Positions 1-64,000 of a stretch of DNA of 64,000 nucleotides are shown here, piece by piece; position 1 is the first letter of the stretch; every line of letters begins with the position of its first letter. The stretch lies in contig NZ_JAPEPC010000001.1 in NCBI RefSeq assembly GCF_026340465.1, forward strand, positions 868,001 through 932,000, written 5' to 3'. Source of the DNA: Streptomyces sp. NBC_01306 (GTDB lineage: Bacteria; Actinomycetota; Actinomycetes; Streptomycetales; Streptomycetaceae). A program made the translations under genes and the position numbers. A model generated the notes under the pieces. The model was not told where the DNA came from and did no database searches. It saw only the letters and a list, made by a program, of their open reading frames with translations.

Positions 1-1103
1 CCGTTCGCACCGGTGATGGTGTAGCCGGCCTGGATCTCCGAGAAGCCCTCGGGTGTGGACGGGGTCAGCCAGGTCGCGTAGCTGAACCGCACCCCCCGGA
101 AGGCGACATCGTGGACCGGGGCTGATGCGGTGCCCCGCCCGTCGAGGAGCTTCTGCGCCGCCGCCGCCTCGACATCCGCGTGCCGGATGTCCTCCCCCTT
201 GCGCGGGAGGTAGTAGACCGTGTGTGCCGTGCGGTCCAGGTACCACTCGCCGGGCTGGTCGAGGAGTTCGTACGCGTTCTCCACGTACGACGCCTTGCCG
301 TTGTTGGTGAGATGTCCGGGCCCGACCATGGAGACGGTGCGCCCGGGGATGTCCGGGAACTCCACCCGCTTGTTGGAGTTGTCCCAGCAGGGCTGGGCCA
401 TGGTGAGCGTGGTGCCCTTCGCCGCGGCGATCCGGCAGCGGGGCTCGGTCCACTGGCCCAGGCCGTTGCGCTCGACGTTCCAGAGCTCCTCGCCGCTGGA
501 GTACACGAATTCGGCGTCGGAGGGGTGGCGCCAGTGGGCGATGGTGTCCGCCGTCGTGGTGTACCCGGTCGGTGTGGCGGTCAGCCCGACGGGCACCTCG
601 CCCCGGGCGCGCTGGGCCCGGACTCCGTCGACGTACAACTGGCGGGTGTCGGCGAGGCCTTGGGGTGCGGGCGCCGCGTAGAGACCGGGGCGCCCGTGAA
701 CCGGTTTCCAGCCCTGGACCTGCTTGCCTCCGCTGATGACGGTGGAGCCGGTGCCCTGCCAGATGATCCGGTGGCCGTCGTGCCCGGAGTCCCTGGCATC
801 GAGGACGAGTGGCTCCGCCGTCCGGTAGGTACCCGATGCGAGGTGGACGGTGAGGTCCCCGTGCTGGTGGGCGGAGTTCACCCGGGCCAGATCCCGGGCG
901 CGCTGAAGGGTTCTGACGGGGTGTCGGGCGGTGCCCCGGGCGTGGTCGTCGCCGGACGGGGTGACATATACGTCCGCGGAGTGCGAACCGGCGGAGCCGC
1001 CGGCGCCGGAGTCGGCTCCGGCCGCGGTCACGCCGCCAGGGACGCCGAGCGCCAGGACGGCGGAGAGAGCCGCGGCGAGCGTGGCTCTTCGGGGTGCGAG
1101 CAT
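1..1103 (-). CDS. Secreted right-handed parallel beta-helix protein (C-terminus missing)
   Basis: The gene reads leftwards and runs off the window edge, leaving about 367 N-terminal residues. The start is the ATG at 1103, 4-5 nt after a GGGAGGGA ribosome site; an in-frame ATG at 1115 would sit upstream of that site. An Ala-rich signal peptide (LAAALSAVLALGVPGGVTAA) predicts export. The next part, DVYVTPSGDDHARGTARHPV followed by TLQRARDLA, is the usual opening of secreted beta-helix proteins (pectate-lyase superfamily and DUF1565-like). Later text such as HDVAFRGVRFSYATWL fits helix rungs. The family includes polysaccharide lyases and glycosidases. The catalytic region probably lies outside the window, so no substrate is assigned. 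The gene stands alone here, with about 190 bp upstream in which I recognise nothing. Confidence 0.8.
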   Translation of the reverse strand, partial: MLAPRRATLAAALSAVLALGVPGGVTAAGADSGAGGSAGSHSADVYVTPSGDDHARGTARHPVRTLQRARDLARVNSAHQHGDLTVHLASGTYRTAEPLVLDARDSGHDGHRIIWQGTGSTVISGGKQVQGWKPVHGRPGLYAAPAPQGLADTRQLYVDGVRAQRARGEVPVGLTATPTGYTTTADTIAHWRHPSDAEFVYSSGEELWNVERNGLGQWTEPRCRIAAAKGTTLTMAQPCWDNSNKRVEFPDIPGRTVSMVGPGHLTNNGKASYVENAYELLDQPGEWYLDRTAHTVYYLPRKGEDIRHADVEAAAAQKLLDGRGTASAPVHDVAFRGVRFSYATWLTPSTPEGFSEIQAGYTITGAN

Positions 1104-1297
1104 CTTCCCTCCCATGGAATCAGGTTCATAAGGCAGGAGAAAGGTAGGAGGGTTGTGATGCAACGGTCAACGGATCGGACAAGAAATGCCCTTCTGATCG
1201 ATCTGATTCGACTGACACCCGTTCAGGTCATCGGAGGATTCAAGTCATCGGAGGTTCCACCCGGCCCCTCTCAGCACTGGGCCGGCGGCTCACCCCA

Positions 1298-2320
1298 CTA
1301 CTGCGCCGCGTCGGCAACCAGCGCGGCCAGCTCGGCGGCCGGCATGGAGCCCGCTGGGCGCCGCTCGCGCGCGAAGGTGTTGGCCACCCGCTGGAGTACG
1401 TCGTTCACCGGGGTCGGCACTCCGTGCAGCCGGCCGAGCAGGGCGATCTCGCCGTTGAGGAAGTCGGCCTCGATGGTGCCCGTGCCCCGGCTGAGGCTCT
1501 GCCAGGAGGAACCGCCGCCTCGCGGCCGCCCCTCGGCCGGCAGCTGGGTGATCTTGTCGCCGCGCACCCGCTGCTGCTCCTCGGCGCTCGCGGCCTCGAT
1601 CCCGGCTGCCGCGTAGACGGCGCGCCCCTCGGCCTCCGCCTGCTGGAGCAGCTCCGCCATGATGGCGTCCGCCGCGGGGTCCGTGCCGTGGATTCCGCAG
1701 GCCGCCTGGAGTGAATTGACCAGGTTCGAGAGGAGTTTGCCGTACTTCCAGCGCATCACGTCGGGAACGACCGGCGCCTCGAACGGAGCCTTCTCCAGAT
1801 CCGCCGAGATCTGCCGGGCGGTACGGTCCGTGCCCGCCGGATAGCGGCCGATGTGCAGCATCCCGGAGAGCGGGGAACCGGCCGCGGCGACGGAGCCCGG
1901 CTCCAGGAAGGTCGCGGGCAGCCAGACGCACATGCCGTACACCCGGCGGAAGCTGCGCAGCGCGAGGCGTTCGCTCTCCACGCCGTTCTGCGCACAGACC
2001 AGCGGGAGCACTTCGGCGGCCGTCGCGCCGGTGCCGGCCACCGGCCGCGGGCCCCAGGCGTCGAGGGCCGCGATGCTGTCCTGCGTCTTGACCGTCAGGA
2101 CCAGGACGTCATCGGGGCGCAGTTCCACCGCGGCGGGGCCGTCGGCGACCGGCAGTGCGAGTGTGCGGGTGCCCTCCGGGGTCGCGATCCGCAGCCCGCC
2201 GTCCCGGAGTGCCTCGTAGTGCGCCCCACGGGCCACCAGAACCACTTCGCTGCCGCTCTCGGACAGCCGCCCGCCGATGATGCCGCCGACGGCGCCGGCT
2301 CCAATGATGATGTAGCGCAT
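1298..2320 (-). CDS. panE: 2-dehydropantoate 2-reductase (ketopantoate reductase) family protein
   Basis: A 340-residue protein of the ApbA/PanE family, which reduces 2-ketopantoate to pantoate with NADPH in pantothenate synthesis. The N-terminus MRYIIIGAGAVGGIIGGRL carries the GxGxxG Rossmann dinucleotide loop. AQNGVE near residue 110 supplies the conserved Asn, and MRWKYGKLLSNLVNS in the middle supplies the conserved Lys of the C-terminal helical domain. The ATG at 2320 begins right at the Rossmann strand, which fixes the start. Streptomyces often carry several paralogues, so this could reduce another 2-oxo acid. No other pantothenate gene lies nearby. Upstream is a repeat-filled interval shared with the divergent small gene at 2588. 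Confidence 0.85.
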   Translation of the reverse strand: MRYIIIGAGAVGGIIGGRLSESGSEVVLVARGAHYEALRDGGLRIATPEGTRTLALPVADGPAAVELRPDDVLVLTVKTQDSIAALDAWGPRPVAGTGATAAEVLPLVCAQNGVESERLALRSFRRVYGMCVWLPATFLEPGSVAAAGSPLSGMLHIGRYPAGTDRTARQISADLEKAPFEAPVVPDVMRWKYGKLLSNLVNSLQAACGIHGTDPAADAIMAELLQQAEAEGRAVYAAAGIEAASAEEQQRVRGDKITQLPAEGRPRGGGSSWQSLSRGTGTIEADFLNGEIALLGRLHGVPTPVNDVLQRVANTFARERRPAGSMPAAELAALVADAAQ

Positions 2321-2387
2321 ACCGGGACTCTGGCACAGCCGGACGGCGCCGGGCCATGATCCAGGACACCTCTCGGCCCGGTGCCGG

Positions 2388-2448
2388 GGTTCCCGTACTG
2401 TCCCGCCGTCCCGGTTCCCGTACTGTCCCGGTTCCCGTACGACGTCCC
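2388..2448. repeat. Three direct copies of a 17-bp unit
   Basis: The unit GGTTCCCGTACTGTCCC occurs at 2388-2404 and 2413-2429, and an extended form (GGTTCCCGTACGACGTCCC) at 2430-2448. The array lies between the divergent panE-like gene and the small gene at 2588. It has no obvious palindromic core. Confidence 0.85.
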
Positions 2449-2471
2449 GTTCCGGCGCCGCGCGGCCGGCC

Positions 2472-2529
2472 GGACCGGGAGCCCCGGACCGGGAGCCCCG
2501 GACCGGGAGCAGCCGGACCGGGAGCAGCC
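2472..2529. repeat. Four tandem copies of a 14/15-bp unit
   Basis: GGACCGGGAGCCCC at 2472-2485 and 2486-2499 is followed by GGACCGGGAGCAGCC at 2500-2514 and 2515-2529. The copies within each pair are identical, which suggests recent slippage or expansion. The array lies 24 bp after the unrelated 17-bp array. Confidence 0.85.
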
Positions 2530-2587
2530 GGGCGCCGTCGGCGCGCTGTGGCAGAAGAGTAGGATCCGGTACGTCGGCCTGGACACG

Positions 2588-2776
2588 ATGACCGCCGACC
2601 AGCCTGAGCAGGCGCTGTCCCCGACCGGGACCGCCTCGGTGCAGAGCCGCCTCCCCCTCCTCGACCGCGCGTCGGCGGACGTACGAGCGGCGTGCGAGAC
2701 GCACGGCCTCGCCTTTCTGCCCTGGTTCCCGCTGCCGGAGGGCATGCAAGAGATGAAGGAGCTGAACGACCTGTGA
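2588..2776 (+). CDS. Small hypothetical protein coupled to an ABC ATPase
   Basis: A 62-residue acidic protein (MTADQPEQALSP... ending GMQEMKELNDL) that I do not recognise. The case for it is position: its TGA at 2774-2776 overlaps the GTG start of the ABC ATPase (GTGA), the classic sign of translational coupling. A TAGGAT motif at 2560-2565 is a good Streptomyces -10 box, and a short GGACACG lies before the ATG. No membrane segment or signal peptide is visible. It may simply ensure translation of the ATPase, or form a subunit with it. Confidence 0.5.
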   Translation: MTADQPEQALSPTGTASVQSRLPLLDRASADVRAACETHGLAFLPWFPLPEGMQEMKELNDL

Positions 2777-3573
2777 GCACCGTCGTGATCCGTGCGGACG
2801 ACGTCGATTTCGTACGGGACGGAAACCTGCTGCTGGACTCGGTCTCGCTGACCGTGCACAGCGGGGAGCACTGGGCCCTGCTCGGTGCCAACGGCGCGGG
2901 CAAGTCGACCCTGCTCGGGCTGCTGGGCGCGGTGACGCACCCCACCCGCGGGAAGGTGGAGATCCTCGGGCGGACGCTCGGCCGGGTGGACCTGCGGGAG
3001 CTCCGCTCCCATCTGGGGCACATCAACCCGCGCCATCCGCTGCACTCACCGCTGCGGGTCCGCGACGTCGTGCTGACCGGTCTCACCAACTCCATCGAGC
3101 CCGTGCCGCGCTGGTCGCCGACCGAGGAGCAGGTCAAGCGGGCCGACCGGCTGCTGACCATGCTGGGCATGGGCGGCGAGAAGGCCGAGTCGCGCTGGCC
3201 GACGCTCTCGCAGGGCGAGCGCGGGCGGACCCTGATCGCCCGCGCCCTGATGCCCAGCCCCCGGCTCGTCCTGCTCGACGAGCCGGCCACCGGACTGGAC
3301 CTGGCCGCCCGCGAGCAGCTGCTGACCAGCCTGGACGAGCTGCGCGCCGAGCACCCGGAGCTGGCGACGATCCTCGTCACCCACCATCTGGAGGAGCTGC
3401 CCGCGTCCACGACGCACGCGATGCTGCTGCGCGGTGGCGCGTGCCTGGGTTCGGGGCCGGCCGATGAGGTCCTCACCACCGACCAGGTCAGCAAGTGCTT
3501 CGACCATCCGGTACGGATCACTCGCACGGACGGCCGCTGGGCGGCCCGTTCGGAGCGGGCCGCCCAGCACTGA
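2773..3573 (+). CDS. ABC transporter ATP-binding protein
   Basis: A 266-residue single ABC ATPase starting at GTG 2773. It has Walker A LLGANGAGKSTLL near residue 40, the signature LSQGERGR near 145, Walker B RLVLLDEPATGLDLA near 165, and the switch histidine in LVTHHLEELP near 200. The layout matches stand-alone ATPases of the ModF/YlmA type, which often occur without a permease next to them. No permease gene is adjacent, so the substrate and direction are unknown. It is coupled by GTGA overlap to the 62-residue gene upstream. A very strong hairpin overlaps its last codons. Confidence 0.9.
   Translation: MSTVVIRADDVDFVRDGNLLLDSVSLTVHSGEHWALLGANGAGKSTLLGLLGAVTHPTRGKVEILGRTLGRVDLRELRSHLGHINPRHPLHSPLRVRDVVLTGLTNSIEPVPRWSPTEEQVKRADRLLTMLGMGGEKAESRWPTLSQGERGRTLIARALMPSPRLVLLDEPATGLDLAAREQLLTSLDELRAEHPELATILVTHHLEELPASTTHAMLLRGGACLGSGPADEVLTTDQVSKCFDHPVRITRTDGRWAARSERAAQH
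3536..3568 (+). terminator. 13-bp perfect hairpin overlapping the 3' end of the ABC ATPase gene
   Basis: GCTGGGCGGCCCG (3536-3548) pairs perfectly with CGGGCCGCCCAGC (3556-3568) across a 7-nt loop. The structure lies inside the final codons, ending 2 nt before the TGA at 3571. There is no T-tract, as is usual in Streptomyces. It probably terminates or stabilises the mRNA and faces the convergent gene at 3616. Confidence 0.7.
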
Positions 3574-3615
3574 CGGCGGGGCACGCCGGCGCTGACGGCG
3601 GGGCCCTGCCGCCGG

Positions 3616-4164
3616 TCAACCGCCGGTCAGCTCGGCCAGCTTGAGCACGGTGTTCCAGTTGCGGGAGGTGCCGGTGACGCCCTTGTTCACGGCGGGCCTG
3701 TTCAGGGCCTCAGCGAGCTTGGAGCGGCCGAGCCCGTCCGGGGCGTACAGATAGAGCGCCCGGTCGCCGAGCCTGAACTCCTCGGGCAGATAGGCCTGCT
3801 GGTCGATGGCGGCGTACCGCTCGGGCCCGACGGGGCCGGAGAAGTAGGTGACGTGCAGTTGCTTGCCCTGGAGTCCGGCCGCCTGGAAGGGGCAGTTGTC
3901 GGCCACGGCCCGCAGATAGGCTCCGCTGCGGACGAGGCAGGCCACCGTGAAGCCGAAACGGTTCGCGATGGCCTCCTCCACTGCCGCCGCCAGCTTGTCC
4001 TCGCCGGCCGTCGCGCTGCTGAAGACGGCGTTCCCGCTGTTGAGGTACGTACGGACGTCGTCGTGGCCGAGTCCGGTGAGCAGCTCCCTGAGGTCCGCCA
4101 TGGGGACCTTCCTGTTGCCGCCCACGTTGATCCCGCGCAGCAGTACCGCGTATCTGGTCGTCAT
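3616..4164 (-). CDS. DUF1697 domain protein
   Basis: A 182-residue cytoplasmic protein. The N-terminus MTTRYAVLLRGINVGGNRKV is the hallmark of DUF1697, and YLNSGNAVF and GVTGTSRNWNTVLKL further along are also diagnostic. The length matches the family. The biochemical function of DUF1697 is not established. An upstream in-frame ATG at 4176 would add only four residues, and neither start has a clear ribosome site. The start at 4164 reproduces the family N-terminus. It converges on the ABC ATPase gene and follows the glycosyltransferase gene by 67 bp on the same strand. Confidence 0.9.
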   Translation of the reverse strand: MTTRYAVLLRGINVGGNRKVPMADLRELLTGLGHDDVRTYLNSGNAVFSSATAGEDKLAAAVEEAIANRFGFTVACLVRSGAYLRAVADNCPFQAAGLQGKQLHVTYFSGPVGPERYAAIDQQAYLPEEFRLGDRALYLYAPDGLGRSKLAEALNRPAVNKGVTGTSRNWNTVLKLAELTGG

Positions 4165-4231
4165 GGGGACGAACATAGACCGCGCGCCCGCGCCGGTAGC
4201 TGCTCGCCCCGGCAGCGCCCGGCGGCAGGGC

Positions 4232-5443
4232 CTACTCCGCGGGCAGTTCCGCCTCGATGAGGTCGGCCGCGCGCCGGGTGCCTCCTTCCGTCGCCATCCC
4301 GGCGCCGATACGCGCGAGCCGCCGGGCGACCTCCGGGTCATCGGCCAGCGCGAGCACCGCTTCGCGCAGTGTCGCCGCGCTGGCGTCCGCCATCGGTACG
4401 TGCCGGGCCACGCCCAGCGACTGGAGCATGTCCGCGTTGGAGAACTGGTCCACGGCCTGCGGGACGGCGACCATCGGCGTCGCCGTGGCCAGTCCCTCCT
4501 GGCTGCCGCCCGCGCCCGCGTGGGTGATGAAGGCGTCGGCCTGCCGGAGCACGGAGAGCTGCGGGGTCCAGCGCATCACCTCGAAGTTGGCCGGGACCGG
4601 GCCCAGTTCGGACACCTCCACGTACTTGCCGATCTGGAGCACCACATGCCAGCCGGGCAGGCCGCCGAAGGCCTCGATGCACTCGCGGTAGAAGCCCGGC
4701 TGCTTGGTGAAGGTCGAGCCGAGCGAGACGAGCAGCACCTTCTCGGCGCCCTCCGGACGCTGCCACTCCCCCTGCTCCTTGCGGTCGCCCTGGCAGGCGC
4801 CGACGAAGGTGTACCTGGTGTCGTCCACCCGGTCGCCGTTGGGCTGCATCGCGCGCGGGATGAGGACGATGCTGCGGCGGGGACGGCCGACGAACGGGTC
4901 GGGGTGCTCGTCGATGCCGTTCTCCTCCAGCCAGGCGTGGAAGCGCGCGTAGTAGGCCCGGCCCCGCTCGGTCGCCATGAGCTGGGCGACCACCGGCTCG
5001 CCGACCTCCTCCTCGTACCCCTGCCAGGCGACCAGGTTCGGGGAGAGCGAGACAGCGGGGATACCCCAGCGGCGGGACAGCACGATGGCCGGGTAGGAAG
5101 TGATGTCGTGCACGATCAGGTCGGGTACGCCCACTCCGTCCGGTCCCTCGTGCGCCTCGATCAGCTGCGGCAGGGCGGAGATGGCGTCGCGGAGGAACGG
5201 TTCGATGTTCTCGATCACCTCGGTGCCCCAGGCCTCGGGGTCGTCGTCGGTGGGCAGGGTCGATGTGTAGACGACGGGCTCGGCACCGGTCTCCGCGACC
5301 TTCTCGGCGAAGGATGCCGGGATCGCGTAGGTGACGCGGTGGCCGCGGGCGACGAGTTCCCGGATCACTTCGATGCTCGGGTTCACGTGCCCGGCAGCCG
5401 CGATGGAGAACATGGCGATATGAGCACGCTTGGGTGAAGTCAT
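4232..5443 (-). CDS. mgt: Macrolide glycosyltransferase (GT1, OleD/Mgt type)
   Basis: A 403-residue GT-B enzyme of the family that inactivates macrolides by UDP-glucose-dependent glycosylation. His19 in [12 protein letters not shown] matches the catalytic base position of OleD. Later are [19 protein letters not shown] and the donor-binding [20 protein letters not shown], ending in the D-Q pair that contacts the sugar. The length is close to known macrolide glycosyltransferases (about 415 residues). No biosynthetic cluster is nearby, so self-protection or xenobiotic detoxification is more likely than pathway tailoring. A palindromic promoter just upstream suggests a repressor, and the gene lacks a ribosome site, consistent with a leaderless transcript. 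The divergent neighbour is an APH-fold kinase. Confidence 0.92.
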
Positions 5444-5479
5444 GCCATGACGGTAGGCGAGACGAGACGTCTCGTGCAA
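5443..5479 (-). promoter_or_regulatory. Predicted leaderless mgt promoter with palindromic operator
   Basis: Read on the minus strand, TTGCAC (5479-5474) and TACCGT (5455-5450) are separated by 18 bp. The expected transcription start coincides with the A of the mgt ATG at 5443, and no ribosome site is present. The perfect 14-bp palindrome ACGAGACGTCTCGT (5462-5475) fills the spacer and touches the -35, where a bound repressor would block RNA polymerase. Confidence 0.5.
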
Positions 5480-5575
5480 CTTATTTCGACGGGCCCGGTG
5501 ACCACCCGCAGATGCCAGGCCCCGTCTGCACGGATGCGAAACTTGGCCCGTTCCAACGAGAGCGGGAGACACCAC

Positions 5576-6427
5576 ATGGACGAGTCAACGGCGCGGGACA
5601 TACTGCGCACGACCGGTCTGGCGAAGGACGCGGAGCTGCTGGCGCTGGGTGAGAACGCGGTCTTCGCGGACGGCGGGCTCGTCATCAAGGTGGGCAGGGC
5701 CCCGGAGCTGCTGGAGCGCGCGGAGCGCGAACTCTCCGTGGCGGGCTGGCTCGCGGAGGCGGGCATCCCCGCGGTGCGCGCGGCCGAGCCGTCGCCGCGG
5801 CTGGCGGACGGTCATCCGGTCACGCTCTGGCACCGGCTCCCCGACGCGGTCCGCCCGGCCGAGCCCGCGGACCTCGCGGCGCTGCTGCGCTCCGTCCACA
5901 CGCTGCCCGCACCGGACTTCGCGCTCCCCCGGCGCGAACTCCTGGGCGGGGTCGAGCGCTGGCTGCGGCTCGCGGGGGACGCCATCGACCCGGCGGACGC
6001 GGACTACCTCCGCGAGCGCCGCGACGGCTTCGCCTCGGCGGCGGCCGCACTGACACCCCACCTGCCCCCGGGCCCGATCCACGGCGACGCGCTCCCGCGC
6101 AATGTCCACATCACCCCGCAAGGACCGGTCCTGGTCGACCTGGAGACGTTCTCTTCGGACCTGCGGGAGCACGACCTGGTCGTCATGGCCCTGTCCCGCG
6201 ACCGCTACGGGGTGCCCCCGGAGGCGTACGACTCCTTCGTCCGCACCTACGGCTGGGACGTCCGCGAATGGGAGGGCTGCACGGTCCTGCGCGGCGCCCG
6301 CGAGACGGCGAGCTGCGCCTGGGTCGCCCAGCACGCCCCGGCGAACCCCCGGGCGCTCGACGAGTTCCGCCGCAGGGTGGCGTCACTGCGCGAGAACGAC
6401 CCCGGGGTCCGGTGGTATCCGTTCTAG
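5576..6427 (+). CDS. Aminoglycoside phosphotransferase (APH)-fold kinase
   Basis: A 283-residue protein with the APH/choline-kinase fold. [13 protein letters not shown] near residue 168 is the Brenner-type catalytic loop (HGD...N), and [11 protein letters not shown] near 185 supplies the metal-binding acidic residues. GGLVIKVG near residue 35 gives the nucleotide-binding lysine. The ATG at 5576 follows a GGGAGA ribosome site; upstream in-frame starts lie inside the mgt promoter region. The family phosphorylates aminoglycosides, macrolides, choline or homoserine-like substrates. Location beside a macrolide glycosyltransferase hints at drug modification, but that is inference only. The same reading frame continues past the TAG into a decayed ribbon-helix-helix sequence. 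Confidence 0.85.
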
Positions 6428-6565
6428 ACGGACGAGTCCGATACCGGGGCGCTCCGGAAATTCGGCGTGGATTTGCCGATCGGGCTGATCAAGAAGGTCA
6501 AGTAACGCACCATCGAGTCGGGCATGTCGTTGTCGGCGCTGGTCGCTGACGCCCTGCGCGCCTGA
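6428..6565 (+). pseudogene. Decayed ribbon-helix-helix (CopG-like) antitoxin remnant
   Basis: Immediately after the kinase stop codon and in the same frame, the DNA reads KFGVDLPIGLIKKVK, TAA (6503-6505), then RTIESGMSLSALVADALRA and TGA. A beta-strand with alternating hydrophobics (FGVDLP) followed by two helices (IGLIKKVK and MSLSALVADALRA) is the ribbon-helix-helix pattern of CopG/Arc-type antitoxins. The internal stop is a one-base change from CAA (Gln), and no start codon is left upstream. I see no toxin partner. The segment may be a remnant of a former toxin-antitoxin pair. Confidence 0.55.
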
Positions 6566-6618
6566 CACGGCGACGCCGAACGGACACCAACAGCAATCGA
6601 CCGGAAAGGACACCTGAC

Positions 6619-6963
6619 ATGGCGACCGAAGGAATCGAGGCCGTGTTCCTGACGACCCACAACTGGGGCAGGGCGGCGAAGTTCTTCCAGGCGCTGGGCT
6701 ACGAGCTGGAGTTCTCGACCGACCACAACTCCGGCCGGCTCCGCAGCGTCGACGGACCGTACCTCTTCATCGCCGAGGTCCCCGAGGACCAGGAGCCCCA
6801 GACGCAGATGGTGCTGAAGGTGCCGGACGCGGACGCGTTCAGTCCCGATCCTGCCGTCGAGGTCGTCACGCCGTTCGAGGAGACCCACTTCGGAACCAGG
6901 GCGATGACCATCCGCGACCCCGACGGGCGCCACTGGAGCGTCCAGGCCCCCGCCAAGAACTGA
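6619..6963 (+). CDS. VOC (glyoxalase/bleomycin-resistance) superfamily protein
   Basis: A 114-residue single-module VOC protein with the paired beta-alpha-beta-beta-beta architecture. It opens MATEGIEAVFLTTHNWGRAA, has FFQALGYELEFSTDHNSG in the first half, and ends with the family signature AMTIRDPDGRHWSVQAP, where H and the metal-facing positions would lie. A ribosome site AAAGGA lies about 9 nt before the ATG. The family covers glyoxalases, dioxygenases and drug-binding resistance proteins, and this one cannot be assigned a substrate. It lies downstream of the kinase and the decayed antitoxin remnant on the same strand. Confidence 0.85.
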   Translation: MATEGIEAVFLTTHNWGRAAKFFQALGYELEFSTDHNSGRLRSVDGPYLFIAEVPEDQEPQTQMVLKVPDADAFSPDPAVEVVTPFEETHFGTRAMTIRDPDGRHWSVQAPAKN

Positions 6964-6984
6964 CCGCGGCAGAAGGCGCACACC

Positions 6985-7053
6985 ATGGCTGACGGGCGGA
7001 CCGAGGTGCCCGACGGCTTCTGCACCCCGCCCGAGATGCTTCCACTGGCATGA
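6985..7053 (+). other. 22-codon micro-ORF, probably a remnant
   Basis: MADGRTEVPDGFCTPPEMLPLA starts at ATG 6985, 22 nt after the VOC gene, behind an AGAAGG-like sequence. I cannot match it to a family. It could be the truncated start of a lost gene or a chance ORF. It lies between convergent genes. Confidence 0.2.
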
Positions 7054-7118
7054 AGTGAACACCGGCCAACCGTCCGGGTGCCGGCCCGGTCCGCGTCATC
7101 CCCCCGTCCCGCTCCGTG

Positions 7119-7832
7119 TCACCGGCCCCGGGGGATGACCGGCCAGGCCGCCTCCACGACCGCCGCCGGGTCGGCGGTGCGTCGCAGATACGCCTCCAGT
7201 GAGGCCGACTGCTCCGCTGCCGCACGCACCTGGAGGCCGTGCAGGTCCGCCAACGGCATTCTCCCTACGGGCTCGTGCAGCTCCCCCATGCGGCGTACCA
7301 CCCGGGCGGCGGCCACCGCGTCCGCGCTCGCGTCGTGCGCGTCGTCGAGCGCCACCCCGTAGTAGCCGCACAGTGCCTGGAGGGCGCGCTTGCCCCTGCG
7401 GTACTTGTCGACGTGTTTGTCGATCACCAGCGGGTCAATGACGGGCGACGGCACGGTGCCGAGCCGCTCGCTGACCGACGCCACCCCATGACGCCCGCAC
7501 TCACGGTCCAGGAGCGACAGGTCGTACCGCGCGTTCATCACCACCAGCGGCGCCCCCGAGCGCAGCACCCCGGCAACCGTGTGAGCGATCTCCTCGACGG
7601 CGGAGGCCGCCCGGGCCCCGTGCTCGCGGGCGTGGTCCGTCGAGATGCCGTGGATCGCCGCCGCCTGCTCCGGTATCGCCACCCCCGGGTCGATCAGCCA
7701 GGTGCGCTGCTCCTCGACGCCACCGTCCGCGTCCAGCCGCACGACCGCCGCCGTGACGATGCGGTCGGTCTCGACGTCGGTGCCTGTCGTCTCCAGGTCG
7801 AAGCCGACCAGTGGTCCCCGGTGCCAGCTCAT
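7119..7832 (-). CDS. DEDDh 3'-5' exonuclease (DnaQ/epsilon-like)
   Basis: A 237-residue exonuclease domain protein. The three Exo motifs are clear: Exo I LVGFDLETTGTD (Asp and Glu), Exo II VVMNARYDLSLLDRE (Asp), and Exo III HDASADAVAAARV (His and Asp), giving the DEDDh class. The ATG at 7832 follows an excellent AGGAGGG ribosome site; the upstream TTG at 7913 would add an unstructured tail. Such stand-alone proteins act in proofreading-like trimming, repair or RNA/DNA turnover rather than as the replicative epsilon subunit. No polymerase gene is adjacent. Confidence 0.9.
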   Translation of the reverse strand: MSWHRGPLVGFDLETTGTDVETDRIVTAAVVRLDADGGVEEQRTWLIDPGVAIPEQAAAIHGISTDHAREHGARAASAVEEIAHTVAGVLRSGAPLVVMNARYDLSLLDRECGRHGVASVSERLGTVPSPVIDPLVIDKHVDKYRRGKRALQALCGYYGVALDDAHDASADAVAAARVVRRMGELHEPVGRMPLADLHGLQVRAAAEQSASLEAYLRRTADPAAVVEAAWPVIPRGR

Positions 7833-7976
7833 GGCGGCCCTCCTCGTGGTGTGCCGTGGTGCGTCGTGGTACGTCCCCCAGGTCGTGACCACCCTCGCAC
7901 GCGCCACTGACAACCGGTCCGGCCGCCCGGTCCACCGGGTCGGTGGCGCCCGCGGTGAGGCCCGGTCAGAAGTCGG

Positions 7977-9113
7977 TCAGGAAACCGGCCGCGAATCGCC
8001 CCACACGGACTCGAACTCGTCCCGGTACGTCTCGAAGAGGCCGTGCTCCGAGTCCTGCCCGTGCCGGACCACCGCACGCCCGCCGCCCCGGAGCACCAGG
8101 ACCGGCGCCTCCATCCCGCGCGCCCTGCGCAGATACGACTGGACGACCGCGAGACCGTCCGCACCGTCGCCGTCGACCAGACAGGCCATGAAGCGCGGCG
8201 TCTCGTCGAACACATGGATCTCGAAGGCCCCGGGGTCCCGCAGCCGGGCCCGCACCCGGCGCATGTGCAGGATGTTCGTCTCCACCGCCCGGCTCAGCTC
8301 GCCCTTCTTGAGCCCCAGTTCCCGCTCGCGCCGCTTGACCGCGCTGCTGGCGGGGTTCAGGAAGAGCAGCCGGACCCGGCATCCCGACTCGGCCAGCCGG
8401 ACCAGCCTGCGGCCCGAGAAGTTCTGGACGAGGAGGTTCAGGCCTATCCCTATCGCGTCGAGCCTGCGCGCCCCGCCGAAGAGGTCCTCGGCGGGGATCT
8501 GCCGCTGGAGCCGGACGCGGTCCGGGTGGACGCCGATGACGTCCGCGTACCGGTCCCCCACCAGGTCCTCGACCGCGTCCACCGGGAGCCGGTCGGCGGA
8601 CGGCGCGCCCGACCCCGCGCCCAGGATGTTCAGCAGGCGCGACGAGGCCCGTTCCGCCTGGGCCAGCACCGCCTCGGAGAGCGCCCGGTTGCGGGAGACC
8701 ACGTTGCGGGTGACCTCCAGCTCGTCCAGGGCCAGTTCCACATCGCGCCGGTCGTCGTAGTACGGCTCGAAGCACGGCCAGTGCTGGACCATCAGCTCGC
8801 GCAGCTGCGGCAGGGTGAGGAAGCTCAGGACGTTGTCGTCGGCCGGGTCCAGCAGATAGCCCTTGCGGCGCGAGACCTCCCGTACGGCAACGGCGCGCTG
8901 CACCCACTCCTGGCCTGCCGGGCCCGCGGCCGCGACCACCCAGTCGTCGGCGTGCACCGGTTCGTAGATGGGGCGCAGCACGGCGGCCACCACCGCGCGG
9001 AGGCGCTGCTCGACCAGGTTCAGCCAGATGTAGGCGCGCCCGGCGCGCTGCGCACGGGTCCGCACCTCGTTCCAGGCGCCGGCGTCCCAGTCGAGTTCCG
9101 CCCCGATCTCCAT
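7977..9113 (-). CDS. SAV_2148-type HEPN domain protein
   Basis: A 378-residue protein common in Streptomyces, starting MEIGAELDWDAGAWNEVRTR. It is mostly helical and carries a HEPN-like region around residues 20-170, with the segment ELEVTRNVVSRNRALSE. Active HEPN ribonucleases carry RN(x)3H; here residues 136-141 read RNVVSR, so the usual His is replaced by Arg. The C-terminal half (LRRLVRLAESGCRVRLLFLNP-like text at about residues 240-262) suggests a phospholipase-D-like or Rossmann-type segment, continuing to FDETPRFMACLVDGDGADG. The function is unknown. A 14-bp palindrome lies about 50 bp upstream of the start. Confidence 0.75.
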   Translation of the reverse strand: MEIGAELDWDAGAWNEVRTRAQRAGRAYIWLNLVEQRLRAVVAAVLRPIYEPVHADDWVVAAAGPAGQEWVQRAVAVREVSRRKGYLLDPADDNVLSFLTLPQLRELMVQHWPCFEPYYDDRRDVELALDELEVTRNVVSRNRALSEAVLAQAERASSRLLNILGAGSGAPSADRLPVDAVEDLVGDRYADVIGVHPDRVRLQRQIPAEDLFGGARRLDAIGIGLNLLVQNFSGRRLVRLAESGCRVRLLFLNPASSAVKRRERELGLKKGELSRAVETNILHMRRVRARLRDPGAFEIHVFDETPRFMACLVDGDGADGLAVVQSYLRRARGMEAPVLVLRGGGRAVVRHGQDSEHGLFETYRDEFESVWGDSRPVS

Positions 9114-9427
9114 GGGCCTCGCCAGGGAGACCGCCCCGGGTGGGACACCTGCGGAGCCCCCGTCGTGACCCGGGTCACCTGGGGGCAACTCCAGCCCTCC
9201 CGAGCCCACCCGCGTACCGCCTTTCACTCCCCCTGCAACGATCAAGGAAGGGTACTCCGCGCGCGGGAGCCGGTGCAGCCGGATGCACAGGCTCCTTTCC
9301 CAACTCCCGTATTCGTGGTGACCGTTCCCCTCGGCCGTACGGGGCCGAGTGAGGGGATTCATAGTGGTTCGTGGCGAGGACGCGCTGACACGCGTGACTC
9401 GGTGCCTGATGTGGAAGAGTCGTGCCC
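9114..9427. promoter_or_regulatory. Divergent regulatory interval between the HEPN gene and glgX
   Basis: This 314-bp interval holds no convincing gene. It contains the perfect palindrome GTGACCCGGGTCAC (9165-9178), 52 bp upstream of the HEPN gene start and placed to act as an operator. A GGAAGAG ribosome site for glgX lies at 9413-9419. I could not place a confident -35/-10 pair. Confidence 0.45.
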
Positions 9428-11620
9428 ATGCAGGTCTGGCCGGGACAGACATACCCGCTCGGTGCCACGTACGACGGCGCCGGGACCAATTTCGCGGTCT
9501 TTTCGGAGGCCGCCGACCGAATCGAGTTGTGCCTGCTGCACGACGACGGCTCAGAGACGGCGGTGGAGCTGAGGGAGACGGACGCCTTCGTCCGCCATGC
9601 CTATCTGCCCGGCATCATGCCGGGCCAGCGGTACGGGTTCCGGGTGCACGGTCCGTACGCGCCGGAGAGCGGGCAGCGCTGCAACTCGGCGAAGCTGCTC
9701 CTCGATCCGTACGCCAAGGCGGTGAGCGGCGAGGTCAAATGGGACGAGTCGGTGTACGGCTACCACTTCGACCGGCCGAACTCGCGCAACGACCTGGACT
9801 CCGCCCCGCACACCATGACGTCGGTGGTGGTCAACCCCTACTTCGACTGGGGCGACGACCGGCTGCCGCGGACCCCGTACCACGAGACCGTGCTCTACGA
9901 GGCCCATGTGAAGGGCCTGACCATGCTCCATCCGGCGCTCCCCGACGAGATGCGCGGGACGTACGCGGCGCTCGCGCATCCGGCGGTCATCGAGCATCTG
10001 ACCGGGCTCGGGGTCACGGCGCTGGAGCTGATGCCCGTTCACCAGTTCGTCAAGGACCACCGCCTGGCGGACAGCGGGCTCTCGAACTACTGGGGCTACA
10101 ACACCATCGGGTTCTTCGCCCCGCACAACGCGTACGCCTCCTGGGGCGACCGCGGTGAACAGGTGCTCGAATTCAAGCAGGCGGTACGGGCGCTGCACGA
10201 GGCCGGGATCGAGGTCATCCTCGACGTGGTCTACAACCACACGGCCGAGGGCAACCACCTGGGCCCGACGCTCTCCTTCCGCGGCCTGGACAACGCCTCC
10301 TACTACCGGCTGACGGACGATCCGCGCTACTACATGGACACCACGGGCACCGGCAACAGCCTGCTGATGCGCTCCCCGCACGTCCTCCAGCTGATCATGG
10401 ATTCGCTGCGCTACTGGGTGACCGAGATGCACATCGACGGTTTCCGCTTCGACCTGGCGGCGACCCTGGCCCGTCAGTTCCACGAGGTGGACCGGCTGTC
10501 GTCCTTCTTCGACCTGGTGCAGCAGGACCCGGTGGTCTCCCAGGTGAAGCTGATCGCGGAGCCGTGGGACGTGGGCGAGGGCGGTTACCAGGTGGGGAAC
10601 TTCCCGCCGCTGTGGACCGAGTGGAACGGCAAGTACCGCGACACCGTACGGGACCTGTGGCGGGGCGAGCCCCGTACGCTCGCGGAGTTCGCCGGGCGGC
10701 TGACCGGCTCGTCGGACCTGTACCAGGACGACGGGCGGCGCCCGCTCGCCTCGATCAACTTCACCACCTGCCACGACGGGTTCACGCTGCACGACCTGGT
10801 GGCGTACAACGACAAGCACAACGAGGCGAACGGCGAGAACAACCGGGACGGCGAGAGCCACAACCGGTCGTGGAACTGCGGCGTCGAGGGCGACACCAAC
10901 GACCCCGGTGTGCTGGAGCTGAGGGGCCGCCAGATGCGGAACTTCATGGCCACGCTGCTGCTCTCGCAGGGGGTGCCGATGCTGAGCCACGGCGACGAGT
11001 TCGGCCGTACCCAGCACGGCAACAACAACGCGTACTGCCAGGACAGCGAGCTGGCCTGGGTCCACTGGCCCAGCCCGGAAGGGACCGGGCCGGAGGACGG
11101 GGTCGGGCCGGAGCAGGACAGCTCGGGCCGGGACGGCTCCGCTCCGAACGGCCCGGGCGGGAGCAGCACCCTGCTGGCCTTCACCCGTGCGATGGTGGCA
11201 CTGCGCCGTGAGCATCCCGTCTTCCGGCGGCGGCGCTTCTTCCACGGCCGCCCGGTGGAGGGCACCCACGACGACCTCTCCGACATCGCCTGGTTCACCC
11301 CGGAGGGCGAGGAGATGGTCCAGCGCGACTGGCAGGCGGCGCACGCCAAGGCCCTGTCGGTCTTCCTGAACGGGAACGCCATCTCGGAGCCGGGGACGCG
11401 CGGCGAGCGCATCGCCGACGACTCGTTCCTGCTGATGTTCAACGCGAGCGCGGACGAGATCGAGTTCCTGGTGCCGGTGAACCACGGCAGGCAGTGGGAG
11501 GTCGTCGTGGACACGGCCCATGAGGACGGTGTGCCGCCGGGACCGGGCCCGAAGGTGGACGCCGGCGACCGGCTGGCGCTGATCGGACGGAGTCTGGCCG
11601 TGCTGAAACGGCCGGCCTGA
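9428..11620 (+). CDS. glgX: Glycogen debranching enzyme (GH13, GlgX/TreX)
   Basis: A 730-residue GH13 enzyme that hydrolyses alpha-1,6 branches of glycogen and limit dextrin. It has an N-terminal CBM48-like domain (GATYDGAGTNFAVFSEAADR). The catalytic barrel shows region I DVVYNHTAEGN, the nucleophile Asp in IDGFRFDLA, the acid Glu in LIAEPWDVGEG and the HD pair in TCHDGFTLHDLV. The long NDKHNEANGENNRDG loop is typical of the GlgX/TreX subgroup. The start is ATG 9428, 8 nt after GGAAGAG; a GTG two codons earlier is possible. About 50 bp downstream is treY, so GlgX probably feeds linear maltodextrin to trehalose synthesis. A low-complexity loop (GPEDGVGPEQDSSGRDGSAP) near residue 560 is unusual but harmless-looking. 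Confidence 0.97.
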   Translation: MQVWPGQTYPLGATYDGAGTNFAVFSEAADRIELCLLHDDGSETAVELRETDAFVRHAYLPGIMPGQRYGFRVHGPYAPESGQRCNSAKLLLDPYAKAVSGEVKWDESVYGYHFDRPNSRNDLDSAPHTMTSVVVNPYFDWGDDRLPRTPYHETVLYEAHVKGLTMLHPALPDEMRGTYAALAHPAVIEHLTGLGVTALELMPVHQFVKDHRLADSGLSNYWGYNTIGFFAPHNAYASWGDRGEQVLEFKQAVRALHEAGIEVILDVVYNHTAEGNHLGPTLSFRGLDNASYYRLTDDPRYYMDTTGTGNSLLMRSPHVLQLIMDSLRYWVTEMHIDGFRFDLAATLARQFHEVDRLSSFFDLVQQDPVVSQVKLIAEPWDVGEGGYQVGNFPPLWTEWNGKYRDTVRDLWRGEPRTLAEFAGRLTGSSDLYQDDGRRPLASINFTTCHDGFTLHDLVAYNDKHNEANGENNRDGESHNRSWNCGVEGDTNDPGVLELRGRQMRNFMATLLLSQGVPMLSHGDEFGRTQHGNNNAYCQDSELAWVHWPSPEGTGPEDGVGPEQDSSGRDGSAPNGPGGSSTLLAFTRAMVALRREHPVFRRRRFFHGRPVEGTHDDLSDIAWFTPEGEEMVQRDWQAAHAKALSVFLNGNAISEPGTRGERIADDSFLLMFNASADEIEFLVPVNHGRQWEVVVDTAHEDGVPPGPGPKVDAGDRLALIGRSLAVLKRPA

Positions 11621-11669
11621 CCGGCTGCGGGGTGACAGGGAGCCGGCGAAACGGGGTACGTAGGTTCCC

Positions 11670-14021
11670 ATGACGCCCACTGCGACGTACCGGCTCCAGA
11701 TCCAGCCGCAGTTCCCGTTCTCGGCCGCCGAGGCAGCCGTGCCGTATCTGGCCGCCCTCGGTGTCTCGCACCTCCATCTGTCGCCGGTCCTTGACTCCGT
11801 CCCCGGCTCCACGCACGGCTACGACGTCGTGGACCACACCCGGGTCCGCGACGAGCTGGGCGGCGAGGCCGGGCTGCGGGCGCTGGCGCACACCGCGCGC
11901 ACGCACGGGCTCGGGCTCGTCGTGGACATCGTGCCGAACCACATGGCGGCGGCCCCCCGGTACAACCGGCCACTGTGGGACGTACTGCGCGAGGGCCCGG
12001 TCTCGCCGTACGCGCGCTGGTTCGACATCGACTGGGAGTCGGGCGGCGGCAAGGTCCTGCTGCCCGTGCTCGGCCACCGGCTCGGCGACGAGCTGGAGCG
12101 GCTGCGGGTCGACGGGGACGTGCTGCGCTATTACGACCACGCCTTTCCGCTGCGCGAGGGCACCGCGAAGCTGCCGCTGCCCGAACTCCTCGACGCCCAG
12201 TGGTACCGGCTCACCTGGTGGCGGCTCGCCCGCACCGAACTCAACTACCGCCGCTTCTTCACCATCTCCGACCTGATCGGGGTGCGCGTCGAGGACCCGG
12301 CGGTCTTCGACGCCACCCACGCCAAGATCCTGGAGCTGATGGACGACGGCGTCATCGAGGGGCTGCGCATCGACCACCCGGACGGACTCGCCGACCCCGG
12401 CGCGTATCTGCGGCGGCTCGGCGAGGCGACGGGCGGCCGCTGGACGGTCGTGGAGAAGATCCTCACCGGCGAGGAGCAGCTGCCCGCCGACTGGGCGGTG
12501 GCGGGGACCACCGGTTACGACGCACTGCACCGGATCGACGGCCTGTTCACCGATCCGGCGGGCGCCGACGAACTGGTGCGTTGCTACCGGGACTACGCGG
12601 GGCCCCCGGGCGACCGGGGCGGGTACTGGGAGTCGACGGTCCGCCGGGCCGCGTACAAGGTCATCACCCATGAGCTGGCGGCCGAGACCGCCTTCCTGGT
12701 CCGCACCGCCGAACGGATCTGCGCGGCGGACCCGGCGCTGCGCGACCACGCGCCGTGGGCGCTGCGGGCCGCGCTGCACGAGCTGCTGGTACGGGTACCC
12801 GTCTACCGGCCGTATGTGACCGCGGGCGGGCCGACGCCCGACACCGCGGAGGCCACGCTGGATCCGGAGACGGTACGGCAGGCCGCCGCGTCCTTCGCCG
12901 TGCCGGAGGAGTCGGCCGCCGTCGGGGTCGTACGGGACCTGGCGCTCGGCAGGCTGGGTGGCGGCCCCGACCGCGCCGCTTTCTGCGCCCGGTTCGCGCA
13001 GACCGCGTCGGCGCTGCGCGCCAAGTCCGTGGAGGACACCGCCTTCTACCGGTACGCGCCGCTGGTTTCGGCCGGCGAGGTCGGCGGCGACCCCGGGGCT
13101 CCGGCGGTGAGCCCGGCACGGTTCCACGCGTTCTGCGCACGGGCGGCCCGCGACTGGCCGGCCGGCGGGACCGTACTGACCACGCACGACACCAAGCGCA
13201 GCGCGGACGTCCGGGCGCGGATCGCGGTCCTCACCGAGTGCCCCGGGCAGTGGGCCGCGCTGCTGGACCGGCTGACCACTCCGGCGCCCGATCCGCAGCT
13301 GGCCTGGGTGGCCTGGCAGAGCGCGTTCGGCTTCGGGCTGCCCGACCGGGACCGGCTCGGTCCCGCGCTGCTGAAATCCGTGCGGGAGGCGGGGCTGCAC
13401 ACCAGCTGGACCGAGCAGGACGAGGCGTACGAGCAGGCGGTCGCCGACTTCACGGCTGCGGGGCCCGCGGGTCCGCCGCAGTCGGCCGTCGCCGCGTTCG
13501 CCCGCGGGCTGGCCCCGTACGTACGGGCCAATGTGCTGGGCGCCGCGCTGGTCCACCTCACGATGCCTGGCGTGCCCGACGTCTATCAGGGCACGGAGGG
13601 CACGTACATCGCGCTGGTGGACCCGGACAACCGCAGGCCGCCGGTGCCCGTCGACCCCTCGGACGAGAAGCTGGCCCTGACGACCACGGCGCTGCTGCTG
13701 CGCCGCGACTGCCCCGATGTCTTCGGCGAGTCGGGCACCTACACACCGCTGACGGCGGAGGGCCCCGCCGCCTCCCACTGCCTGGCCTTCTGCCGCTCGG
13801 GCGAGGCCGTGACCGCGGTGACCCGGCTGTCGCTGCGGCTCGAACAGGAGGGCGGCTGGCGCGACACGGAACTGCCGCTGCCCGCCGGGGTGTGGCTCGA
13901 TCTGCTGGCGCCCGAGCGGGAGTTCACCGGGCGGGTCGCCCTGAGCGAGCTGTTCGCGGTACGGCCGGTGGCGCTGCTCAAGCGGGTGGTACCGGCGGCG
14001 GCAGAGCCGTACCAGCACTGA
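11670..14021 (+). CDS. treY: Maltooligosyltrehalose synthase
   Basis: A 783-residue GH13 enzyme that isomerises the reducing-end alpha-1,4 bond of maltodextrins to alpha,alpha-1,1, giving maltooligosyltrehalose. It begins MTPTATYRLQIQPQFPFSAA, the standard TreY opening. Catalytic regions are DIVPNHMA, the nucleophile in GLRIDHPDGLADP, the acid in TVVEKIL, and the HD pair in LTTHDTKRSADVRARI. LTMPGVPDVYQGTE near the C-terminus is also typical. The gene follows glgX by 49 bp and likely shares its transcript. Its partner treZ is 4.4 kb downstream on the same strand, separated by unrelated genes. Confidence 0.97.
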   Translation: MTPTATYRLQIQPQFPFSAAEAAVPYLAALGVSHLHLSPVLDSVPGSTHGYDVVDHTRVRDELGGEAGLRALAHTARTHGLGLVVDIVPNHMAAAPRYNRPLWDVLREGPVSPYARWFDIDWESGGGKVLLPVLGHRLGDELERLRVDGDVLRYYDHAFPLREGTAKLPLPELLDAQWYRLTWWRLARTELNYRRFFTISDLIGVRVEDPAVFDATHAKILELMDDGVIEGLRIDHPDGLADPGAYLRRLGEATGGRWTVVEKILTGEEQLPADWAVAGTTGYDALHRIDGLFTDPAGADELVRCYRDYAGPPGDRGGYWESTVRRAAYKVITHELAAETAFLVRTAERICAADPALRDHAPWALRAALHELLVRVPVYRPYVTAGGPTPDTAEATLDPETVRQAAASFAVPEESAAVGVVRDLALGRLGGGPDRAAFCARFAQTASALRAKSVEDTAFYRYAPLVSAGEVGGDPGAPAVSPARFHAFCARAARDWPAGGTVLTTHDTKRSADVRARIAVLTECPGQWAALLDRLTTPAPDPQLAWVAWQSAFGFGLPDRDRLGPALLKSVREAGLHTSWTEQDEAYEQAVADFTAAGPAGPPQSAVAAFARGLAPYVRANVLGAALVHLTMPGVPDVYQGTEGTYIALVDPDNRRPPVPVDPSDEKLALTTTALLLRRDCPDVFGESGTYTPLTAEGPAASHCLAFCRSGEAVTAVTRLSLRLEQEGGWRDTELPLPAGVWLDLLAPEREFTGRVALSELFAVRPVALLKRVVPAAAEPYQH

Positions 14022-14060
14022 ACCGCTGTGCGCGGCACGGCGGTCGGGCGGCCACCGGGG

Positions 14061-14627
14061 TCACTGCGACGCGAGCCGGAAGTGGATCCGTCCGAAGCCG
14101 ACCATGTCGCCGTCGCGGACCACGACCGCGCCGGTGACCCGGTGTCCGTTGACCGTCGTCCCGTTGGCCGAGCCCAGATCGCGCAGCACCCACACGCCGG
14201 CCTGCGCGCCGAGTTCGGCGTGCAGCCGGGACACCGTCTCGTGGTTCAGCCGCAGGCCGTTGACCGGGTCGCGGCCGATGCGCAGTGGGTACGGGCCGGC
14301 CATGGGCAGCAGCAGCTTCGGCAGCCGCTCGGCGGCCCAGGCCCTGCGCATCCGGCCGGGGAAGGCCGACACCTGGCCCACCGCGCCCAGCAGCCGCTGC
14401 GACCAGCCGGTCCCGCTCTCCAGGTCCGCGGTGAGCGCGGCCAGTTCGTCCGACCTGCGGGCCGCCAGGGCCAGTTCCATCCGGCGCATGAAGGTGTCGT
14501 GGGAGAGCTTGCCCTGGACCGCGCCCTCCTTGAGCACGCTGAGCACCCGGTCACGCTCGGCGTCGGACAGCCGGGCAGGAACCGCGTGCGGCTCGTGGGC
14601 GGGCGCCGGGGGCTCTGGAGAGGACAT
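14061..14627 (-). CDS. DUF1707-FHA protein
   Basis: A 188-residue cytoplasmic protein with two modules. Residues about 18-70 form a DUF1707 domain (RLSDAERDRVLSVLKEGAVQ to SDELAALTADL). Residues about 110-185 form an FHA phosphothreonine-binding domain with LRIGRDPVNGLRL, SRLHAELG and LGSANGTTVNG, including the conserved Gly-Arg, Ser-x-x-His and Asn-Gly residues. FHA domains read Ser/Thr-kinase signalling, but no kinase is adjacent. The start is ATG 14627; a GTG codon immediately before is an alternative. It converges on treY (39 bp apart) and is divergent from the GNAT gene. Confidence 0.9.
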   Translation of the reverse strand: MSSPEPPAPAHEPHAVPARLSDAERDRVLSVLKEGAVQGKLSHDTFMRRMELALAARRSDELAALTADLESGTGWSQRLLGAVGQVSAFPGRMRRAWAAERLPKLLLPMAGPYPLRIGRDPVNGLRLNHETVSRLHAELGAQAGVWVLRDLGSANGTTVNGHRVTGAVVVRDGDMVGFGRIHFRLASQ

Positions 14628-14755
14628 CACAGGACTGATTGTCGGTGGGACCCGATCCAGGTGTCCAGGCGGACCCCGGGTTTGCGATATCCATGTGACC
14701 AGGCCGGACGCCGATTGTTACGGTCTGCGGACATCCCCCCGTCCCAGGAGCCGAA

Positions 14756-15718
14756 TTGCCCGAGCAGCCGCACGCCCACGAGCTGGTGATCCGCCCGTTG
14801 ACCGGGCCCGAAGAGCTCCCTCTCTTCCGTACACTGCCCTACGTCCTCGACCATGAACTCGCCGACGACCTCGCGAGCGGTCTGCGCCGTCCCGAGTGGA
14901 TGTGGGTGGCGCTGCGCGGCGACCGCGTACTGGCGCGGGCCGCTTGGTGGGCCCTCTCGCCCGGCGGCGCCCCGTACACCCTCGACTTCTTCGATCTGGA
15001 CGACAGCCTGCCCCCACCGGAGCGCGTCGAGACCGGCGTACGGCTGCTGGAGACGGCGATGGCGCGGCTCTTCCCGGCGGGGGCCGAGCGCCCCGAGTAC
15101 GGCCGTTACATCCCGCCGGACTGGCGCACCGACCCGGTCGCCCGCGATGTGGTCGAGGCGCGGATGCGGGCGGTGGAGCGGACCGGGGCGCGGCTGCTGG
15201 TCGAGCGGCTGCGGCTGGAGTGGACCCCCGGAGCGGCGGCGGCTCCGGCGCCCGGAGCCCGGCTGGTGTTCCGTGCGGTGCGCGACCGGGAGGATCTCGT
15301 CCCCCTGATGACGCAGGTCGCCGAGGGCTCGCTCGACGCGCACACCCGGGCCTCGTTGGAGTCCGGGCTGAGCCCGGGTGCGGTGTCCGAGGCGCAGTAC
15401 GACGAGGAGCTGGCGGGCTACCGGAGCCCGGACGGCTGGTGGCGGATCGCGGAGCTGCCGGACGGGGATCCGGTCGGCTTCGTGATCCCCGCACGCAACA
15501 ACTACCACGCGATCATCGCGTACATCGGGGTGCTGCCCGGCCACCGGGGACACGGGTACATCGACGAGATCCTCGCCGAGGGGACCCGGATCCTCGCCGG
15601 CCAGGACGTGCCCCGCATCCGCGCGTCGACGGACGTCGGCAACGTCCCGATGGCGCGGGCCTTCGAACGGGCCGGCTATGTGAACTTCGAGCGGGCGGTC
15701 AACATGGTGTGGGACTGA
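14756..15718 (+). CDS. GNAT family N-acetyltransferase
   Basis: A 320-residue protein with a TTG start 8 nt after a CAGGAG ribosome site. The C-terminal half is a GNAT domain: PVGFVIPARNNYHAIIAYIG, then the acetyl-CoA pyrophosphate loop VLPGHRGHGYIDEIL (R-x-x-G-x-G type), then ASTDVGNVPMARAFERAGYV, where the Asn and Tyr contact CoA. The N-terminal half (about residues 1-150) is probably a second, degenerate GNAT-like domain, as in tandem GNAT proteins. The substrate cannot be told from sequence. It lies within the glycogen/trehalose block but shows no functional link to it. Confidence 0.88.
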   Translation: MPEQPHAHELVIRPLTGPEELPLFRTLPYVLDHELADDLASGLRRPEWMWVALRGDRVLARAAWWALSPGGAPYTLDFFDLDDSLPPPERVETGVRLLETAMARLFPAGAERPEYGRYIPPDWRTDPVARDVVEARMRAVERTGARLLVERLRLEWTPGAAAAPAPGARLVFRAVRDREDLVPLMTQVAEGSLDAHTRASLESGLSPGAVSEAQYDEELAGYRSPDGWWRIAELPDGDPVGFVIPARNNYHAIIAYIGVLPGHRGHGYIDEILAEGTRILAGQDVPRIRASTDVGNVPMARAFERAGYVNFERAVNMVWD

Positions 15719-15758
15719 TCCGATCGCATCCGGCCAGATCCGATCTGCCCGGAACAGC

Positions 15759-15824
15759 CGGTGAGTTGGAGCGTGCCGCTCGCCGGGGTCTACGGGGTCT
15801 ACGGGGTCCGGGGTCTACGGGGCC
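15759..15824. repeat. Short GGGTCTACG repeats at the 3' end of the fucosidase gene
   Basis: GGGGTCTACG recurs three times within about 40 bp (GGGGTCTACGGGGTCTACG, then GGTCCGGGGTCTACGGGG), with the last copy overlapping the fucosidase stop codon at 15815. It is a small imperfect 9-bp tandem array between convergent genes. Confidence 0.5.
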
Positions 15825-16927
15825 GAGCCGACCCCCGCGGCCTCGCCGAGCCAGTCCAGGCGGCGCTGCTGCTCGGGCGGGATGGTGGCGTCCTCGCCGC
15901 GCGGACCGACGTTGAGCAGCAGATTGCCGCCGTCGGACCGGACCGTCCCGAGCAGCGCGGCCAGCGCGTCACGGCCGATGAAGGAGTCATCGCCCGAGTT
16001 CCGGTTGTAGCCGAAACTGTGGTCGACACCGCGGGTGATCTCGAAGGGGTCGGGGCCGGTGTAGCGGGAGTACTCCGGTGTCCTGAAGTCGTAGTACGGC
16101 GGCTTCTTGGGTACGAAGCCCTCGTCGCTGACGACCGTGCGGCGCTCCCAGCTGTTGTACGCGGCCCGCAGACCGGGCAGCCGCAGCGCCCGCCAGAGCG
16201 GTGTGTACGGATAGAGCCGGTCGTTCACGACACCGTGCGGGACGGTGAACCGGTAGTACTCCACCAGGTTCCGGATCGCGGCGCGCCCCGCGGGCCAGGC
16301 GATGTCGTTCCAGAGGATGTCCGGGTGGTAGCGCCTGATCAGCTCCCGCAGCTGGGCGTCCGCGTACGCCGGGTACGCGCCGCGCGGGACGGCGGCGACG
16401 GTGTCAGCGGCGGTGGCGATGGGGCGCGGCTGGAACGTCCAGTCGAGGCCGCCCGAGTAGTAGACACCGAAGCGCAGCCCCTCGGCCCTGACCGCTTCGG
16501 CGAACTCACCGACGACGTCGCGCGGGGTGTGCCAGCCGGGGCGGTGGGGGTTGCGCACCTCGGAGGGCCAGAGGCAGTAGCCGTCGTGGTGCTTGGTGAC
16601 GAGGACCGCGTAACGGGCCCCGGCCGCGCGGAAGCGGCGCGCCCACTCCGCCGGGTCCCAGCCGCTCAGCGCGTCCGCGAAGTCCCCGCCGAACGCCGTG
16701 TACGGGCGGCTGCCGTAGGTCTCCCGGTGGTGGGCGGAGACCGGGCTGCCGGGGAAGCGCAGGGAGTTCTCGTACCACTCGCCGTACGACGTCCAGCCGA
16801 GGTGTGCGCGACCCGCGGGGTCGTACGGCGGGGCCCACCCCGGCACGGACGCGGGCGTCCAGTGCACGAAGATCCCCAGCTGAGCCTGTTGCCACCACGG
16901 AGCGACCATGGTTGAAGTATTGATCAT
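15815..16927 (-). CDS. Alpha-L-fucosidase (GH29)
   Basis: A 370-residue GH29 enzyme that hydrolyses terminal alpha-L-fucose. It opens with WWQQAQLGIFVHWTPASVPG and has the family segments ARYAVLVTKHHDGYCLWPSE and FGVYYSGGLDW. RRYHPDILWNDIAWP carries the presumed nucleophile Asp after the Trp-Asn. GGNLLLNVGPRGED near the C-terminus is characteristic. No signal peptide is visible, so it acts inside the cell. Its ATG overlaps the stop of the beta-glucosidase gene (ATGA), so the two are co-translated, suggesting intracellular processing of an imported fucosylated oligosaccharide. A downstream ATG at 16909 is less likely because it lacks a ribosome site. Confidence 0.93.
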   Translation of the reverse strand: MINTSTMVAPWWQQAQLGIFVHWTPASVPGWAPPYDPAGRAHLGWTSYGEWYENSLRFPGSPVSAHHRETYGSRPYTAFGGDFADALSGWDPAEWARRFRAAGARYAVLVTKHHDGYCLWPSEVRNPHRPGWHTPRDVVGEFAEAVRAEGLRFGVYYSGGLDWTFQPRPIATAADTVAAVPRGAYPAYADAQLRELIRRYHPDILWNDIAWPAGRAAIRNLVEYYRFTVPHGVVNDRLYPYTPLWRALRLPGLRAAYNSWERRTVVSDEGFVPKKPPYYDFRTPEYSRYTGPDPFEITRGVDHSFGYNRNSGDDSFIGRDALAALLGTVRSDGGNLLLNVGPRGEDATIPPEQQRRLDWLGEAAGVGSAP

Positions 16928-18303
16928 TTCTCGGGGTCTTCGTCAGGGTGTCCGGCCTGTGAACTGCGGATCACCTCGCGGTACCACCGGTAGGAGTCCT
17001 TCGGGGTGCGCCGCATCGTCTCGTAATCCACGTGGACCAGGCCGAACCGCTGGGCGTTGCCCTCGATCCACTCGAAGTTGTCGGTGAGCGACCAGGTGAA
17101 GTAGCCGCGGACGTCGATGCCCTCGGCCATGGCCGCGTGCAGGGCGCGCAGATGGCCGTCGAGGAAGTCGATCCTGCGGCTGTCCCGCAGACCGTCGTAG
17201 CTGCAGCCGTTCTCGGTGATGTAGAGCGGCGGCAGCCGGTCACCGTAGCGGCTCTCCAGCTGGATCAGCATGTCGCGCAGCCCGTCGGGGACCACCGGCC
17301 AGCCGAAGTCGGTGCGGTCGTACCCCTCTATCTCCCTGATCCCGAAGGGCAGTTCGGCCGGTATCCCGAACCCGGCGAAGGTGTCGAGGGCCTGCGGGGC
17401 GGGCGCGCCGACGAGGGTGGGGTTGTAGTAGTTGACCCCGTACCAGTCGAGCGGGGCCGAGATGATCTCCAGGTCGTCGGCGACCGGTCCCGGCATCAGC
17501 GCCGCGAAGTTCTCGTCGGGGTAGGCGCCGGTGAGGAGCGGGTCGGCGAACAGCCAGTTGGAGACCGTGTCGTAGAGCCCGGCCCCGAACCGGTCCTCCT
17601 CGCTCTCGCCTGCCGTCCAGACCGGGGTGTGCGAGACGGCGATCCCGATGTTCGATGCCCCTGCCGCGCGCAGCGCCCCCACGGCGAGGCCGTGCGCGAG
17701 CAGCTGGTGGTGAGCGGCGGGCAGCGCGTCGAAGAGCAGCTTCTTGCCGGGGGCGTGCTCGCCCAGCGCGTAGCCGAGGAGCGTCACCTCGGCGGGTTCG
17801 TTGATGGTGATCCACATCGGGACCCGGTCGGCGAGGCGCTCGGCGACGGCGCCCGCGTAGTCGGCGAAGCGGTACGCGGTGTCGCGGTTCAGCCAGCCGC
17901 CGCTCTGTTCGAGCGCGAGCGGGGTGTCCCAGTGGTAGAGCGTCGGCGCGGGGGTGATGCCCCGGCCGCACAGCTCGTCGACGAGCCGGTCGTAGAAGTC
18001 CAGGCCCGTCGGGTTGAGGGGGCCGGAGCCGTCCGGGACGACGCGCGGCCAGCTCACCGAGAAGCGGAAGGCCCCGGCGCCGAGCCCGGCGAGGAGCGCC
18101 ACGTCCTCGCGGTAGCGGTCGTAGAAGCCGGTGCCGCGTGAGCCGTCGGCGCCGTCCTTGATACGGCCGGGGAGCGCTGCGAAGGCGTCCCAGCCGGACG
18201 GGCCCTTGCCGTCGGTGCCCGCCGAGCCCTCCGTCTGGAAGGCGGAAGCGGATGCGCCCCACAGGAATCCGGGCGGGAAGGCTGGCAGTGGCGGAATCGT
18301 CAT
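16924..18303 (-). CDS. bglB: GH1 beta-glucosidase
   Basis: A 459-residue GH1 enzyme with no signal peptide. It starts MTIPPLPAFPPGFLWGASAS, the canonical GH1 N-terminus, followed by FQTEGSAGTDGKGPSGWD. The acid/base Glu is in WITINEPAEVTLLGYALGEH and the nucleophile in LYITENGCSYDG. YFTWSLTDNFEWIEGNAQRF at the C-terminus closes the active site. It releases beta-linked glucose or galactose from oligosaccharides. It is the first gene of a two-gene operon with the fucosidase (4-nt overlap). It is divergent from treZ, with repeats and an inverted repeat in the shared 149-bp interval. A TreZ link is not evident beyond position. Confidence 0.95.
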   Translation of the reverse strand: MTIPPLPAFPPGFLWGASASAFQTEGSAGTDGKGPSGWDAFAALPGRIKDGADGSRGTGFYDRYREDVALLAGLGAGAFRFSVSWPRVVPDGSGPLNPTGLDFYDRLVDELCGRGITPAPTLYHWDTPLALEQSGGWLNRDTAYRFADYAGAVAERLADRVPMWITINEPAEVTLLGYALGEHAPGKKLLFDALPAAHHQLLAHGLAVGALRAAGASNIGIAVSHTPVWTAGESEEDRFGAGLYDTVSNWLFADPLLTGAYPDENFAALMPGPVADDLEIISAPLDWYGVNYYNPTLVGAPAPQALDTFAGFGIPAELPFGIREIEGYDRTDFGWPVVPDGLRDMLIQLESRYGDRLPPLYITENGCSYDGLRDSRRIDFLDGHLRALHAAMAEGIDVRGYFTWSLTDNFEWIEGNAQRFGLVHVDYETMRRTPKDSYRWYREVIRSSQAGHPDEDPEK

Positions 18304-18347
18304 GGCTCGCGACCCTAATGGCCCGAGTGCGCACGCTCCAGCCCCTG

Positions 18348-18360
18348 ATCTTGTCAAGAT
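18348..18360. promoter_or_regulatory. Inverted repeat ATCTTG-T-CAAGAT
   Basis: A perfect 6+1+6 bp dyad lies 45 bp upstream of the beta-glucosidase start, where a LacI- or ROK-type sugar repressor might bind. No such regulator is encoded next to it. This is a candidate operator only. Confidence 0.4.
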
Positions 18361-18385
18361 GAGAGCCTGCCGGCCGGCCGATGGC

Positions 18386-18442
18386 GGTCCCGACGACATG
18401 ACCTGGTCCCGACGGCACGATCTGGTCCCGAAGAGACGACCG
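18386..18442. repeat. Three exact-period 19-bp tandem repeats upstream of treZ
   Basis: Units begin at 18386, 18405 and 18424, each with GGTCCCGA followed by a diverged tail (CGACATGACCT, CGGCACGATCT, AGAGACGACCG). The array ends 10 bp before the treZ GTG, so the third copy overlaps the likely ribosome site region. The conserved 8-bp core with variable tails could be a multi-site operator or a minisatellite. Confidence 0.75.
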
Positions 18443-18452
18443 AGGGGATGCT

Positions 18453-20198
18453 GTGCTGTTCGAGGTGTGGGCACCGGAGAAGAGCGACGTCACGCTGGAG
18501 CTGGCCGGGCGCCGGTCGGCCATGGAGCGTGATCCGCTGCGGGACGGCTGGTGGGCCGTCACCGCGGATGCGGAGGACGGCGACCACTACGGCTTCCGGC
18601 TCGACGGGGGCCCCGTGCTGCCCGACCCGCGCTCGCGCCGCCAGCCGGCGGGCCCCGACGGCCTGAGCGCCGTCGTCAGGCACGACGCATACCAGTGGCG
18701 CCAGGAGTGGCCGGGCCTGGCGCTGCCGGGCGCCGTGCTGTACGAGCTGCACATCGGCACGTACACCCCCGAGGGCACCTTCGACGCGGCGGCCGGGCGG
18801 CTGGACCATCTGGCCGCGCTGGGCGTCACCCATGTGGAGCTGATGCCGGTCTGTCCCTTCCCCGGCCGGCACGGCTGGGGGTACGAGGGGGTCTCGCTGT
18901 GGGCGGTGCACGAACCGTACGGCGGCCCCGAGGGGCTGAAGCGCTTCGTCGACGCGGCTCACGAGCGCGGACTCGGGGTCGTGCTGGACGTGGTCCACAA
19001 CCACCTCGGCCCGTCCGGCAACCATCTGCCCTCCTACGGCCCGTACTTCACCGACACCCACCACACGCCGTGGGGCTCGGCGGTGAACCTGGACGCGCCC
19101 GGCTCCGACGAGGTCCGGGCGTATCTGCTGGGCAGCGCGCTGGCCTGGCTGCGCGACTACCGGATCGACGGGCTGCGTCTTGACGCCGTCCACGCGCTCG
19201 CCGACGGGCGGGCGCTGACCTTCCTGGAGGAGCTGTCGGCCGCCACCGACGCGCTCTCGGCCGGTCTCGGGCGCCCGCTCTTCCTGATCGCCGAGTCGGA
19301 TCTCTGCGATCCCCGGACGACGACCCCGCGCGAGGCGGGCGGTCTTGGTCTGCACGCCCAGTGGAACGACGACTTCCACCACGCCCTGCACACCGCGCTG
19401 ACCGGTGAGTCCCAGGGGTACTACGCGGATTTCGCCCGCGCGCCGCTGGCCGCCCTGGCCAAGACGCTCACCCGGGTCTTCTTCCACGACGGCACGTACT
19501 CGACGTTCCGCGGCCGGACCCACGGCCGTCCCGTGCACCGTGCGTCGACGCCCGCGCACCGCTTCGTCGGCTTCTCGCAGACCCATGACCAGATCGGCAA
19601 CCGGGCGCTCGGCGACCGGCTCTCGGCGACCCTGTCGCCCGGTCTGCTGGCGTGCGCGGCGACCCTGGTGCTCACCGGGCCCTCCGTGCCGATGCTGTTC
19701 ATGGGCGAGGAGTGGGGGGCGGCCACCCCGTGGCAGTTCTTCACCGACCACACCGATCCGGACCTGGCGGAGGCCGTACGGAACGGCCGGCGCCGGGAGT
19801 TCGCCGAGCACGGCTGGGCCGAGGGGGAGATCCCGGACCCGCAGTCGCCCGCCACCAGGGAGCGGTCCTGTCTGAACTGGGGCGAGCTGGACGGCGGCCA
19901 CCACTCACGGCTGCTCGCCTGGTACCGCGAGCTGGTCGCGCTGCGCCGCACCTGCCCGGACCTGGTCGACGCGGATCTGGCCTCGGTCAAGGTGGCGTAT
20001 GACGAGGAAGCGCGGTGGCTGGCGTTCCGCAGGGGCGATCTGCGGATCGCGGTCAACCTCGGCGACGGGGAGGCCAGGATCCCGCTGAACGGGCGCGGCA
20101 GCCGGATCCTGGCCTCCTGGGAGCCGGTCCGGCCGCCGGGCCCCGACGGTCTGTTGCTGCTGCCGCCGGAATCGTGTGTCGTACTGACGGACTCCTGA
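18453..20198 (+). CDS. treZ: Maltooligosyltrehalose trehalohydrolase
   Basis: A 581-residue GH13 enzyme that cleaves maltooligosyltrehalose next to the trehalose end to release free trehalose. The start is GTG 18453 (VLFEVWAPEKSDVTLELAG), 5 nt after a GAGGGGA ribosome site; the N-terminus is the expected CBM48-like domain. Catalytic regions are DVVHNHLGPSGN, the nucleophile in GLRLDAVHALAD, the acid in FLIAESDLCD and the HD pair in FSQTHDQIGNRALGDRL. MLFMGEEWGAATPWQFFTDH is typical of TreZ. It completes the GlgX-TreY-TreZ route but is 4.4 kb from treY. It converges on the M24 peptidase gene. Confidence 0.97.
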   Translation: MLFEVWAPEKSDVTLELAGRRSAMERDPLRDGWWAVTADAEDGDHYGFRLDGGPVLPDPRSRRQPAGPDGLSAVVRHDAYQWRQEWPGLALPGAVLYELHIGTYTPEGTFDAAAGRLDHLAALGVTHVELMPVCPFPGRHGWGYEGVSLWAVHEPYGGPEGLKRFVDAAHERGLGVVLDVVHNHLGPSGNHLPSYGPYFTDTHHTPWGSAVNLDAPGSDEVRAYLLGSALAWLRDYRIDGLRLDAVHALADGRALTFLEELSAATDALSAGLGRPLFLIAESDLCDPRTTTPREAGGLGLHAQWNDDFHHALHTALTGESQGYYADFARAPLAALAKTLTRVFFHDGTYSTFRGRTHGRPVHRASTPAHRFVGFSQTHDQIGNRALGDRLSATLSPGLLACAATLVLTGPSVPMLFMGEEWGAATPWQFFTDHTDPDLAEAVRNGRRREFAEHGWAEGEIPDPQSPATRERSCLNWGELDGGHHSRLLAWYRELVALRRTCPDLVDADLASVKVAYDEEARWLAFRRGDLRIAVNLGDGEARIPLNGRGSRILASWEPVRPPGPDGLLLLPPESCVVLTDS

Positions 20199-20226
20199 CG
20201 GCCCTCCAACAGGTGTGCGGAGGCGA

Positions 20227-21351
20227 CTACTCGACGATCGCCAGCTCACGGCGGGTGGTGTTCAGCCGTCGTCCGCCGTCCCCGGTGACGGTGACGATGT
20301 CCTCGATCCGCACGCCGAAGCGGCCGGGGAGATAGATGCCCGGCTCGACGGAGAAGCACATACCGGGCACCAGCGGCTGCTCCTCGCCCTCGATCATGTA
20401 CGGGGGCTCATGGGTGGTGACGCCGATGCCGTGACCGGTGCGGTGGATGAACCGCTCGCCGTACCCGGCTTCGGTGATGACCGCGCGCGCCGCCCGGTCG
20501 ATCTCCTGGCAGGCGACGCCGGGACGCACCGCCCGGCAGCCCGCGTCCTGCGCCTCGCGGACGATGTCGTGCACCCGCTGCTCCTCGGCGCCCGGGGCGC
20601 CGACGTGGACGGTGCGGGAGGTGTCGGAGCCGTAGCCCTCCTTGAGCCCGCCGAAGTCCAGGACGACCATGTCGCCGGACCCGATGACCCGTTCGCCCGC
20701 CTCGTGGTGCGGGTTGGCGCCGTTCGGGCCGGAGCCGACCACCGTGAAGTCCACCTGCGAGTGCCCGAACTGCCGCAGCAGCGCGGCCAGATCGGCGGCG
20801 ACGTCGGTCTCCCGGCGCCCGGAGAAGCGGACCTTGAGGATCTCCTCGTACGTCGCGTCGGCCGCGGCGCCCGCCGCTTCGAGGCGGGCCAGCTCGGGCG
20901 CGTCCTTCACGGCGCGCAGCATCGGCAGGGCCTCCGTCAGCGACTGGTACGAGCTGTCGGGCAGGGCACGCTGGAGCCCGAGCAGATGCATCGCCCAGCC
21001 GTTGTCGCTGACCGCGAACCGGCCGTCCGGGTCGAGGAGCGCGGCGGTGATGCCGTACGGATCCTTCCCGTCCGTCCAGTCCAGCAGGGTGAGCGCGGGG
21101 GCGCCGACGGCGTGCTCGGCGTCCGCGGCCTCCAGTGTCGGTACGACGAAGACCGGGTCCTGGCCTGCCCTGATGACCAGCATGGTCATCCGCTCGGTGG
21201 CGGCGGTCGGCCGGTAGCCGGTGAGGTGGACGAGGTCGGGGCCGGGTGCGACGAGTACTCCGGCGAGTCCGGCGTCCGCCGCGCTCTGTGCGGCACGGGC
21301 CATACGGGCGCGGTAGTCGTCGGCGGTGAACGGTACGGGTTCGGTGGACAT
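20227..21351 (-). CDS. M24 family Xaa-Pro peptidase
   Basis: A 374-residue cytoplasmic metallopeptidase of the aminopeptidase P/prolidase group. The C-terminal pita-bread domain shows the five dimetal ligands: two Asp in VVLDFGG and GSDTSRT, His in IHRTGHGIGVTTHE, Glu in CFSVEPGIYLP and Glu in GVRIEDIVTV. The N-terminal about 130 residues form the creatinase-like domain. It probably removes or hydrolyses dipeptides with Pro at the second position. The start is ATG 21351. It is followed on the minus strand by no partner gene and converges on treZ with only 28 bp between stops. Confidence 0.93.
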   Translation of the reverse strand: MSTEPVPFTADDYRARMARAAQSAADAGLAGVLVAPGPDLVHLTGYRPTAATERMTMLVIRAGQDPVFVVPTLEAADAEHAVGAPALTLLDWTDGKDPYGITAALLDPDGRFAVSDNGWAMHLLGLQRALPDSSYQSLTEALPMLRAVKDAPELARLEAAGAAADATYEEILKVRFSGRRETDVAADLAALLRQFGHSQVDFTVVGSGPNGANPHHEAGERVIGSGDMVVLDFGGLKEGYGSDTSRTVHVGAPGAEEQRVHDIVREAQDAGCRAVRPGVACQEIDRAARAVITEAGYGERFIHRTGHGIGVTTHEPPYMIEGEEQPLVPGMCFSVEPGIYLPGRFGVRIEDIVTVTGDGGRRLNTTRRELAIVE

Positions 21352-21428
21352 GGCCCCATCCTGCCGGGCCGCGTCCGGGGATGCGACGCGGTGCCCGTCA
21401 AGCGACGCGGAGCTGCGGGATGTTCCTC

Positions 21429-22049
21429 TCAGGGATGCGGCACGAGCAGGTCCGCCCGGTCCCTGGTGCGCTCGACGACCCGTGCGTTGGCCTCGTCGGA
21501 CCGGTGCACCCAGCGCTCGGCCTCCGCACGGGTCCTGCCGTACCGGATGTGACGTTCGATGAGTCTGCGGACGCGTGCCTCGTTCCCGGGGCTCCTGGGG
21601 TTCTCGTCCCCGATGAACCACGCCTCGTCGAGCAGGGCCCTCGCGCGCGGCCAGTGCAGCAGATAGTTCCCCTCGGTGATCACCAGCGGAACGTCGGGGG
21701 CGACCGCCACCGATCCCGCGACGGGCTCCTCCAGCGCGCGGTCGAAGGCGGGCGCGTACACCACGTCGCTGCCTGGCGTACGCAGCCGGGCGAGCAGAGC
21801 CACGTACCCGGCCTCGTCAAAGGTGTCGGGGGCGCCCTTGCGGTCGGCGCGGCCGAGGCGGCGCAGCTCGGCCCCGGCGAGGTGGAAGCCGTCCATCGGG
21901 ACCACGACGGCGCTCGCCCCGAGCGCGCCGGCGAGACCGGCGGCGAGGGTGGACTTCCCGGCGCCCGGCGGGCCCGCGATGCCGAGGATCCGCCGGTGCC
22001 CGGTCCCGGCGAGCAGCCGGGCCCGGTCGATGAGGTGCTGCTCAGTCAT
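21429..22049 (-). CDS. P-loop nucleoside/small-molecule kinase (uridine kinase-like)
   Basis: A 206-residue P-loop kinase. Walker A is ILGIAGPPGAGKSTLAAGLA near residue 20. VVVPMDGFHLAGAELRRLG is the uridine kinase/phosphoribulokinase 'DGFH' motif, and VPLVITEGNYLLHWP is the matching Walker B region with the acidic residue. Proteins of this type (PRK/UDK superfamily) include fructose and nucleoside kinases, and the substrate cannot be given. ATG 22049 is used; an ATG three codons upstream (22058) is possible. The upstream neighbour is a divergent VOC gene; downstream lies the M24 peptidase on the same strand, 77 bp away. Confidence 0.85.
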   Translation of the reverse strand: MTEQHLIDRARLLAGTGHRRILGIAGPPGAGKSTLAAGLAGALGASAVVVPMDGFHLAGAELRRLGRADRKGAPDTFDEAGYVALLARLRTPGSDVVYAPAFDRALEEPVAGSVAVAPDVPLVITEGNYLLHWPRARALLDEAWFIGDENPRSPGNEARVRRLIERHIRYGRTRAEAERWVHRSDEANARVVERTRDRADLLVPHP

Positions 22050-22124
22050 GGCGGCCATTGTCGCCACAGCGGCCGCCTCCGCGCGAGTGGTACGTATAAC
22101 CAGTCTGCCGTTAGCCTTCCCGCC

Positions 22125-22514
22125 ATGTCTCACATCGCACTGATCACCCTGGTCGTCCACGACTACGACGAGGCCATCGGCTTCTACACCGGCGCCCTCG
22201 GATTCGCGCTGTCCGAGGACACCGACCGCGGCGACGGCAGCCGTTGGGTTGTGGTCACACCGCCCGGTGGGCAGCCGGGGACCGGTCTGCTGCTGGCCCG
22301 CGCCAAGGGCGACGCGCAGCGCGCGAGCGTCGGCGCCCAGACAGGCGGCCGGGTGGGTTTCTTCCTGCACACCGGGGACTTCGCCGGGGATCACGCCCGG
22401 ATGCGGGCCGCGGGCGTCCGCTTCCTGGAGGAGCCGCGCCATGAGCCGTACGGTTCGGTCGCCGTCTTCGAGGACCTCTACGGGAACCGGTGGGACCTTC
22501 TGCAACCGGCGTGA
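22125..22514 (+). CDS. VOC superfamily protein
   Basis: A 129-residue one-domain VOC protein: MSHIALITLVVHDYDEAIGF, with the usual FYTGALGFALSEDTDRGDG, a central GRVGFFLHTGDFAGDHARM and the C-terminal VAVFEDLYGNRWDLLQP metal/fold signature. The H and E positions fit the glyoxalase fold. Typical roles are lactoylglutathione-type lyase, dioxygenase or antibiotic binding; none is indicated here. It is divergent from the kinase gene and followed after 34 bp by the large unknown protein at 22549, possibly in one transcript. Confidence 0.88.
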   Translation: MSHIALITLVVHDYDEAIGFYTGALGFALSEDTDRGDGSRWVVVTPPGGQPGTGLLLARAKGDAQRASVGAQTGGRVGFFLHTGDFAGDHARMRAAGVRFLEEPRHEPYGSVAVFEDLYGNRWDLLQPA

Positions 22515-22548
22515 GAGTCATGTCGGACATGGCTGTTACGTTTCCCGT

Positions 22549-24039
22549 ATGACGTTTTACGGACGTGCCATCGCTCTCCTCGTGGACCGGCCGGAGCTGG
22601 CCGAAGTGGCCGCGTACCCCTTCGGTTTCGACGTGGCCGGGGCCGCACACGGCGCGGCGGTCCGGCTGGCGTCGGGCGCCCCGCTGGAGGCGGTGGCCGG
22701 GGACGGGACGGGTGGCACGTTCTTCGTGTGTGGCGGAGGCGCCGTGCTGTACGCCTCGGGCGACGGCGCGGCCGGGCTCGTCGCCGCGAGCGCCGACGAG
22801 GCGCTGGAGATGGCGATCGGGCTGCCCGGGTGGCTCGGTCTGCTGCACCTGTCCCCCGCCGGGGCCGAGGCGGGACTGCCGGCCGCGGTGACCGCGTCGG
22901 AGGAGGCGATACGGGAGTCGCAGCCGGATCTCGACGCCCGGCGGGCCGCACTGCGCGGGGCACTGGGACTGCCCGTCCACTCCCCCGCCGAGCTGTTCGC
23001 CCGGCTGCACACGGCCCTGCTCCGTACCGAGCCGGACCATCTGCTGCTCGACACGGCCGGCGGCCGGGCCCGTGCACGGCTCGATCCGCATCCGCGCACG
23101 CCCTTGCGCGAGACCGTACTGAGTCCCGGTCTGGCGGATCTGGCACGACTGCGCGACAACACGGCGCAGTGGACCGAAGTGGCCGGCGACAAGGCGCGGC
23201 GCGCCACGGTGCTGCGTGCGGCGCAGTTCGACCGGCAGGACCACGATCTGCCGCTGCTGCGGCGTCTGCTGGCGGCCGAGACCGCTGATGCGGGGACGAG
23301 CGAGGAGCTGCGGCTCGCCGCAGTACTGGTCGCGCTGCACGGCAGCGCGGAGGATCTGCCACTGCTGCGCGCCGCCCACGCCGCGCCGCAGGCCGTCCGG
23401 TGGGGCCTGCCGGAGGTGCCCGAGCAGCCCGGGGCCGTCGTGGAGTGGGCGCGCGGGCTCGACGGCTCGTACCTGGGTGAGGACCCCGCACGGGAGCCGG
23501 AGCTGACCTGGATACGGCTGGCCAGGCGGCAGGGCCGCACCGAGCTCGCACGGGCGGCGCTGCTGCGCATCCTGGACTCCGCCGAAGAGGCCGCCACGGC
23601 TGAACAGGCCGATCTGCTGCGGGTGCTGAGCGTCGAGCTGGAGGCGCTCGGCGACCTCGGCCAGGCGGCGCGCGCCCAGTCCGGGCACGCCGCTCTGGTG
23701 GACGAGCCGCGCGACCGGGGGGTGGCGTGCCGCAGGCTCGCCGAGCTCCAGCGGCGCACCGGTGATCTGCCGGCGGCCTGGCGGACTCTGCGGCCGGTCC
23801 CGGAGATCCTCGACACGGACGGTTCCGAGCTTCGGTGGCGGCGGCTGGGCCTGGGACGGATGGTCGCCGCCGAGCACTTCGAGCTCGCCCGGGCGGCCGC
23901 CGGGGCGGGGCTCGCGCCGATCGCCCTGGAGTCGCTGGCCGTCGCCAGGGAACTGCACGCCGGAATGGGCAAGTCAGCCCAGCGGAGCCTCGGCATGCTG
24001 GCCCAGGAGACGAAGTGGGCCGTGGCCCGGCTCAAGTAG
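22549..24039 (+). CDS. Large helical protein of unknown function
   Basis: A 496-residue soluble protein that I do not recognise as an enzyme. The first about 150 residues look like a SUKH/DUF-type alpha/beta domain (GTFFVCGGGAVLYASGDGAA, then LAMAIGLPGWLGLLHLSPAG-like text). From about residue 260 onward it is built of alternating helices with many Leu, Ala and Arg residues, and ends RSLGMLAQETKWAVARLK. The helix pairs (for example ADLLRVLSVELEALGDLGQA) suggest HEAT/TPR-like repeats and a scaffold or partner-binding role. No signal peptide or membrane segment is seen. The ATG at 22549 follows a TTTCCCGT region with no strong ribosome site. Function unknown. Confidence 0.7.
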   Translation: MTFYGRAIALLVDRPELAEVAAYPFGFDVAGAAHGAAVRLASGAPLEAVAGDGTGGTFFVCGGGAVLYASGDGAAGLVAASADEALEMAIGLPGWLGLLHLSPAGAEAGLPAAVTASEEAIRESQPDLDARRAALRGALGLPVHSPAELFARLHTALLRTEPDHLLLDTAGGRARARLDPHPRTPLRETVLSPGLADLARLRDNTAQWTEVAGDKARRATVLRAAQFDRQDHDLPLLRRLLAAETADAGTSEELRLAAVLVALHGSAEDLPLLRAAHAAPQAVRWGLPEVPEQPGAVVEWARGLDGSYLGEDPAREPELTWIRLARRQGRTELARAALLRILDSAEEAATAEQADLLRVLSVELEALGDLGQAARAQSGHAALVDEPRDRGVACRRLAELQRRTGDLPAAWRTLRPVPEILDTDGSELRWRRLGLGRMVAAEHFELARAAAGAGLAPIALESLAVARELHAGMGKSAQRSLGMLAQETKWAVARLK

Positions 24040-24078
24040 CACCGTGCGCCAGCCCAGCCGGTCGCGGCGCCGTTCAGT

Positions 24079-24183
24079 GGTCCGGGGTTCGACGGACCGG
24101 GGTTCAGCTGTCCGGGGTTCAGCGGACCAGGGTTCAGCTGTCCGGGGTTCGGCGGACCGGACATCGGCAGTCCGGACATCGGC
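24079..24183. repeat. Seven tandem 15-bp repeats between convergent genes
   Basis: Seven 15-bp units run without a gap from 24079 to 24183. Consensus is GGACCGGGGTTCAGC; the last two units change the middle to CCGGACATC. Alternating units start GG or TG/AG, giving a 30-bp higher-order period. The array sits between the stop at 24039 and the aldolase stop at 24291 and is not translated in a recognised gene. Confidence 0.85.
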
Positions 24184-24290
24184 GGCAGGCACGCTTCCGT
24201 ACCTGCCGCCGGCGCAAGCCGTGTCCGCGATGCCGCGCCCGGCTCAGGGTGCCCCCGTTCCGGCACCGCCACCGGCCCGCTGCCGCCTCG

Positions 24291-25148
24291 TCAGGCGGTG
24301 GCGCCGACCAGCTTGACAAGACCGGTGACGGTGTCCGCCATGGCCTGCCGCCCGGCCTTGAGGTACTTCCGTGAGTCGACCGCATCGGGCTGGGCCGTCA
24401 GCACCTCACGGATCGCCGCGGTCATGGCGATGTTGAGCGCCGTACCGATGTTGACCTTGGCGATACCGCCGGTGACGGCCGCCGACAGTTCGGTGTCCGG
24501 CACCCCCGATGAGCCGTGCAGCACCAGCGGCACACCGACAGCCTCCCGCAGCCTGCCGAGCAGTTCGTGGTCGAGGACCGCGGTGCGCGAGGTCATCGCG
24601 TGCGAGCTGCCGATCGCGACGGCGAGCGCGTCCACGCCGGACTCGGCCACAAAGGCTGCGGCCTCCTCCGGGCGGGTCCGCGCACCGGGTGCGTGCGCGT
24701 CCAGCGGCGCCGCCCCGTCCTTGCCGCCGACCTCGCCCAACTCGGCCTCGATCCACAGCCCATGGGCGTGCGCCCAGTCGGCCGCGGACCGGGTCGCGGC
24801 GAGGTTCTCCGCGTACGGAAGGTGCGCGGCGTCGTACATCACCGAGCTGAACCCGGCGTCGGCGGCCTGCCGCAGCAGGGCGTCGCTCTTCACATGGTCG
24901 AGGTGGAGGGCAACCGGTACGGCAGCCGCCCGGGCCAGTTCGGCGGCGGCGCGGGCCAGTGGAAGCACCTGGCCCTGCCGGTACTTCACCGCGTTCTCGC
25001 TGATCTGGAGGATGACCGGGGCGCCCGCGGCCTCGGCCCCGGCTATCACGGCCTCCGCGTGCTCCAGCGTGATGATGTTGAACGCGGCCACCGCGCCGCG
25101 CTGCGCCGCCGCGCCCGCGACCAGCGCTCCGCTCTCGGCGAGGGCCAT
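24291..25148 (-). CDS. Class II fructose/tagatose-bisphosphate aldolase family protein
   Basis: A 285-residue zinc-dependent class II aldolase homologue (FbaA/GatY/KbaY/AgaY group). ALHLDHVKSDALL carries the zinc His and catalytic Asp. IEAELGEVGGKDGAAPLDAH, LVLHGSSGVPD (second zinc His) and KVNIGTALNIAMTAAI (phosphate binding) follow the family order. In this setting beside an AgaS-like SIS protein and a DeoR regulator it most likely cleaves a tagatose-1,6-bisphosphate-like sugar rather than serving central glycolysis. It follows the SIS gene by 3 bp, so the two are co-transcribed. Alternatives are 2-dehydro-3-deoxy-sugar-phosphate aldolase or sulfosugar aldolase activity. Confidence 0.92.
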   Translation of the reverse strand: MALAESGALVAGAAAQRGAVAAFNIITLEHAEAVIAGAEAAGAPVILQISENAVKYRQGQVLPLARAAAELARAAAVPVALHLDHVKSDALLRQAADAGFSSVMYDAAHLPYAENLAATRSAADWAHAHGLWIEAELGEVGGKDGAAPLDAHAPGARTRPEEAAAFVAESGVDALAVAIGSSHAMTSRTAVLDHELLGRLREAVGVPLVLHGSSGVPDTELSAAVTGGIAKVNIGTALNIAMTAAIREVLTAQPDAVDSRKYLKAGRQAMADTVTGLVKLVGATA

Positions 25149-25151
25149 CGC

Positions 25152-26036
25152 TCAGCCCTCGTCGAGGATGACGGAGCGGGTGAGGTGGCGCGGCGAGTCC
25201 GGGTCGAGGCCGCGCGCGGCCGCGATGGCGACGGCGAGGCGCTGCGCCCGTACCAGCTCGGCGAGCGGGTCGAGACCGCCCGCCACCCACATCCCGCCGG
25301 TGGCGCGGACCTGCTCCTCCAGGCCCTCGGGGGTCTCGCCGAACATCCAGGTGGCGGTGCCCTCGGTGGTGATACTGATCGGACCGTGGCGGTACTCCAT
25401 GGCCGGGTACGCCTCGGTCCAGGAGAGCGACGCCTCCCGCATCTTCAGCGCGGCCTCCTGCGCCAGGCCGTTGCTCCAGCCGCGGCCGAGGAAGGTGAAC
25501 TGCGAGCAGTCGACGAGCCCTTCGGGCAGCGGCTCGGTGAGCGCGGTCCGCCCGTCGGCCACGACGGCGTCCGTGTGCAGGCCGAGGTGGGCGCGGAACA
25601 GGGTGAGCGCGGTGGTGGCGAACCGGGTCTGGACGACGGACTGCTCGTCGGCGAAGTCGAGGACGACGATGTCGTCCGCGGCCTCCATGACCGGCGTCTT
25701 GGGGTCACCGGTGACGGCGGTCGTCCGGGCCTGTCCGCGTACCTTGCCGAGGAGTTCGAGCACCTCGGTCGTGGTGCCCGAGCGGCTGAGCGCGATCACC
25801 CGGTCGTAGCTGCGGCTGAAGGGGAACTCGGACGCGGCGAAGGCGTCGGTCTCGCCCTGGCCCGCCCCTTCCCGCAGCGCGGCCACGGCCTGCGCCATGA
25901 ACCACGAGGTACCGCAGCCGACGATCGCGACGCGCTCCCCGGCGGCCGGCAGCGCCGCCGCCTGGCTCCCGGCCAGCGCCGCTGCGCGCTCCCAGCACTC
26001 GGGCTGACTGGCCAGCTCGTTCTGGACATGGCTCAT
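25152..26036 (-). CDS. SIS domain sugar isomerase/deaminase (AgaS-like)
   Basis: A 294-residue protein with two SIS sugar-phosphate-binding domains. GERVAIVGCGTSWFMAQAVA begins the first, LSRSGTTTEVLELLGKV is the Ser/Thr-rich phosphate loop, and FLGRGWSNGLAQEAALKMRE opens the second, as in GlmS and AgaS isomerase domains. AYPAMEYRHGPISI holds the His/Glu typical of the amino-sugar-phosphate isomerase/deaminase site. This fits a galactosamine-6-P or similar amino-sugar deaminase. It lacks the N-terminal glutaminase domain of GlmS, so it would act in breakdown. The gene starts just inside the divergent regulatory region with the DeoR gene and is followed by the aldolase after 3 bp. Confidence 0.92.
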   Translation of the reverse strand: MSHVQNELASQPECWERAAALAGSQAAALPAAGERVAIVGCGTSWFMAQAVAALREGAGQGETDAFAASEFPFSRSYDRVIALSRSGTTTEVLELLGKVRGQARTTAVTGDPKTPVMEAADDIVVLDFADEQSVVQTRFATTALTLFRAHLGLHTDAVVADGRTALTEPLPEGLVDCSQFTFLGRGWSNGLAQEAALKMREASLSWTEAYPAMEYRHGPISITTEGTATWMFGETPEGLEEQVRATGGMWVAGGLDPLAELVRAQRLAVAIAAARGLDPDSPRHLTRSVILDEG

Positions 26037-26059
26037 GCTGATCCACCCCTCAAGGTAAT

Positions 26060-26116
26060 GATTGTTTCTGCAAGATACTGCGTTGTTTCAAGCACAATCA
26101 AGCACGTAGACGTTTC
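26060..26116. promoter_or_regulatory. Candidate DeoR operators in the divergent aga-like/DeoR promoter region
   Basis: TTGTTTC occurs at 26062-26068 and 26083-26089 (spacing 21 bp, two helix turns). TCAAGCAC occurs at 26088-26095 and 26098-26105 (spacing 10 bp, one turn). GATTGT (26060-26065) and ACAATC (26094-26099) form a wide inverted repeat. Plausible promoters are TTGTTT-18-TAGACG (26083-26112) for deoR and TTGATT-18-TATCTT on the minus strand for the SIS gene. The helical phasing is what DeoR tetramers use. Confidence 0.55.
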
Positions 26117-26160
26117 TGGGTTAAGGTCACAGCGTTCCACCGAAGAGGAGAGTGCGAGAG

Positions 26161-26946
26161 ATGTCCCAGTCCCGCGACGCGCGTTGGAAGGCACTCCTGG
26201 AACTGCTCGTCGAGCAGGGCCGCCTCGATGTCGAAGCGGCGGCTCTCGCGCTCGACGTCTCGGCCGCCACCATCAGGCGCGATTTCGACCAACTCGCCCA
26301 GCAGCAGATGCTGGTGCGCACCCGTGGCGGCGCCGTGGTCCACGGTGTCAGCTACGAACTCCCGCTGCGCTACAAGACGGCCCGGCGCGCCTCCGAGAAG
26401 CAGCGCATCGCGCAGGCCGTGGCCGAGCTGATCACCGCGGGCGAGGCGGTCGGCCTGACCGGCGGCACCACCACCACGGAGGTGGCCCGCGCCCTCGCCG
26501 TCCGGCCCGACCTGGCGTCCGGCACCCCGGCGCTCACGGTCGTGACCAACGCGCTGAACATCGCCAACGAGCTGGCGATCAGGCCCCAGTTCAAGATCGT
26601 GGTGACCGGCGGGGTGGCCCGCCCCCAGTCGTACGAGCTGACGGGCCCCCTCGCCGACGGCGTACTCGGCCAGATCACCATGGACACCGCCGTGCTCGGG
26701 GTGAACGGCTTCGATGTCGTCCATGGCGCCGCCGCGCACCACGAGGACGAGGCGGGCATCAACCGGCTGCTGTGCGAGCGCGCCGAGCGGGTGGTCGTCG
26801 CAGCGGACTCCACCAAGCTCGGGACCCGCGCCTTCGCCAGGATCTGCACCACCGACCAGGTGGACACCCTGGTCACGGACACCGGCATCAGTGAGGAGAT
26901 GACCGCTCTCTTCACCGATGCCGGTGTCGAGGTCATCGCGGTGTGA
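26161..26946 (+). CDS. DeoR/GlpR family transcriptional regulator
   Basis: A 261-residue repressor of sugar catabolism. Residues 1-60 form the winged helix-turn-helix (GRLDVEAAALALDVSAATIRR, DFDQLAQQQMLVRTRGGAV), as in GlpR/AgaR/DeoR. Residues about 70-250 form the sugar-phosphate sensor: GLTGGTTTTEVARALAVR, VVTNALNIANELA, and VVVAADSTKLGTRAFARI contain the phosphate-binding residues. The ligand is probably a phosphorylated intermediate of the adjacent pathway. ATG 26161 has a GAGGAGAG site 11-18 nt upstream. The gene is divergent from the SIS-aldolase pair and its last 14 bp overlap the 3' end of the Gfo/Idh gene on the other strand. Confidence 0.95.
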   Translation: MSQSRDARWKALLELLVEQGRLDVEAAALALDVSAATIRRDFDQLAQQQMLVRTRGGAVVHGVSYELPLRYKTARRASEKQRIAQAVAELITAGEAVGLTGGTTTTEVARALAVRPDLASGTPALTVVTNALNIANELAIRPQFKIVVTGGVARPQSYELTGPLADGVLGQITMDTAVLGVNGFDVVHGAAAHHEDEAGINRLLCERAERVVVAADSTKLGTRAFARICTTDQVDTLVTDTGISEEMTALFTDAGVEVIAV

Positions 26947-28150
26947 GCGCCGGGGCCGCGTCCTGCGCGCCCCGCTGCTGGCCCGACTCGAAGTAGGCGA
27001 TCAGTTCCGGGTCGAGCGGCGGCACGTCGTACGGCGTCCCGCCGGCCCGCAACGACTGTGTGGCCATCACTCCGGCGGCCACACTCATCCGGGCGGCGAC
27101 CGGCGAGGTGTCGGTCACTCCGCCGTCCCTGGCGAAGCGGCAGAACTCACCGATGATCCGCTCGTCCGAACCGCCGTGCGAGCCCTTCGAATCCGGCACC
27201 TTGTAGACCACGTCGGCGTCGGCACGGTAGCCGGTCGGACCGGTGTTCCAGACCTTGACCTCGTCGCCCGGCCGGTCGCCGAAGTTCTCCAGCCGGCCCT
27301 CGGTCCCGATGACCGTGTAGTTACGGAAGTAGTCGGGGCTGAAGTGGCACTGCTGGTAGGCGGCGATCACGCCGTTGTCCAGCCGCATGTTCATGACGGA
27401 CACGTCCTCGACGTCCACCACGTGGTGGAGGTCCTTGCGGGTGGCCGGCGGCCAGTCGAACTCCCGCAGCCAGCCGTCGGGCCTCGGCGTGCCCGGCTCG
27501 CGGCGCGGCAGGTCCCCGTACATCATCAGGTCGCCCATGGCGTTGACGCGTGAGGTGTAGCCGTTGGCCAGCCAGTGCACCACGTCGATGTCGTGGGCGG
27601 CCTTCTGGAGCAGCAGCCCGGTGGTGCGGGTGCGGTCGGCGTGCCAGTCCTTGAAGTAGTAGTCGCCGCCGTACGAGACGAAGTGCCGCACCCACACGGT
27701 CTTCGGCTCACCGATGTCGCCGCGCGCGATGATGTCGCGCATCAGCCGGACCACACCCATGTGGCGCATGTTGTGGCCGACGTAGAGCCGGGTGCCGGTC
27801 TCGTGGGCGGTGCGCAGGATGGTGTCGCACTGCTCGACGGTGATGCCGAGCGGCTTCTCCACGTACACCGGCTTGCCCGCACGCAGGATGTCGCAGGCGA
27901 CGGCCTCATGGGTGTCGTCGGGGGTGGCCACGATGACGGCATCAATGTCGTCAACGAGGTTGCCGTCGAGCAGCTTGCGGTAGTCGTCCACGGCGACCGC
28001 CCCGGCGAACCGGTCCGCCACCTTGGCCCGCACGGCGGGGTCGGTGTCGGCGACGGCGGCCACGACGGACCCGGCGCCGGGACGGTGGGCGGCATCGGCC
28101 AGATTGGCCCGCAAACCGAGGCCGACCACACCGATACGGAGGTCTTGCAT
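26933..28150 (-). CDS. Gfo/Idh/MocA family oxidoreductase
   Basis: A 405-residue NAD(P)-dependent sugar oxidoreductase. The Rossmann domain opens with LRIGVVGLGLRANLADAAH; AVIVATPDDTHEAVA and YVEKPLGITVEQCD (EKP motif) are the family signatures. The catalytic His/Lys region HDIDVVHWLANGYTSRVNAM lies in the C-terminal half. The FMDP-like DWPPATRKDLHHVVDVEDVS is a long insert. The start at ATG 28150 has an AAGGAG site, whereas upstream in-frame starts do not. It lies 47 bp after the solute-binding protein gene on the same strand, so it belongs to the importer operon. It probably oxidises or epimerises the imported sugar or its phosphate. Confidence 0.94.
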   Translation of the reverse strand: MQDLRIGVVGLGLRANLADAAHRPGAGSVVAAVADTDPAVRAKVADRFAGAVAVDDYRKLLDGNLVDDIDAVIVATPDDTHEAVACDILRAGKPVYVEKPLGITVEQCDTILRTAHETGTRLYVGHNMRHMGVVRLMRDIIARGDIGEPKTVWVRHFVSYGGDYYFKDWHADRTRTTGLLLQKAAHDIDVVHWLANGYTSRVNAMGDLMMYGDLPRREPGTPRPDGWLREFDWPPATRKDLHHVVDVEDVSVMNMRLDNGVIAAYQQCHFSPDYFRNYTVIGTEGRLENFGDRPGDEVKVWNTGPTGYRADADVVYKVPDSKGSHGGSDERIIGEFCRFARDGGVTDTSPVAARMSVAAGVMATQSLRAGGTPYDVPPLDPELIAYFESGQQRGAQDAAPALTPR

Positions 28151-28197
28151 GGTGCTCCTTGAACGCAGTTGTGCGGATGCGGTGGCGGTACGGCCGG

Positions 28198-29847
28198 TCA
28201 CTTGGTGGTCAGCGCGATGGACTTCTCGAACTCGGCGCGGATCTTGTCACCGCCGCCGGAGCGCCAGGTGCGCACCAGGCCGTCGTACGCCGAGATCGGC
28301 TTGCGTCCGGCGACGATGTCCTTGATGCCGTCATTGACGGCCATCGTCAGGGAGGCACCCTGGCTGGCGTTCGTGTCCGAGTAGTGGCCGACCGTCGGGT
28401 TGATCACGGCCATGGCGATGAGCTTCTTCTGCCAGTCGTGGATCCGGCGCGTCAGATCGGCCTGGCCCGGCAGGTAGAGGTACTCGGGCGCGTTGGCCAG
28501 GAAGGAGACCGGCATACCCGTCGTCACAGCTTCCGCGTTGCCCTTGTCCGTCAGCTCGACGTCGCCCTTCGCGGTGCGGTGGAAGTGCGTTCCCTCGATC
28601 CCGTTGTCGAGGAACAGCCGCTCCTCGGTGCCGAACGGGGCAGCGAGGTAGTCGAGGACCTTGAGGAGCATGTCCAGACGCTTCTTGTCGGCCTTCTTGT
28701 TGATCGCGGTGAAGCCGACCGAGCCCAGACCGTAGTAGAAGTGCGGGGTCACCCCGGCCTTCGCCGCGAACGGAAGGATCATCCCGAAGGGGAAGTTGTA
28801 CGTCTTGACGTCCACCAGGAAGGAGGGGAAGGACTGGACGTACGCACCGAGGGAGCCCTGCGCCATCTTCTCGCGGGTCGTGGTGAGGTTCGGGTCCGGC
28901 CAGAACAGCCCGGCCTTGCTCACCTTGACGCCGAATTCCAGCGCCTCACGGAATTCATCGGTCTCGAACTGGTGGGTCAGCTTGCCGTTCCTCAGGGACC
29001 AGGCAGACGGCGCGCCGAACCACTGGGCGTACATGCCGACATGGTTCACATAAGCGGGCTCCAGAACGTACTTGTGGCGTTTGGCGTCCAGCAGTTCCTT
29101 GCCCTTGGCGAGGAAGTCCTCGGCGCTGGTGAACGTGGCACCGCCGACCGGCTTCCAGAAGTCCTCATTGGTGACATAGACCTGGCCCATGCGGCCGTAC
29201 GCCACCGGGATGCCGAAGATCTTGCCGTTGATGACGGCCGTCTTCCAGGCGAATTCCGGGAGGTTGGCGAGGTTCGGGTACTTCTTGACCGCGTCGCCCG
29301 AGAGGTGCGCTGTGAGGTCCTGGAACTTCGCGTCCAGCAGCTCGGGGATCCTGCGCAGCCCCTGGTTCGGGGGAATCCATACGAGATCGGGGATCTCGCC
29401 GCCCGCTATCGCCGCATTGAATTTGGACGAGTAGCTGTCGTCGGTGGTCTCGACGACGATGTTCATCCTGAATTCGGAGCCCAGGCGCTTGTTGAGCTCC
29501 TTCCAGTACGCGTTCTTCCCCATCGCGGGGGCCGGCGTCGTGAAGGTCTCGGTCAGCGCGGTGATCGGGGAGCCGTCACCGGGCGGCGCGGCGACCGACT
29601 TGACGAGGTTCTTCGGGTAGCGGAGGTAGGCGGCGTCCAGGCCTTCGGCGCTGCCCGCGAGGTCCGGCGCCGCGACCTTGGCGGGCACGTACGTCGGGAG
29701 TTTGACCTTGTTGAACGCTTCGGCGCCCTTGCCCGCGGCGGCGGTCCCGGTGGAACACCCGGTGAGCGTCGACATTCCGGTGGCGGCGAGTCCGATGACG
29801 CCCGCTGCGCCGAGGAACGTACGCCTGTTGACGTGCTGAGAAGACAT
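28198..29847 (-). CDS. LplA-type solute-binding lipoprotein, Tat-exported
   Basis: A 549-residue sugar-binding lipoprotein. NRRTFLGAAGVIGLAATGMS is a twin-arginine signal ending in the lipobox STLTGC, whose Cys is the lipidation site. Mature sequence shows TETFTTPAPAMGKNAYWKEL and TTDDSYSSKFNAAIAGGEIPDLVWIP, the usual LplA-like N-terminal lobe, then many aromatic residues for sugar stacking. The length (over 500) is typical of LplA/YtcQ-type receptors for complex carbohydrates. The start at ATG 29847 follows a CAGGAGAA site. It lies 34 bp after the permease gene. No ATPase is present in the operon, so the pump probably uses a shared MsiK-type ATPase encoded elsewhere, as is known in Streptomyces. 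Confidence 0.93.
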   Translation of the reverse strand: MSSQHVNRRTFLGAAGVIGLAATGMSTLTGCSTGTAAAGKGAEAFNKVKLPTYVPAKVAAPDLAGSAEGLDAAYLRYPKNLVKSVAAPPGDGSPITALTETFTTPAPAMGKNAYWKELNKRLGSEFRMNIVVETTDDSYSSKFNAAIAGGEIPDLVWIPPNQGLRRIPELLDAKFQDLTAHLSGDAVKKYPNLANLPEFAWKTAVINGKIFGIPVAYGRMGQVYVTNEDFWKPVGGATFTSAEDFLAKGKELLDAKRHKYVLEPAYVNHVGMYAQWFGAPSAWSLRNGKLTHQFETDEFREALEFGVKVSKAGLFWPDPNLTTTREKMAQGSLGAYVQSFPSFLVDVKTYNFPFGMILPFAAKAGVTPHFYYGLGSVGFTAINKKADKKRLDMLLKVLDYLAAPFGTEERLFLDNGIEGTHFHRTAKGDVELTDKGNAEAVTTGMPVSFLANAPEYLYLPGQADLTRRIHDWQKKLIAMAVINPTVGHYSDTNASQGASLTMAVNDGIKDIVAGRKPISAYDGLVRTWRSGGGDKIRAEFEKSIALTTK

Positions 29848-29881
29848 GATTCTCCTGGAAAGGCAGGATCGGTGAGAGGGG

Positions 29882-30820
29882 TCAGCCCTTGACGGCGCCC
29901 GTGAGGACACCCTTGGCGAAGTGCTTCTGCAGGAAGGGATAGACCAGCAGGATCGGCACGAGCGCGATGATCAGCACGGCCATCTGGAGCGAGATCGAGG
30001 GCGGCAGCACATTCACGCCGAGTGCGTGGGCGTTGATCGTCTCGCCCTGGACGACATACGAGCGAAGGATGACCTGGAGCGGGTATTTCCCCGAGTCGTT
30101 CATGAACAGCAGCGCGTTGAAGAAGCTGTTCCAGTAACTGACCGCGTAGAAGAGACCCGCCACCGCGATGACGGCCTTGGACAGCGGCAGCACGATGCGG
30201 CAGAGAATGGCCAGTTCACCCGCGCCGTCGAGGCGGGCGGCCTCGTACAGCTCGGTGGGAATTCCCTGGAAGAACGCCCGCACCACGATCACGTTGAACA
30301 CATTGAGCAGGACCGGCAGGATCAGCGACGCATAGCTGTCGAGCAGACCGAGCTGCTGCACCACGAGATACGTGGGGATGATGCCCGGCGCGAAGAGGAA
30401 GGTGCCGAGCACGATGAGCAGGATGGGCTTGCCCATCAGCATTCCGGGCCGGGAGAGGCCGTAGGCCAGTGTGACCGTGCAGAGCAGGCTGAGCGCGGTG
30501 CCGATCAGGGTGATCCCGATGCTCACCAGCGTCGCCCGGGTCACCACACCGCCCTGGAGCAGCACGTTGTACGCCTGGAACGTCGGGTGGTGCGGGATGA
30601 GGACGTAACCGCCGCGCGCCTCCAGCTCCTTCTGGCCGGCCAGGCTGGTGCCGAGCGCCAGCAGGAACGGGTACGTCACCATGACCACGATCAGGGCGAG
30701 CGCGAGCGCCTTCGCGCCCTGGCCGAACCAGCTGGGGCGTTCCATCCACGGTGGCCGCTGCCCGCCGGACCGCAGCCGGGCCAGGTAGTTCTCTCGCTTC
30801 GGAGCGACTGACGTGGTCAT
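29882..30820 (-). CDS. Carbohydrate ABC transporter permease (LplC type)
   Basis: A 312-residue inner-membrane permease with six predicted hydrophobic spans (for example ALALALIVVMVTYPFLLALG, TLIGTALSLLCTVTLAYGL and MAVLIIALVPILLVYPFLQ). The cytoplasmic EAA loop is LYEAARLDGAGELAILCRIV, where the ATPase docks. It ends FAKGVLTGAVKG, the MalG/LplC signature. ATG 30820 overlaps the stop of the preceding permease (ATGA), so the two are translationally coupled. With its partner it forms the channel of the importer whose receptor is at 28198-29847. Confidence 0.95.
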   Translation of the reverse strand: MTTSVAPKRENYLARLRSGGQRPPWMERPSWFGQGAKALALALIVVMVTYPFLLALGTSLAGQKELEARGGYVLIPHHPTFQAYNVLLQGGVVTRATLVSIGITLIGTALSLLCTVTLAYGLSRPGMLMGKPILLIVLGTFLFAPGIIPTYLVVQQLGLLDSYASLILPVLLNVFNVIVVRAFFQGIPTELYEAARLDGAGELAILCRIVLPLSKAVIAVAGLFYAVSYWNSFFNALLFMNDSGKYPLQVILRSYVVQGETINAHALGVNVLPPSISLQMAVLIIALVPILLVYPFLQKHFAKGVLTGAVKG

Positions 30821-31830
30821 CGGTAGACCCCCTGCTCACCGAAGCGGTGCGCCAGCTTGTTCGCCGCGATGATCAGCCCGAGGCCGATCACGCCCTTCAT
30901 CAGCCCTGCGGCCGTGCTCATGCCCCAGTCCCCGTCGATCACACCGTGGTAGTAGACGTAGGTGTCGAGCACTTCTGACGCATCGGGTCCCACCGCGTCG
31001 CGCTGGAGCAGCATCTGCTCGAAACCGACCGAGAGAATGTCGCCGAGGCGCAGGATCAGCATCATGATGATCACCGGCCGGATCCCGGGCAGGGTGACGT
31101 GCCACATGCGCCGCCAGGTGCCCGCGCCGTCCATCGCGGCCGACTCGTACTGCGTCATGTCGATGGAGGCCATCGCGGCGAGGAAGATGATCGCGCCGTA
31201 GCCGCAGTCCTTCCAGATCATCTCCGAGGTGACGAGCACCTTGAAGGTGTCCGGGTTGCTCATGATGTTGCCGACCGCGAGGCCGTGGTTCTGCAGCAGG
31301 CTGGTGACCGTGCCGGTACCGCCGAACACCTGCTGGAACATCGCCACGACCACGACCCAGGACAGGAAGTGCGGGAGGTACACGACGGTCTGGACGAGCC
31401 GCCTGACCTTCTCCCCGACCAGGGAGTTGAGCAGCAGCGCCAGGGCGATGGGGGCCGGGAAGTAGAGGATCAGCTGGAGGACGGTGATCTCCAGCGTGTT
31501 CCGCACGGCGGACCAGAACTCCGGCTGGGCGAGCAGTGCGGTGAAGTTCTGGAAGCCGACGAACGGGCTCGACTTGAAGCCGAGGAACGGCTGGTAGTCC
31601 TGGAACGCGACGACGTTGCCGGCCAGCGGCAGATAGAAGAACACCGCGAAGTACAGGACGCCCGGCACACACAGCAGCAGAAGCATGCGGTCACGCCGGA
31701 ACCGCTGACGGAACGACGTCCGCCCGCGAGGGCGCCCGGCCGGGGTTGCGACCGGGGAAGACGGCTTGTCGTCAGGGGCTTCCGACTGAGATGTGTCCGG
31801 ACGGGGCGAAGTGGGCGCAGCGGCCGACAC
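30817..31830 (-). CDS. Carbohydrate ABC transporter permease (LplB type)
   Basis: A 337-residue permease with a Ser/Pro/Thr-rich N-terminal tail of about 50 residues and six hydrophobic spans starting MLLLLCVPGVLYFAVFFYLP. AVRNTLEITVLQLILYFPAP and FLSWVVVVAMFQQVF follow. The EAA loop is QYESAAMDGAGTWRRMWHV. GTG 31830 is chosen because GGAGG lies 5 nt before it; an in-frame start at 31887 has no such site. It is the first gene of the operon LplB-LplC-receptor-Gfo/Idh. A candidate promoter with an operator-like dyad lies about 90 nt upstream. The substrate is likely an oligosaccharide. Confidence 0.93.
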   Translation of the reverse strand: MSAAAPTSPRPDTSQSEAPDDKPSSPVATPAGRPRGRTSFRQRFRRDRMLLLLCVPGVLYFAVFFYLPLAGNVVAFQDYQPFLGFKSSPFVGFQNFTALLAQPEFWSAVRNTLEITVLQLILYFPAPIALALLLNSLVGEKVRRLVQTVVYLPHFLSWVVVVAMFQQVFGGTGTVTSLLQNHGLAVGNIMSNPDTFKVLVTSEMIWKDCGYGAIIFLAAMASIDMTQYESAAMDGAGTWRRMWHVTLPGIRPVIIMMLILRLGDILSVGFEQMLLQRDAVGPDASEVLDTYVYYHGVIDGDWGMSTAAGLMKGVIGLGLIIAANKLAHRFGEQGVYR

Positions 31831-32168
31831 AGTCACCTCCGCGTAGAGGGTGGTCAGGGGGACGCAGACCTGCCGAACCCCGTCCAAAAGCGGAATCTGG
31901 TGTTCTGGCCTGCAAGATGCACTGATCCTGCACTGTCATGGCCGGAAATGACAAGAGCTGCTCGGAAAAACCTTTGACAGCGCAGTTACGAGCACGTTTC
32001 ACGCACTCTTCGAGCACGGAACGGTCTCTGACCTGCACGGCGGCGGGGGCGCGGGGTCGCCTCAGCGGCCCCCGCCCCAACTGGGCTGCGGAGGAACGGA
32101 GTACACGCGCGGGCGGGGTGTCCGAGAACTGTCGCTTCAGAGAACCGGAGTACGCGCGGGCGTCGGCA
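31831..32168. other. 338-bp non-coding interval before the importer operon
   Basis: No gene is supported here. It holds the importer promoter (below) and a 9-bp hairpin GGCGGGGGC/GCCCCCGCC (32042-32050/32068-32076) downstream of the PPTase gene, probably its terminator. A direct repeat GGAGTAC is present at 32098-32104 and 32147-32153, followed in both copies by a GCGCGGGCG-like tail. A TTGACA at 31974-31979 lacks a matching -10. Confidence 0.5.
31925..31954 (-). promoter_or_regulatory. Predicted importer-operon promoter with overlapping dyad
   Basis: On the minus strand TTGTCA (31954-31949) and CAGGAT (31930-31925) are spaced by 18 bp, close to the Streptomyces TTGaca/tAGgaT consensus. The inverted repeat TGTCAT-8nt-ATGACA (31934-31939/31948-31953) covers the -35 and the start of the spacer. 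A repressor there would block LplB operon transcription. Transcription would start near 31918, giving a leader of about 88 nt. Confidence 0.45.
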
Positions 32169-32903
32169 TCAGTGGCCGACGGCGACCGCGGTACGGATCA
32201 GTCCGTCCTGAATCGTCCACGTTCCGTCGAACCCGGCGAGCGCCTTCCCGGCGACCACGGGGCCGGGCACGAGCAACCGTGCGGTGAACGTGCCCGCGTC
32301 CGGGTCCGGGGTGATCACGGCATCCTCGAAACCGAGCCACCGGCCGGTGATCGGGTACCAGGCCTTGTACACACTCTCCTTTGCGCTGAAGAGCAGCCGG
32401 TCCCAGCAGACCTCCGGGCGCCGGGCGGCCAGCTCCAGCAGATGCCGACGCTCCTCGGCCACCGTGACCAGCCGCAACTCCCCCTCCCCCGGCATCGGGA
32501 GGTGCGGTTCGGCGTCCATGCCCAGCGAGACCACGTCGGCCGCGCGGGCCACGGCGGCCGCACGGTACCCGGCGCAGTGCGTCATGGCGCCGACGATCCC
32601 GGCGGGCCACAGCGGCTCGCCCCGCGCACCGCGCAGGATGGCGGCGGGCGCCACACCCAGCTGGGCCAGCGCCGCGCGGGCGCAGGCCCGCGCCGTCGCG
32701 AACTCGGCCCTGCGGGAGGGCACCGCGCGCGCCACCAGCTGTTCTTCCCCGGGGAGCAGCGGGGCTGTCTCCGCGGGGTCGCCGTAGGACTCGACGAGCA
32801 CGACCGGACCGGTCCGCGACTCCTCCGCGCCCGGTGCGGACGGCCCGAACCTGCCGGTCCTCAGACCGGGCCCGGGGGTGCCCCCCGGCTGTGTCATCCG
32901 CAC
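32169..32903 (-). CDS. 4'-phosphopantetheinyl transferase (Sfp/EntD superfamily)
   Basis: A 244-residue PPTase that converts apo carrier proteins to holo form using CoA. VVSLGMDAEPHLPMPGEGEL holds the magnesium Asp and Glu (D-x-E), and RLLFSAKESVYKAWYP is the family KES...K motif for CoA binding; MTHCAGYRAAAV is the EntD-type 'HC' stretch. These fit the EntD/PptT-like class with broad specificity towards NRPS and PKS carrier domains. GTG 32903 has GAGG 8 nt upstream inside the TetR gene; ATG 32897 is possible. It follows the TetR gene by 2 bp and is likely co-transcribed. No NRPS or PKS gene lies in the window. Confidence 0.9.
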   Translation of the reverse strand: MRMTQPGGTPGPGLRTGRFGPSAPGAEESRTGPVVLVESYGDPAETAPLLPGEEQLVARAVPSRRAEFATARACARAALAQLGVAPAAILRGARGEPLWPAGIVGAMTHCAGYRAAAVARAADVVSLGMDAEPHLPMPGEGELRLVTVAEERRHLLELAARRPEVCWDRLLFSAKESVYKAWYPITGRWLGFEDAVITPDPDAGTFTARLLVPGPVVAGKALAGFDGTWTIQDGLIRTAVAVGH

Positions 32904-32905
32904 GG

Positions 32906-33526
32906 TCAGATCCTCAAACCATCGGAGAGCAGGGACAGTTGGCGGTCGAAAAGCTCGGCGAGGTCCTCGGCGCCGCCGCCCTCCGTCCAGTACCGGACGA
33001 CCGCCGAGAAGACAGCGGTGATCGCCGCGGCGGCGCAGTGCACCTCAAGGTCGCCCGGTTCGCGGCCCGTTCGCTCCACGATCAGCGCGGCGACGGCGTC
33101 CTGGCTGCGCAGCTGTTCCTCCGCCGCACGCACCCTGATGGCCGGGACGGCGAAGGCGAGCCGGGTCCTGAACAGCAGCTCTTCCCGGTCGGCGCCCAGG
33201 AGTTGGGCCAGCGAGCCGGTGAACGCGTGCCGGAGGGCGTCCACGACCGGTTCGCCGGCCGGCCGGGACTTCAGCGCCTCGGCGAGCACCGGGGTGTACT
33301 CGTCGACGAGGACCACGTCCTCCTTGGTGGGGAAGTACCGGAAGAAGGTGCTGGGCGAGACCTCGGCCGCCTCGGCGATCCGGTCGACCGTCGTCGCCGC
33401 GTACCCCTGCTCGGCGAAGAGGCGGTACGCCTCCCGCCGGATGGTCTGCCGGGTCTTCAGCTTCTTGCGCTCGCGCAGCCCGGGAGCGGGCGTCGCGGAG
33501 GCGGTCGGGGTCTCCGTGGGGCTCAT
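32906..33526 (-). CDS. TetR family transcriptional regulator
   Basis: A 206-residue TetR-type repressor. After a Thr/Pro-rich tail of 17 residues come KKLKTRQTIRREAYRLFAEQ and the helix-turn-helix TVDRIAEAAEVSPSTFFRYF, then PTKEDVVLVDEYTPVLAEAL, where the ligand domain begins. The C-terminal about 120 residues vary between family members and do not reveal the ligand. The gene directly precedes the PPTase gene (2 bp), so it may autoregulate that pair. A strong terminator separates it from msrB upstream. It could also be a local regulator of the mgt or other genes, but no evidence ties it there. Confidence 0.93.
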   Translation of the reverse strand: MSPTETPTASATPAPGLRERKKLKTRQTIRREAYRLFAEQGYAATTVDRIAEAAEVSPSTFFRYFPTKEDVVLVDEYTPVLAEALKSRPAGEPVVDALRHAFTGSLAQLLGADREELLFRTRLAFAVPAIRVRAAEEQLRSQDAVAALIVERTGREPGDLEVHCAAAAITAVFSAVVRYWTEGGGAEDLAELFDRQLSLLSDGLRI

Positions 33527-33607
33527 ACCGGTGATTCTCCGTGCCCGGGCCCCCGGCCGGCCACCTCGGGGGCCGCTTCCGCGGTCCCGGCCGGGAGGGG
33601 ACGGACA

Positions 33608-33655
33608 CGGGCAGGGGCCCGGCCCGCGGCGCCGACGGCCGCGGGCCCCTGCCCG
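33608..33655 (-). terminator. Strong terminator downstream of msrB
   Basis: CGGGCAGGGGCCCG (33608-33621) pairs perfectly over 14 bp with CGGGCCCCTGCCCG (33642-33655), extended after a small bulge by GCGGC/GCCGC. It begins 7 nt past the msrB stop and separates the murC-msrB unit from the TetR-PPTase genes. Confidence 0.75.
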
Positions 33656-33662
33656 GTAACTC

Positions 33663-34070
33663 TCAGCCCGCGTCCGGTGTCAGCCGCAGCGAGATGGAGT
33701 TGATGCAGTACCGCTGGTCGGTCGGGGTCGGATAGCCCTCCCCCTCGAAGACGTGCCCGAGGTGTGAGCCGCACTTCGCGCAGCGCACCTCGATCCGGCG
33801 CATCCCGTGCGAGCGGTCCTCGATCAGTTCGACCGCGTCCGTGTCCTTCGGGTCGTAGAAGGACGGCCAGCCGCAGTGCGATTCGAACTTGGTGTCCGAG
33901 CGGAAGAGCTCGGCGTCACAGGCCCGGCACGAGTAGACACCGGTCGTCTTCGTGTCCGTGTACTCGCCGACGAAGGCGGGTTCGGTGCCGGCCTTGCGCA
34001 GCACGGCGTACTCCGCTTCGGACAGCTCCGCCCGCCACTGCTCGTCCGGCTTCTCGATGTCGTACGGCAT
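33663..34070 (-). CDS. msrB: Peptide-methionine (R)-S-oxide reductase
   Basis: A 135-residue reductase repairing methionine-R-sulfoxide in proteins. Zinc is held by CRACDAELF and VRCAKCGSHLGHVF (two CxxC pairs); the catalytic Cys is in TPTDQRYCINSISLRL. FESHCGWPSFYDP contains the conserved substrate-pocket Trp and His. The start MPYDIEKPDEQWRAEL is typical, with a GAGGGAG site inside the end of murC. It lies 9 bp after murC on the same strand and probably shares its transcript, an arrangement known from other Streptomyces. Confidence 0.97.
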   Translation of the reverse strand: MPYDIEKPDEQWRAELSEAEYAVLRKAGTEPAFVGEYTDTKTTGVYSCRACDAELFRSDTKFESHCGWPSFYDPKDTDAVELIEDRSHGMRRIEVRCAKCGSHLGHVFEGEGYPTPTDQRYCINSISLRLTPDAG

Positions 34071-34079
34071 GGGGCTCCC

Positions 34080-35474
34080 TCAGCTCGACAGGTGGTCCAG
34101 GATCCGCGGGCCGAGGTCGGTGACGTCGCCCGCTCCCATGGTGAGAACGAGATCACCGGGCTTCGCCATTCCCGCGACGGTCGCGGGGACCTGCTCCTTG
34201 TCATGGACGGCCGTGACGTCGGCGCCTGCCGCGCGGGCGGCGTCGATGATCAGCTCGCTGGTGATGCCCGGGATCGGGTCCTCGCGGGCCGGGTAGATGT
34301 CCAGGACCACCGAGGCGTCCGCGAGACGGAGCGCCTGGCCCATCTCGATGCCCAGTTCCTGGGTACGGGAGAACAGGTGGGGCTGGAAGACCACGAGGAT
34401 CCGCGCGTCACCGACCGCGCCGCGCATGGCTTCGAGGTCGGCGGTCATCTCGGTGGGGTGGTGGGCGTACGAGTCGACGACCTGGACCCCCGCCGCCTCG
34501 CCCTTGAGCTGGAGGCGGCGTTTGACCCCGGTGTACTTGCCGAGCGCGGACGCCAGGTTGTGCGCCGGGATACCGAGGGCGACACCGGCCGCCAGAGCGG
34601 CGACCGCGTTGTGGGCGTAGTGACGGCCGGGGACGGAGACCGTGAAGGTCAGGAACTTCCCGTTGAGCAGGACCGTGACCTCGCTGGTCAGACCGCGCGG
34701 GGTGACCTTGTGGACGCGGACGTCGGCGGTTTCGGACGCCCCGTAGGTGACGACCTTCAGGGTGGAGAGGTCGCGGACCCGGGCGGTCAGTTCGACCGCA
34801 CCCGGCTGGTCGGCGTTGATCACCAGGGTGCCGCCGGGGACGATCTTGCCCACGAAGGTCTCGAAGGAGTCGTAGATCTCGTCCATCGAGGCGTAGTTGG
34901 CGTGGTGGTCCAGCTCGACATTGAGGACGACGGCGACCTCGGGGTCGTACTTCTGGAAGCTGCGGTCGCTCTCGTCGGCCTCCGCGACGAAGATGTCGCC
35001 CGCGCCGTGCCGGGCGTTCGTGCCGGGCCCCGCGAGGTCGCCGCCGATCGCGTACGCCGGGTCGAGTGCCAGCTCGGTCAGGGCCACCGCGAGCATCGAG
35101 GTGGTCGTCGTCTTGCCGTGCGTGCCAGCCACCGCGATGGAGCGCAGCCCCGTCATCAGCGAGGCGAGCGCGTCCGAGCGGTGCACCACCGGGATGGACA
35201 GCTCCGCGGCGCGGACCAGCTCCGGGTTGTCCTCGCGGATGGCGCTGGACACGACGACACAGGTCGCGTCCTCCGCCAGATGCCCGGCCGCGTGGCCCAC
35301 GTGCACCGTCACACCCAGCCCGCGCAGCGCCTCGGCGGCCGGCGAGTCACGGGCGTCGCTGCCCGCCACCCGGGCGCCGCGCTGGGCGAGGATCTTCGCG
35401 ATGCCCGACATCCCGGCGCCGCCGATGCCGATGAAGTGCGGTCGGTCCATGGCGGTCGGGCTACCGGGTGCCAT
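34080..35474 (-). CDS. murC: UDP-N-acetylmuramate--L-alanine ligase
   Basis: A 464-residue Mur ligase that adds L-Ala to UDP-MurNAc using ATP in peptidoglycan precursor synthesis. The UDP-binding Rossmann-like start is HFIGIGGAGMSGIAKILAQ. The ATP loop is SIAVAGTHGKTTTTSMLAVA, then EADESDRSFQKYDPEVAVVL, VELDHHANYASMDEIY and the C-terminal VVDSYAHHPTEMTADLEAM, all family-specific. The start is ATG 35474 (MAPGSPTAMDRPH); the internal ATG at MDRPH is also plausible. It lies outside the main dcw cell-division cluster in this window, which is normal for some Actinobacteria, and is followed by msrB. Confidence 0.97.
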   Translation of the reverse strand: MAPGSPTAMDRPHFIGIGGAGMSGIAKILAQRGARVAGSDARDSPAAEALRGLGVTVHVGHAAGHLAEDATCVVVSSAIREDNPELVRAAELSIPVVHRSDALASLMTGLRSIAVAGTHGKTTTTSMLAVALTELALDPAYAIGGDLAGPGTNARHGAGDIFVAEADESDRSFQKYDPEVAVVLNVELDHHANYASMDEIYDSFETFVGKIVPGGTLVINADQPGAVELTARVRDLSTLKVVTYGASETADVRVHKVTPRGLTSEVTVLLNGKFLTFTVSVPGRHYAHNAVAALAAGVALGIPAHNLASALGKYTGVKRRLQLKGEAAGVQVVDSYAHHPTEMTADLEAMRGAVGDARILVVFQPHLFSRTQELGIEMGQALRLADASVVLDIYPAREDPIPGITSELIIDAARAAGADVTAVHDKEQVPATVAGMAKPGDLVLTMGAGDVTDLGPRILDHLSS

Positions 35475-35519
35475 ACGGGTGTCTCCCCAAGCTGTACGTG
35501 CGTAATGGAAGGCCCCAGC

Positions 35520-35972
35520 CTATTCGCTGTGCGCGAAGAGTTTGAGCACCGGTACGCCCACCTTGTGACGGGCTCGCGAGGCCCAGTCCCGGTGGAAGAA
35601 CTCCTCCACGTAGTGCGGCGCGGTCAGCACGATCACCTCATCGGCCGACTGCTCCGCGACCACGGACTGCAGCAGATCGAGCGGATGCTCCTCGACGACC
35701 CGCCCGGTCGCCTTGCAGCCGGTGGCCCGCAGCGCCTCCAGCGACTGCAGGAGCGCCGACTCCGCCGGGACCCGCGCCTCCTGCCCTTCCGGCACCTCGG
35801 TCTCGCGTCCCGCCTCGTCGAGCTCGCCCAGGGCCACGTCGTCGATCGCCCGGAGCAGGAAGTCCGCCTGGTCACCGCGTGGCTGCATGAGCACGATGAA
35901 GGAGACGGGTTCGTCCCCGTGCAGCGTGGTCACGAACTCCACGTCCTCGGACGTCAGTGGTTTCTCGATCAT
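35520..35972 (-). CDS. Conserved 150-residue protein, often labelled indole-3-glycerol phosphate synthase
   Basis: A 150-residue soluble protein starting MIEKPLTSEDVEFVTTLHGD. It is conserved in Streptomyces and is, from memory, often annotated as indole-3-glycerol phosphate synthase, but it is far too short for that enzyme (about 260 residues) and none of its motifs (KRxSPSKG, E...K...E) are present. The middle (SFIVLMQPRGDQADFLLRAI) and the end (EVIVLTAPHYVEEFFHRDWA, VGVPVLKLFAHSE) look like alternating strands and helices of a Rossmann-like or universal-stress fold. Start at ATG 35972; a TTG precedes it. It lies 45 bp from murC on the same strand. Confidence 0.8.
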   Translation of the reverse strand: MIEKPLTSEDVEFVTTLHGDEPVSFIVLMQPRGDQADFLLRAIDDVALGELDEAGRETEVPEGQEARVPAESALLQSLEALRATGCKATGRVVEEHPLDLLQSVVAEQSADEVIVLTAPHYVEEFFHRDWASRARHKVGVPVLKLFAHSE

Positions 35973-36094
35973 CAATACGCTCGTGAACAACTGAGGGCCC
36001 TTCTGCTGAAACCATCCTTCCCCGTGCCCGCACGGGGTCTGCGATCTAAGTCTGCCCAATGAACAGAAAGCGGAACGGTAGATTCCGCAGATTG

Positions 36095-36892
36095 TCAGAT
36101 CCGAAGGTATCGGGCAAAAAGGAACCCGGCCTCTTCCAGCAGCGATGCCAGGGCGAACCGGTCGGGCACCGCGAGCCCCGGACCACCCACGATGCGCTGG
36201 GCGTCACCCGATGTGAGCATCGGCGAGAGCGTCAGGCACAGCTCGTCCAGCACCCCGGCCGACACGAACTGACCGAGCATCCGCGGCCCGCCCTCGGTCA
36301 GCAGCCGCCGGAAGCCGAGAGCGGCCAGCTCCCGCACGGCCCTGGCCGGGTCGACCACGCTCGCGTCCCCCGCGATCACGACCCGCGCACCGGCCTGCCG
36401 GGCCGCTTCCAGCCGGTCCGACGGGGCCCCGGCGCCGGTGACCACCAGGGTCGGCACGAGCGGAGCGGTGAACAGCGGGAGCGAGAAGTCCAGCTCCAGA
36501 CTCGCGCTGACCACCGCGATGGCGGGCGCGGGGGCCTGCCCGGCCGCCTCGCGCCGCTCGGCGAAAGCCGCCCGCGCCCGCGCCGGGCGGTACCCCTCCA
36601 GACGTACCGTTTCCGCGCCGACCACCACCACATCGGCGAGCGCGCGCAGCGTGCCGAAGATCCGCATGTCCGTCTCGGTCGAGATCGGCTGGGAGCGCCC
36701 CTCGTGCTGGGCGGCGCCGTCCAGCGAGGAGACCATGTTGGCGCGCAGCCACCCACGGTCCTGTCCGGCGTCCACCGGATACGCGTAGGCCTCGGCAAGC
36801 TCGTCCAGGCTCCACTCACGAGCGGCCCCGCCGGGCTGCTCCGTTCCGGGAGCGGCAGCTGTCTGGTCGGTCACAGGGAGCAGGCGTCGCAT
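36095..36892 (-). CDS. RibD C-terminal (pyrimidine reductase) family protein
   Basis: A 265-residue protein of the RibD-C/dihydrofolate-reductase-like fold. LRANMVSSLDGAAQHEGRSQ is the family 'NMxxSLDG' motif, and RRLLTEGGPRMLGQFVSAGV is the NADPH loop 'TEGGP', with LDELCLTLSPMLTSGDAQRI at the end. These define the NADPH-dependent pyrimidine reductase group. The deaminase half of bifunctional RibD is absent. In Actinobacteria such lone RibD-C proteins may act in riboflavin or deazaflavin-like pathways or reduce other substrates. No rib gene is adjacent. It is divergent from zapE. Confidence 0.88.
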   Translation of the reverse strand: MRRLLPVTDQTAAAPGTEQPGGAAREWSLDELAEAYAYPVDAGQDRGWLRANMVSSLDGAAQHEGRSQPISTETDMRIFGTLRALADVVVVGAETVRLEGYRPARARAAFAERREAAGQAPAPAIAVVSASLELDFSLPLFTAPLVPTLVVTGAGAPSDRLEAARQAGARVVIAGDASVVDPARAVRELAALGFRRLLTEGGPRMLGQFVSAGVLDELCLTLSPMLTSGDAQRIVGGPGLAVPDRFALASLLEEAGFLFARYLRI

Positions 36893-36927
36893 GTCAGGCA
36901 GTGTGGCATGGCCATTACCCTGGGGTC

Positions 36928-37998
36928 GTGTCGTCGCCCATAGCTGAAGTGGTCCCCCAGTCCCTCTGCGCCCGCGAGCCGCGCGTCCCCGCCGACCGTC
37001 TGGTCGCCGAGATGGTGCCGCCGCCGCGCTTCGACTCGGTCCGCTTCGATACGTACGTACCGGACCCGAACCAGCCGAGCCAGAGCGAGGCGGTGACCGT
37101 GCTCAGCGCCTTCGCCGCGGGACTCGGCGGGGCGACGGCCAGCGGCTCGGGCCGCAAGCGCTGGTTCGGCGGCCGCAAGCCCGCCGCGCCCGCCGGGCCG
37201 CGCGGTGTCTATCTCGACGGCGGTTACGGCGTCGGCAAGACCCATCTGCTCGCCTCCCTCTGGCACGCGACGCCCGCCCCGGCGGAGCACAAGGCGTTCG
37301 GCACCTTCGTCGAGCTGACGAACCTGGTCGGCGCGCTGGGCTTCCAGCAGACCGTACGGACGCTGAGCGGCCACCGGCTGCTCTGCATCGACGAGTTCGA
37401 ACTGGACGACCCGGGCGACACCGTCCTCGTCTCCTCGCTGCTCAGCAGGCTGGTCGAGGCGGGTGTCGCGCTCGCCGCCACCTCCAACACACTGCCGGGC
37501 AAGCTCGGTGAGGGCCGGTTCGCGGCAGCCGACTTCCTGCGGGAGATCCAGGGGCTCTCGGCCCACTTCAGGCCGCTGCGGATCGACGGCGACGACTACC
37601 GCCACCGGGGTCTGCCCGAGGCCCCGGCCCCGTACGACGACGAGCAGGTCACCAAGGCGGCGTACGCGACCGCCGGGGCCTCGCTCGACCCCTTCCCCGC
37701 TCTCCTCGACCATGTCGCCCGGATCCACCCGAGCCGCTACGGCGCACTGACCGAGGGCATCAGCGCGGTCTGCCTCACGGGTGTGGAGCCGGTGGGCGAC
37801 CAGTCGACGGCGCTGCGTCTGGTCGTACTCGCCGACCGGCTCTACGACCGGGAGGTCCCGGTTCTCGCCTCCGGGCTCCCCTTCGACCGGCTCTTCAGTG
37901 ACGAGATGCTGAACGGCGGATACCGGAAGAAGTACTTCCGGGCGATCTCCCGGCTGACGGCGCTGGCACGCGACGCGAAGCCGCTAGTGGGCCAGTAG
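36928..37998 (+). CDS. zapE: ZapE/AFG1-type ATPase
   Basis: A 356-residue P-loop ATPase of the ZapE/Lace1/AFG1 family. Walker A is YLDGGYGVGKTHLLASLW near residue 105 and Walker B is HRLLCIDEFELDDPGDTV near 165. ATSNTLPGKLGEGRF is the sensor-like region, and FDRLFSDEMLNGGYRKKYF ends the protein. In E. coli ZapE acts on FtsZ at the division septum; the role in Streptomyces is inferred. The start GTG 36928 follows a CTGGGG sequence; an in-frame GTG 27 bp upstream is less good. It is 43 bp before the OsmC gene and may be co-transcribed with it. Confidence 0.93.
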   Translation: MSSPIAEVVPQSLCAREPRVPADRLVAEMVPPPRFDSVRFDTYVPDPNQPSQSEAVTVLSAFAAGLGGATASGSGRKRWFGGRKPAAPAGPRGVYLDGGYGVGKTHLLASLWHATPAPAEHKAFGTFVELTNLVGALGFQQTVRTLSGHRLLCIDEFELDDPGDTVLVSSLLSRLVEAGVALAATSNTLPGKLGEGRFAAADFLREIQGLSAHFRPLRIDGDDYRHRGLPEAPAPYDDEQVTKAAYATAGASLDPFPALLDHVARIHPSRYGALTEGISAVCLTGVEPVGDQSTALRLVVLADRLYDREVPVLASGLPFDRLFSDEMLNGGYRKKYFRAISRLTALARDAKPLVGQ

Positions 37999-38041
37999 GT
38001 TGGAGATCCGCCACCGGATCCGCCACCTGAAGGGAATCAAC

Positions 38042-38467
38042 ATGGCCACCACGCGTGTCGCTCACACGGTCTGGGAGGGCGAGCTCTTCAAGGGCTCGGG
38101 CACGGTCACCTTCGACACATCGGGCATCGGCGACTACCCGGTCACCTGGGCCTCCCGCGCCGAGACGGCGAACGGCAGGACCAGCCCGGAGGAGCTCATC
38201 GCGGCCGCGCACTCCAGCTGCTTCTCGATGGCCCTCTCGAACGGCCTGACCGGCGCGGGCAATCCGCCCGCCAGGCTGACCACGCAGGCGGAGGTCACCT
38301 TCCAGCCGGGCGAGGGCATCACCGGTATCCACCTCACCGTGGAGGGCGAGGTTCCCGGCATCGATGCGGACGGCTTCACCGCTGCGGCCGAGGACGCCAA
38401 GGCCAACTGCCCGGTCAGCCAGGCCCTCACGGGTACGAAGATCACGCTCACCGCCAAGCTGAGCTGA
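38042..38467 (+). CDS. OsmC family peroxiredoxin
   Basis: A 141-residue thiol peroxidase of the OsmC/Ohr family. The two redox cysteines are in AHSSCFSMALSNGL (peroxidatic Cys) and AKANCPVSQALTGT (resolving Cys), and RAETANGRTSPEELIAAAHS is the diagnostic stretch before the first. The protein reduces organic and lipid hydroperoxides. ATG 38042 follows GAAGGGA 8 nt upstream. It is downstream of zapE and ends before a bidirectional terminator. Confidence 0.95.
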   Translation: MATTRVAHTVWEGELFKGSGTVTFDTSGIGDYPVTWASRAETANGRTSPEELIAAAHSSCFSMALSNGLTGAGNPPARLTTQAEVTFQPGEGITGIHLTVEGEVPGIDADGFTAAAEDAKANCPVSQALTGTKITLTAKLS

Positions 38468-38479
38468 GCCGCCCGCCCC

Positions 38480-38504
38480 GCCGGCCGGGCGCACCCCGGC
38501 CGGC
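38480..38504. terminator. Bidirectional 10-bp terminator
   Basis: GCCGGCCGGG (38480-38489) and CCCGGCCGGC (38495-38504) form a perfect stem with a 5-nt loop, between the convergent stops at 38467 (OsmC) and 38511 (zinc-ribbon gene). Confidence 0.65.
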
Positions 38505-38510
38505 CCGCGC

Positions 38511-38732
38511 TCAGCCGGAGCAGGCGGTCCGGCCCGCTTCCTGCCACTCGCAGACGGGGCAGAGCGTCGCACCGCGCGTCGACTCCGGGTACTCGGTCGG
38601 CTTGCGGCACAGCACGCACTCGGCATACGAAGGGCCGCCCGGCACGGTCTCGTCCGCGGGTGGTGCGGATGGTGTGGATGCGGGTGTTGCGGGCGCGGGT
38701 GCCGCAGGGGTCTCGCAGTAGGACTCGTCCAT
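38511..38732 (-). CDS. Small zinc-ribbon protein
   Basis: A 73-residue protein. An Ala/Pro/Thr-rich linker (PAAPAPATPASTPSAPPA) precedes a zinc ribbon: YAECVLCRKPTEYPESTRG and ATLCPVCEWQEAG form two CxxC knuckles 16 residues apart. Another Cys is at residue 6 and one near the end. Small ribbon proteins like this are common in Actinobacteria and may bind metal or nucleic acid; the function is unknown. ATG 38732 (MDESYCET) is used because upstream residues are arginine-rich without a ribosome site. Downstream of it (38733-38815, upstream of the neighbouring ABC operon end) I see only short direct repeats of GCCGGGCCCCTGC. Confidence 0.75.
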   Translation of the reverse strand: MDESYCETPAAPAPATPASTPSAPPADETVPGGPSYAECVLCRKPTEYPESTRGATLCPVCEWQEAGRTACSG

Positions 38733-38815
38733 GCGTACGAGCGTACTCAGCCGGGCCCCTGCTCTTCGCGGTGCCGGCCGCACTCAGCCGGACCCTGTCC
38801 GGCCGGGCCCCTGCT

Positions 38816-39484
38816 TCAGCCCCGTCGTGCGGCGAGCGCGCTCGCGCCGGTGGCCGCCAGGGCTGCGACCAGCACCGCGAAGAGCAGGGGCAGCACCGGG
38901 GTGTGCACAGTGCCGGTCCGCGACCCGGAGACCAGGCCGTACACCGCCGACCTGGCGGGTGAGCCCCCGGTGACCAGCAGCAGGAGCGCGGCGAGTGAGG
39001 TGGCCGCGACCGACCAGCCCCTGCCGTGCAGCACCGGGCGGGTGAGGACCGCGCCCGCAGCGGCGCCGGTCAGCGCGCAGACGAACGAGGCGAGCAGCCC
39101 GGCCACCCCGGCCGGGAACAGTGGAACGGCCACCTGGTGGCTGGTGTCGGTCGGCGAGCTGATCAGCGTGATCACCAGGGTGCCCGCGCAGCCGAGCAGG
39201 GCCGCGCACCCCGCGGCGACGCCCAGCGAGGCGAGATGGCCCCGGCGCGGGCTCGTCGCGGCTGCGACGCAGTCGCGGGCGGCCGCCGGTTCCTGGTTGA
39301 CGCAGATCCGCACCAGCCAGGCCGCGACCGGCAGCAGCGCGGCGGCGGCGTAACCGAGCGAGTCGAGCACCGGATCGCCGCTCCCGGCGCCCACCGCGAG
39401 GAAGATCCCGTACAGCAGGACGGGCGCCAGCCAGCGCTGGGAGCGGAGCAGCAGAGCCGCCTGGTAGCGGAGGAGTGCGGTCAT
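38816..39484 (-). CDS. ABC exporter membrane subunit
   Basis: A 222-residue hydrophobic protein with five or six spans (LYGIFLAVGAG, YAAAALLPVAAWLVRI, ASLGVAAGCAALLGCAGTLV, VTLIS region, ALTGAAAGAVLT and LPLLFAVLVAALAATGAS). No known catalytic motif occurs. The overlap of its ATG (39484) with the ATPase stop at 39481 (ATGA) shows it is the permease partner of that ATPase. Half-size exporters of this kind in Streptomyces handle peptides, lipids or antibiotics; the substrate cannot be identified. Confidence 0.85.
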   Translation of the reverse strand: MTALLRYQAALLLRSQRWLAPVLLYGIFLAVGAGSGDPVLDSLGYAAAALLPVAAWLVRICVNQEPAAARDCVAAATSPRRGHLASLGVAAGCAALLGCAGTLVITLISSPTDTSHQVAVPLFPAGVAGLLASFVCALTGAAAGAVLTRPVLHGRGWSVAATSLAALLLLVTGGSPARSAVYGLVSGSRTGTVHTPVLPLLFAVLVAALAATGASALAARRG

Positions 39485-40335
39485 CGTTCCCCGTCGGTGA
39501 GCGGCTCCGCGAGGGAGCCGGCGGCGGTGACCGCGCGGATGTGCCAGGGCGGGCCCGCCGCGAGCAGGGCGCGCAGCAGGGCGTCGGAGTACGCGGCGGA
39601 GACGGTGAACACCGTGGTGTCCGCCCGGCTTTCGTGCACCGGGTTTCCCGGCAGCCCGGCGGGTACCACCGCTCCCGGCGGCCCGCCGGCCTCGATCCGG
39701 ACCATGCTCCCCCGGGCCGCGGCCGACTGTCCCGGCACCGCCGGGACCTGGACGAGCGAGGTCCCCTCGACCCGTAGTCGCAGGTCGGCCGCGTCCGCCA
39801 GACGCTGCGGATCGTGGTCGACGAAGACAGCCGTGGCACCGGCCGCGACCCGCTCGGCGACCGCCCGGTCGAGCTCCGCACGGGCCGCGGTGTCCAGGCC
39901 GGTCCAGGCCTCGTCGAGGATCAGCAACTCCGGCCCGGCCAGCAGCGCCTGGGCGACCGCGACCTTCTGAGCGGTGCCCTTGGACAGTTCACCGAGCGGT
40001 GTACGGGCATGGCCCGCCGCCCCGAAGCGGGTCAGCCACTCCTCGGCGCGCGCCGCAGCGTCCGCCCGCCGCAGGCCGTGGATCCGGCCGAGGTGGACGA
40101 GGTAGCCGGTGGCGGTGAACGGCAGGGCGGCGGAGAAGCGTTCGGGGACGTACGCGGTACGGGGACGGCCGGTGATCCGGCCCGCCGTCGGGGTGTCGAT
40201 CCCGGCGAGCAGCCGGAGCAGGGTGGATTTCCCGCTGCCGTTGGGGCCTTCGACCCGGACCAGCGCGCGTGCGGGCAGGTCGAGGACCACCCCGCGCAGC
40301 ACCCAGGGGCCGCCGAGGCCGTACCGGCGGCCCAC
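39481..40335 (-). CDS. ABC exporter ATP-binding subunit
   Basis: A 284-residue ATPase. Walker A is EGPNGSGKSTLLRLLAGI near residue 32, signature LGELSKGTAQKVAVAQALL near 115, Walker B LLILDEAWTGLDTAARAEL near 135, and switch His in VFVDHDPQRLADAADL. The last about 90 residues are poorly conserved, as in exporter ATPases of the CcmA/NodI type. The start is GTG 40335 with GAGG 8 nt upstream; 12 bp separate it from the AIM24 stop at 40347. The signature Ser-Lys-Gly instead of Ser-Gly-Gly is common in exporters. It is coupled to the permease gene. Confidence 0.92.
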   Translation of the reverse strand: MGRRYGLGGPWVLRGVVLDLPARALVRVEGPNGSGKSTLLRLLAGIDTPTAGRITGRPRTAYVPERFSAALPFTATGYLVHLGRIHGLRRADAAARAEEWLTRFGAAGHARTPLGELSKGTAQKVAVAQALLAGPELLILDEAWTGLDTAARAELDRAVAERVAAGATAVFVDHDPQRLADAADLRLRVEGTSLVQVPAVPGQSAAARGSMVRIEAGGPPGAVVPAGLPGNPVHESRADTTVFTVSAAYSDALLRALLAAGPPWHIRAVTAAGSLAEPLTDGER

Positions 40336-40346
40336 CGCTTCGAGCC

Positions 40347-41024
40347 TCAGTGCTGCTGCGGTTTCTCGGGCTTGGCCTCGCTGGGCCGTACGATCACGAA
40401 TCCCTCGCCCTGGAGCATCAGTTGGACGGCCTCACCGGAGCCGCCGCGGATCATGGAGCCGATCGACTGCGAGCGGTGCAGCGAGGTCTGCAGGTGGGCG
40501 GACCAGCCGACGACGGCGTCGGTGTCGACGTAGACCGGCTGCTGCGGGGTGACCGGGATGACGATGGGGTTGCCCTCGCAGATCAGCCCGAGCTTGCCGT
40601 AACCGGTGAAGAGGCTGTTGAAGAGCCCGCCGCCCGCGATGCCGGAGCCCTTCACGGTCTTGATCTCGTACGAGAGCGTGGAGTCGAAGCACAGGACGTT
40701 GCGGCCGTTGATGGTGAGCGCGTCGCCCTGCTCCACGTCGACGATGAAGCAGTTCGCCGCCTCGTGCGCGAACCAGGCCTCGCCCTGCCCGGTGACGGAC
40801 ATCAGCGGCAGCCCCTCGCCGGTGACGGCGCGCTTGAGCATTCCGCCTATGCCCTGGCCCTTGCGCTCGAACTGGAGATTCCCCCGGTAAGCGATCATCG
40901 CGCCCTGCCGCGCGAGCATGTCACCGTTGACGGTGTACTTGATCGACTTGGCGTTCTGCAGGGTCATGCCGGGGGCAGTCGCCTGCTGCGCCATGTACTC
41001 GGTCTGGAAAAGATCGCTCTTCAT
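40347..41024 (-). CDS. AIM24 family protein
   Basis: A 225-residue beta-rich protein of the AIM24/TRAP-like family, named after a yeast mitochondrial protein of unclear function. MKSDLFQTEYMAQQATAPGM, IKYTVNGDMLARQGAMIAYR and LSYEIKTVKGSGIAGGGLFN are family-typical; YGKLGLICEGNPIVIPVTPQ follows. It lacks a signal peptide. ATG 41024 is clearly the start of the domain. It is the first gene of an operon with an ABC exporter (12-bp gap to the ATPase) and ends EAKPEKPQQH. The association suggests a membrane- or lipid-linked role, but that is inference. Confidence 0.88.
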   Translation of the reverse strand: MKSDLFQTEYMAQQATAPGMTLQNAKSIKYTVNGDMLARQGAMIAYRGNLQFERKGQGIGGMLKRAVTGEGLPLMSVTGQGEAWFAHEAANCFIVDVEQGDALTINGRNVLCFDSTLSYEIKTVKGSGIAGGGLFNSLFTGYGKLGLICEGNPIVIPVTPQQPVYVDTDAVVGWSAHLQTSLHRSQSIGSMIRGGSGEAVQLMLQGEGFVIVRPSEAKPEKPQQH

Positions 41025-41138
41025 GGGGGCATCCTCACCCGGAAGATTCCCCTCCGCCAAGAATCGGTGGAGCACCGCCGGGAATCCAGGGGGAATCCGC
41101 GGGAAATCCGCTGGCACCCGACTGGCAGACTGGGGCGG

Positions 41139-41864
41139 GTGAGCAGCAACGACAGCCCTTTCCGCGCGGAGCCGACGGCACGCGACGAGGCCCCGCAGTT
41201 CGTCCTTCCGCTGGTGGTTCACATCGAGAAGGCCGAACCCCCGGCCCGTACGGACGCGCTGGAGACGGCAGCTCGTGCGGTGCTCGTGATGCTGTCGGAC
41301 GAACGCTCGCTGGGTGACGGCGAGTGGGCGCAGGCGATGGCGGACTGGCAGGACGCCCGGATCCGCAAGGTCGTACGGCGGGCGCGCGGCGCCGAGTGGC
41401 GGAAGGCTTCGGCGCTGCCGGGCATCACCGTCACCGGGTCCGCGGCCGAGGTACGGGTCTTCCCTCCGGTGCCGCTGGACGGCTGGCCGAAGGAGCTGGC
41501 GAAGCTCCAGGTCAGCGGCACCGACCTGGACGATCCCGAGCTGCTGCCCGCGCCGGACCGCACCGCGCCGGTCATCTGGCTCAACCCTCAGCTGGACATG
41601 TCGGCAGGCAAGTCGATGGCGCAGACCGGCCATGGCGCACAGCTCGCCTGGTGGGAGCTTTCGGACGCCGAGCGGGACGCGTGGCGGGCCGCCGGGTTCC
41701 CGCTGTCGGTGCGGACGGCGGCTCCTGGGCACTGGGGCGAACTGACCGCGAGCGGGCTGCCGGTCGTGCATGACGCGGGGTTCACCGAGATCGCGCCCGG
41801 GGAGACCGTCGCGGTCGAAGGGGGCAGCCGCTTCTGCCCGCTCCCGCGGGGACGACGGCCGTAG
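41139..41864 (+). CDS. Pth2-like peptidyl-tRNA hydrolase
   Basis: A 241-residue protein starting at GTG 41139. [20 protein letters not shown], then [18 protein letters not shown]-like text in the N-terminal half, precede [20 protein letters not shown], the best match to the Pth2 core (K...AAQ..HA: here the Lys and the Gln-x-x-His-Gly). Pth2 enzymes release peptidyl-tRNA and recycle tRNA; the family is archaeal/eukaryotic but occurs in Actinobacteria. A longer N-terminal half (about 130 residues) than canonical Pth2 (about 120 total) is present. It is divergent from AIM24 and 170 bp upstream of the MNIO gene. Confidence 0.75.
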
Positions 41865-42033
41865 GCGGGCCGCCGGGGAACCGGGCTCCGGTACGCGATC
41901 GCGACGCTCGTGTGGGGCGTGCCCGCCGGGAACCTCAAATCAAGCTCTGAACGTCCCATCGGGTGGATTCACCGCGGCCCCGCGGGGTCATCACCCCCGC
42001 ACGCGCCGCGATTGCGGCGGCGGAGGGGGAACC

Positions 42034-43464
42034 ATGGGAACCATCGAGAAGCTGGGCACCGGTATCGGATGGCGGCCGGAGATCGCCACGGCGGTGGAGG
42101 AGCTGCCGGGCATCGACTGGGTCGAGGTGGTCGCGGAGAACCTCTGCCCCAGCCATCTCCCGGACTCTCTGCTGCGGCTGCGCGAGCGCGGGGTGACGGT
42201 GGTTCCGCACGGTGTCTCACTGGGCGTCGGCGGCGCCGAGCGCCCGGCTGCCGACCGGCTCGCCGCGCTGGCCGAGCGGGCCCTCCTGCTGGAGTCGCCG
42301 CTGGTCACGGAGCACATCGCCTTCGTCAGGGCCGGCGGCCCGCTCACCGCGTCCCCCGGTCTGGAGGCCGGCCATCTGCTGCCGGTCCCGCGCACCTGGG
42401 ACGCGCTGCATGTGCTGTGCGAGAACGTCAGGGCCGCCCAGGACGCCCTGCCGGTCCCGCTCGCCCTGGAGAACATCGCCGCGCTGATCTCCTGGCCCGA
42501 CGAGGAGCTGACGGAGGGGCAGTTCCTGGCGGAACTGGTGGAGCGCACGGGCGTACGGCTGCTGATCGACGTGGCCAACCTCCACACCAACCACGTGAAC
42601 CGCGGCGAGGACCCCGCGGCCGCCCTGGACGAACTCCCGGTGGAGGCCATCGCGTACGTCCATGTCGCGGGCGGTGTGGAGAAGGACGGCGTCTGGCACG
42701 ACACCCATGCCCACCCGGTGACCGCGCCGGTCCTCGACGTGCTGGCACAGCTGCGGGACCGGGTGGACCCGCCGGGGGTGCTGCTGGAGCGGGACGACGA
42801 CTTCCCGCCCGCGGCCGAGCTGGCCGGTGAGCTGTCCGCGATACGGGAAACCCTGGCAGCCCGGGAGGCTGTGACTGCCAGGGGGGCTGTGACCGTCAGG
42901 GAGGCTGTGACTGCCAGGGGGGCTGTGACCGTCAGGGGGGCTGTGACCGTCGGAGAGTCCGCCACTGCCCGGGAGGCTGCGGCTGTCGAAGAAACGGTCA
43001 CCGTCGGAGAGTCCACCACCGCCCGGGGGACCGCCCCCGCATCCACCACCGGCCCCCGGCAGCGGCTCGCCCTCGCCGAGACCGCGCTGCTCTCCGCCCT
43101 GGTCGCGGGCACCCCTTCGCCCGAGGGCTTCGACACCCGGCGGCTCGGTGTGCAGAGCCGTGCGCTGGCCGCCAAGCGCGCCGATGTCGTGGCGCAGGTG
43201 GCCCCCGAGCTGCCCGCCCTGCTCGGCGCCGGGTACCGGACCGCTTTCCTGGCGTACGCCAAGTCCCGCCCGATGAGCGGTGGTTACCGGCGCGACGCGC
43301 TCGACTTCGCGGAACAGCTGCTCCGCGCCGGGCTCCCCGCCGACGCCGCGGCCCGGCGCCGGCTCGCCCTGTGGTGGCAGGAGCGGTCGGCCCCGCGCCG
43401 GCCGACCAGGGCGGCCAGGTTCGCCCGTGCGGCCCGGACCCGGTTCGGCCGCGCGTACCGGTGA
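42034..43464 (+). CDS. DUF692/MNIO protein with hexapeptide-repeat linker and C-terminal extension
   Basis: A 476-residue protein. Residues 1-260 are a DUF692 barrel, the multinuclear non-heme iron oxidases (MNIO) that modify Cys or other residues of RiPP peptides. Candidate metal ligands are visible at His59 ([12 protein letters not shown]), His94 (VTEHIAFV), Glu146 (LENIAALI), Asp179 ([11 protein letters not shown]), His210 (YVHVAGG), Asp223 and His225 ([12 protein letters not shown]). Residues 276-329 are a nine-unit 6-residue repeat (A/V-R-G/E-A-V-T type) coded by 18-bp tandem DNA repeats. Residues about 335-476 ([39 protein letters not shown]) form an extra domain, not part of the barrel. 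ATG 42034 follows GGAGGGGG. No precursor peptide or partner is adjacent. Confidence 0.85.
42859..43020. repeat. Nine 18-bp tandem repeats in frame in the MNIO gene
   Basis: Units start GCC or GTC and run without a gap from 42859 to 43020. Five early units are nearly identical (GCCAGGGGGGCTGTGACC and variants); later ones diverge. The 18-bp length keeps the frame, so copy-number changes would lengthen or shorten the linker without a frameshift. Confidence 0.85.
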
Positions 43465-43600
43465 CTCCCGGCCCGTCCGCCACGGGTCGGCGGGGTCATT
43501 GACACCGACACCGCCGAACGGTCCTTTACAACGTCAGCCGCCGGACGAATTATCCCTTTTATTCAGTAGCTGCAGGAAGCAGCTGGACGAAGGGGTCCCG

Positions 43601-45259
43601 ATGAAGGCAGTCGCGCTGTACGGAACGGCCGGTGTTCTGGTGCTGTCCGGACTGGCCGCCCTGGCCGCCGCGCCGCCGGGCAGCGCGGATGCCCCGGCCG
43701 GCACGTACGCGGACGTCGGCGGTCCGGGCGACGGGACAGCCACGGCCCCGGGCACCCGGGCGGCCGAGGCGGCGGGCACCCTGACCGCGGCCGCCCGGGC
43801 CGCCGCCGCGGGTATCGCCTTCGGCACCTGCCCGACGAGCGAGTCGCTGCCCGCGTCCGTGCGGTGCGGCAGCGTCCGGGTCCCGCTCGACTATGCCCGG
43901 CCGGACGGCGCGCAGATCTCCCTGACCGTCAGCAGGGCGCACGCCACCGGCAAGCCCGCCGACCGCCAGGGCGCACTGATCTACAACCCGGGCGGCCCCG
44001 GCGCCTCCAGCATGTACTTCCCGATGGCGGCCGCGGTCCCCGCGTGGAAGCCGCTGGCCGCCGCGTACGACCTGGTGGGGTACGCGCCGCGCGGCGTCGG
44101 CCGCTCGGCGCCGCTCTCGTGCGAGGACCCCGCCGCTTACGCGAAGCCTTCGAAAACGGCGCCGATCTACCCGTCGGAGGCGTTCAAGCAGAAGAAGATC
44201 GCCCAGGCGAAGGCCTACGCCCAGGGCTGCGCCCGCCGGGCGGGTGCGGCCCTGGGGCAGTACAACTCGCTGAACAACGCCCGGGACCTGGATGTGCTGC
44301 GGGCCGCGCTGGGCGAGCGGAAGCTGACCTTCATGGGCGCCTCGTACGGCACGTACTTCGGTGCGGTCTACGCGACGCTCTTCCCCTCGCACGTGCGCCG
44401 GATGGTCTTCGACTCGGCGGTCGACCCGGACCCCGCCAAGATCTGGTACCGCGACAACCTCGACCAGTCACTCGCCTTCGAGCGGCGCTGGACCGACTTC
44501 CGCACCTGGGTGGCGCTCCACGACAGGACGTACCACCTGGGGCGCGACGCGTCGGATGTGCTGGCGGGCTACGAGACGGCGCGGTCCCGGCTCGCGGAGC
44601 GGCCGGCGGGCGGTGTCGGCCCGGCGCAGCTGCAGAGCACCTTCCTCCAGGCCGGTTACTACGACGACGTCTGGCCGGCCACCGCCAGTGCGCTCGCGCG
44701 GTATCTGCAAGGGGACCCGAAGCCGCTGATCAAGCTGGCCGCTCCGGACCCGGCGGCGGCGAAGGCGGACGAGAACAGCACGGCGGTCTACACGGCCGTC
44801 GAGTGCAACGACGCGCAGTGGCCTGCCGACTGGCACGTCTGGGACACGGACAACACCGCGCTGGCGCGCCGGGCGCCCTTCGAGACCTGGGACAACGTCT
44901 GGATGAACCTGCCGTGCGCCTACTGGCCGGCACCGCGGCAGCAGCCGCTCGATGTCCGCAGCTCCGGCGGTGCGCTGCCGCCGACGCTGATCCTGGCCGC
45001 CGAGCGGGACGCGGCCACCCCCTACCCGGGTGCGCTGGAGCTCCAGCGGCGGCTGCGGGGGTCGGTACTGATCACTGAACGGGGCGCGGGTACGCATGGC
45101 ATCGCCGGCGGCCCCAACAAGTGCGTCAACGCGTATCTGGACGACTACCTGCTGACGGGGCGGACGCCGGTGCGGCGCGCTACCTGCGCGCCGCACCCGC
45201 TGCCGGACCCGGTGTCGCTGGAGAAGCGGACGCTGCCGAGGCCGCGGCCCGCTCTCTGA
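43601..45259 (+). CDS. Secreted tripeptidyl aminopeptidase-like alpha/beta hydrolase
   Basis: A 552-residue exported serine hydrolase of the Streptomyces SlpD/SlpE/Tap type. The signal peptide is MKAVALYGTAGVLVLSGLAA followed by an Ala-rich cleavage site. The oxyanion region is ALIYNPGGPGASSMYF. The nucleophile Ser is in LTFMGASYGTYFGAVYA, Asp is expected in LILAAERDAATPYPGAL, and His in GAGTHGIAGGPNKCVNAY. The Asp usually found in the GxDPRGxGxS segment is Ala here (VGYAPRGVGRS). These enzymes trim N-terminal tripeptides outside the cell. ATG 43601 has AAGGGG 6 nt upstream. A TTGACA at 43499 and an AT-rich stretch precede the gene. Confidence 0.92.
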   Translation: MKAVALYGTAGVLVLSGLAALAAAPPGSADAPAGTYADVGGPGDGTATAPGTRAAEAAGTLTAAARAAAAGIAFGTCPTSESLPASVRCGSVRVPLDYARPDGAQISLTVSRAHATGKPADRQGALIYNPGGPGASSMYFPMAAAVPAWKPLAAAYDLVGYAPRGVGRSAPLSCEDPAAYAKPSKTAPIYPSEAFKQKKIAQAKAYAQGCARRAGAALGQYNSLNNARDLDVLRAALGERKLTFMGASYGTYFGAVYATLFPSHVRRMVFDSAVDPDPAKIWYRDNLDQSLAFERRWTDFRTWVALHDRTYHLGRDASDVLAGYETARSRLAERPAGGVGPAQLQSTFLQAGYYDDVWPATASALARYLQGDPKPLIKLAAPDPAAAKADENSTAVYTAVECNDAQWPADWHVWDTDNTALARRAPFETWDNVWMNLPCAYWPAPRQQPLDVRSSGGALPPTLILAAERDAATPYPGALELQRRLRGSVLITERGAGTHGIAGGPNKCVNAYLDDYLLTGRTPVRRATCAPHPLPDPVSLEKRTLPRPRPAL

Positions 45260-45289
45260 TCTTCCGGGTCATGGACGACCGGGTCCGCC

Positions 45290-46027
45290 TCAGGCGAGCC
45301 CGGCCACCAGGTCGGCCACCGACTTGCGCCGGCCGGTGAAGAAGGGAACCTCTTCGCGTACGTGCATCCGCGTCTCGGAGCCGCGCAGATGACGCATCAG
45401 GTCGACGATGCGGTACAGCTCGTCGGCCTCGAAGGCCAGCAGCCACTCGTAGTCGCCGAGCGAGAACGACGCAACCGTGTTGGCGCGCACGTCCGGGAAG
45501 CCACGGGCCATCTTGCCGTGCTCGGCGAGCATCCTGCGGCGGTCCTCGTCGGCCAGCAGGTACCAGTCGTAGGAGCGCACGAAGGGATACACCGAGACGT
45601 AGTCCCGGGGGGTCTCGTCGGCGAGGAACGCCGGAATGTGCGACTTGTTGAACTCGGCGGGGCGGTGCAGCGCCATGTTCGACCAGACCGGGTCGAGGGC
45701 GCGGCCGAGACGGGTGCGGCGGAAGAGGTTGTACGCGGTCTGGAGCTCGTCCGAGGTCTCCGCGTGCCACCAGATCATCACGTCGGCGTCGGCGCGCAGC
45801 CCGGAGACGTCGTACGTGCCGCGGACGGTGATGTCCTTGGCGGCGAGCTGGTCGAACAGCTCCTGGACCTCACCGGCCACCGCGGTGCGGTCGGTGTCGC
45901 CGGGGAGCACGTCGCGCAGCTTGAAGACGGACCACAGCGTGTAGCGCACGACCTCGTTGAGGTCCTTGGCCTTCTTGCCCGCGTTCGGGGCCTTGGGGGA
46001 CGTCACGGTCTCCGGAGCATCAGTCAT
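45290..46027 (-). CDS. hemQ: Coproheme decarboxylase (chlorite dismutase family)
   Basis: A 245-residue HemQ, which converts coproheme III to heme b in the Gram-positive heme route. [18 protein letters not shown]-type text opens the fold, [20 protein letters not shown] holds the catalytic Tyr, and [20 protein letters not shown] holds the proximal His. [20 protein letters not shown] and [19 protein letters not shown] follow. The length and motifs fit the actinobacterial subgroup. Start ATG 46027. It directly follows the oxidase gene (4 bp) and converges on the peptidase gene. The operon oxidase-hemQ with nearby hemE fits one pathway. Confidence 0.95.
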
Positions 46028-46031
46028 GCCG

Positions 46032-47453
46032 CTATTCTCCCGCGCCGCCGGTGGTGCCCGACGCCAGGGTTGCTGTGATCTCCTTCGCAGCCCGCTCGGC
46101 ACTGGCGACACAGGCCGGAATGCCCACTCCGTCGTAGGCCGCGCCGCAGATCCGCAGGCCGGGCAGCGCGGCCACCGTGTCCCGTACCCGGGCCACCCGG
46201 GCGAGGTGGCCGACGGGGTACTGGGGCAGTCCGCCGATCCACCGGGTCACCTCGGTGGCGACCGGCTTCGCGGTGAGCCCGACGGCCTCGCCCAGGTCGC
46301 GCAGCGAGAGATCCACCAAGTCGGCGTCCTCGCGGTGCAGATGCTCCTCGTCGCCGTAGCGGCCGAGCGAGGTCCGCAGCACGACGAGCTCCGGGTCGGC
46401 GTCGGACCAGGCCCACTTGCGGCTGGAGAAGGTGGACGCCTTGATGGAGTGGCCGTCCACGGGCGGTACGAGAAATCCCGTGCCGTCGGGGAGGTTCAGC
46501 TCCGTACGGCGGAAGGCCAGGGTGACGAGCGACATCGAGGCGTACTCGACGGCGGCCAGCTCGGCGGAGGCGGCGGGCGCCTCGTCGGCCAGCAGCGCGG
46601 AGGCCGCCCAGGCCGGTACGGCGAGCACCACGGCGTCGGCCTCGATGGGGCGGCCACCGTCCTGCCCGCCGGTGCGGATCAGCCAGCCGTCCGCGGTGCG
46701 CCGCAGCTCCAGCGCGGGCCGGTGCAGCAGGACTTCGCCGCCCCGGGCGCGGACCGCGTCGGCCACGGCGGGCGGCAGGGTGCCGATGCCCCCGTCCAGT
46801 CCCATGAAGACCGGGCCCGACGCGGGGGTGACGCGCTGCTGGAGCGAGCGCACGGCGGCGCCGAGCGTGGGGTGGGTGCGGGCGGCCTCGTAGAGCGCGG
46901 GGACCGCGGCGCGCATCGAGGTGCGGTAGACGTCGCCCGCGTAGACCCCGCCGAGCAGCGGCTCGACGAGCCGGTCGACGACCTCGCGGCCCATCCGGCC
47001 GGCCACGTACTCGCCGAGTGCGATGTCCTCGCCGATCTCGGCGGGCGGCAGTTCGGCGTCCTGGCCGATCCGGCGCAGCCCCTCGTCCGAGAGCACACCG
47101 CCGAGCCGGCCCGCGTCGGCCGGTACGCCCATGACGTGGCCGGTGGGCATCGGGGTCAGCGCGCCCCTGTTCCAGAGGGCGGCGCCGCTGGTGGCGGGCG
47201 GCTGGAGCGCGTCGCCCAGACCGGCCTCACGCGCGAGCGCGACCGCCTCGGGGCGCCGGGCGAGCATCGACTCGGCGCCGAGGTCGACCCGTACGCCTTC
47301 GATCTCGCCCGTGTGGAGCTTGCCGCCGACCCGGCCGGTGCCCTCCAGCACCGTCACCCGTGCCCCGCCGCCGGTCAGCCGGAGCGCTGCCGCGAGACCC
47401 GAGATCCCGCCTCCGATGACGACGACATGAGCCGTACGCGTGTCCGCATTCAT
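46032..47453 (-). CDS. hemY: Coproporphyrinogen/protoporphyrinogen III oxidase (HemY type)
   Basis: A 473-residue FAD enzyme. The dinucleotide-binding loop is [17 protein letters not shown] at residue 10, and [17 protein letters not shown] follows. [20 protein letters not shown] and [19 protein letters not shown] and [22 protein letters not shown] are the substrate/FAD regions of the HemY group. In organisms with HemQ, the oxidase works on coproporphyrinogen III (also named CgoX). ATG 47453 is used. It is 4 bp upstream of hemQ on the same strand and divergent from the flavoprotein at 47662. Confidence 0.95.
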
Positions 47454-47661
47454 GCCCCCACTCTCTCAAATCCTTTCCGGGGTCCGAACGTCACCGTGGT
47501 CCGGTGGATCACGGGGGGCGTTCGCGCGACCCGGGGTACGGCCTCCCGCGCCGCGCGGGAATGTTCCGGGGTCCGCACACGTACCTTCCCAGAGGGCGAC
47601 GGAGCGGGAAGCGCCCGCACGGAAAGCGGCAACAGCGGTAACAACCACGGAGGTACGCGCA

Positions 47662-49041
47662 ATGGCAGCGGAGCGACTGGTGGTCATCGGCGGGGACGCG
47701 GCGGGCATGTCCGCAGCGTCCCAGGCCCGCAGGCTCAGGGGTCCGGATGAGCTGGAGATCACCGCCTTCGAACGCGGCCACTTCACCTCGTTCTCGGCGT
47801 GCGGCATCCCCTACTGGGTGGGCGGCGAGGTCGGCGAGCGCGACGACCTCGTCGCCCGCACCCCCGAAGAGCACCGGGCACGGTCGATCGACCTCCGGAT
47901 GCGGACCGAGGTGACGGAGATCGACGTCGCCGGGCAGCGGGTGCACGCCCGCGACCTGGAATCGGGGGCGGCCGGCTGGACTGCGTACGACAAGCTCGTC
48001 ATCGCCACGGGCGCGCGTCCGGTACGCCCCGAGCTGCCCGGCATCGACGCGCCGGGCGTGCACGGCGTGCAGACGCTGGACGACGGCCAGGCCCTGATCG
48101 ACTCGCTGCGGACGGCGTCCGGCCGCCGCGCGGTGATCGTCGGTGCCGGTTACATCGGCGTCGAGATGGCGGAGGCGCTGCTGCACCGCGGGTACGAGGT
48201 GACGGTCCTGACCCGCGGCGCCCAGCCGATGTCCACGCTCGACCCGGACATGGGGAAGCTGGTCCACGACGCGATGGACGGCATGGGCATCACCACGGTG
48301 ACCGGCGCGGAGGTCACCGCGGTCCGCACGGACGAGCGGGGACGGGCCAGCGCCGTCGCGACGGACGCCGCCGAATACCCGGCTGACGTAGTGGTCCTGG
48401 GGATCGGCGTGGAGCCGCAGACCGGCCTCGCGGCCGCCGCGGGGCTGCCGCTGGGCGAGTACGGCGGGCTGCTGACCGATCTGTCGATGCGGGTGCGCGG
48501 CCACCGGAACATCTGGGCGGGCGGCGACTGCGTCGAAGTCCTCGACCTGGTCTCCGGCCGGGACCGGCACATCCCGCTCGGCACACACGCGAACAAGCAC
48601 GGCCAGATCATCGGCGCCAACGCGGGCGGTGGATACGGCACGTTCCCCGGTGTCGTCGGCACCGCGGTGAGCAAGGTCTGCGATCTGGAGATCGCCAGGA
48701 CCGGGCTGCGCGAGAAGGACGCGCACGCGGCCGGGCTGCGGTACGTCACGGCGACCATCGAGTCGACCAACAGCGCCGGTTACTACCCGGGCGCGGCCCT
48801 GATGACGGTGAAGATGCTCGCCGAGCTGCGGACCGGGCGGCTGCTCGGCACGCAGATCGTGGGGCGGGAGGGCGCGGCGAAGCGGGTGGACATCGCCGCC
48901 GTCGCCCTCACCGCGGGCATGACGGTGGAGCAGATGGTCTCGCTGGACCTGGGGTACGCGCCGCCGTTCTCACCGGTCTGGGACCCGGTGCTGGTCGCCG
49001 CGCGGAAGGCGGTCACAGCGGTGCGCCGGGCGGGCGGGTAG
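47662..49041 (+). CDS. CoA-disulfide reductase-like flavoprotein
   Basis: A 459-residue pyridine nucleotide-disulfide oxidoreductase. FAD loop LVVIGGDAAGMSAASQARRL; the redox Cys is in HFTSFSACGIPYWVGGEVG, the single-Cys signature of CoA-disulfide/NADH peroxidase-type enzymes. The NAD(P) loop is AVIVGAGYIGVEMAEALLHR. NIWAGGDCVEVLDLVSGRD holds the second FAD motif, and SVSKVCDLEIARTGL-like text the dimerisation domain. It probably reduces CoA disulfide or an alternative thiol. ATG 47662 follows GGAGG with 8-nt spacing. It sits between heme genes but is not itself a heme enzyme. It converges with hemE across a terminator. Confidence 0.9.
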   Translation: MAAERLVVIGGDAAGMSAASQARRLRGPDELEITAFERGHFTSFSACGIPYWVGGEVGERDDLVARTPEEHRARSIDLRMRTEVTEIDVAGQRVHARDLESGAAGWTAYDKLVIATGARPVRPELPGIDAPGVHGVQTLDDGQALIDSLRTASGRRAVIVGAGYIGVEMAEALLHRGYEVTVLTRGAQPMSTLDPDMGKLVHDAMDGMGITTVTGAEVTAVRTDERGRASAVATDAAEYPADVVVLGIGVEPQTGLAAAAGLPLGEYGGLLTDLSMRVRGHRNIWAGGDCVEVLDLVSGRDRHIPLGTHANKHGQIIGANAGGGYGTFPGVVGTAVSKVCDLEIARTGLREKDAHAAGLRYVTATIESTNSAGYYPGAALMTVKMLAELRTGRLLGTQIVGREGAAKRVDIAAVALTAGMTVEQMVSLDLGYAPPFSPVWDPVLVAARKAVTAVRRAGG

Positions 49042-49060
49042 CGGTGCGGTGTGCGCTCCC

Positions 49061-49096
49061 GGTGCGCGGGTCGGCCTGTGGACCGTCCCGCGCACC
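49061..49096. terminator. Bidirectional terminator between flavoprotein and hemE
   Basis: GGTGCGCGGG (49061-49070) pairs with CCCGCGCACC (49087-49096), a perfect 10-bp stem with a 16-nt loop, between the convergent stops at 49041 and 49111. Confidence 0.65.
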
Positions 49097-49110
49097 GAGG
49101 GCGGGACGGT

Positions 49111-50175
49111 TCAGCGGGCCGTGCGGGTGTGGACGTACTCCACGAGCCGGGTCAGCGCGTCGGGGTCGGTGTTGGGCGGGACGCCGTGGCCGAGGTTGAA
49201 GACATGGCCTTCGAGCCCCGCCGCCGCGGCCAGCACCTCGTCGGTCTTGGCCTCGACCGCCTCCCGGGTGGAGAAGAGGACGGCCGGGTCGAGGTTCCCC
49301 TGGAGCGCCTTGCCGGGGCCGACCCGCCGGGCCGCCTCGTCCAGCGGCACCCGCCAGTCGACGCCGACGACGTCCGCACCGGCCTCGCCCATCAGCCCGA
49401 GCAGCTCACCGGTGCCGACACCGAAGTGGATGCGCGGCACCCCGTACGGCGCCACCGCGTCCAGGACCTTCGCCGAAGCCGGCAGCACCGAGTGCCGGTA
49501 GTCGGCCGGGGCGAGGGCGCCCACCCAGGAGTCGAAGAGCTGGACTGCGCTGGCGCCCGCCTCAATCTGGATCCGGAGGAAGGCGGCGGTGATCCCGGCG
49601 AGGCGGTCGAGCAGGTCGGCCCAGAGCTCCGGGTCGCCGTACATCATCGCCTTGGTGTGCTCGTGGTTGCGGGACGGACCGCCCTCCACGAGGTAGCTGG
49701 CGAGCGTGAAGGGCGCACCGGCGAACCCGATGAGCGGTGTCTGTCCCAGCTCGGCGGTGAGCATGCCCATCGCCTCGGTGACGTACCAGACGTCGGCGGG
49801 CTCCAGATCGCGCAGCCGGGCCAGGTCGGCGCGGGTGCGGATCGGGCTGGCGATCACCGGCCCGACACCCGGCTTGATGTCGAGGTCGATCCCGATGGCC
49901 TTGAGCGGCACGACGATGTCGCTGAAGTAGACCGCCGCGTCCACCTTGTGGCGGCGGACCGGCTGGAGGGTGATCTCGGTGGCCAGGTCGGGCCGCATGC
50001 ACGAGTCGAGCATGGCGATCCCCTCCCGCGCCTTCAGGTACTCGGGGAGTGAGCGTCCGGCCTGCCGCATGAACCAGACAGGGGTGTGCGGCACCGGCTC
50101 TCGCCTGCACGCCTTGAGGAAGGCGGAGTCGGCTGTCGGGTTCTGGGCGCCCATGGGGCGGTCGTTGGCACTCAC
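49111..50175 (-). CDS. hemE: Uroporphyrinogen decarboxylase
   Basis: A 354-residue enzyme that decarboxylates uroporphyrinogen III to coproporphyrinogen [22 protein letters not shown] carries the Arg residues binding the substrate and [19 protein letters not shown] holds the essential Asp. [18 protein letters not shown] and [14 protein letters not shown]-type text ([19 protein letters not shown]) are family-specific. Start ATG 50175. It opposes the flavoprotein gene and is divergent from DUF3000. It would supply the coproporphyrinogen used by the oxidase and HemQ 1.6-3 kb away. Confidence 0.97.
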
Positions 50176-50267
50176 GCCGAGAAGTTTCGCATGTGCGGGG
50201 GAAGCGGATGCCCCGGGCCGGGTGTCCTTCCCCCCGCAACTGCCTCGTTCCGCCTAGTCTTCCCGGC

Positions 50268-50918
50268 ATGGCTGCGGCTCAGGGACGATTTTCAGATGGC
50301 GCTGACGGTATGACCAGCGCGGAGACGGACTCCGTCCCGCCCGCGTTCAGGGAGGCGGTCGACGCCTTGCAGTCAGCCCGTCTGCGGCCGGAGATGGAGA
50401 TCGACCCGACGAAGCCGCCGCGCAAGCTCGCCCCGTACGCCTACGCCCTGGAGGCGGCGGTCGTCGAGAACGACAACGACCTGGCGGACGGCAGGCTCGT
50501 CCTGCTCCACGACCCCGCCGGCCATGACGCCTGGCAGGGATCCTTCCGTCTGGTGACACTCGTGCGCGCGGAGCTGGAGCCCGAGATGGCCGCCGACCCG
50601 CTGCTGCCCGAGGTCTGCTGGTCGTGGCTGACGGGCGCCCTCCAGGGGCGCGGACTGTCGTACGGGGAGGCCAGCGGCACGGTCACCCGCGCCGGGTCGC
50701 ACTACTTCGGCGGGCTCTCGGAGCGCAAACCCGCGACCCAGATCGAGATCCGGGCGTCCTGGACCCCGCGCGAGGGTCTGAGCGGAGTGCCGGACACCGG
50801 GGCACATCTGGCGGCCTGGTGCGATCTGCTCTGCCAGATCGCCGGGCTGCCGCCGGTCGGGCCGCCGGACGCCGGTGTGGTCTCGCTGCCGCAGCGGCGC
50901 GGGCCCCGCGCGCACTGA
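50268..50918 (+). CDS. DUF3000 domain protein
   Basis: A 216-residue actinobacterial protein of unknown function. It starts MAAAQGRFSDGADGMTSAET; an internal ATG at 50310 could be the real start. VPPAFREAVDALQSARLRPE and LGASYALEAAVVENDNDLA-type segments (YALEAAVVENDNDLADGRLV) are DUF3000-like. The middle has LPEVCWSWLTGALQGRGLSY and AGSHYFGGLSERKPATQIEI. It looks soluble. It is conserved beside hemE and the LuxR-type regulator in Streptomyces. Its function cannot be inferred from sequence. Confidence 0.85.
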   Translation: MAAAQGRFSDGADGMTSAETDSVPPAFREAVDALQSARLRPEMEIDPTKPPRKLAPYAYALEAAVVENDNDLADGRLVLLHDPAGHDAWQGSFRLVTLVRAELEPEMAADPLLPEVCWSWLTGALQGRGLSYGEASGTVTRAGSHYFGGLSERKPATQIEIRASWTPREGLSGVPDTGAHLAAWCDLLCQIAGLPPVGPPDAGVVSLPQRRGPRAH

Positions 50919-51230
50919 CGCGCTCCATGCGCTGACGGGCTCGTGCGCTGGCGCAGCTGCCGGCCGGCGCACCACCCGGAGCCCCGGCCGGCGCATTCGA
51001 CGGACCCACTGGCTGACGCGCCGACGGCACGAACAGCATCTTCGCAAACACGGGCATCTTTCGAACGATCGGTCAGGCATCCGATTTGCCCGAATTGTTA
51101 CTCACTAAATCGTGATCATTCTCTAAAGGCGGGCGGGTTTGCTGCCGAAGAAGTCTGTGACCCTTCAAGCACGGTTCGCCCCGGCTCTTCCCCCGGCCGG
51201 CGTTCGTTCCGCACCTTCCCAGGAGGCCTG
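50919..51230. promoter_or_regulatory. Promoter interval upstream of the LuxR-type regulator
   Basis: This 312-bp gap holds no gene. Its first part contains direct CCGGCCGGCGCA repeats. At 51085-51125 it is notably AT-rich (TTTGCCCGAATTGTTACTCA, then TAAATCGTGATCATTCTCTA), unlike its surroundings, and this probably contains the regulator's promoter, though I cannot align one pair of boxes convincingly. Confidence 0.4.
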
Positions 51231-51887
51231 GTGTCCGTTCTCCTTGAGCAGCCCGCAAGCCTGGTCGCCTACCGCCCGAACAAGCCGACGGCCATGGTCG
51301 TCGTGGCCGACCCACGCGTCCGCTCCACCGTCACCCGCCATCTGTGGGCCCTTGGAGTACGTGACGTCATCGAGGCGTCGTCCATCGCGGAGGCGCGTCC
51401 CCGCGTCGGCAAACCACGTGACATCTGCGTGGCCGACGTCCACCTGCCCGACGGTTCCGGGCTGACCCTGCTGTCCGAGACCCGGGCCGCAGGCTGGCCC
51501 AACGGTCTGGCCCTCTCCGCCGCCGACGACATCGGCGCCGTGCGCAACGCCCTCGCGGGCGGCGTCAAGGGCTATGTCGTCACCGGCACCCGCAACAACA
51601 TCGGCCACCCGACCCGGCCCGGCGCCGCACCCATCGGCGCCGCCCGGATGCAGCGCCGCCCCCCGGGCACCCCGAGCCACCCGGGCGGCTACCGCGAGCT
51701 CTCCGGCCGTGAGGTCGAAGTGCTGCGGCTGGTCGCCGAAGGCCAGTCCAACAAGGCCATCGGCGTCTCCATGGGGCTCTCGGCCCTGACCGTCAAGAGC
51801 CACCTCGCCCGCATCGCGCGCAAGCTCGGCACGGGTGACCGGGCCGGGATGGTCGCGGTGGCACTCCGTACCGGAATCATCCACTGA
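51231..51887 (+). CDS. LuxR-family response-regulator-like transcription factor
   Basis: A 218-residue protein with a receiver-like N-terminal domain (AMVVVADPRVRSTVTRHLWA, then RDICVADVHLPDGSGLTLLS, which keeps an Asp at the phosphorylation position) and a C-terminal LuxR/NarL helix-turn-helix (RELSGREVEVLRLVAEGQSN, KAIGVSMGLSALTVKSHLAR). The first acidic pair of a true receiver (DD) is only a single Asp here, so phosphorylation is doubtful. No sensor kinase gene is adjacent: an orphan regulator. The GTG at 51231 has AGGAGG 4 nt upstream. It is followed by a strong terminator and rnd. Confidence 0.9.
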   Translation: MSVLLEQPASLVAYRPNKPTAMVVVADPRVRSTVTRHLWALGVRDVIEASSIAEARPRVGKPRDICVADVHLPDGSGLTLLSETRAAGWPNGLALSAADDIGAVRNALAGGVKGYVVTGTRNNIGHPTRPGAAPIGAARMQRRPPGTPSHPGGYRELSGREVEVLRLVAEGQSNKAIGVSMGLSALTVKSHLARIARKLGTGDRAGMVAVALRTGIIH

Positions 51888-51943
51888 CGTGACCCGTCCG
51901 ACAGGGCCGGCCACGACACGGCACTGACTGGTTTCAGCCCCCT

Positions 51944-51981
51944 CAGCACCCGCCGACGCAGCGTTACGTCGGCGGGTGCTG
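51944..51981 (+). terminator. 15-bp perfect hairpin terminator
   Basis: CAGCACCCGCCGACG (51944-51958) pairs perfectly with CGTCGGCGGGTGCTG (51967-51981) over an 8-nt loop. It lies between the regulator stop (51887) and the rnd start (52006), ending 24 bp before that start, so it may affect both. Confidence 0.75.
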
Positions 51982-52005
51982 TGCGTTCACCGATACCCTT
52001 GACGG

Positions 52006-53289
52006 GTGACCGACGCTCAAGAGACCGCAGCAGAGACAGCACTGCGAACCACTGGGGGCGCTCCCCCGGACGACGTCGAACAGGCGCCGATCCCCTTGCT
52101 GGAGCCCCGCGAGGGCATTCCGCCGGTGGTTGCCACCGATGAAGCACTGGCCGCTGTCGTGGCGGCGTTCGCCGCGGGGACGGGGCCTGTCGCCGTCGAC
52201 GCCGAGCGCGCGTCCGGCTACCGCTACGGACAGCGCGCGTATCTGGTGCAGCTGCGCCGCGAGGGCGCGGGCAGCGCCCTCGTCGATCCGGTGGGCTGCC
52301 CCGACCTCTCCTCGCTCGGCGCGGCCATCTCCGACGCCGAGTGGGTGCTGCACGCCGCGACCCAGGACCTCCCGTGCCTGCGGGAAATAGGCATGATTCC
52401 CACCCGGATCTTCGACACCGAGCTGGCCGGGCGACTGGCCGGCTTCCCGCGGGTCGGCCTCGGCGCGATGGTCGAGAGCGTGCTGGGCTTCACGCTGGAG
52501 AAGGGCCACTCGGCGGTCGACTGGTCGACCCGCCCGCTGCCCGAGCCGTGGCTGCGCTACGCCGCGCTCGACGTGGAGCTGCTGGTCGATCTCCGGGACG
52601 CCCTGGAGGAGGAGCTGGACCGGCAGGGGAAGCTGGGCTGGGCGATGGAGGAGTTCGACGCCATCGCATCGGCACCGCCCGCCCCGCCGCGCAAGGACCC
52701 CTGGCGCCGTACGTCCGGGATGCACAAGGTGCGCAGGCGCCGTCAGATGGCGGTGGTACGGGAGCTGTGGAACACCCGCGACGCGGTGGCGCAGCGGCGG
52801 GACGTCTCCCCCGGGAAGGTCCTCGGGGACGGTGCGATCGTCGAGGCCGCCCTGGGCCTCCCGGTGAATCTCCAGGAGCTCACCGCGCTGCCCGGTTTCG
52901 GCCACCGCATGGGCAAGCGCCAGCTGGAGCAGTGGCAGGCGGCCGTCGACCGGGCCAAGGCGCTCCCCGACACCGCGCTTCCGCAGCCGGGCCAGCAGGT
53001 GGCCGGCCCGCCGCCGCCCCGCGCCTGGGCGGACAAGGACCCGGCGGCCGCCGCCCGGCTCTCCGCGGCGCGCGCGGCCGTGTCGGCCCTCGCCGACGAG
53101 CTGAACATGCCGCAGGAGAATCTGATGACCCCCGACACCGTGCGCCGGGTGTGCTGGGAGCCGCCGCGGGAGCGGACGGTGGAGAAGGTCTCAGCCGTGC
53201 TCGCCGAGCTCGGCGCCCGGAACTGGCAGATCGAGCAGGTCGCTCCGCTGCTGACGGCCGCGGTCCAGGACCCGCCGGGCCAGAACTGA
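52006..53289 (+). CDS. rnd: Ribonuclease D-type exonuclease
   Basis: A 427-residue 3'-5' exoribonuclease. The DEDD residues are visible: PVAVDAERASGYRYGQRAYL (Asp, Glu), WVLHAATQDLPCLREIGMIP (Asp) and WLRYAALDVELLVDLRDALE (Tyr and Asp). Residues about 230-320 form an HRDC domain (MAVVRELWNTRDAVAQRRDV, LPGFGHRMGKRQLEQW). RNase D matures tRNA 3' ends and small RNAs. The GTG at 52006 follows a terminator, with the ribosome site less clear (GACGGG). The gene ends before a strong hairpin. Confidence 0.95.
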   Translation: MTDAQETAAETALRTTGGAPPDDVEQAPIPLLEPREGIPPVVATDEALAAVVAAFAAGTGPVAVDAERASGYRYGQRAYLVQLRREGAGSALVDPVGCPDLSSLGAAISDAEWVLHAATQDLPCLREIGMIPTRIFDTELAGRLAGFPRVGLGAMVESVLGFTLEKGHSAVDWSTRPLPEPWLRYAALDVELLVDLRDALEEELDRQGKLGWAMEEFDAIASAPPAPPRKDPWRRTSGMHKVRRRRQMAVVRELWNTRDAVAQRRDVSPGKVLGDGAIVEAALGLPVNLQELTALPGFGHRMGKRQLEQWQAAVDRAKALPDTALPQPGQQVAGPPPPRAWADKDPAAAARLSAARAAVSALADELNMPQENLMTPDTVRRVCWEPPRERTVEKVSAVLAELGARNWQIEQVAPLLTAAVQDPPGQN

Positions 53290-53293
53290 CATC

Positions 53294-53325
53294 CCGGGTC
53301 TGCGGCAGCCCCGCCGCAGACCCGG
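53294..53325 (+). terminator. 13-bp perfect hairpin after rnd
   Basis: CCGGGTCTGCGGC (53294-53306) pairs perfectly with GCCGCAGACCCGG (53313-53325) over a 6-nt loop, 4 nt after the rnd stop codon. It probably ends rnd transcription before the GH35 gene. Confidence 0.75.
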
Positions 53326-53430
53326 AAAACACCAAGACCGGACCGTATCCAACACGGACCAACAGCTTTAGGCTGTGCGTCGCATCAGATTCTTTCAGCA
53401 TGCCCATGCGACTGAAGGCGCAGGAATGAC

Positions 53431-56400
53431 ATGCACACGCCATTGAACCTGTTGAGACGCCCCCTCACCGCCGCACTCGCCGTGCTGGCGCTCAGCGCCG
53501 GTGCGCTCACCCCGGCCGCGGGGGCGGAGCGGCCCGCACGGGACGCCGCACACCCCGCCGGAGCCAGGGCCGCCACACACCCCACCGCCCACACCGTCGG
53601 GCACAACGACACCGCCCTGACCATCGACGGCAAACCGCTGAACATCTGGTCCGGCGAGTTCCACTACTGGCGGCTGCCCAGCCCCGACGCCTGGCGCGAC
53701 GTCCTGCAGAAGATGAAGGCGGGCGGTTTCAACGCCGCGTCCATCTACTTCGACTGGGACTTCCACTCCCCCGAGCCCGGCGTCTACGACTTCAAGGGGA
53801 TCCGCGACGTCGACAAGCTCCTCGACATCGCCCAGGAAGCGGGCATCTACGTCATCGCCCGCCCCGGCCCGTACATCAACGCGGAGACGGACGGTGGCGG
53901 CTTCCCCGGCTGGCTCACCCAGCAGAAGGGCAAGGCCCGTACGACCGCGCCCGACTATCTGGCGGCGGCCGACGAGTGGCTGTCGAAGATCGACCCCATC
54001 ATCGCCAGGCACCAGCTGACCAACGGCACCGGCTCGGTGATCGCCTACCAGGTCGAGAACGAGTACTACCAGGACACCCCCGACGGCCACGCCTACATCC
54101 AGCACCTGGCGGACAAGGCGCGCACCGACGGCATCACCGTCCCGCTGACCGGCAACCACAACGGCGTCTTCGCCAAGGAACTGGACATCGACGGGCACGA
54201 TTCGTACCCCCAGGGCTTCAACTGCTCAAGTCCGGACAAGTGGAGTGGACTGCCCGATTTCTCCGGTGCGAAGACGGCTGGGCAACCGCTATTTCTGGCC
54301 GAATTCCAGGGCGGTTCGTTCGACCCCTGGGGCGGGCCCGGCTACGACAAGTGCCGGCAGCTGACCGACGGTGACTTCGAAAAGGCCGCGTACGAGAACA
54401 ACATCGCCTCCGGCGCCACCATGCAGAACTTCTACATGGCGTACGGCGGCACCTCCTGGGGCTGGCTGCCCTCACCGAGCGCGGTCTACAGCTCGTACGA
54501 CTACGGCGCGCCGATCCAGGAGGACCGGCAGCTCGGCGAGAAGTACCTGACCGACAAACGGCTGGGCTACCTCGTGCAGTCGCTCGCACCGATGACGAAG
54601 ACCGAGCCGCTGACGGCTGCCGCGCCGGAGAACTCCGCGGTGCAGCGCCGCGACCGGCGCAACCCCGACGACGGGACGACGATCACCGTCGTACGCCACA
54701 AGGACGTCAACGACAAGGCGAAGGACACCACGCATCTGGCGCTCGGCGGCTATCCCTCGGTGCCGCAGGAGCCGGGGACCGCGCTGACCGTCGACGGGCG
54801 CGACTCCAAGCTGCTGGTCTCCGACTACGCCATGGACCACCAGCAGCTGCGGTACTCGACGTCGGAGCTGATGACGCACGGGACCTTCGGACAGCGTGAT
54901 GTGGCGCTGCTGTACGGACGGCACAGCCAGGACGGCGAGACCGTGCTGCGGTACGCCGCGAAGCCGGACGTCAAGGTGACCGGCGGGACGGTGAAGCAGA
55001 GCTGGGACCCGGCCACGGGCGACCTGCGTCTCGACTACCGGCACGACGGGCTCGCGCAGGTGCTGATCACCCCGCCCGGTGCGAAGACGCCGCTGCTGCT
55101 CCTGCTCGCCGACGACGCGACCGCCGACACCTACTGGCGGCTCGACACCCCGCAGGGCCCGGTGCTGGCCGCCGGTCCCGAACTGCTGCGCACCAGTGCG
55201 TACGCGAACGGCGTGCTGAAGCTGACGGGCGACACCGGCAAGGCGTCCCAGCTGAACGTCATCACCGGCGCCCCCGCCACCGCCGTGAGCTGGAACGGGC
55301 ACCCCGCCAAGGGCGCACTGAACACCACAGGCGCCGCGCTCCCCGGGCCGAAGCCGGTCACCCTGCCGACGCTCGGGAAGTGGAAGTTCCAGCGCGAGAC
55401 CCCGGAGGCGCAGCCCGGCTTCGACGACGCCGCCTGGCGGGCCGCCGGCGGGCAGGCGCTTGCGGCCGACGGCTACGGCTTCCACGCGGGCTCCGTCTGG
55501 TACCGGGGGCACTTCTCGGCCACCGGCACGGAGAGCGCCGTACAGGTCAACGCCAGTACGGGGAAGGGCGGTTCGTATCTGGCCTGGCTCAACGGCCACT
55601 ACCTCGGCAGCTCGGACTCCGCCACGCATACCTTCACCGTCCCGCCGGGCACGCTGAAACCCGGCGAGGACAATGTGCTCGCCGTACTGGCCGCCGACAT
55701 GGCGCACGAGCAGGACTGGTCGGCGGACGACGGCCACAAGCAGCCGCGCGGTCTGACATCGGTACGTCTGGTGGGCTCGGCGCGGCAGATCGGCTGGCGG
55801 ATCCAGGGCGCACTCGGCGGCGAGAACCTGGTCGACCCGGTGCGCGGCCCGCTCAACACCGGTGGTCTGTATGGCGAACGCCAGGGCATGCACCTGCCCG
55901 GCTACCCGGACGCCGAGTGGCCGGACGTCTCGCTGCCGGACACCCGCAAGGGCGCACCGGGCGTCTCCTGGTACCGCACGGGCTTCGACCTGCGGCTGCC
56001 GAAGGACCAGGACGTCCCGATGGGGCTGACCTTCTCCGACGACAAGGCGAAGAACTACCGGGCTCTGGTGTACGTCAACGGCTGGATGGTGGGCCTCTAC
56101 ATCAACGACCTGGGGCCGCAGACCAGTTTCCCGGTGCAGCCGGGGATGCTCCGCACCGACGGGCACAACACGGTCGCCATCGCCGTCATCGGTGAGGACA
56201 CCGAGGGCGACGGGCTCGGCAAGGTCTCCCTTGAGCAGTACGGGAACCACACGACGCCGCTGCGGTACGGCGACATCGCGTCGCCGGGGTGGTCGGCCGC
56301 GGTCAACCACGACCCGAAGGCGAGTGCGGATGTACGGATCACCGCGCCGGACACCGTCGGGCGCGGTGGCTCGGGTTCGGTGACCGCCTCCTTCACGCCG

Positions 56401-57087
56401 CGCGCGAAGACCGCGCGCGACGCCGCGCTGGAGCTGCGGCTGCCCGAGGGCTGGAAGGCGGACACGGCGCTGCGACAGTCGCTCGGCGACGTACGGGCCG
56501 GGCGGACGGTGACGCGCAGCTGGCGGGTCACGGCTCCCGAGGGCTCGCAGCCGTGGTCGGCCGTGCTGTCGGCGGCGGCCCGGTACTCGGGTCGTGGCTC
56601 GGCGGCAGCCGCGGTGAGTGTGGCGTCGCCGCCGCCCGCGCCGGGGGCGGGGAAACACGACCTCGCCGCCCTGGACTTCACCGCCACCAACGGATGGGGT
56701 CCGGTGGAGCGCGACACCTCCAACGGCGAGGAGGCCGCAGGGGACGGCAGACCGATGTCCGTCGCGGGCACTGCGTACGCGAAGGGCATCGGGACGAACG
56801 CCGACAGCGACATCACCGCCTATCTGGGCGGGGCCTGCACCCGGTTCACCGCGTCGGCCGGGGTGGACGACGAGACGAACGGCGGCGGCTCGGTGACCTT
56901 CACGGTGCTGGCCGACGGGAAACAGGTCGCCACCACCCCGGTACTCAAGGGGAAGCAGGCGGCCGTGGCGCTCGACGCGGATGTGTCGGGCGCCCAGGTG
57001 GTGGATTTGGTCGTCAAGGACGGCGGGGACGGCAACGGGCTCGACCACGGCGACTGGGGGAACGCTTCGGTGAGCTGTACGGGCTGA
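53431..57087 (+). CDS. Secreted multidomain GH35 beta-galactosidase
   Basis: A 1218-residue exported glycosidase. Signal peptide MHTPLNLLRRPLTAALAVLA ends near AAGAERPA. The GH35 barrel starts at PLNIWSGEFHYWRLPSPDAW and continues with NAASIYFDWDFHSPEPGVYD and ARPGPYINAETDGGGFPGWL. The acid/base Glu lies in VIAYQVENEYYQ at about residue 208 and the nucleophile in LFLAEFQGGSFDPWGGPG at about 290. Beta-sandwich domains fill residues about 370-960. A NEW3-like Ig domain (about 966-1060) precedes a C-terminal NPCBM carbohydrate-binding module (GWGPVERDTSNGEEA to NASVSCTG, about 1076-1218). It should act on galactosides or plant polysaccharide side chains. It is a monocistron with terminators on both sides. 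Confidence 0.95.
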   Translation: MHTPLNLLRRPLTAALAVLALSAGALTPAAGAERPARDAAHPAGARAATHPTAHTVGHNDTALTIDGKPLNIWSGEFHYWRLPSPDAWRDVLQKMKAGGFNAASIYFDWDFHSPEPGVYDFKGIRDVDKLLDIAQEAGIYVIARPGPYINAETDGGGFPGWLTQQKGKARTTAPDYLAAADEWLSKIDPIIARHQLTNGTGSVIAYQVENEYYQDTPDGHAYIQHLADKARTDGITVPLTGNHNGVFAKELDIDGHDSYPQGFNCSSPDKWSGLPDFSGAKTAGQPLFLAEFQGGSFDPWGGPGYDKCRQLTDGDFEKAAYENNIASGATMQNFYMAYGGTSWGWLPSPSAVYSSYDYGAPIQEDRQLGEKYLTDKRLGYLVQSLAPMTKTEPLTAAAPENSAVQRRDRRNPDDGTTITVVRHKDVNDKAKDTTHLALGGYPSVPQEPGTALTVDGRDSKLLVSDYAMDHQQLRYSTSELMTHGTFGQRDVALLYGRHSQDGETVLRYAAKPDVKVTGGTVKQSWDPATGDLRLDYRHDGLAQVLITPPGAKTPLLLLLADDATADTYWRLDTPQGPVLAAGPELLRTSAYANGVLKLTGDTGKASQLNVITGAPATAVSWNGHPAKGALNTTGAALPGPKPVTLPTLGKWKFQRETPEAQPGFDDAAWRAAGGQALAADGYGFHAGSVWYRGHFSATGTESAVQVNASTGKGGSYLAWLNGHYLGSSDSATHTFTVPPGTLKPGEDNVLAVLAADMAHEQDWSADDGHKQPRGLTSVRLVGSARQIGWRIQGALGGENLVDPVRGPLNTGGLYGERQGMHLPGYPDAEWPDVSLPDTRKGAPGVSWYRTGFDLRLPKDQDVPMGLTFSDDKAKNYRALVYVNGWMVGLYINDLGPQTSFPVQPGMLRTDGHNTVAIAVIGEDTEGDGLGKVSLEQYGNHTTPLRYGDIASPGWSAAVNHDPKASADVRITAPDTVGRGGSGSVTASFTPRAKTARDAALELRLPEGWKADTALRQSLGDVRAGRTVTRSWRVTAPEGSQPWSAVLSAAARYSGRGSAAAAVSVASPPPAPGAGKHDLAALDFTATNGWGPVERDTSNGEEAAGDGRPMSVAGTAYAKGIGTNADSDITAYLGGACTRFTASAGVDDETNGGGSVTFTVLADGKQVATTPVLKGKQAAVALDADVSGAQVVDLVVKDGGDGNGLDHGDWGNASVSCTG

Positions 57088-57104
57088 GCGCACCGGCACC
57101 CGGG

Positions 57105-57142
57105 CACGCCGGGCGGGCCCGTTCGCGGGCCCGCCCGGCGTG
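57105..57142 (+). terminator. 17-bp hairpin with TTCG tetraloop
   Basis: CACGCCGGGCGGGCCCG (57105-57121) pairs perfectly with CGGGCCCGCCCGGCGTG (57126-57142), closed by TTCG, an exceptionally stable tetraloop (C-UUCG-G). It starts 18 nt after the GH35 stop and would insulate it from fadA. Confidence 0.8.
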
Positions 57143-57268
57143 TGACCTACGACGCTCCCGGCCCAGGGACTGGGCAGCATGGTTACCCGTGGGTAGCATG
57201 GCCTTGTGCAGCGCGCTCCGGCGCGCCCGCAGCAGCAGTGCCATCCCGCACCCTGGAGGAGAGCCATC

Positions 57269-58498
57269 GTGCCTCGTACCATCCGGGACGTCGTCTTCGT
57301 CGACGGCGTCCGCACCCCGTTCGGCAAGGCGGGCCCGAAGGGCATCTACCACGAGACCCGCGCCGACGATCTCGTCGTGAAGGCGATCCGGGAGCTGCTG
57401 CGCCGCAACCCGGATCTGGACCCCGCGAAGATCGACGAGGTGGCCATCGCGGCGACCACGCAGATCGGCGACCAGGGCCTGACCCTCGGGCGCACCGCGG
57501 GCATTCTGGCCGGGCTGCCGCAGTCGGTGCCCGGCTTCTCCGTCGACCGCATGTGCGCGGGCGCGATGACCGCCGTGACGGCGACCGCCGGCTCGATCGC
57601 CTTCGGCGCGTACGACATCGTCCTCGCGGGCGGTGTCGAGCACATGGGACGCCACCCGATGGGTGAGGGCGTCGACCCCAACCCCCGGTTCGTCTCCGAG
57701 AAGCTGGTCGACGAGTCCGCCCTCTTCATGGGCATGACCGCGGAGAACCTGCACGACCGCTACCCCACGATCACCAAGCAGCGCACGGACGAGTACGCCG
57801 TGCGCTCGCAGGAGAAGGCCGCCAAGGCGTACGCCAACGGCAAGATCCAGCAGGACCTGGTGCCCGTGTCGGTGCGCAGGACCAACCCGGAGGCCGGGGA
57901 GACCGGCTGGGGTCTGGCGACCGCCGACGAGCCGATGCGTCCCGGCACCAGCATGGAGTCGCTCGCCGGCCTCAAGACGCCGTTCCGGGCGCACGGCCGG
58001 GTCACCGCGGGCAACGCCGCAGGGCTCAACGACGGCGCCACCGCCTCGCTGCTCGCGTCCGAGGAGACCGCGCGCGAGCTCGGGCTGCCGGTCAAGATGC
58101 GCCTGGTGTCCTACGCGTACGCGGGCGTCGAGCCGGAGGTCATGGGCTACGGCCCGATCCCGTCGACCGAGAAGGCCCTCGCCAAGGCGGGTCTCTCCAT
58201 CGACGACATCGGCCTCTTCGAGATCAACGAGGCCTTCGCCGTCCAGGTGCTCGCGTTCCTGGAGCACTACGGCATCGCCGACGACGACGCGCGCGTCAAC
58301 CAGTACGGCGGCGCCATCGCCTTCGGCCACCCCCTCGCCTCGTCCGGTGTGCGTCTGATGACGCAGCTGGCGCGGCAGTTCGAGGAGCAGCCGCAGGTCC
58401 GCTACGGCCTGACCACGATGTGTGTCGGCTTCGGCATGGGTGCCTCGGTCATCTGGGAGAACCCTCACTTCGACACCACTGCCGGAGGCACCAAGTGA
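57269..58498 (+). CDS. fadA: Acetyl-CoA acyltransferase (thiolase, FadA type)
   Basis: A 409-residue degradative thiolase. The nucleophile Cys is in FSVDRMCAGAMTAVTA near residue 90, the catalytic His lies in AIAFGHPLASSGVR, and the second Cys in LTTMCVGFGMGAS. FEINEAFAVQVLAFLEHYG is the conserved N-E-A-F segment. GTG 57269 has GGAGGAGA 6 nt upstream. GTGA overlap with fadB at 58495 couples the two genes, as expected of the alpha2-beta2 fatty acid oxidation complex. The upstream interval of about 125 bp contains no further gene. Confidence 0.97.
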   Translation: MPRTIRDVVFVDGVRTPFGKAGPKGIYHETRADDLVVKAIRELLRRNPDLDPAKIDEVAIAATTQIGDQGLTLGRTAGILAGLPQSVPGFSVDRMCAGAMTAVTATAGSIAFGAYDIVLAGGVEHMGRHPMGEGVDPNPRFVSEKLVDESALFMGMTAENLHDRYPTITKQRTDEYAVRSQEKAAKAYANGKIQQDLVPVSVRRTNPEAGETGWGLATADEPMRPGTSMESLAGLKTPFRAHGRVTAGNAAGLNDGATASLLASEETARELGLPVKMRLVSYAYAGVEPEVMGYGPIPSTEKALAKAGLSIDDIGLFEINEAFAVQVLAFLEHYGIADDDARVNQYGGAIAFGHPLASSGVRLMTQLARQFEEQPQVRYGLTTMCVGFGMGASVIWENPHFDTTAGGTK

Positions 58499-60627
58499 GC
58501 ACCACCACCTCCGATCTCCTGAAGGGCGCGGCCGAGCTGTTCCCCGGCGAGGTCGTCACACAGGCGCACGTACGCCACCTCGAACTGCCGGGCGGCGCGG
58601 GCAGGTTCGCGCTGATCACGCTCGACAACGGCCTGGACCACACCAAGCCGACCACCTTCGGCCCGCAGTCGCTGGCGAACCTCGACGCCGCCATCGATCA
58701 GGTCGAGAAGGAGGCCGCCGAGGGCACGGTCGTCGGTGTAGGAATCACCGGCAAGCCGTTCATCTTCGCGGTCGGCGCCGACCTCAAGGGCGTCGAGCTG
58801 CTGAAGAACCACTCGGACGCGCTCGCCATCGGCAAGGGCGGCCACGACGTCTTCAAGCGGCTGTCCACGCTGGCCGTCCCCACCTTCGCGTACTACAACG
58901 GCGCCGCGATGGGCGGTGGCGTCGAGGTCGGTCTGCACTGCGCGTACCGCACGGTGACCAAGTCGCTGCCCGCCTTCGCGCTCCCCGAGGTCTTCCTCGG
59001 CCTGGTACCGGGCTGGGGCGGCTGCGCGCTGCTCCCCAACCTGATCGGCGCGGACCGCGCGGTCTCGGTCATCATCGAGAACTCGCTGAACCAGAACCGT
59101 CAGTTGAAGGGCAAGCAGGTCTACGAGCTGGGGATCGCCGACGCGATCTTCGAGGGCGCGGACTTCCTGGAGCAGTCGCTGATCTGGACCTCCGCCGTCC
59201 TGCGCGGCGAGATCGAGGTCGTACGCCCGGAGATCGACCGCGGCGACGCCTGGGACGCTGCGGTCGCGCGCGGCCGGGCCATCGCCGACTCGAAGGTGCA
59301 CGGCGCGGCCCCGGCCGCCTACCGCGCGCTGGACATCATCGCCGCCGCCAAGGACGGCGACCTGGACCGGGGCTTCGACTCCGAGGACCAGGCGCTGGCC
59401 GACCTGATCATGGGCGGCGAACTCCGCAGCGGGATCTACGCGTTCAACCTGGTCCAGAAGCGTGCCAAGCGCCCGGCCGGCGCCCCGGACAAGAACCTGG
59501 CGCGCCCGGTCACCAAGGTCGGCGTCGTCGGCGCCGGTCTGATGGCCTCGCAGCTGGCGCTGCTCTTCCTGCGCCGCCTCGAAGTGCCGGTGGTGCTCAC
59601 CGACATCGACCAGGAGCGCGTCGACAAGGGTGTGGGCTATGTGCACGCCGAGATCGACAAGCTGCTGCTGAAGTCCCGTATCAACCAGGACAAGGCCAAC
59701 CGCCTCAAGGCTCTGGTGAGCGGTGTGCTCGACAAGGCCGAGGGCTTCGCGGACGCCGACTTCATCATCGAGGCGGTCTTCGAGGAGATCGGCGTCAAGC
59801 AGCAGGTGTTCGCGGAGGTCGAGGCGGTCGCCCCGGCGCACGCGATCCTCGCCACCAACACCTCCTCGCTGTCGGTCTCCGAGATGGCGTCGAAGCTGAA
59901 GCACCCCGAGCGGGTCGTCGGCTTCCACTTCTTCAACCCGGTCGCGATCCTGCCGCTCCTGGAGATCGTGCGCGGCGAGCAGACCGACGACGCCTCGCTG
60001 GCCACGGCGTTCGGCGTGGCGCGGAAGCTGAAGAAGACCGCGGTCCTGGTGAAGGACGCCCCGGCATTTGTCGTCAACCGCATCCTCACCCGCTTCATGG
60101 GCGAGATCCAGAACGTCATCGACGAGGGCACCCCCGTCGAGGTCGCCGAGAAGGCCGTGGAGCCGCTCGGTCTCCCGATGTCCCCGCTGGTCCTGCTCGA
60201 ACTGGTCGGCCCGGCCATCGGTCTGCATGTCTCGGAGACGCTGCACCGCGCCTTCCCCGAGCGCTTCACCGTCTCGGAGAACCTGGCCGCCGTCGTCAAG
60301 GCGGGCAAGCGCGGCTTCTACGTCTACGAGTCGGGCACGCCCGAGCTGGACCCGGAGGTCGCCGCTCTCCTCAAGCAGGGCACGTCGGTGCTCTCCGCCG
60401 AGCAGACCCGGGACCGTGTCCTGGACGCGGTGGCGCAGGAGATCGGTCTGATGCTGAACGAGGGTGTCGTGGCCGAGGCCCAGGACATCGACCTCTGCCT
60501 GATCACCGGCGCCGGCTGGCCCTTCCACCTCGGCGGCATCACGCCGTACCTGGACCGTGAGGGTGTGTCGCAGCGGGTGAACGGCAAGCCGTTCCTCGCG
60601 CAGGGTGTGGCGAGCGTTCCGGCCTGA
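58495..60627 (+). CDS. fadB: Multifunctional fatty-acid oxidation protein (FadB type)
   Basis: A 710-residue fusion of enoyl-CoA hydratase and 3-hydroxyacyl-CoA dehydrogenase. The N-terminal hydratase shows FIFAVGADLKGVELLKN and AAMGGGVEVGLHCAYRTV with the Glu-rich oxyanion loop (FALPEVFLGLVPGWGGC). The dehydrogenase half begins at KVGVVGAGLMASQLALLF, has ATNTSSLSVSEMASKLKHPE, VGFHFFNPVAILPLLEIVRG with the catalytic His, and KDAPAFVVNRILTRFM. It should act on chain-shortening rounds together with FadA. The start is GTG 58495 (coupled). A hairpin follows the gene. Confidence 0.97.
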   Translation: MSTTTSDLLKGAAELFPGEVVTQAHVRHLELPGGAGRFALITLDNGLDHTKPTTFGPQSLANLDAAIDQVEKEAAEGTVVGVGITGKPFIFAVGADLKGVELLKNHSDALAIGKGGHDVFKRLSTLAVPTFAYYNGAAMGGGVEVGLHCAYRTVTKSLPAFALPEVFLGLVPGWGGCALLPNLIGADRAVSVIIENSLNQNRQLKGKQVYELGIADAIFEGADFLEQSLIWTSAVLRGEIEVVRPEIDRGDAWDAAVARGRAIADSKVHGAAPAAYRALDIIAAAKDGDLDRGFDSEDQALADLIMGGELRSGIYAFNLVQKRAKRPAGAPDKNLARPVTKVGVVGAGLMASQLALLFLRRLEVPVVLTDIDQERVDKGVGYVHAEIDKLLLKSRINQDKANRLKALVSGVLDKAEGFADADFIIEAVFEEIGVKQQVFAEVEAVAPAHAILATNTSSLSVSEMASKLKHPERVVGFHFFNPVAILPLLEIVRGEQTDDASLATAFGVARKLKKTAVLVKDAPAFVVNRILTRFMGEIQNVIDEGTPVEVAEKAVEPLGLPMSPLVLLELVGPAIGLHVSETLHRAFPERFTVSENLAAVVKAGKRGFYVYESGTPELDPEVAALLKQGTSVLSAEQTRDRVLDAVAQEIGLMLNEGVVAEAQDIDLCLITGAGWPFHLGGITPYLDREGVSQRVNGKPFLAQGVASVPA

Positions 60628-60660
60628 CCCGCGGGCTCCCGCAGTCCGGAGCCCCTTCGT

Positions 60661-60699
60661 GCGAGTGCCCGTCCCGGTCGTCCCGGGGCGGGCACTCGC
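60661..60699 (+). terminator. Hairpin after fadB
   Basis: GCGAGTGCCCG (60661-60671) pairs with CGGGCACTCGC (60689-60699), with an inner CCCGG/CCGGG pairing in the 17-nt loop. It starts 33 nt after the fadB stop. Confidence 0.65.
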
Positions 60700-60807
60700 C
60701 GTTGAGGGCCCGCGGTCGTGGTGTGACAAAATGACCTTTCCCCGGGTTCGTGGGGGTGGGGAGTCGAGTACCTGCCGGTCGGCGGACGCTGGGGAGCAAT
60801 TCGGTTC

Positions 60808-61839
60808 GTGGAACGGCAGCGGAAGTACTCACGCAGGACCGCGCTGTGGGCGGGCGTCTCGGCGGCGGCCGCGGCCGGTGGCCTGGCCGGCGGCCGGTGG
60901 TACGCGGAACAACGGGCGCACGGGGACGGCACGTTCGAGGCGGCGGACCCCTCGCAGATCCTGACCCCCACCGCGCTGCACCAGACCACGGTGCCCCAGT
61001 CGTTCGCCTTCGACGACAGCCGGGGCGACATCTACGCGGTGCAGCTGGTCCAGGGCGGTGTGCGGCTGCCCGGTGAGCCGCGCCGGCTGTCGAGCGCGGA
61101 GCGGGACAAGCGGGGCGATCTCTGTGTGACGCGGCTGTCCGCGGACGGGCGGACGCGCGGCCATATGTTCCTGCGCGGGTTCGGCCACGGTGTCTCCCTC
61201 GGGGTCGAGCCGTCGGCGTCCGGCGCGCTCCTCTGGACGGAGTCGCAGGCCCACCCGGAGACCGGGTACGGACAGGCCATCACCCGGTTCGCGTTCCGGG
61301 ACGGCGCTGTGCTCGACAGCGACCACCCCGGACTGCGCCACCACCGCCCGGTGCCCGGCTCAGTGGCCAACCAGCCCAGTGTCGACATGACCGCGCGGCG
61401 GGTGATGGTGAGCTACTGGACGGTCCCGGCGTACGGGAGACGGCAGCAGTGGTACGCGGTGTACGGCATGGCCGACTTCCTCGCGGGCCGCTACGAGCCG
61501 CTGCACACGGTGCGCCAGCGGGGACGGGGTGCGGCCGAGACGTTCCAGGGGTGTGTGCTGTACGGGGACCGGGTGTACCAGCTCGCGGGCAACGCGTACA
61601 CACCGTCGTCCGGCGCCAACCCGGCCGTTTCCGGGGGCAATGCCCGGGTCACCGCGGTCGGCCTGCGGGGTGGCCAGGTCCCCGCTCCGCGACGGATCAC
61701 CGTGGCGGCGGACCTCGCCTACCGGGAGCCGGAAGGGCTCGCCGTCAGGCTGACGGGCGGCCCCCGGCTCTGTGTGGGCTTCGCTACCGGCAGCTCGCGG
61801 GCCAGGATGCTGGCGATCCACTCGTGCGGCAGGGTGTGA
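60808..61839 (+). CDS. TagC-like exported protein
   Basis: A 343-residue protein with a Tat signal (KYSRRTALWAGVSAAAAAGG) and no lipobox. The mature part, starting FEAADPSQILTPTALHQTTV and SFAFDDSRGDIYAVQLVQ, has repeated short segments with Trp and Asp/Gly turns, typical of six-bladed propeller proteins that Streptomyces annotate as 'teichoic acid biosynthesis protein C'. No catalytic residues are identifiable. GTG 60808 follows GGGGAG with an 11-nt gap. It is exported and probably sits at or beyond the cell wall. It converges with the GT2 gene; the 124-bp gap holds short repeats. Confidence 0.75.
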   Translation: MERQRKYSRRTALWAGVSAAAAAGGLAGGRWYAEQRAHGDGTFEAADPSQILTPTALHQTTVPQSFAFDDSRGDIYAVQLVQGGVRLPGEPRRLSSAERDKRGDLCVTRLSADGRTRGHMFLRGFGHGVSLGVEPSASGALLWTESQAHPETGYGQAITRFAFRDGAVLDSDHPGLRHHRPVPGSVANQPSVDMTARRVMVSYWTVPAYGRRQQWYAVYGMADFLAGRYEPLHTVRQRGRGAAETFQGCVLYGDRVYQLAGNAYTPSSGANPAVSGGNARVTAVGLRGGQVPAPRRITVAADLAYREPEGLAVRLTGGPRLCVGFATGSSRARMLAIHSCGRV

Positions 61840-61882
61840 GAGATCCGCGGGGAGGACCGGCTTGAGGGAGCCGCGTGAAGGA

Positions 61883-61948
61883 CCCGTGTGGCAGACCCCG
61901 CCCGTGTGCAGACCCCTGTGACAGCCCGTGTGACAGCCCGTGTGACAG
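61883..61948. repeat. Repeated CCCGTGTG motifs between convergent genes
   Basis: CCCGTGTG starts at 61883, 61901, 61925 and 61937; the last two are complete 12-bp tandem units (CCCGTGTGACAG). Between them the spacing is irregular. The array is in the gap between the TagC-like gene and the GT2 gene. Confidence 0.6.
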
Positions 61949-61963
61949 ACCCGCGCCCCGCCG

Positions 61964-63580
61964 TCACTGCGGCAGCGGGCGCCTCGCGGAGACCTCGGCG
62001 GTGAGGTTCCCGGCCTTCGTGGCGTAGAGGTGGCAGACCGTCTCCAGCCCTGACGCGTCCGCCCGGCCGACCACGACACCCTGCCGCGTCCGGTCGGTGA
62101 CCGTGTCCGCACGGGTCCCGCCGAGCCGTACCTCCTTGCCCGCTCCCTGGTAGGAGACGTGCAGGAACATGTCCCAGAGCCCGGGGGCGACGGGCTGGAA
62201 ACCGTCGGCGGCCGACAGGTCGAGCCTCGCTTCGAACCCGGCCTGCGCACGGTCGGCACGGGTGGCGGCGTCCAGCTTGGGGGTGGGCGTGGAGTAGACG
62301 CGGAAGCGGTACTCGGCGCCGCTCGCCCGCTCGCGCAGCACCACGCGGACGGCAGGATCGCGGGTGGACAGCTGCTCGATGTAGCAGTGGCCGTGCACAC
62401 TGAGCACGGTGCCCGACCAGCTCAGCCTCGTCAGCCGGTGCTTGGCCCGCAAGGTGTGAGTGATCTCGAACTGCTCGTCGGGCAGCCCCAGTTCGGGGTC
62501 CCGGAAGAACGGGTACCGGCGGAAGGCGCGCCCCTCCTCCACGAGCAGCGCGGCCTTCTCCTTGCCCTGCTCGAACGCGATCATCCGCTCGGCCTCGGCG
62601 AACAGGCCCCGGCGGATCAGCTCCAGGCGTACCGAGAGCGGCCGGGGCAGCTTCCGGAACACCTCGGGACCCGCGTGGAGTTCGAGCAGCCCACGGCACT
62701 CGGTGAGCGCGGCCCGGCGCAACTCGGGATCCTCGCAAGCCAGATAGGCGGCCCCGGTGGCCTTGCCGAGCTCCAGCTCGAAGTGGCGGGCGAGCAGCTG
62801 GTCCCTGAGGGGGCCCGGCTGGACCCGTTCCGTGACGAGGGAGACCATCCGGCGGGTGAGCGCCATCCGGTCGGCGAGAGAACCGCTGAACCGCGAGGTG
62901 TTCACCCCGGCGACCCGGCGCGCCTGCTCGACGCAGACCTGGCCGGCGACGACCGAGATCCGGTCCGCGTACAGATAGGCCAGCGCGGTGAACGCCTGGT
63001 CCTCACCGAGGGACCAGTCCTCGGGGAAGCGCAGTCCGCAGCGGTCGATCAGCGAGCGGCGGAACAGCTTGTCGGCGCTCAGCGACCAGTACACGCGTGA
63101 GGCCGCGACATCGGCGTCGGCCACGCTCCGGGTGAACATGGACGTGCCGACCTTCTGCCCGTCCAGGCCCGCCACCTTGCCGAGGACGACGTCGGCGTCG
63201 TTCTCGTCGGCTGCCCGCACCATGCTCTTCAGCGCGCCGGGGGCGAGCCGGTCCGTACCGCTGAGGAACAGGAGATGGCGGCCGGTGGCCTGCTCGATGC
63301 CCGCGTTGCGCGCCTGTGCCGGAGTGTCCGTCGCGGTGGGCGACGAGGAGCACTTCAGCGCCGGGTACCGGGCCGCCCACTGCTGGAGCGTCTCGCGGGT
63401 GCCGTCCTGGGAGCCGCGGTCGAGGACCAGCACCTCCACCAGGAATCCGTCATCGCCCTGGGCCAGCACCGATTCGAGGCAGCCGCCGATCCGGCCGACG
63501 GCGTCGGCCACGTCGACGATCACGCTGACGTCGGGCTGTTCCTTGGGGTGGAGGGACACGGGGTTCACGACGCTGATCAC
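61964..63580 (-). CDS. GT2 family glycosyltransferase
   Basis: A 538-residue cytoplasmic GT-A enzyme. The donor-binding part is VSVIVDVADAVGRIGGCLES and VEVLVLDRGSQDGTRETLQQ, followed by ARNAGIEQATGRHLLFLSGT, in which the usual DxD is replaced by GTD. Middle segments SWSLGEDQAFTALAYLYADR-like text (DWSLGEDQAFTALAYLYADR) carry the acidic acceptor-side residues. The C-terminal about 160 residues form a beta-rich domain, as in GT2 enzymes of teichoic acid and wall glycopolymer synthesis. GTG 63580 is used. It follows, by 43 bp on the same strand, the end of the Ig-like repeat protein. Confidence 0.85.
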   Translation of the reverse strand: MISVVNPVSLHPKEQPDVSVIVDVADAVGRIGGCLESVLAQGDDGFLVEVLVLDRGSQDGTRETLQQWAARYPALKCSSSPTATDTPAQARNAGIEQATGRHLLFLSGTDRLAPGALKSMVRAADENDADVVLGKVAGLDGQKVGTSMFTRSVADADVAASRVYWSLSADKLFRRSLIDRCGLRFPEDWSLGEDQAFTALAYLYADRISVVAGQVCVEQARRVAGVNTSRFSGSLADRMALTRRMVSLVTERVQPGPLRDQLLARHFELELGKATGAAYLACEDPELRRAALTECRGLLELHAGPEVFRKLPRPLSVRLELIRRGLFAEAERMIAFEQGKEKAALLVEEGRAFRRYPFFRDPELGLPDEQFEITHTLRAKHRLTRLSWSGTVLSVHGHCYIEQLSTRDPAVRVVLRERASGAEYRFRVYSTPTPKLDAATRADRAQAGFEARLDLSAADGFQPVAPGLWDMFLHVSYQGAGKEVRLGGTRADTVTDRTRQGVVVGRADASGLETVCHLYATKAGNLTAEVSARRPLPQ

Positions 63581-63623
63581 CAGACTTCATTGCGTACGGG
63601 GGTGGTGCGAGCGGGGGCGCGGG

Positions 63624-64000
63624 TCAGCCGGGGAGGGCTGCGCCCTCGTGCGGCCAGGGCAGCGGACCGTGGATCTTCGGCTGGGTCCACGGCGCGTGCG
63701 CGGTGGTGCCGGCCCCGTTGAAGCCGGGCGGGGTCAGCAGCCCCGGGGTTTCGGAGAGATCACCGATGTGGATGACCACCCGGCCCTCGGCCCGCTCCCC
63801 CGACGGCGACTGCACGGCGTACTGGAAGTGGTCGTAGCCCACCGCGCCCGGAGCCGCCTGGAAGGCCAGCACACCGTCGTGGGTGACGGTCACCTGCCCG
63901 GAGCGCGGCTGGCTGTGTCCCACCACGGCCGTGCCCTGCGGCAGGCCGTCCCGTACGTCGACGAGCGCGGGCGCGTACGCGGCGTGCTCGGAGACGTTCA
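63624..64000 (-). CDS. C-terminal end of an Ig-like/cadherin-like repeat protein (partial)
   Basis: Only the last 125 residues are in the window; the gene begins beyond 64000. The sequence ALVDVRDGLPQGTAVVGHSQ, then VTVTHDGVLAFQAAPGAVGY and DHFQYAVQSPSGERAEGRVV, has the DGxLxFxP...Y.V pattern of tandem cadherin/Ig-like repeats (VCBS- or Tandem-95-like). No sorting signal or membrane anchor follows; the end is PWTQPKIHGPLPWPHEGAAL. It is probably an extracellular or envelope-associated protein. Its position just upstream of GT2 suggests a wall-glycan role. Confidence 0.7.
   Translation of the reverse strand, partial: NVSEHAAYAPALVDVRDGLPQGTAVVGHSQPRSGQVTVTHDGVLAFQAAPGAVGYDHFQYAVQSPSGERAEGRVVIHIGDLSETPGLLTPPGFNGAGTTAHAPWTQPKIHGPLPWPHEGAALPG

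Follow-up and report, generated by a model that had tools for sequence, protein, structure and literature searches.

The window, a stretch of 64,000 nucleotides from the genome of Streptomyces sp. NBC_01306, carries a gene in which an MNIO (DUF692) barrel, a repetitive linker and a further helical domain follow one another in the same reading frame (Table 1). MNIO enzymes perform unusual peptide chemistry and usually consist of two proteins with a neighbouring precursor. The fusion gene is the only match to PF05114 in the 8.38 Mb genome, and 136 bp separate it from a downstream gene for a TAP-like hydrolase. Neither a separate partner gene nor a small Cys-rich ORF is seen directly beside it, as an earlier note on this DNA had already observed. 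Further downstream (45290-47453, minus strand) lie genes of the chlorite dismutase family (HemQ-like) and the amine oxidoreductase family (HemG-like); the pair is kept downstream in the loci of most relatives, so that the MNIO locus adjoins probable haem synthesis genes.

Table 1. Coordinates of the features discussed, in positions of the window
Feature	Position	Strand	Basis
Pth2-like gene, 241 aa, one Cys, resembling adjamnio-II	41139..41864	+	PF01981 (6.3e-5, 23.6 bits, cut-off 23)
Conserved upstream element GGAACCTCAAAT-N4-CTCTGAACGTC, possible promoter/operator of the fusion gene	41929..41960 (core 41931-41951)	+	conservation
Fusion gene of MNIO and probable partner, 476 aa	42034..43464	+	ORF; frame and coordinates confirmed
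MNIO (DUF692) TIM barrel, residues 1-274, nine TglH-type iron ligands	42034..42855	+	PF05114, TglH fold, invariant ligands
Hexad-repeat linker, residues 275-333	42856..43032	+	TRF, lag-6 identity; 295-333 predicted disordered
C-terminal helical domain, residues 337-476, probable fused MNIO partner (DUF2063-like, PME-type 2-like)	43042..43461	+	six helices; separate gene elsewhere; TglI/MbnC
Gap between fusion gene and TAP-like hydrolase gene	43465..43600	+	site of one or two TIGR04222 genes in many relatives

The barrel and its linker

The PF05114 profile covers residues 9-274 of the protein almost completely (profile positions 2-262 of 263, E = 1.7e-77), and the solved proteins nearest to the barrel by sequence are TglH (2.2e-21), 3bww (2.5e-19) and MbnB (4.1e-5). 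AlphaFold2 modelled the full chain of 476 residues with a mean pLDDT of 85.7 and a pTM of 0.80, and the closest solved fold to this model is likewise TglH (8hi7_B; Z 27.8, 2.8 Å over 270 residues). The iron ligands of TglH are His71, His107, Glu151, Asp184, Asn187, His216, Asp229, His231 and Glu258 (PMC10880893). Alignments with TglH and 3bww map all nine onto the barrel, as H59, H94, E146, D179, N182, H210, D223, H225 and E252, and all nine positions are invariant across 77 aligned sequences (alignment A2). The histidine and acidic ligands named in the earlier note are all present, together with Asn182 and Glu252, which it had missed. Judged by its sequence, the barrel is a complete MNIO domain with the full set of ligands. 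Among the NCBIfam models, those of the bufferin and HvfB maturases come closest, yet both fall well short of their cut-offs (BufB 178 bits against 310, HvfB 142 bits against 360), and no DUF2282 bufferin exceeds the cut-off in this genome (best E 0.896).

The nine in-frame repeats of six residues described earlier have a real period: shifting the linker against itself by six residues leaves 26 of 53 positions identical and shifting it by twelve leaves 24 of 47, whereas the remaining lags from 2 to 14 each yield 2-7 matches, and TRF scores the repeats at 136-172 with a threshold of 50. On visual inspection, some five of the units copy one another closely and four have degenerated. Residues 295-333 have a pLDDT below 50 in the AlphaFold2 model. 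We rejected a hexapeptide-repeat acyltransferase (left-handed beta-helix) as an identity for the repeats, given that Pfam and NCBIfam hits of this kind reach only E 0.012 or weaker and that the repeats are mostly predicted to be disordered.

The sister species, G023, with a barrel 97% identical, has a protein of 467 residues instead of 476 and keeps some of the hexads, fewer and interrupted, so that the repeats are not absent from every close relative. L079, the next relative, has an unrelated linker. Across the 105 proteins in which both landmarks were found, a rough measure of linker length gives 5 to 233 residues with a median of 36, and dN is maximal in the linker in all ten pairs compared. 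Because the linker varies in length and has the highest dN, the earlier guess of an expandable linker was right; because the hexads are not kept, there is no support for them as a feature of the system. They look like a local accident, a lineage-specific trait of a fast-evolving linker.

The C-terminal domain as a probable partner

The approximately 137 residues behind the linker are predicted to fold, with block means of pLDDT of 84-97 over residues 341-450 and 62-77 in the last 26 residues. Homologues of the domain occur both within the genus and outside it. A disordered tail without homologues, which would have spoken against the earlier interpretation, is therefore not what is found. When the domain alone was compared by VIA-align with 123 solved chains, only TglI (two entries, Z 6.3 and 6.0) and MbnC (Z 5.0) reached a Z of at least 5, the next chain scoring 4.5; by the program's own note, values of 5-6.3 are attainable by chance among helical domains and lie below the level called safe. 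The likeness to TglI is greatest with its first 156 residues. Foldseek gave no significant match for the domain (TglI E 6.0-8.8, MbnC 8.3).

Among the sequence signals, DUF2063 is the commonest weak Pfam match to homologues of the C-terminal domain, always under the Pfam cut-off: it matches 16 of 69 members in alignment A3 (best 0.0027), 4 of 36 in A1 (best 6.5e-4, beside three matches to Hera_DD with a best value of 8e-4) and 3 of 19 in A5 (best 8.2e-4), and in the split partner of G035 it spans positions 3-82 of 83 at 0.0014. PME-type 1 partners carry DUF2063 over the cut-off, a level which the family's best value does not reach, and PME-type 2 partners are defined as lacking the DUF2063 signature (PMC12452194). 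Of 246 genomes from the phylum, only three contain a DUF2063 match. The comparison of alignments A1 and A3 by hhalign sets the C-terminal domain family against itself and is uninformative. No curated family in Pfam or NCBIfam matches the domain, and its profiles found nothing relevant among PDB sequences (best 0.58 for A1, 0.13 for A5). In the search against HvfC/DUF2063 or RRE-like domains that the earlier note had proposed, homologues show the weak DUF2063 signal, but the window's own copy has no DUF2063 match, and no RRE is seen in the fused domain. Stand-alone partners of some families, at five loci (L198, L200, L202, L204, L206), have, by eye, extra C-terminal residues that are possibly a remnant RRE-like part; the Streptomyces fusion seems to be without them.

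Gene order is more telling. The C-terminal domain is present in all 36 loci of our set of relatives with this kind of MNIO, fused to the barrel in 33 and encoded separately in three (G018, G035 and G037; loci L057, L073 and L075), where its ORF overlaps or just follows the MNIO stop. Streptomyces loci account for 35 of the set, 33 of them fused, and a further congener (G327) has the split arrangement. In a class-wide draw the domain profile matches 61 of 296 genomes, from which 20 further loci were picked, 19 of them from other families. Here the domain forms a separate ORF in 17 (at L205 it was found by a scan without filters) and lies within the MNIO ORF in three, all of family f20; at one of the f20 loci, L196, the barrel is spread over three frames. 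A tree rooted at distant paralogues places first G018 and then G035 at the base, with modest support, and G037 on a long and unsure branch; a second tree of 106 loci was rooted on these three and says nothing on the branching order of the split types. The separate state in 17 of the 20 further loci and the early branching of the split types suggest that a separate partner is probably the older state, and that fusion probably arose in Streptomyces and perhaps again in f20.

We interpret the C-terminal domain as very probably an MNIO partner that has been fused in, mainly because of this gene order; the weak signals of structure and sequence point in the same direction. The suggestion that the extra domain may be a fused partner thereby becomes a probable one, and the structure prediction that had been called for returned a folded domain of six helices.

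Neighbouring genes, upstream element and selection

The arrangement adjamnio-II - MNIO - TIGR04222 is listed in PMC12452194, which also proposes that certain TIGR04222 membrane proteins serve as MNIO substrates through their Cys-rich tails. The gene directly before the MNIO is Pth-like and resembles adjamnio-II in its place, its 241 residues and its single Cys (published range 233-256 aa, one Cys; PMC12452194). It is likened here to the published description, which names PF01195, while the gene in the window matches PF01981. In the sister species about 3 kb with LysR-like and NmrA-like genes (by eye) lie between the Pth2-like gene and the MNIO (L062), which are adjacent in the window.

In contrast to the published arrangement, no TIGR04222 gene follows the MNIO at this locus, and the genome contains none at E 0.001, the best values of the profile searches being 0.26 and 0.13. 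A search of the genome for an unlinked substrate by family, profile and pattern found none, and a DUF2063 protein is likewise absent from it (best 0.5). Among the 36 loci of the relatives set, a TIGR04222 gene beside the MNIO has a Cys/Gly/Ser tail in 15 and is tail-less in 17 (including G014, cut by a contig end, and G009, where it lies almost 6 kb away), with states assigned by hand at a threshold of at least five Cys in the last 60 residues. The remaining four have none, namely this genome (G000), G013, G023 and G032, the last cut by a contig end. In G013 the A4 profile, used in the genome searches for TIGR04222, matches at 6.4e-5 the C-terminal part only of a separate 841-aa frame. For the best 80 loci by nearness of the C-terminal domain, with a threshold of four Cys in the last 70 residues, 59 are Cys-tailed, 13 tail-less and eight without TIGR04222, some of these cut by contig ends. 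The 20 further loci include 13 with a TIGR04222 protein of at least three Cys in the last 70 residues, the threshold used for them, and 11 at four.

A DUF4142 gene is another frequent neighbour of the MNIO in Streptomyces, before or after it (for example at L047, 5624-6433, 2.8e-18; at L050, 5481-6266, 2.8e-21; also at L064 and L072), and some loci have two. It is missing from this locus, and the genome has one match elsewhere.

The core of the upstream element, AACCTCAAAT-N4-CTCTGAA, occurs with at most three mismatches before 112 of 116 MNIO starts, perfectly before 98; its median distance to the start codon is 95 bp. The exceptions, where it is not found, are the three split-type genes of this set and L150, whose start codon is possibly miscalled. 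This genome has one copy at up to three mismatches, at the MNIO. A search of five genomes revealed a second perfect copy in G013 and a second copy with two mismatches in G007, all other matches having three; the second copies (L245, about 1501-1521, minus strand; L246, about 1501-1521) lie near a gene that reads as glyoxylate carboligase-like from its ORF and share downstream sequence. As a regulon search of these five genomes, the element pointed to no substrate. Rfam gave chance-level hits far under the cut-off for positions 41860-42060, so that no known RNA accounts for the element. We take GGAAC in front of the core and CGTC behind it to resemble a promoter of the ECF sigma-factor type, and the conserved interior suggests an operator, or promoter and operator both.

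The loss of TIGR04222 appears to have left selection on the enzyme in place. This genome, G023 and L079 form a starred clade, lying among species most of which carry the Cys tail, in which the hydrolase gene follows the MNIO without TIGR04222 between them; the absence is genome-wide for the first two and refers to the locus for L079. As all three members lack an adjoining TIGR04222 gene, the loss is probably older than their split. Between this genome and G023, dN/dS is 0.08 for the barrel and 0.14 for the C-terminal domain. Towards L079 it is 0.15-0.16 and 0.18-0.25, and in seven other congener pairs 0.06-0.16 and 0.07-0.38, respectively. Measured in this way, both parts are under purifying selection despite the loss. 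A slight relaxation of the barrel towards L079 is possible, because, of those seven pairs, the two in which a Cys-tailed neighbour is certainly retained (G004/G015 and G005/G019) each give 0.09 for the barrel. On the 106-locus tree the Cys tail is gained or lost at least eight times, with four of these changes forced by starred branches; it is a quick tree in which nearly half of the forks are weak. Two barrels of the relatives set are identical to named Streptomyces loci (G004 to L083, G029 to L096). The MNIO is found in 35 of 36 congeners, in one as a contig-edge fragment alone, and is missing from G008; the class-wide draw contains three congeners (G139, G284, G335) without a match to the C-terminal domain. 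The enzyme is thus dispensable, yet it does not look like a decaying leftover.

A single-chain enzyme and its substrate

We consider it likely that the gene encodes a single-chain MNIO holoenzyme, with its partner fused in, which acts on a substrate other than a linked TIGR04222 protein. With two or three bound irons and O2, the barrel would oxidise a peptide or protein residue. On its variable and disordered linker, the C-terminal domain would replace the separate partner of the TglI, MbnC or HvfC type, docking on the barrel, helping to shape the active cavity and presenting the substrate. In other actinobacteria the Cys-tailed TIGR04222 membrane protein, the MNIO and the partner are often separate genes; in most Streptomyces the partner is joined to the MNIO, and the lineage of this genome would then have dropped its TIGR04222 neighbours while keeping the enzyme under purifying selection. 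The substrate is predicted to be encoded elsewhere in this genome or to be something other than a TIGR04222 protein.

Of known systems, TglH/TglI of Pseudomonas syringae, which makes 3-thiaglutamate, is similar in barrel fold and in all nine iron ligands. It consists of two proteins with a C-terminal RRE in TglI (PMC10880893), whereas here a single chain is tethered by a linker, no RRE is seen and no precursor lies beside the gene. Partners of PME-type 2 or with DUF2063 (NGO1945, TglI class) resemble the C-terminal domain as helical domains of the DUF2063 kind encoded with an MNIO, but here the domain is fused C-terminally to the enzyme and the DUF2063 match stays below the cut-off. Enzyme class, partner class and locus type had all been described before. 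What is new is the occurrence as one chain, the wide distribution of this form in the genus and the fact that it persists where TIGR04222 is missing, for none of which we found a report; a fusion of MNIO and partner is mentioned neither in the accessible part of PMC12452194 nor in any report retrieved by a targeted literature search. The earlier proposal of an undescribed peptide-modification system therefore holds for the fused form and not for the locus type, which PMC12452194 had published. The S. coelicolor orthologue of the fusion gene is presumably SCO6045. In a transcriptome study (PMC4991794), SCO6045 appears as a hypothetical protein that is induced.

That the Cys tail is not the target at all, the enzyme acting instead on a conserved membrane or cell-wall-associated protein or on a small molecule with the TIGR04222 and DUF4142 proteins as co-workers, we regard as rather unlikely. 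The retention of the MNIO in nearly all congeners while its neighbours change and the Cys tail comes and goes would fit such a role, and characterised MNIOs are known that modify residues other than Cys (PMC13174530); several others do act on Cys (PMC13174530), however, and the Cys-tailed neighbour in 13 of the 20 further loci recurs outside the genus too.

It is more doubtful still that the Cys-tailed TIGR04222 protein is the only substrate and the MNIO of this genome an orphan relic which has not yet decayed. The frequency of Cys-tailed neighbours in both locus sets, with none left here, and the barrel dN/dS towards L079, slightly above that of the pairs keeping such a neighbour, are what this reading would expect. 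Against it, the L079 values lie within the range of the seven other pairs, and the barrel is at its low value between this genome and G023, both of which are without TIGR04222. A large clade moreover keeps the fused MNIO beside a TIGR04222 paralogue without Cys tail, and searches of two genomes of this clade (G002 and G003) gave no other strong TIGR04222 match. Purifying selection in genomes without TIGR04222 makes it unlikely that the Cys-tailed protein is the sole substrate. We find it quite improbable that the C-terminal domain is an unrelated helical domain, for instance a regulatory or localising one, joined by chance and no partner: the weak fold scores and the lack of an RRE or a curated family match would allow it, but in distant families the domain is encoded by a separate neighbouring gene as partners are, its top structural matches are TglI and MbnC, and DUF2063 is its commonest weak match by sequence.

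It is conceivable, though we advance it tentatively, that in most Streptomyces a one-chain MNIO modifies an unlinked protein or peptide, the Cys-tailed TIGR04222 protein being a side substrate, dispensable and repeatedly outlived by the enzyme. Should this be true, an oxidative protein modification that is widespread in Streptomyces would have been missed, because the gene of its target does not lie beside that of the enzyme. An MNIO that naturally forms one chain, as in most of the Streptomyces genomes examined, would lend itself to expression, and whether the TIGR04222 tails are the target at all could be tested cleanly in strains from which the suspected substrate has been lost.
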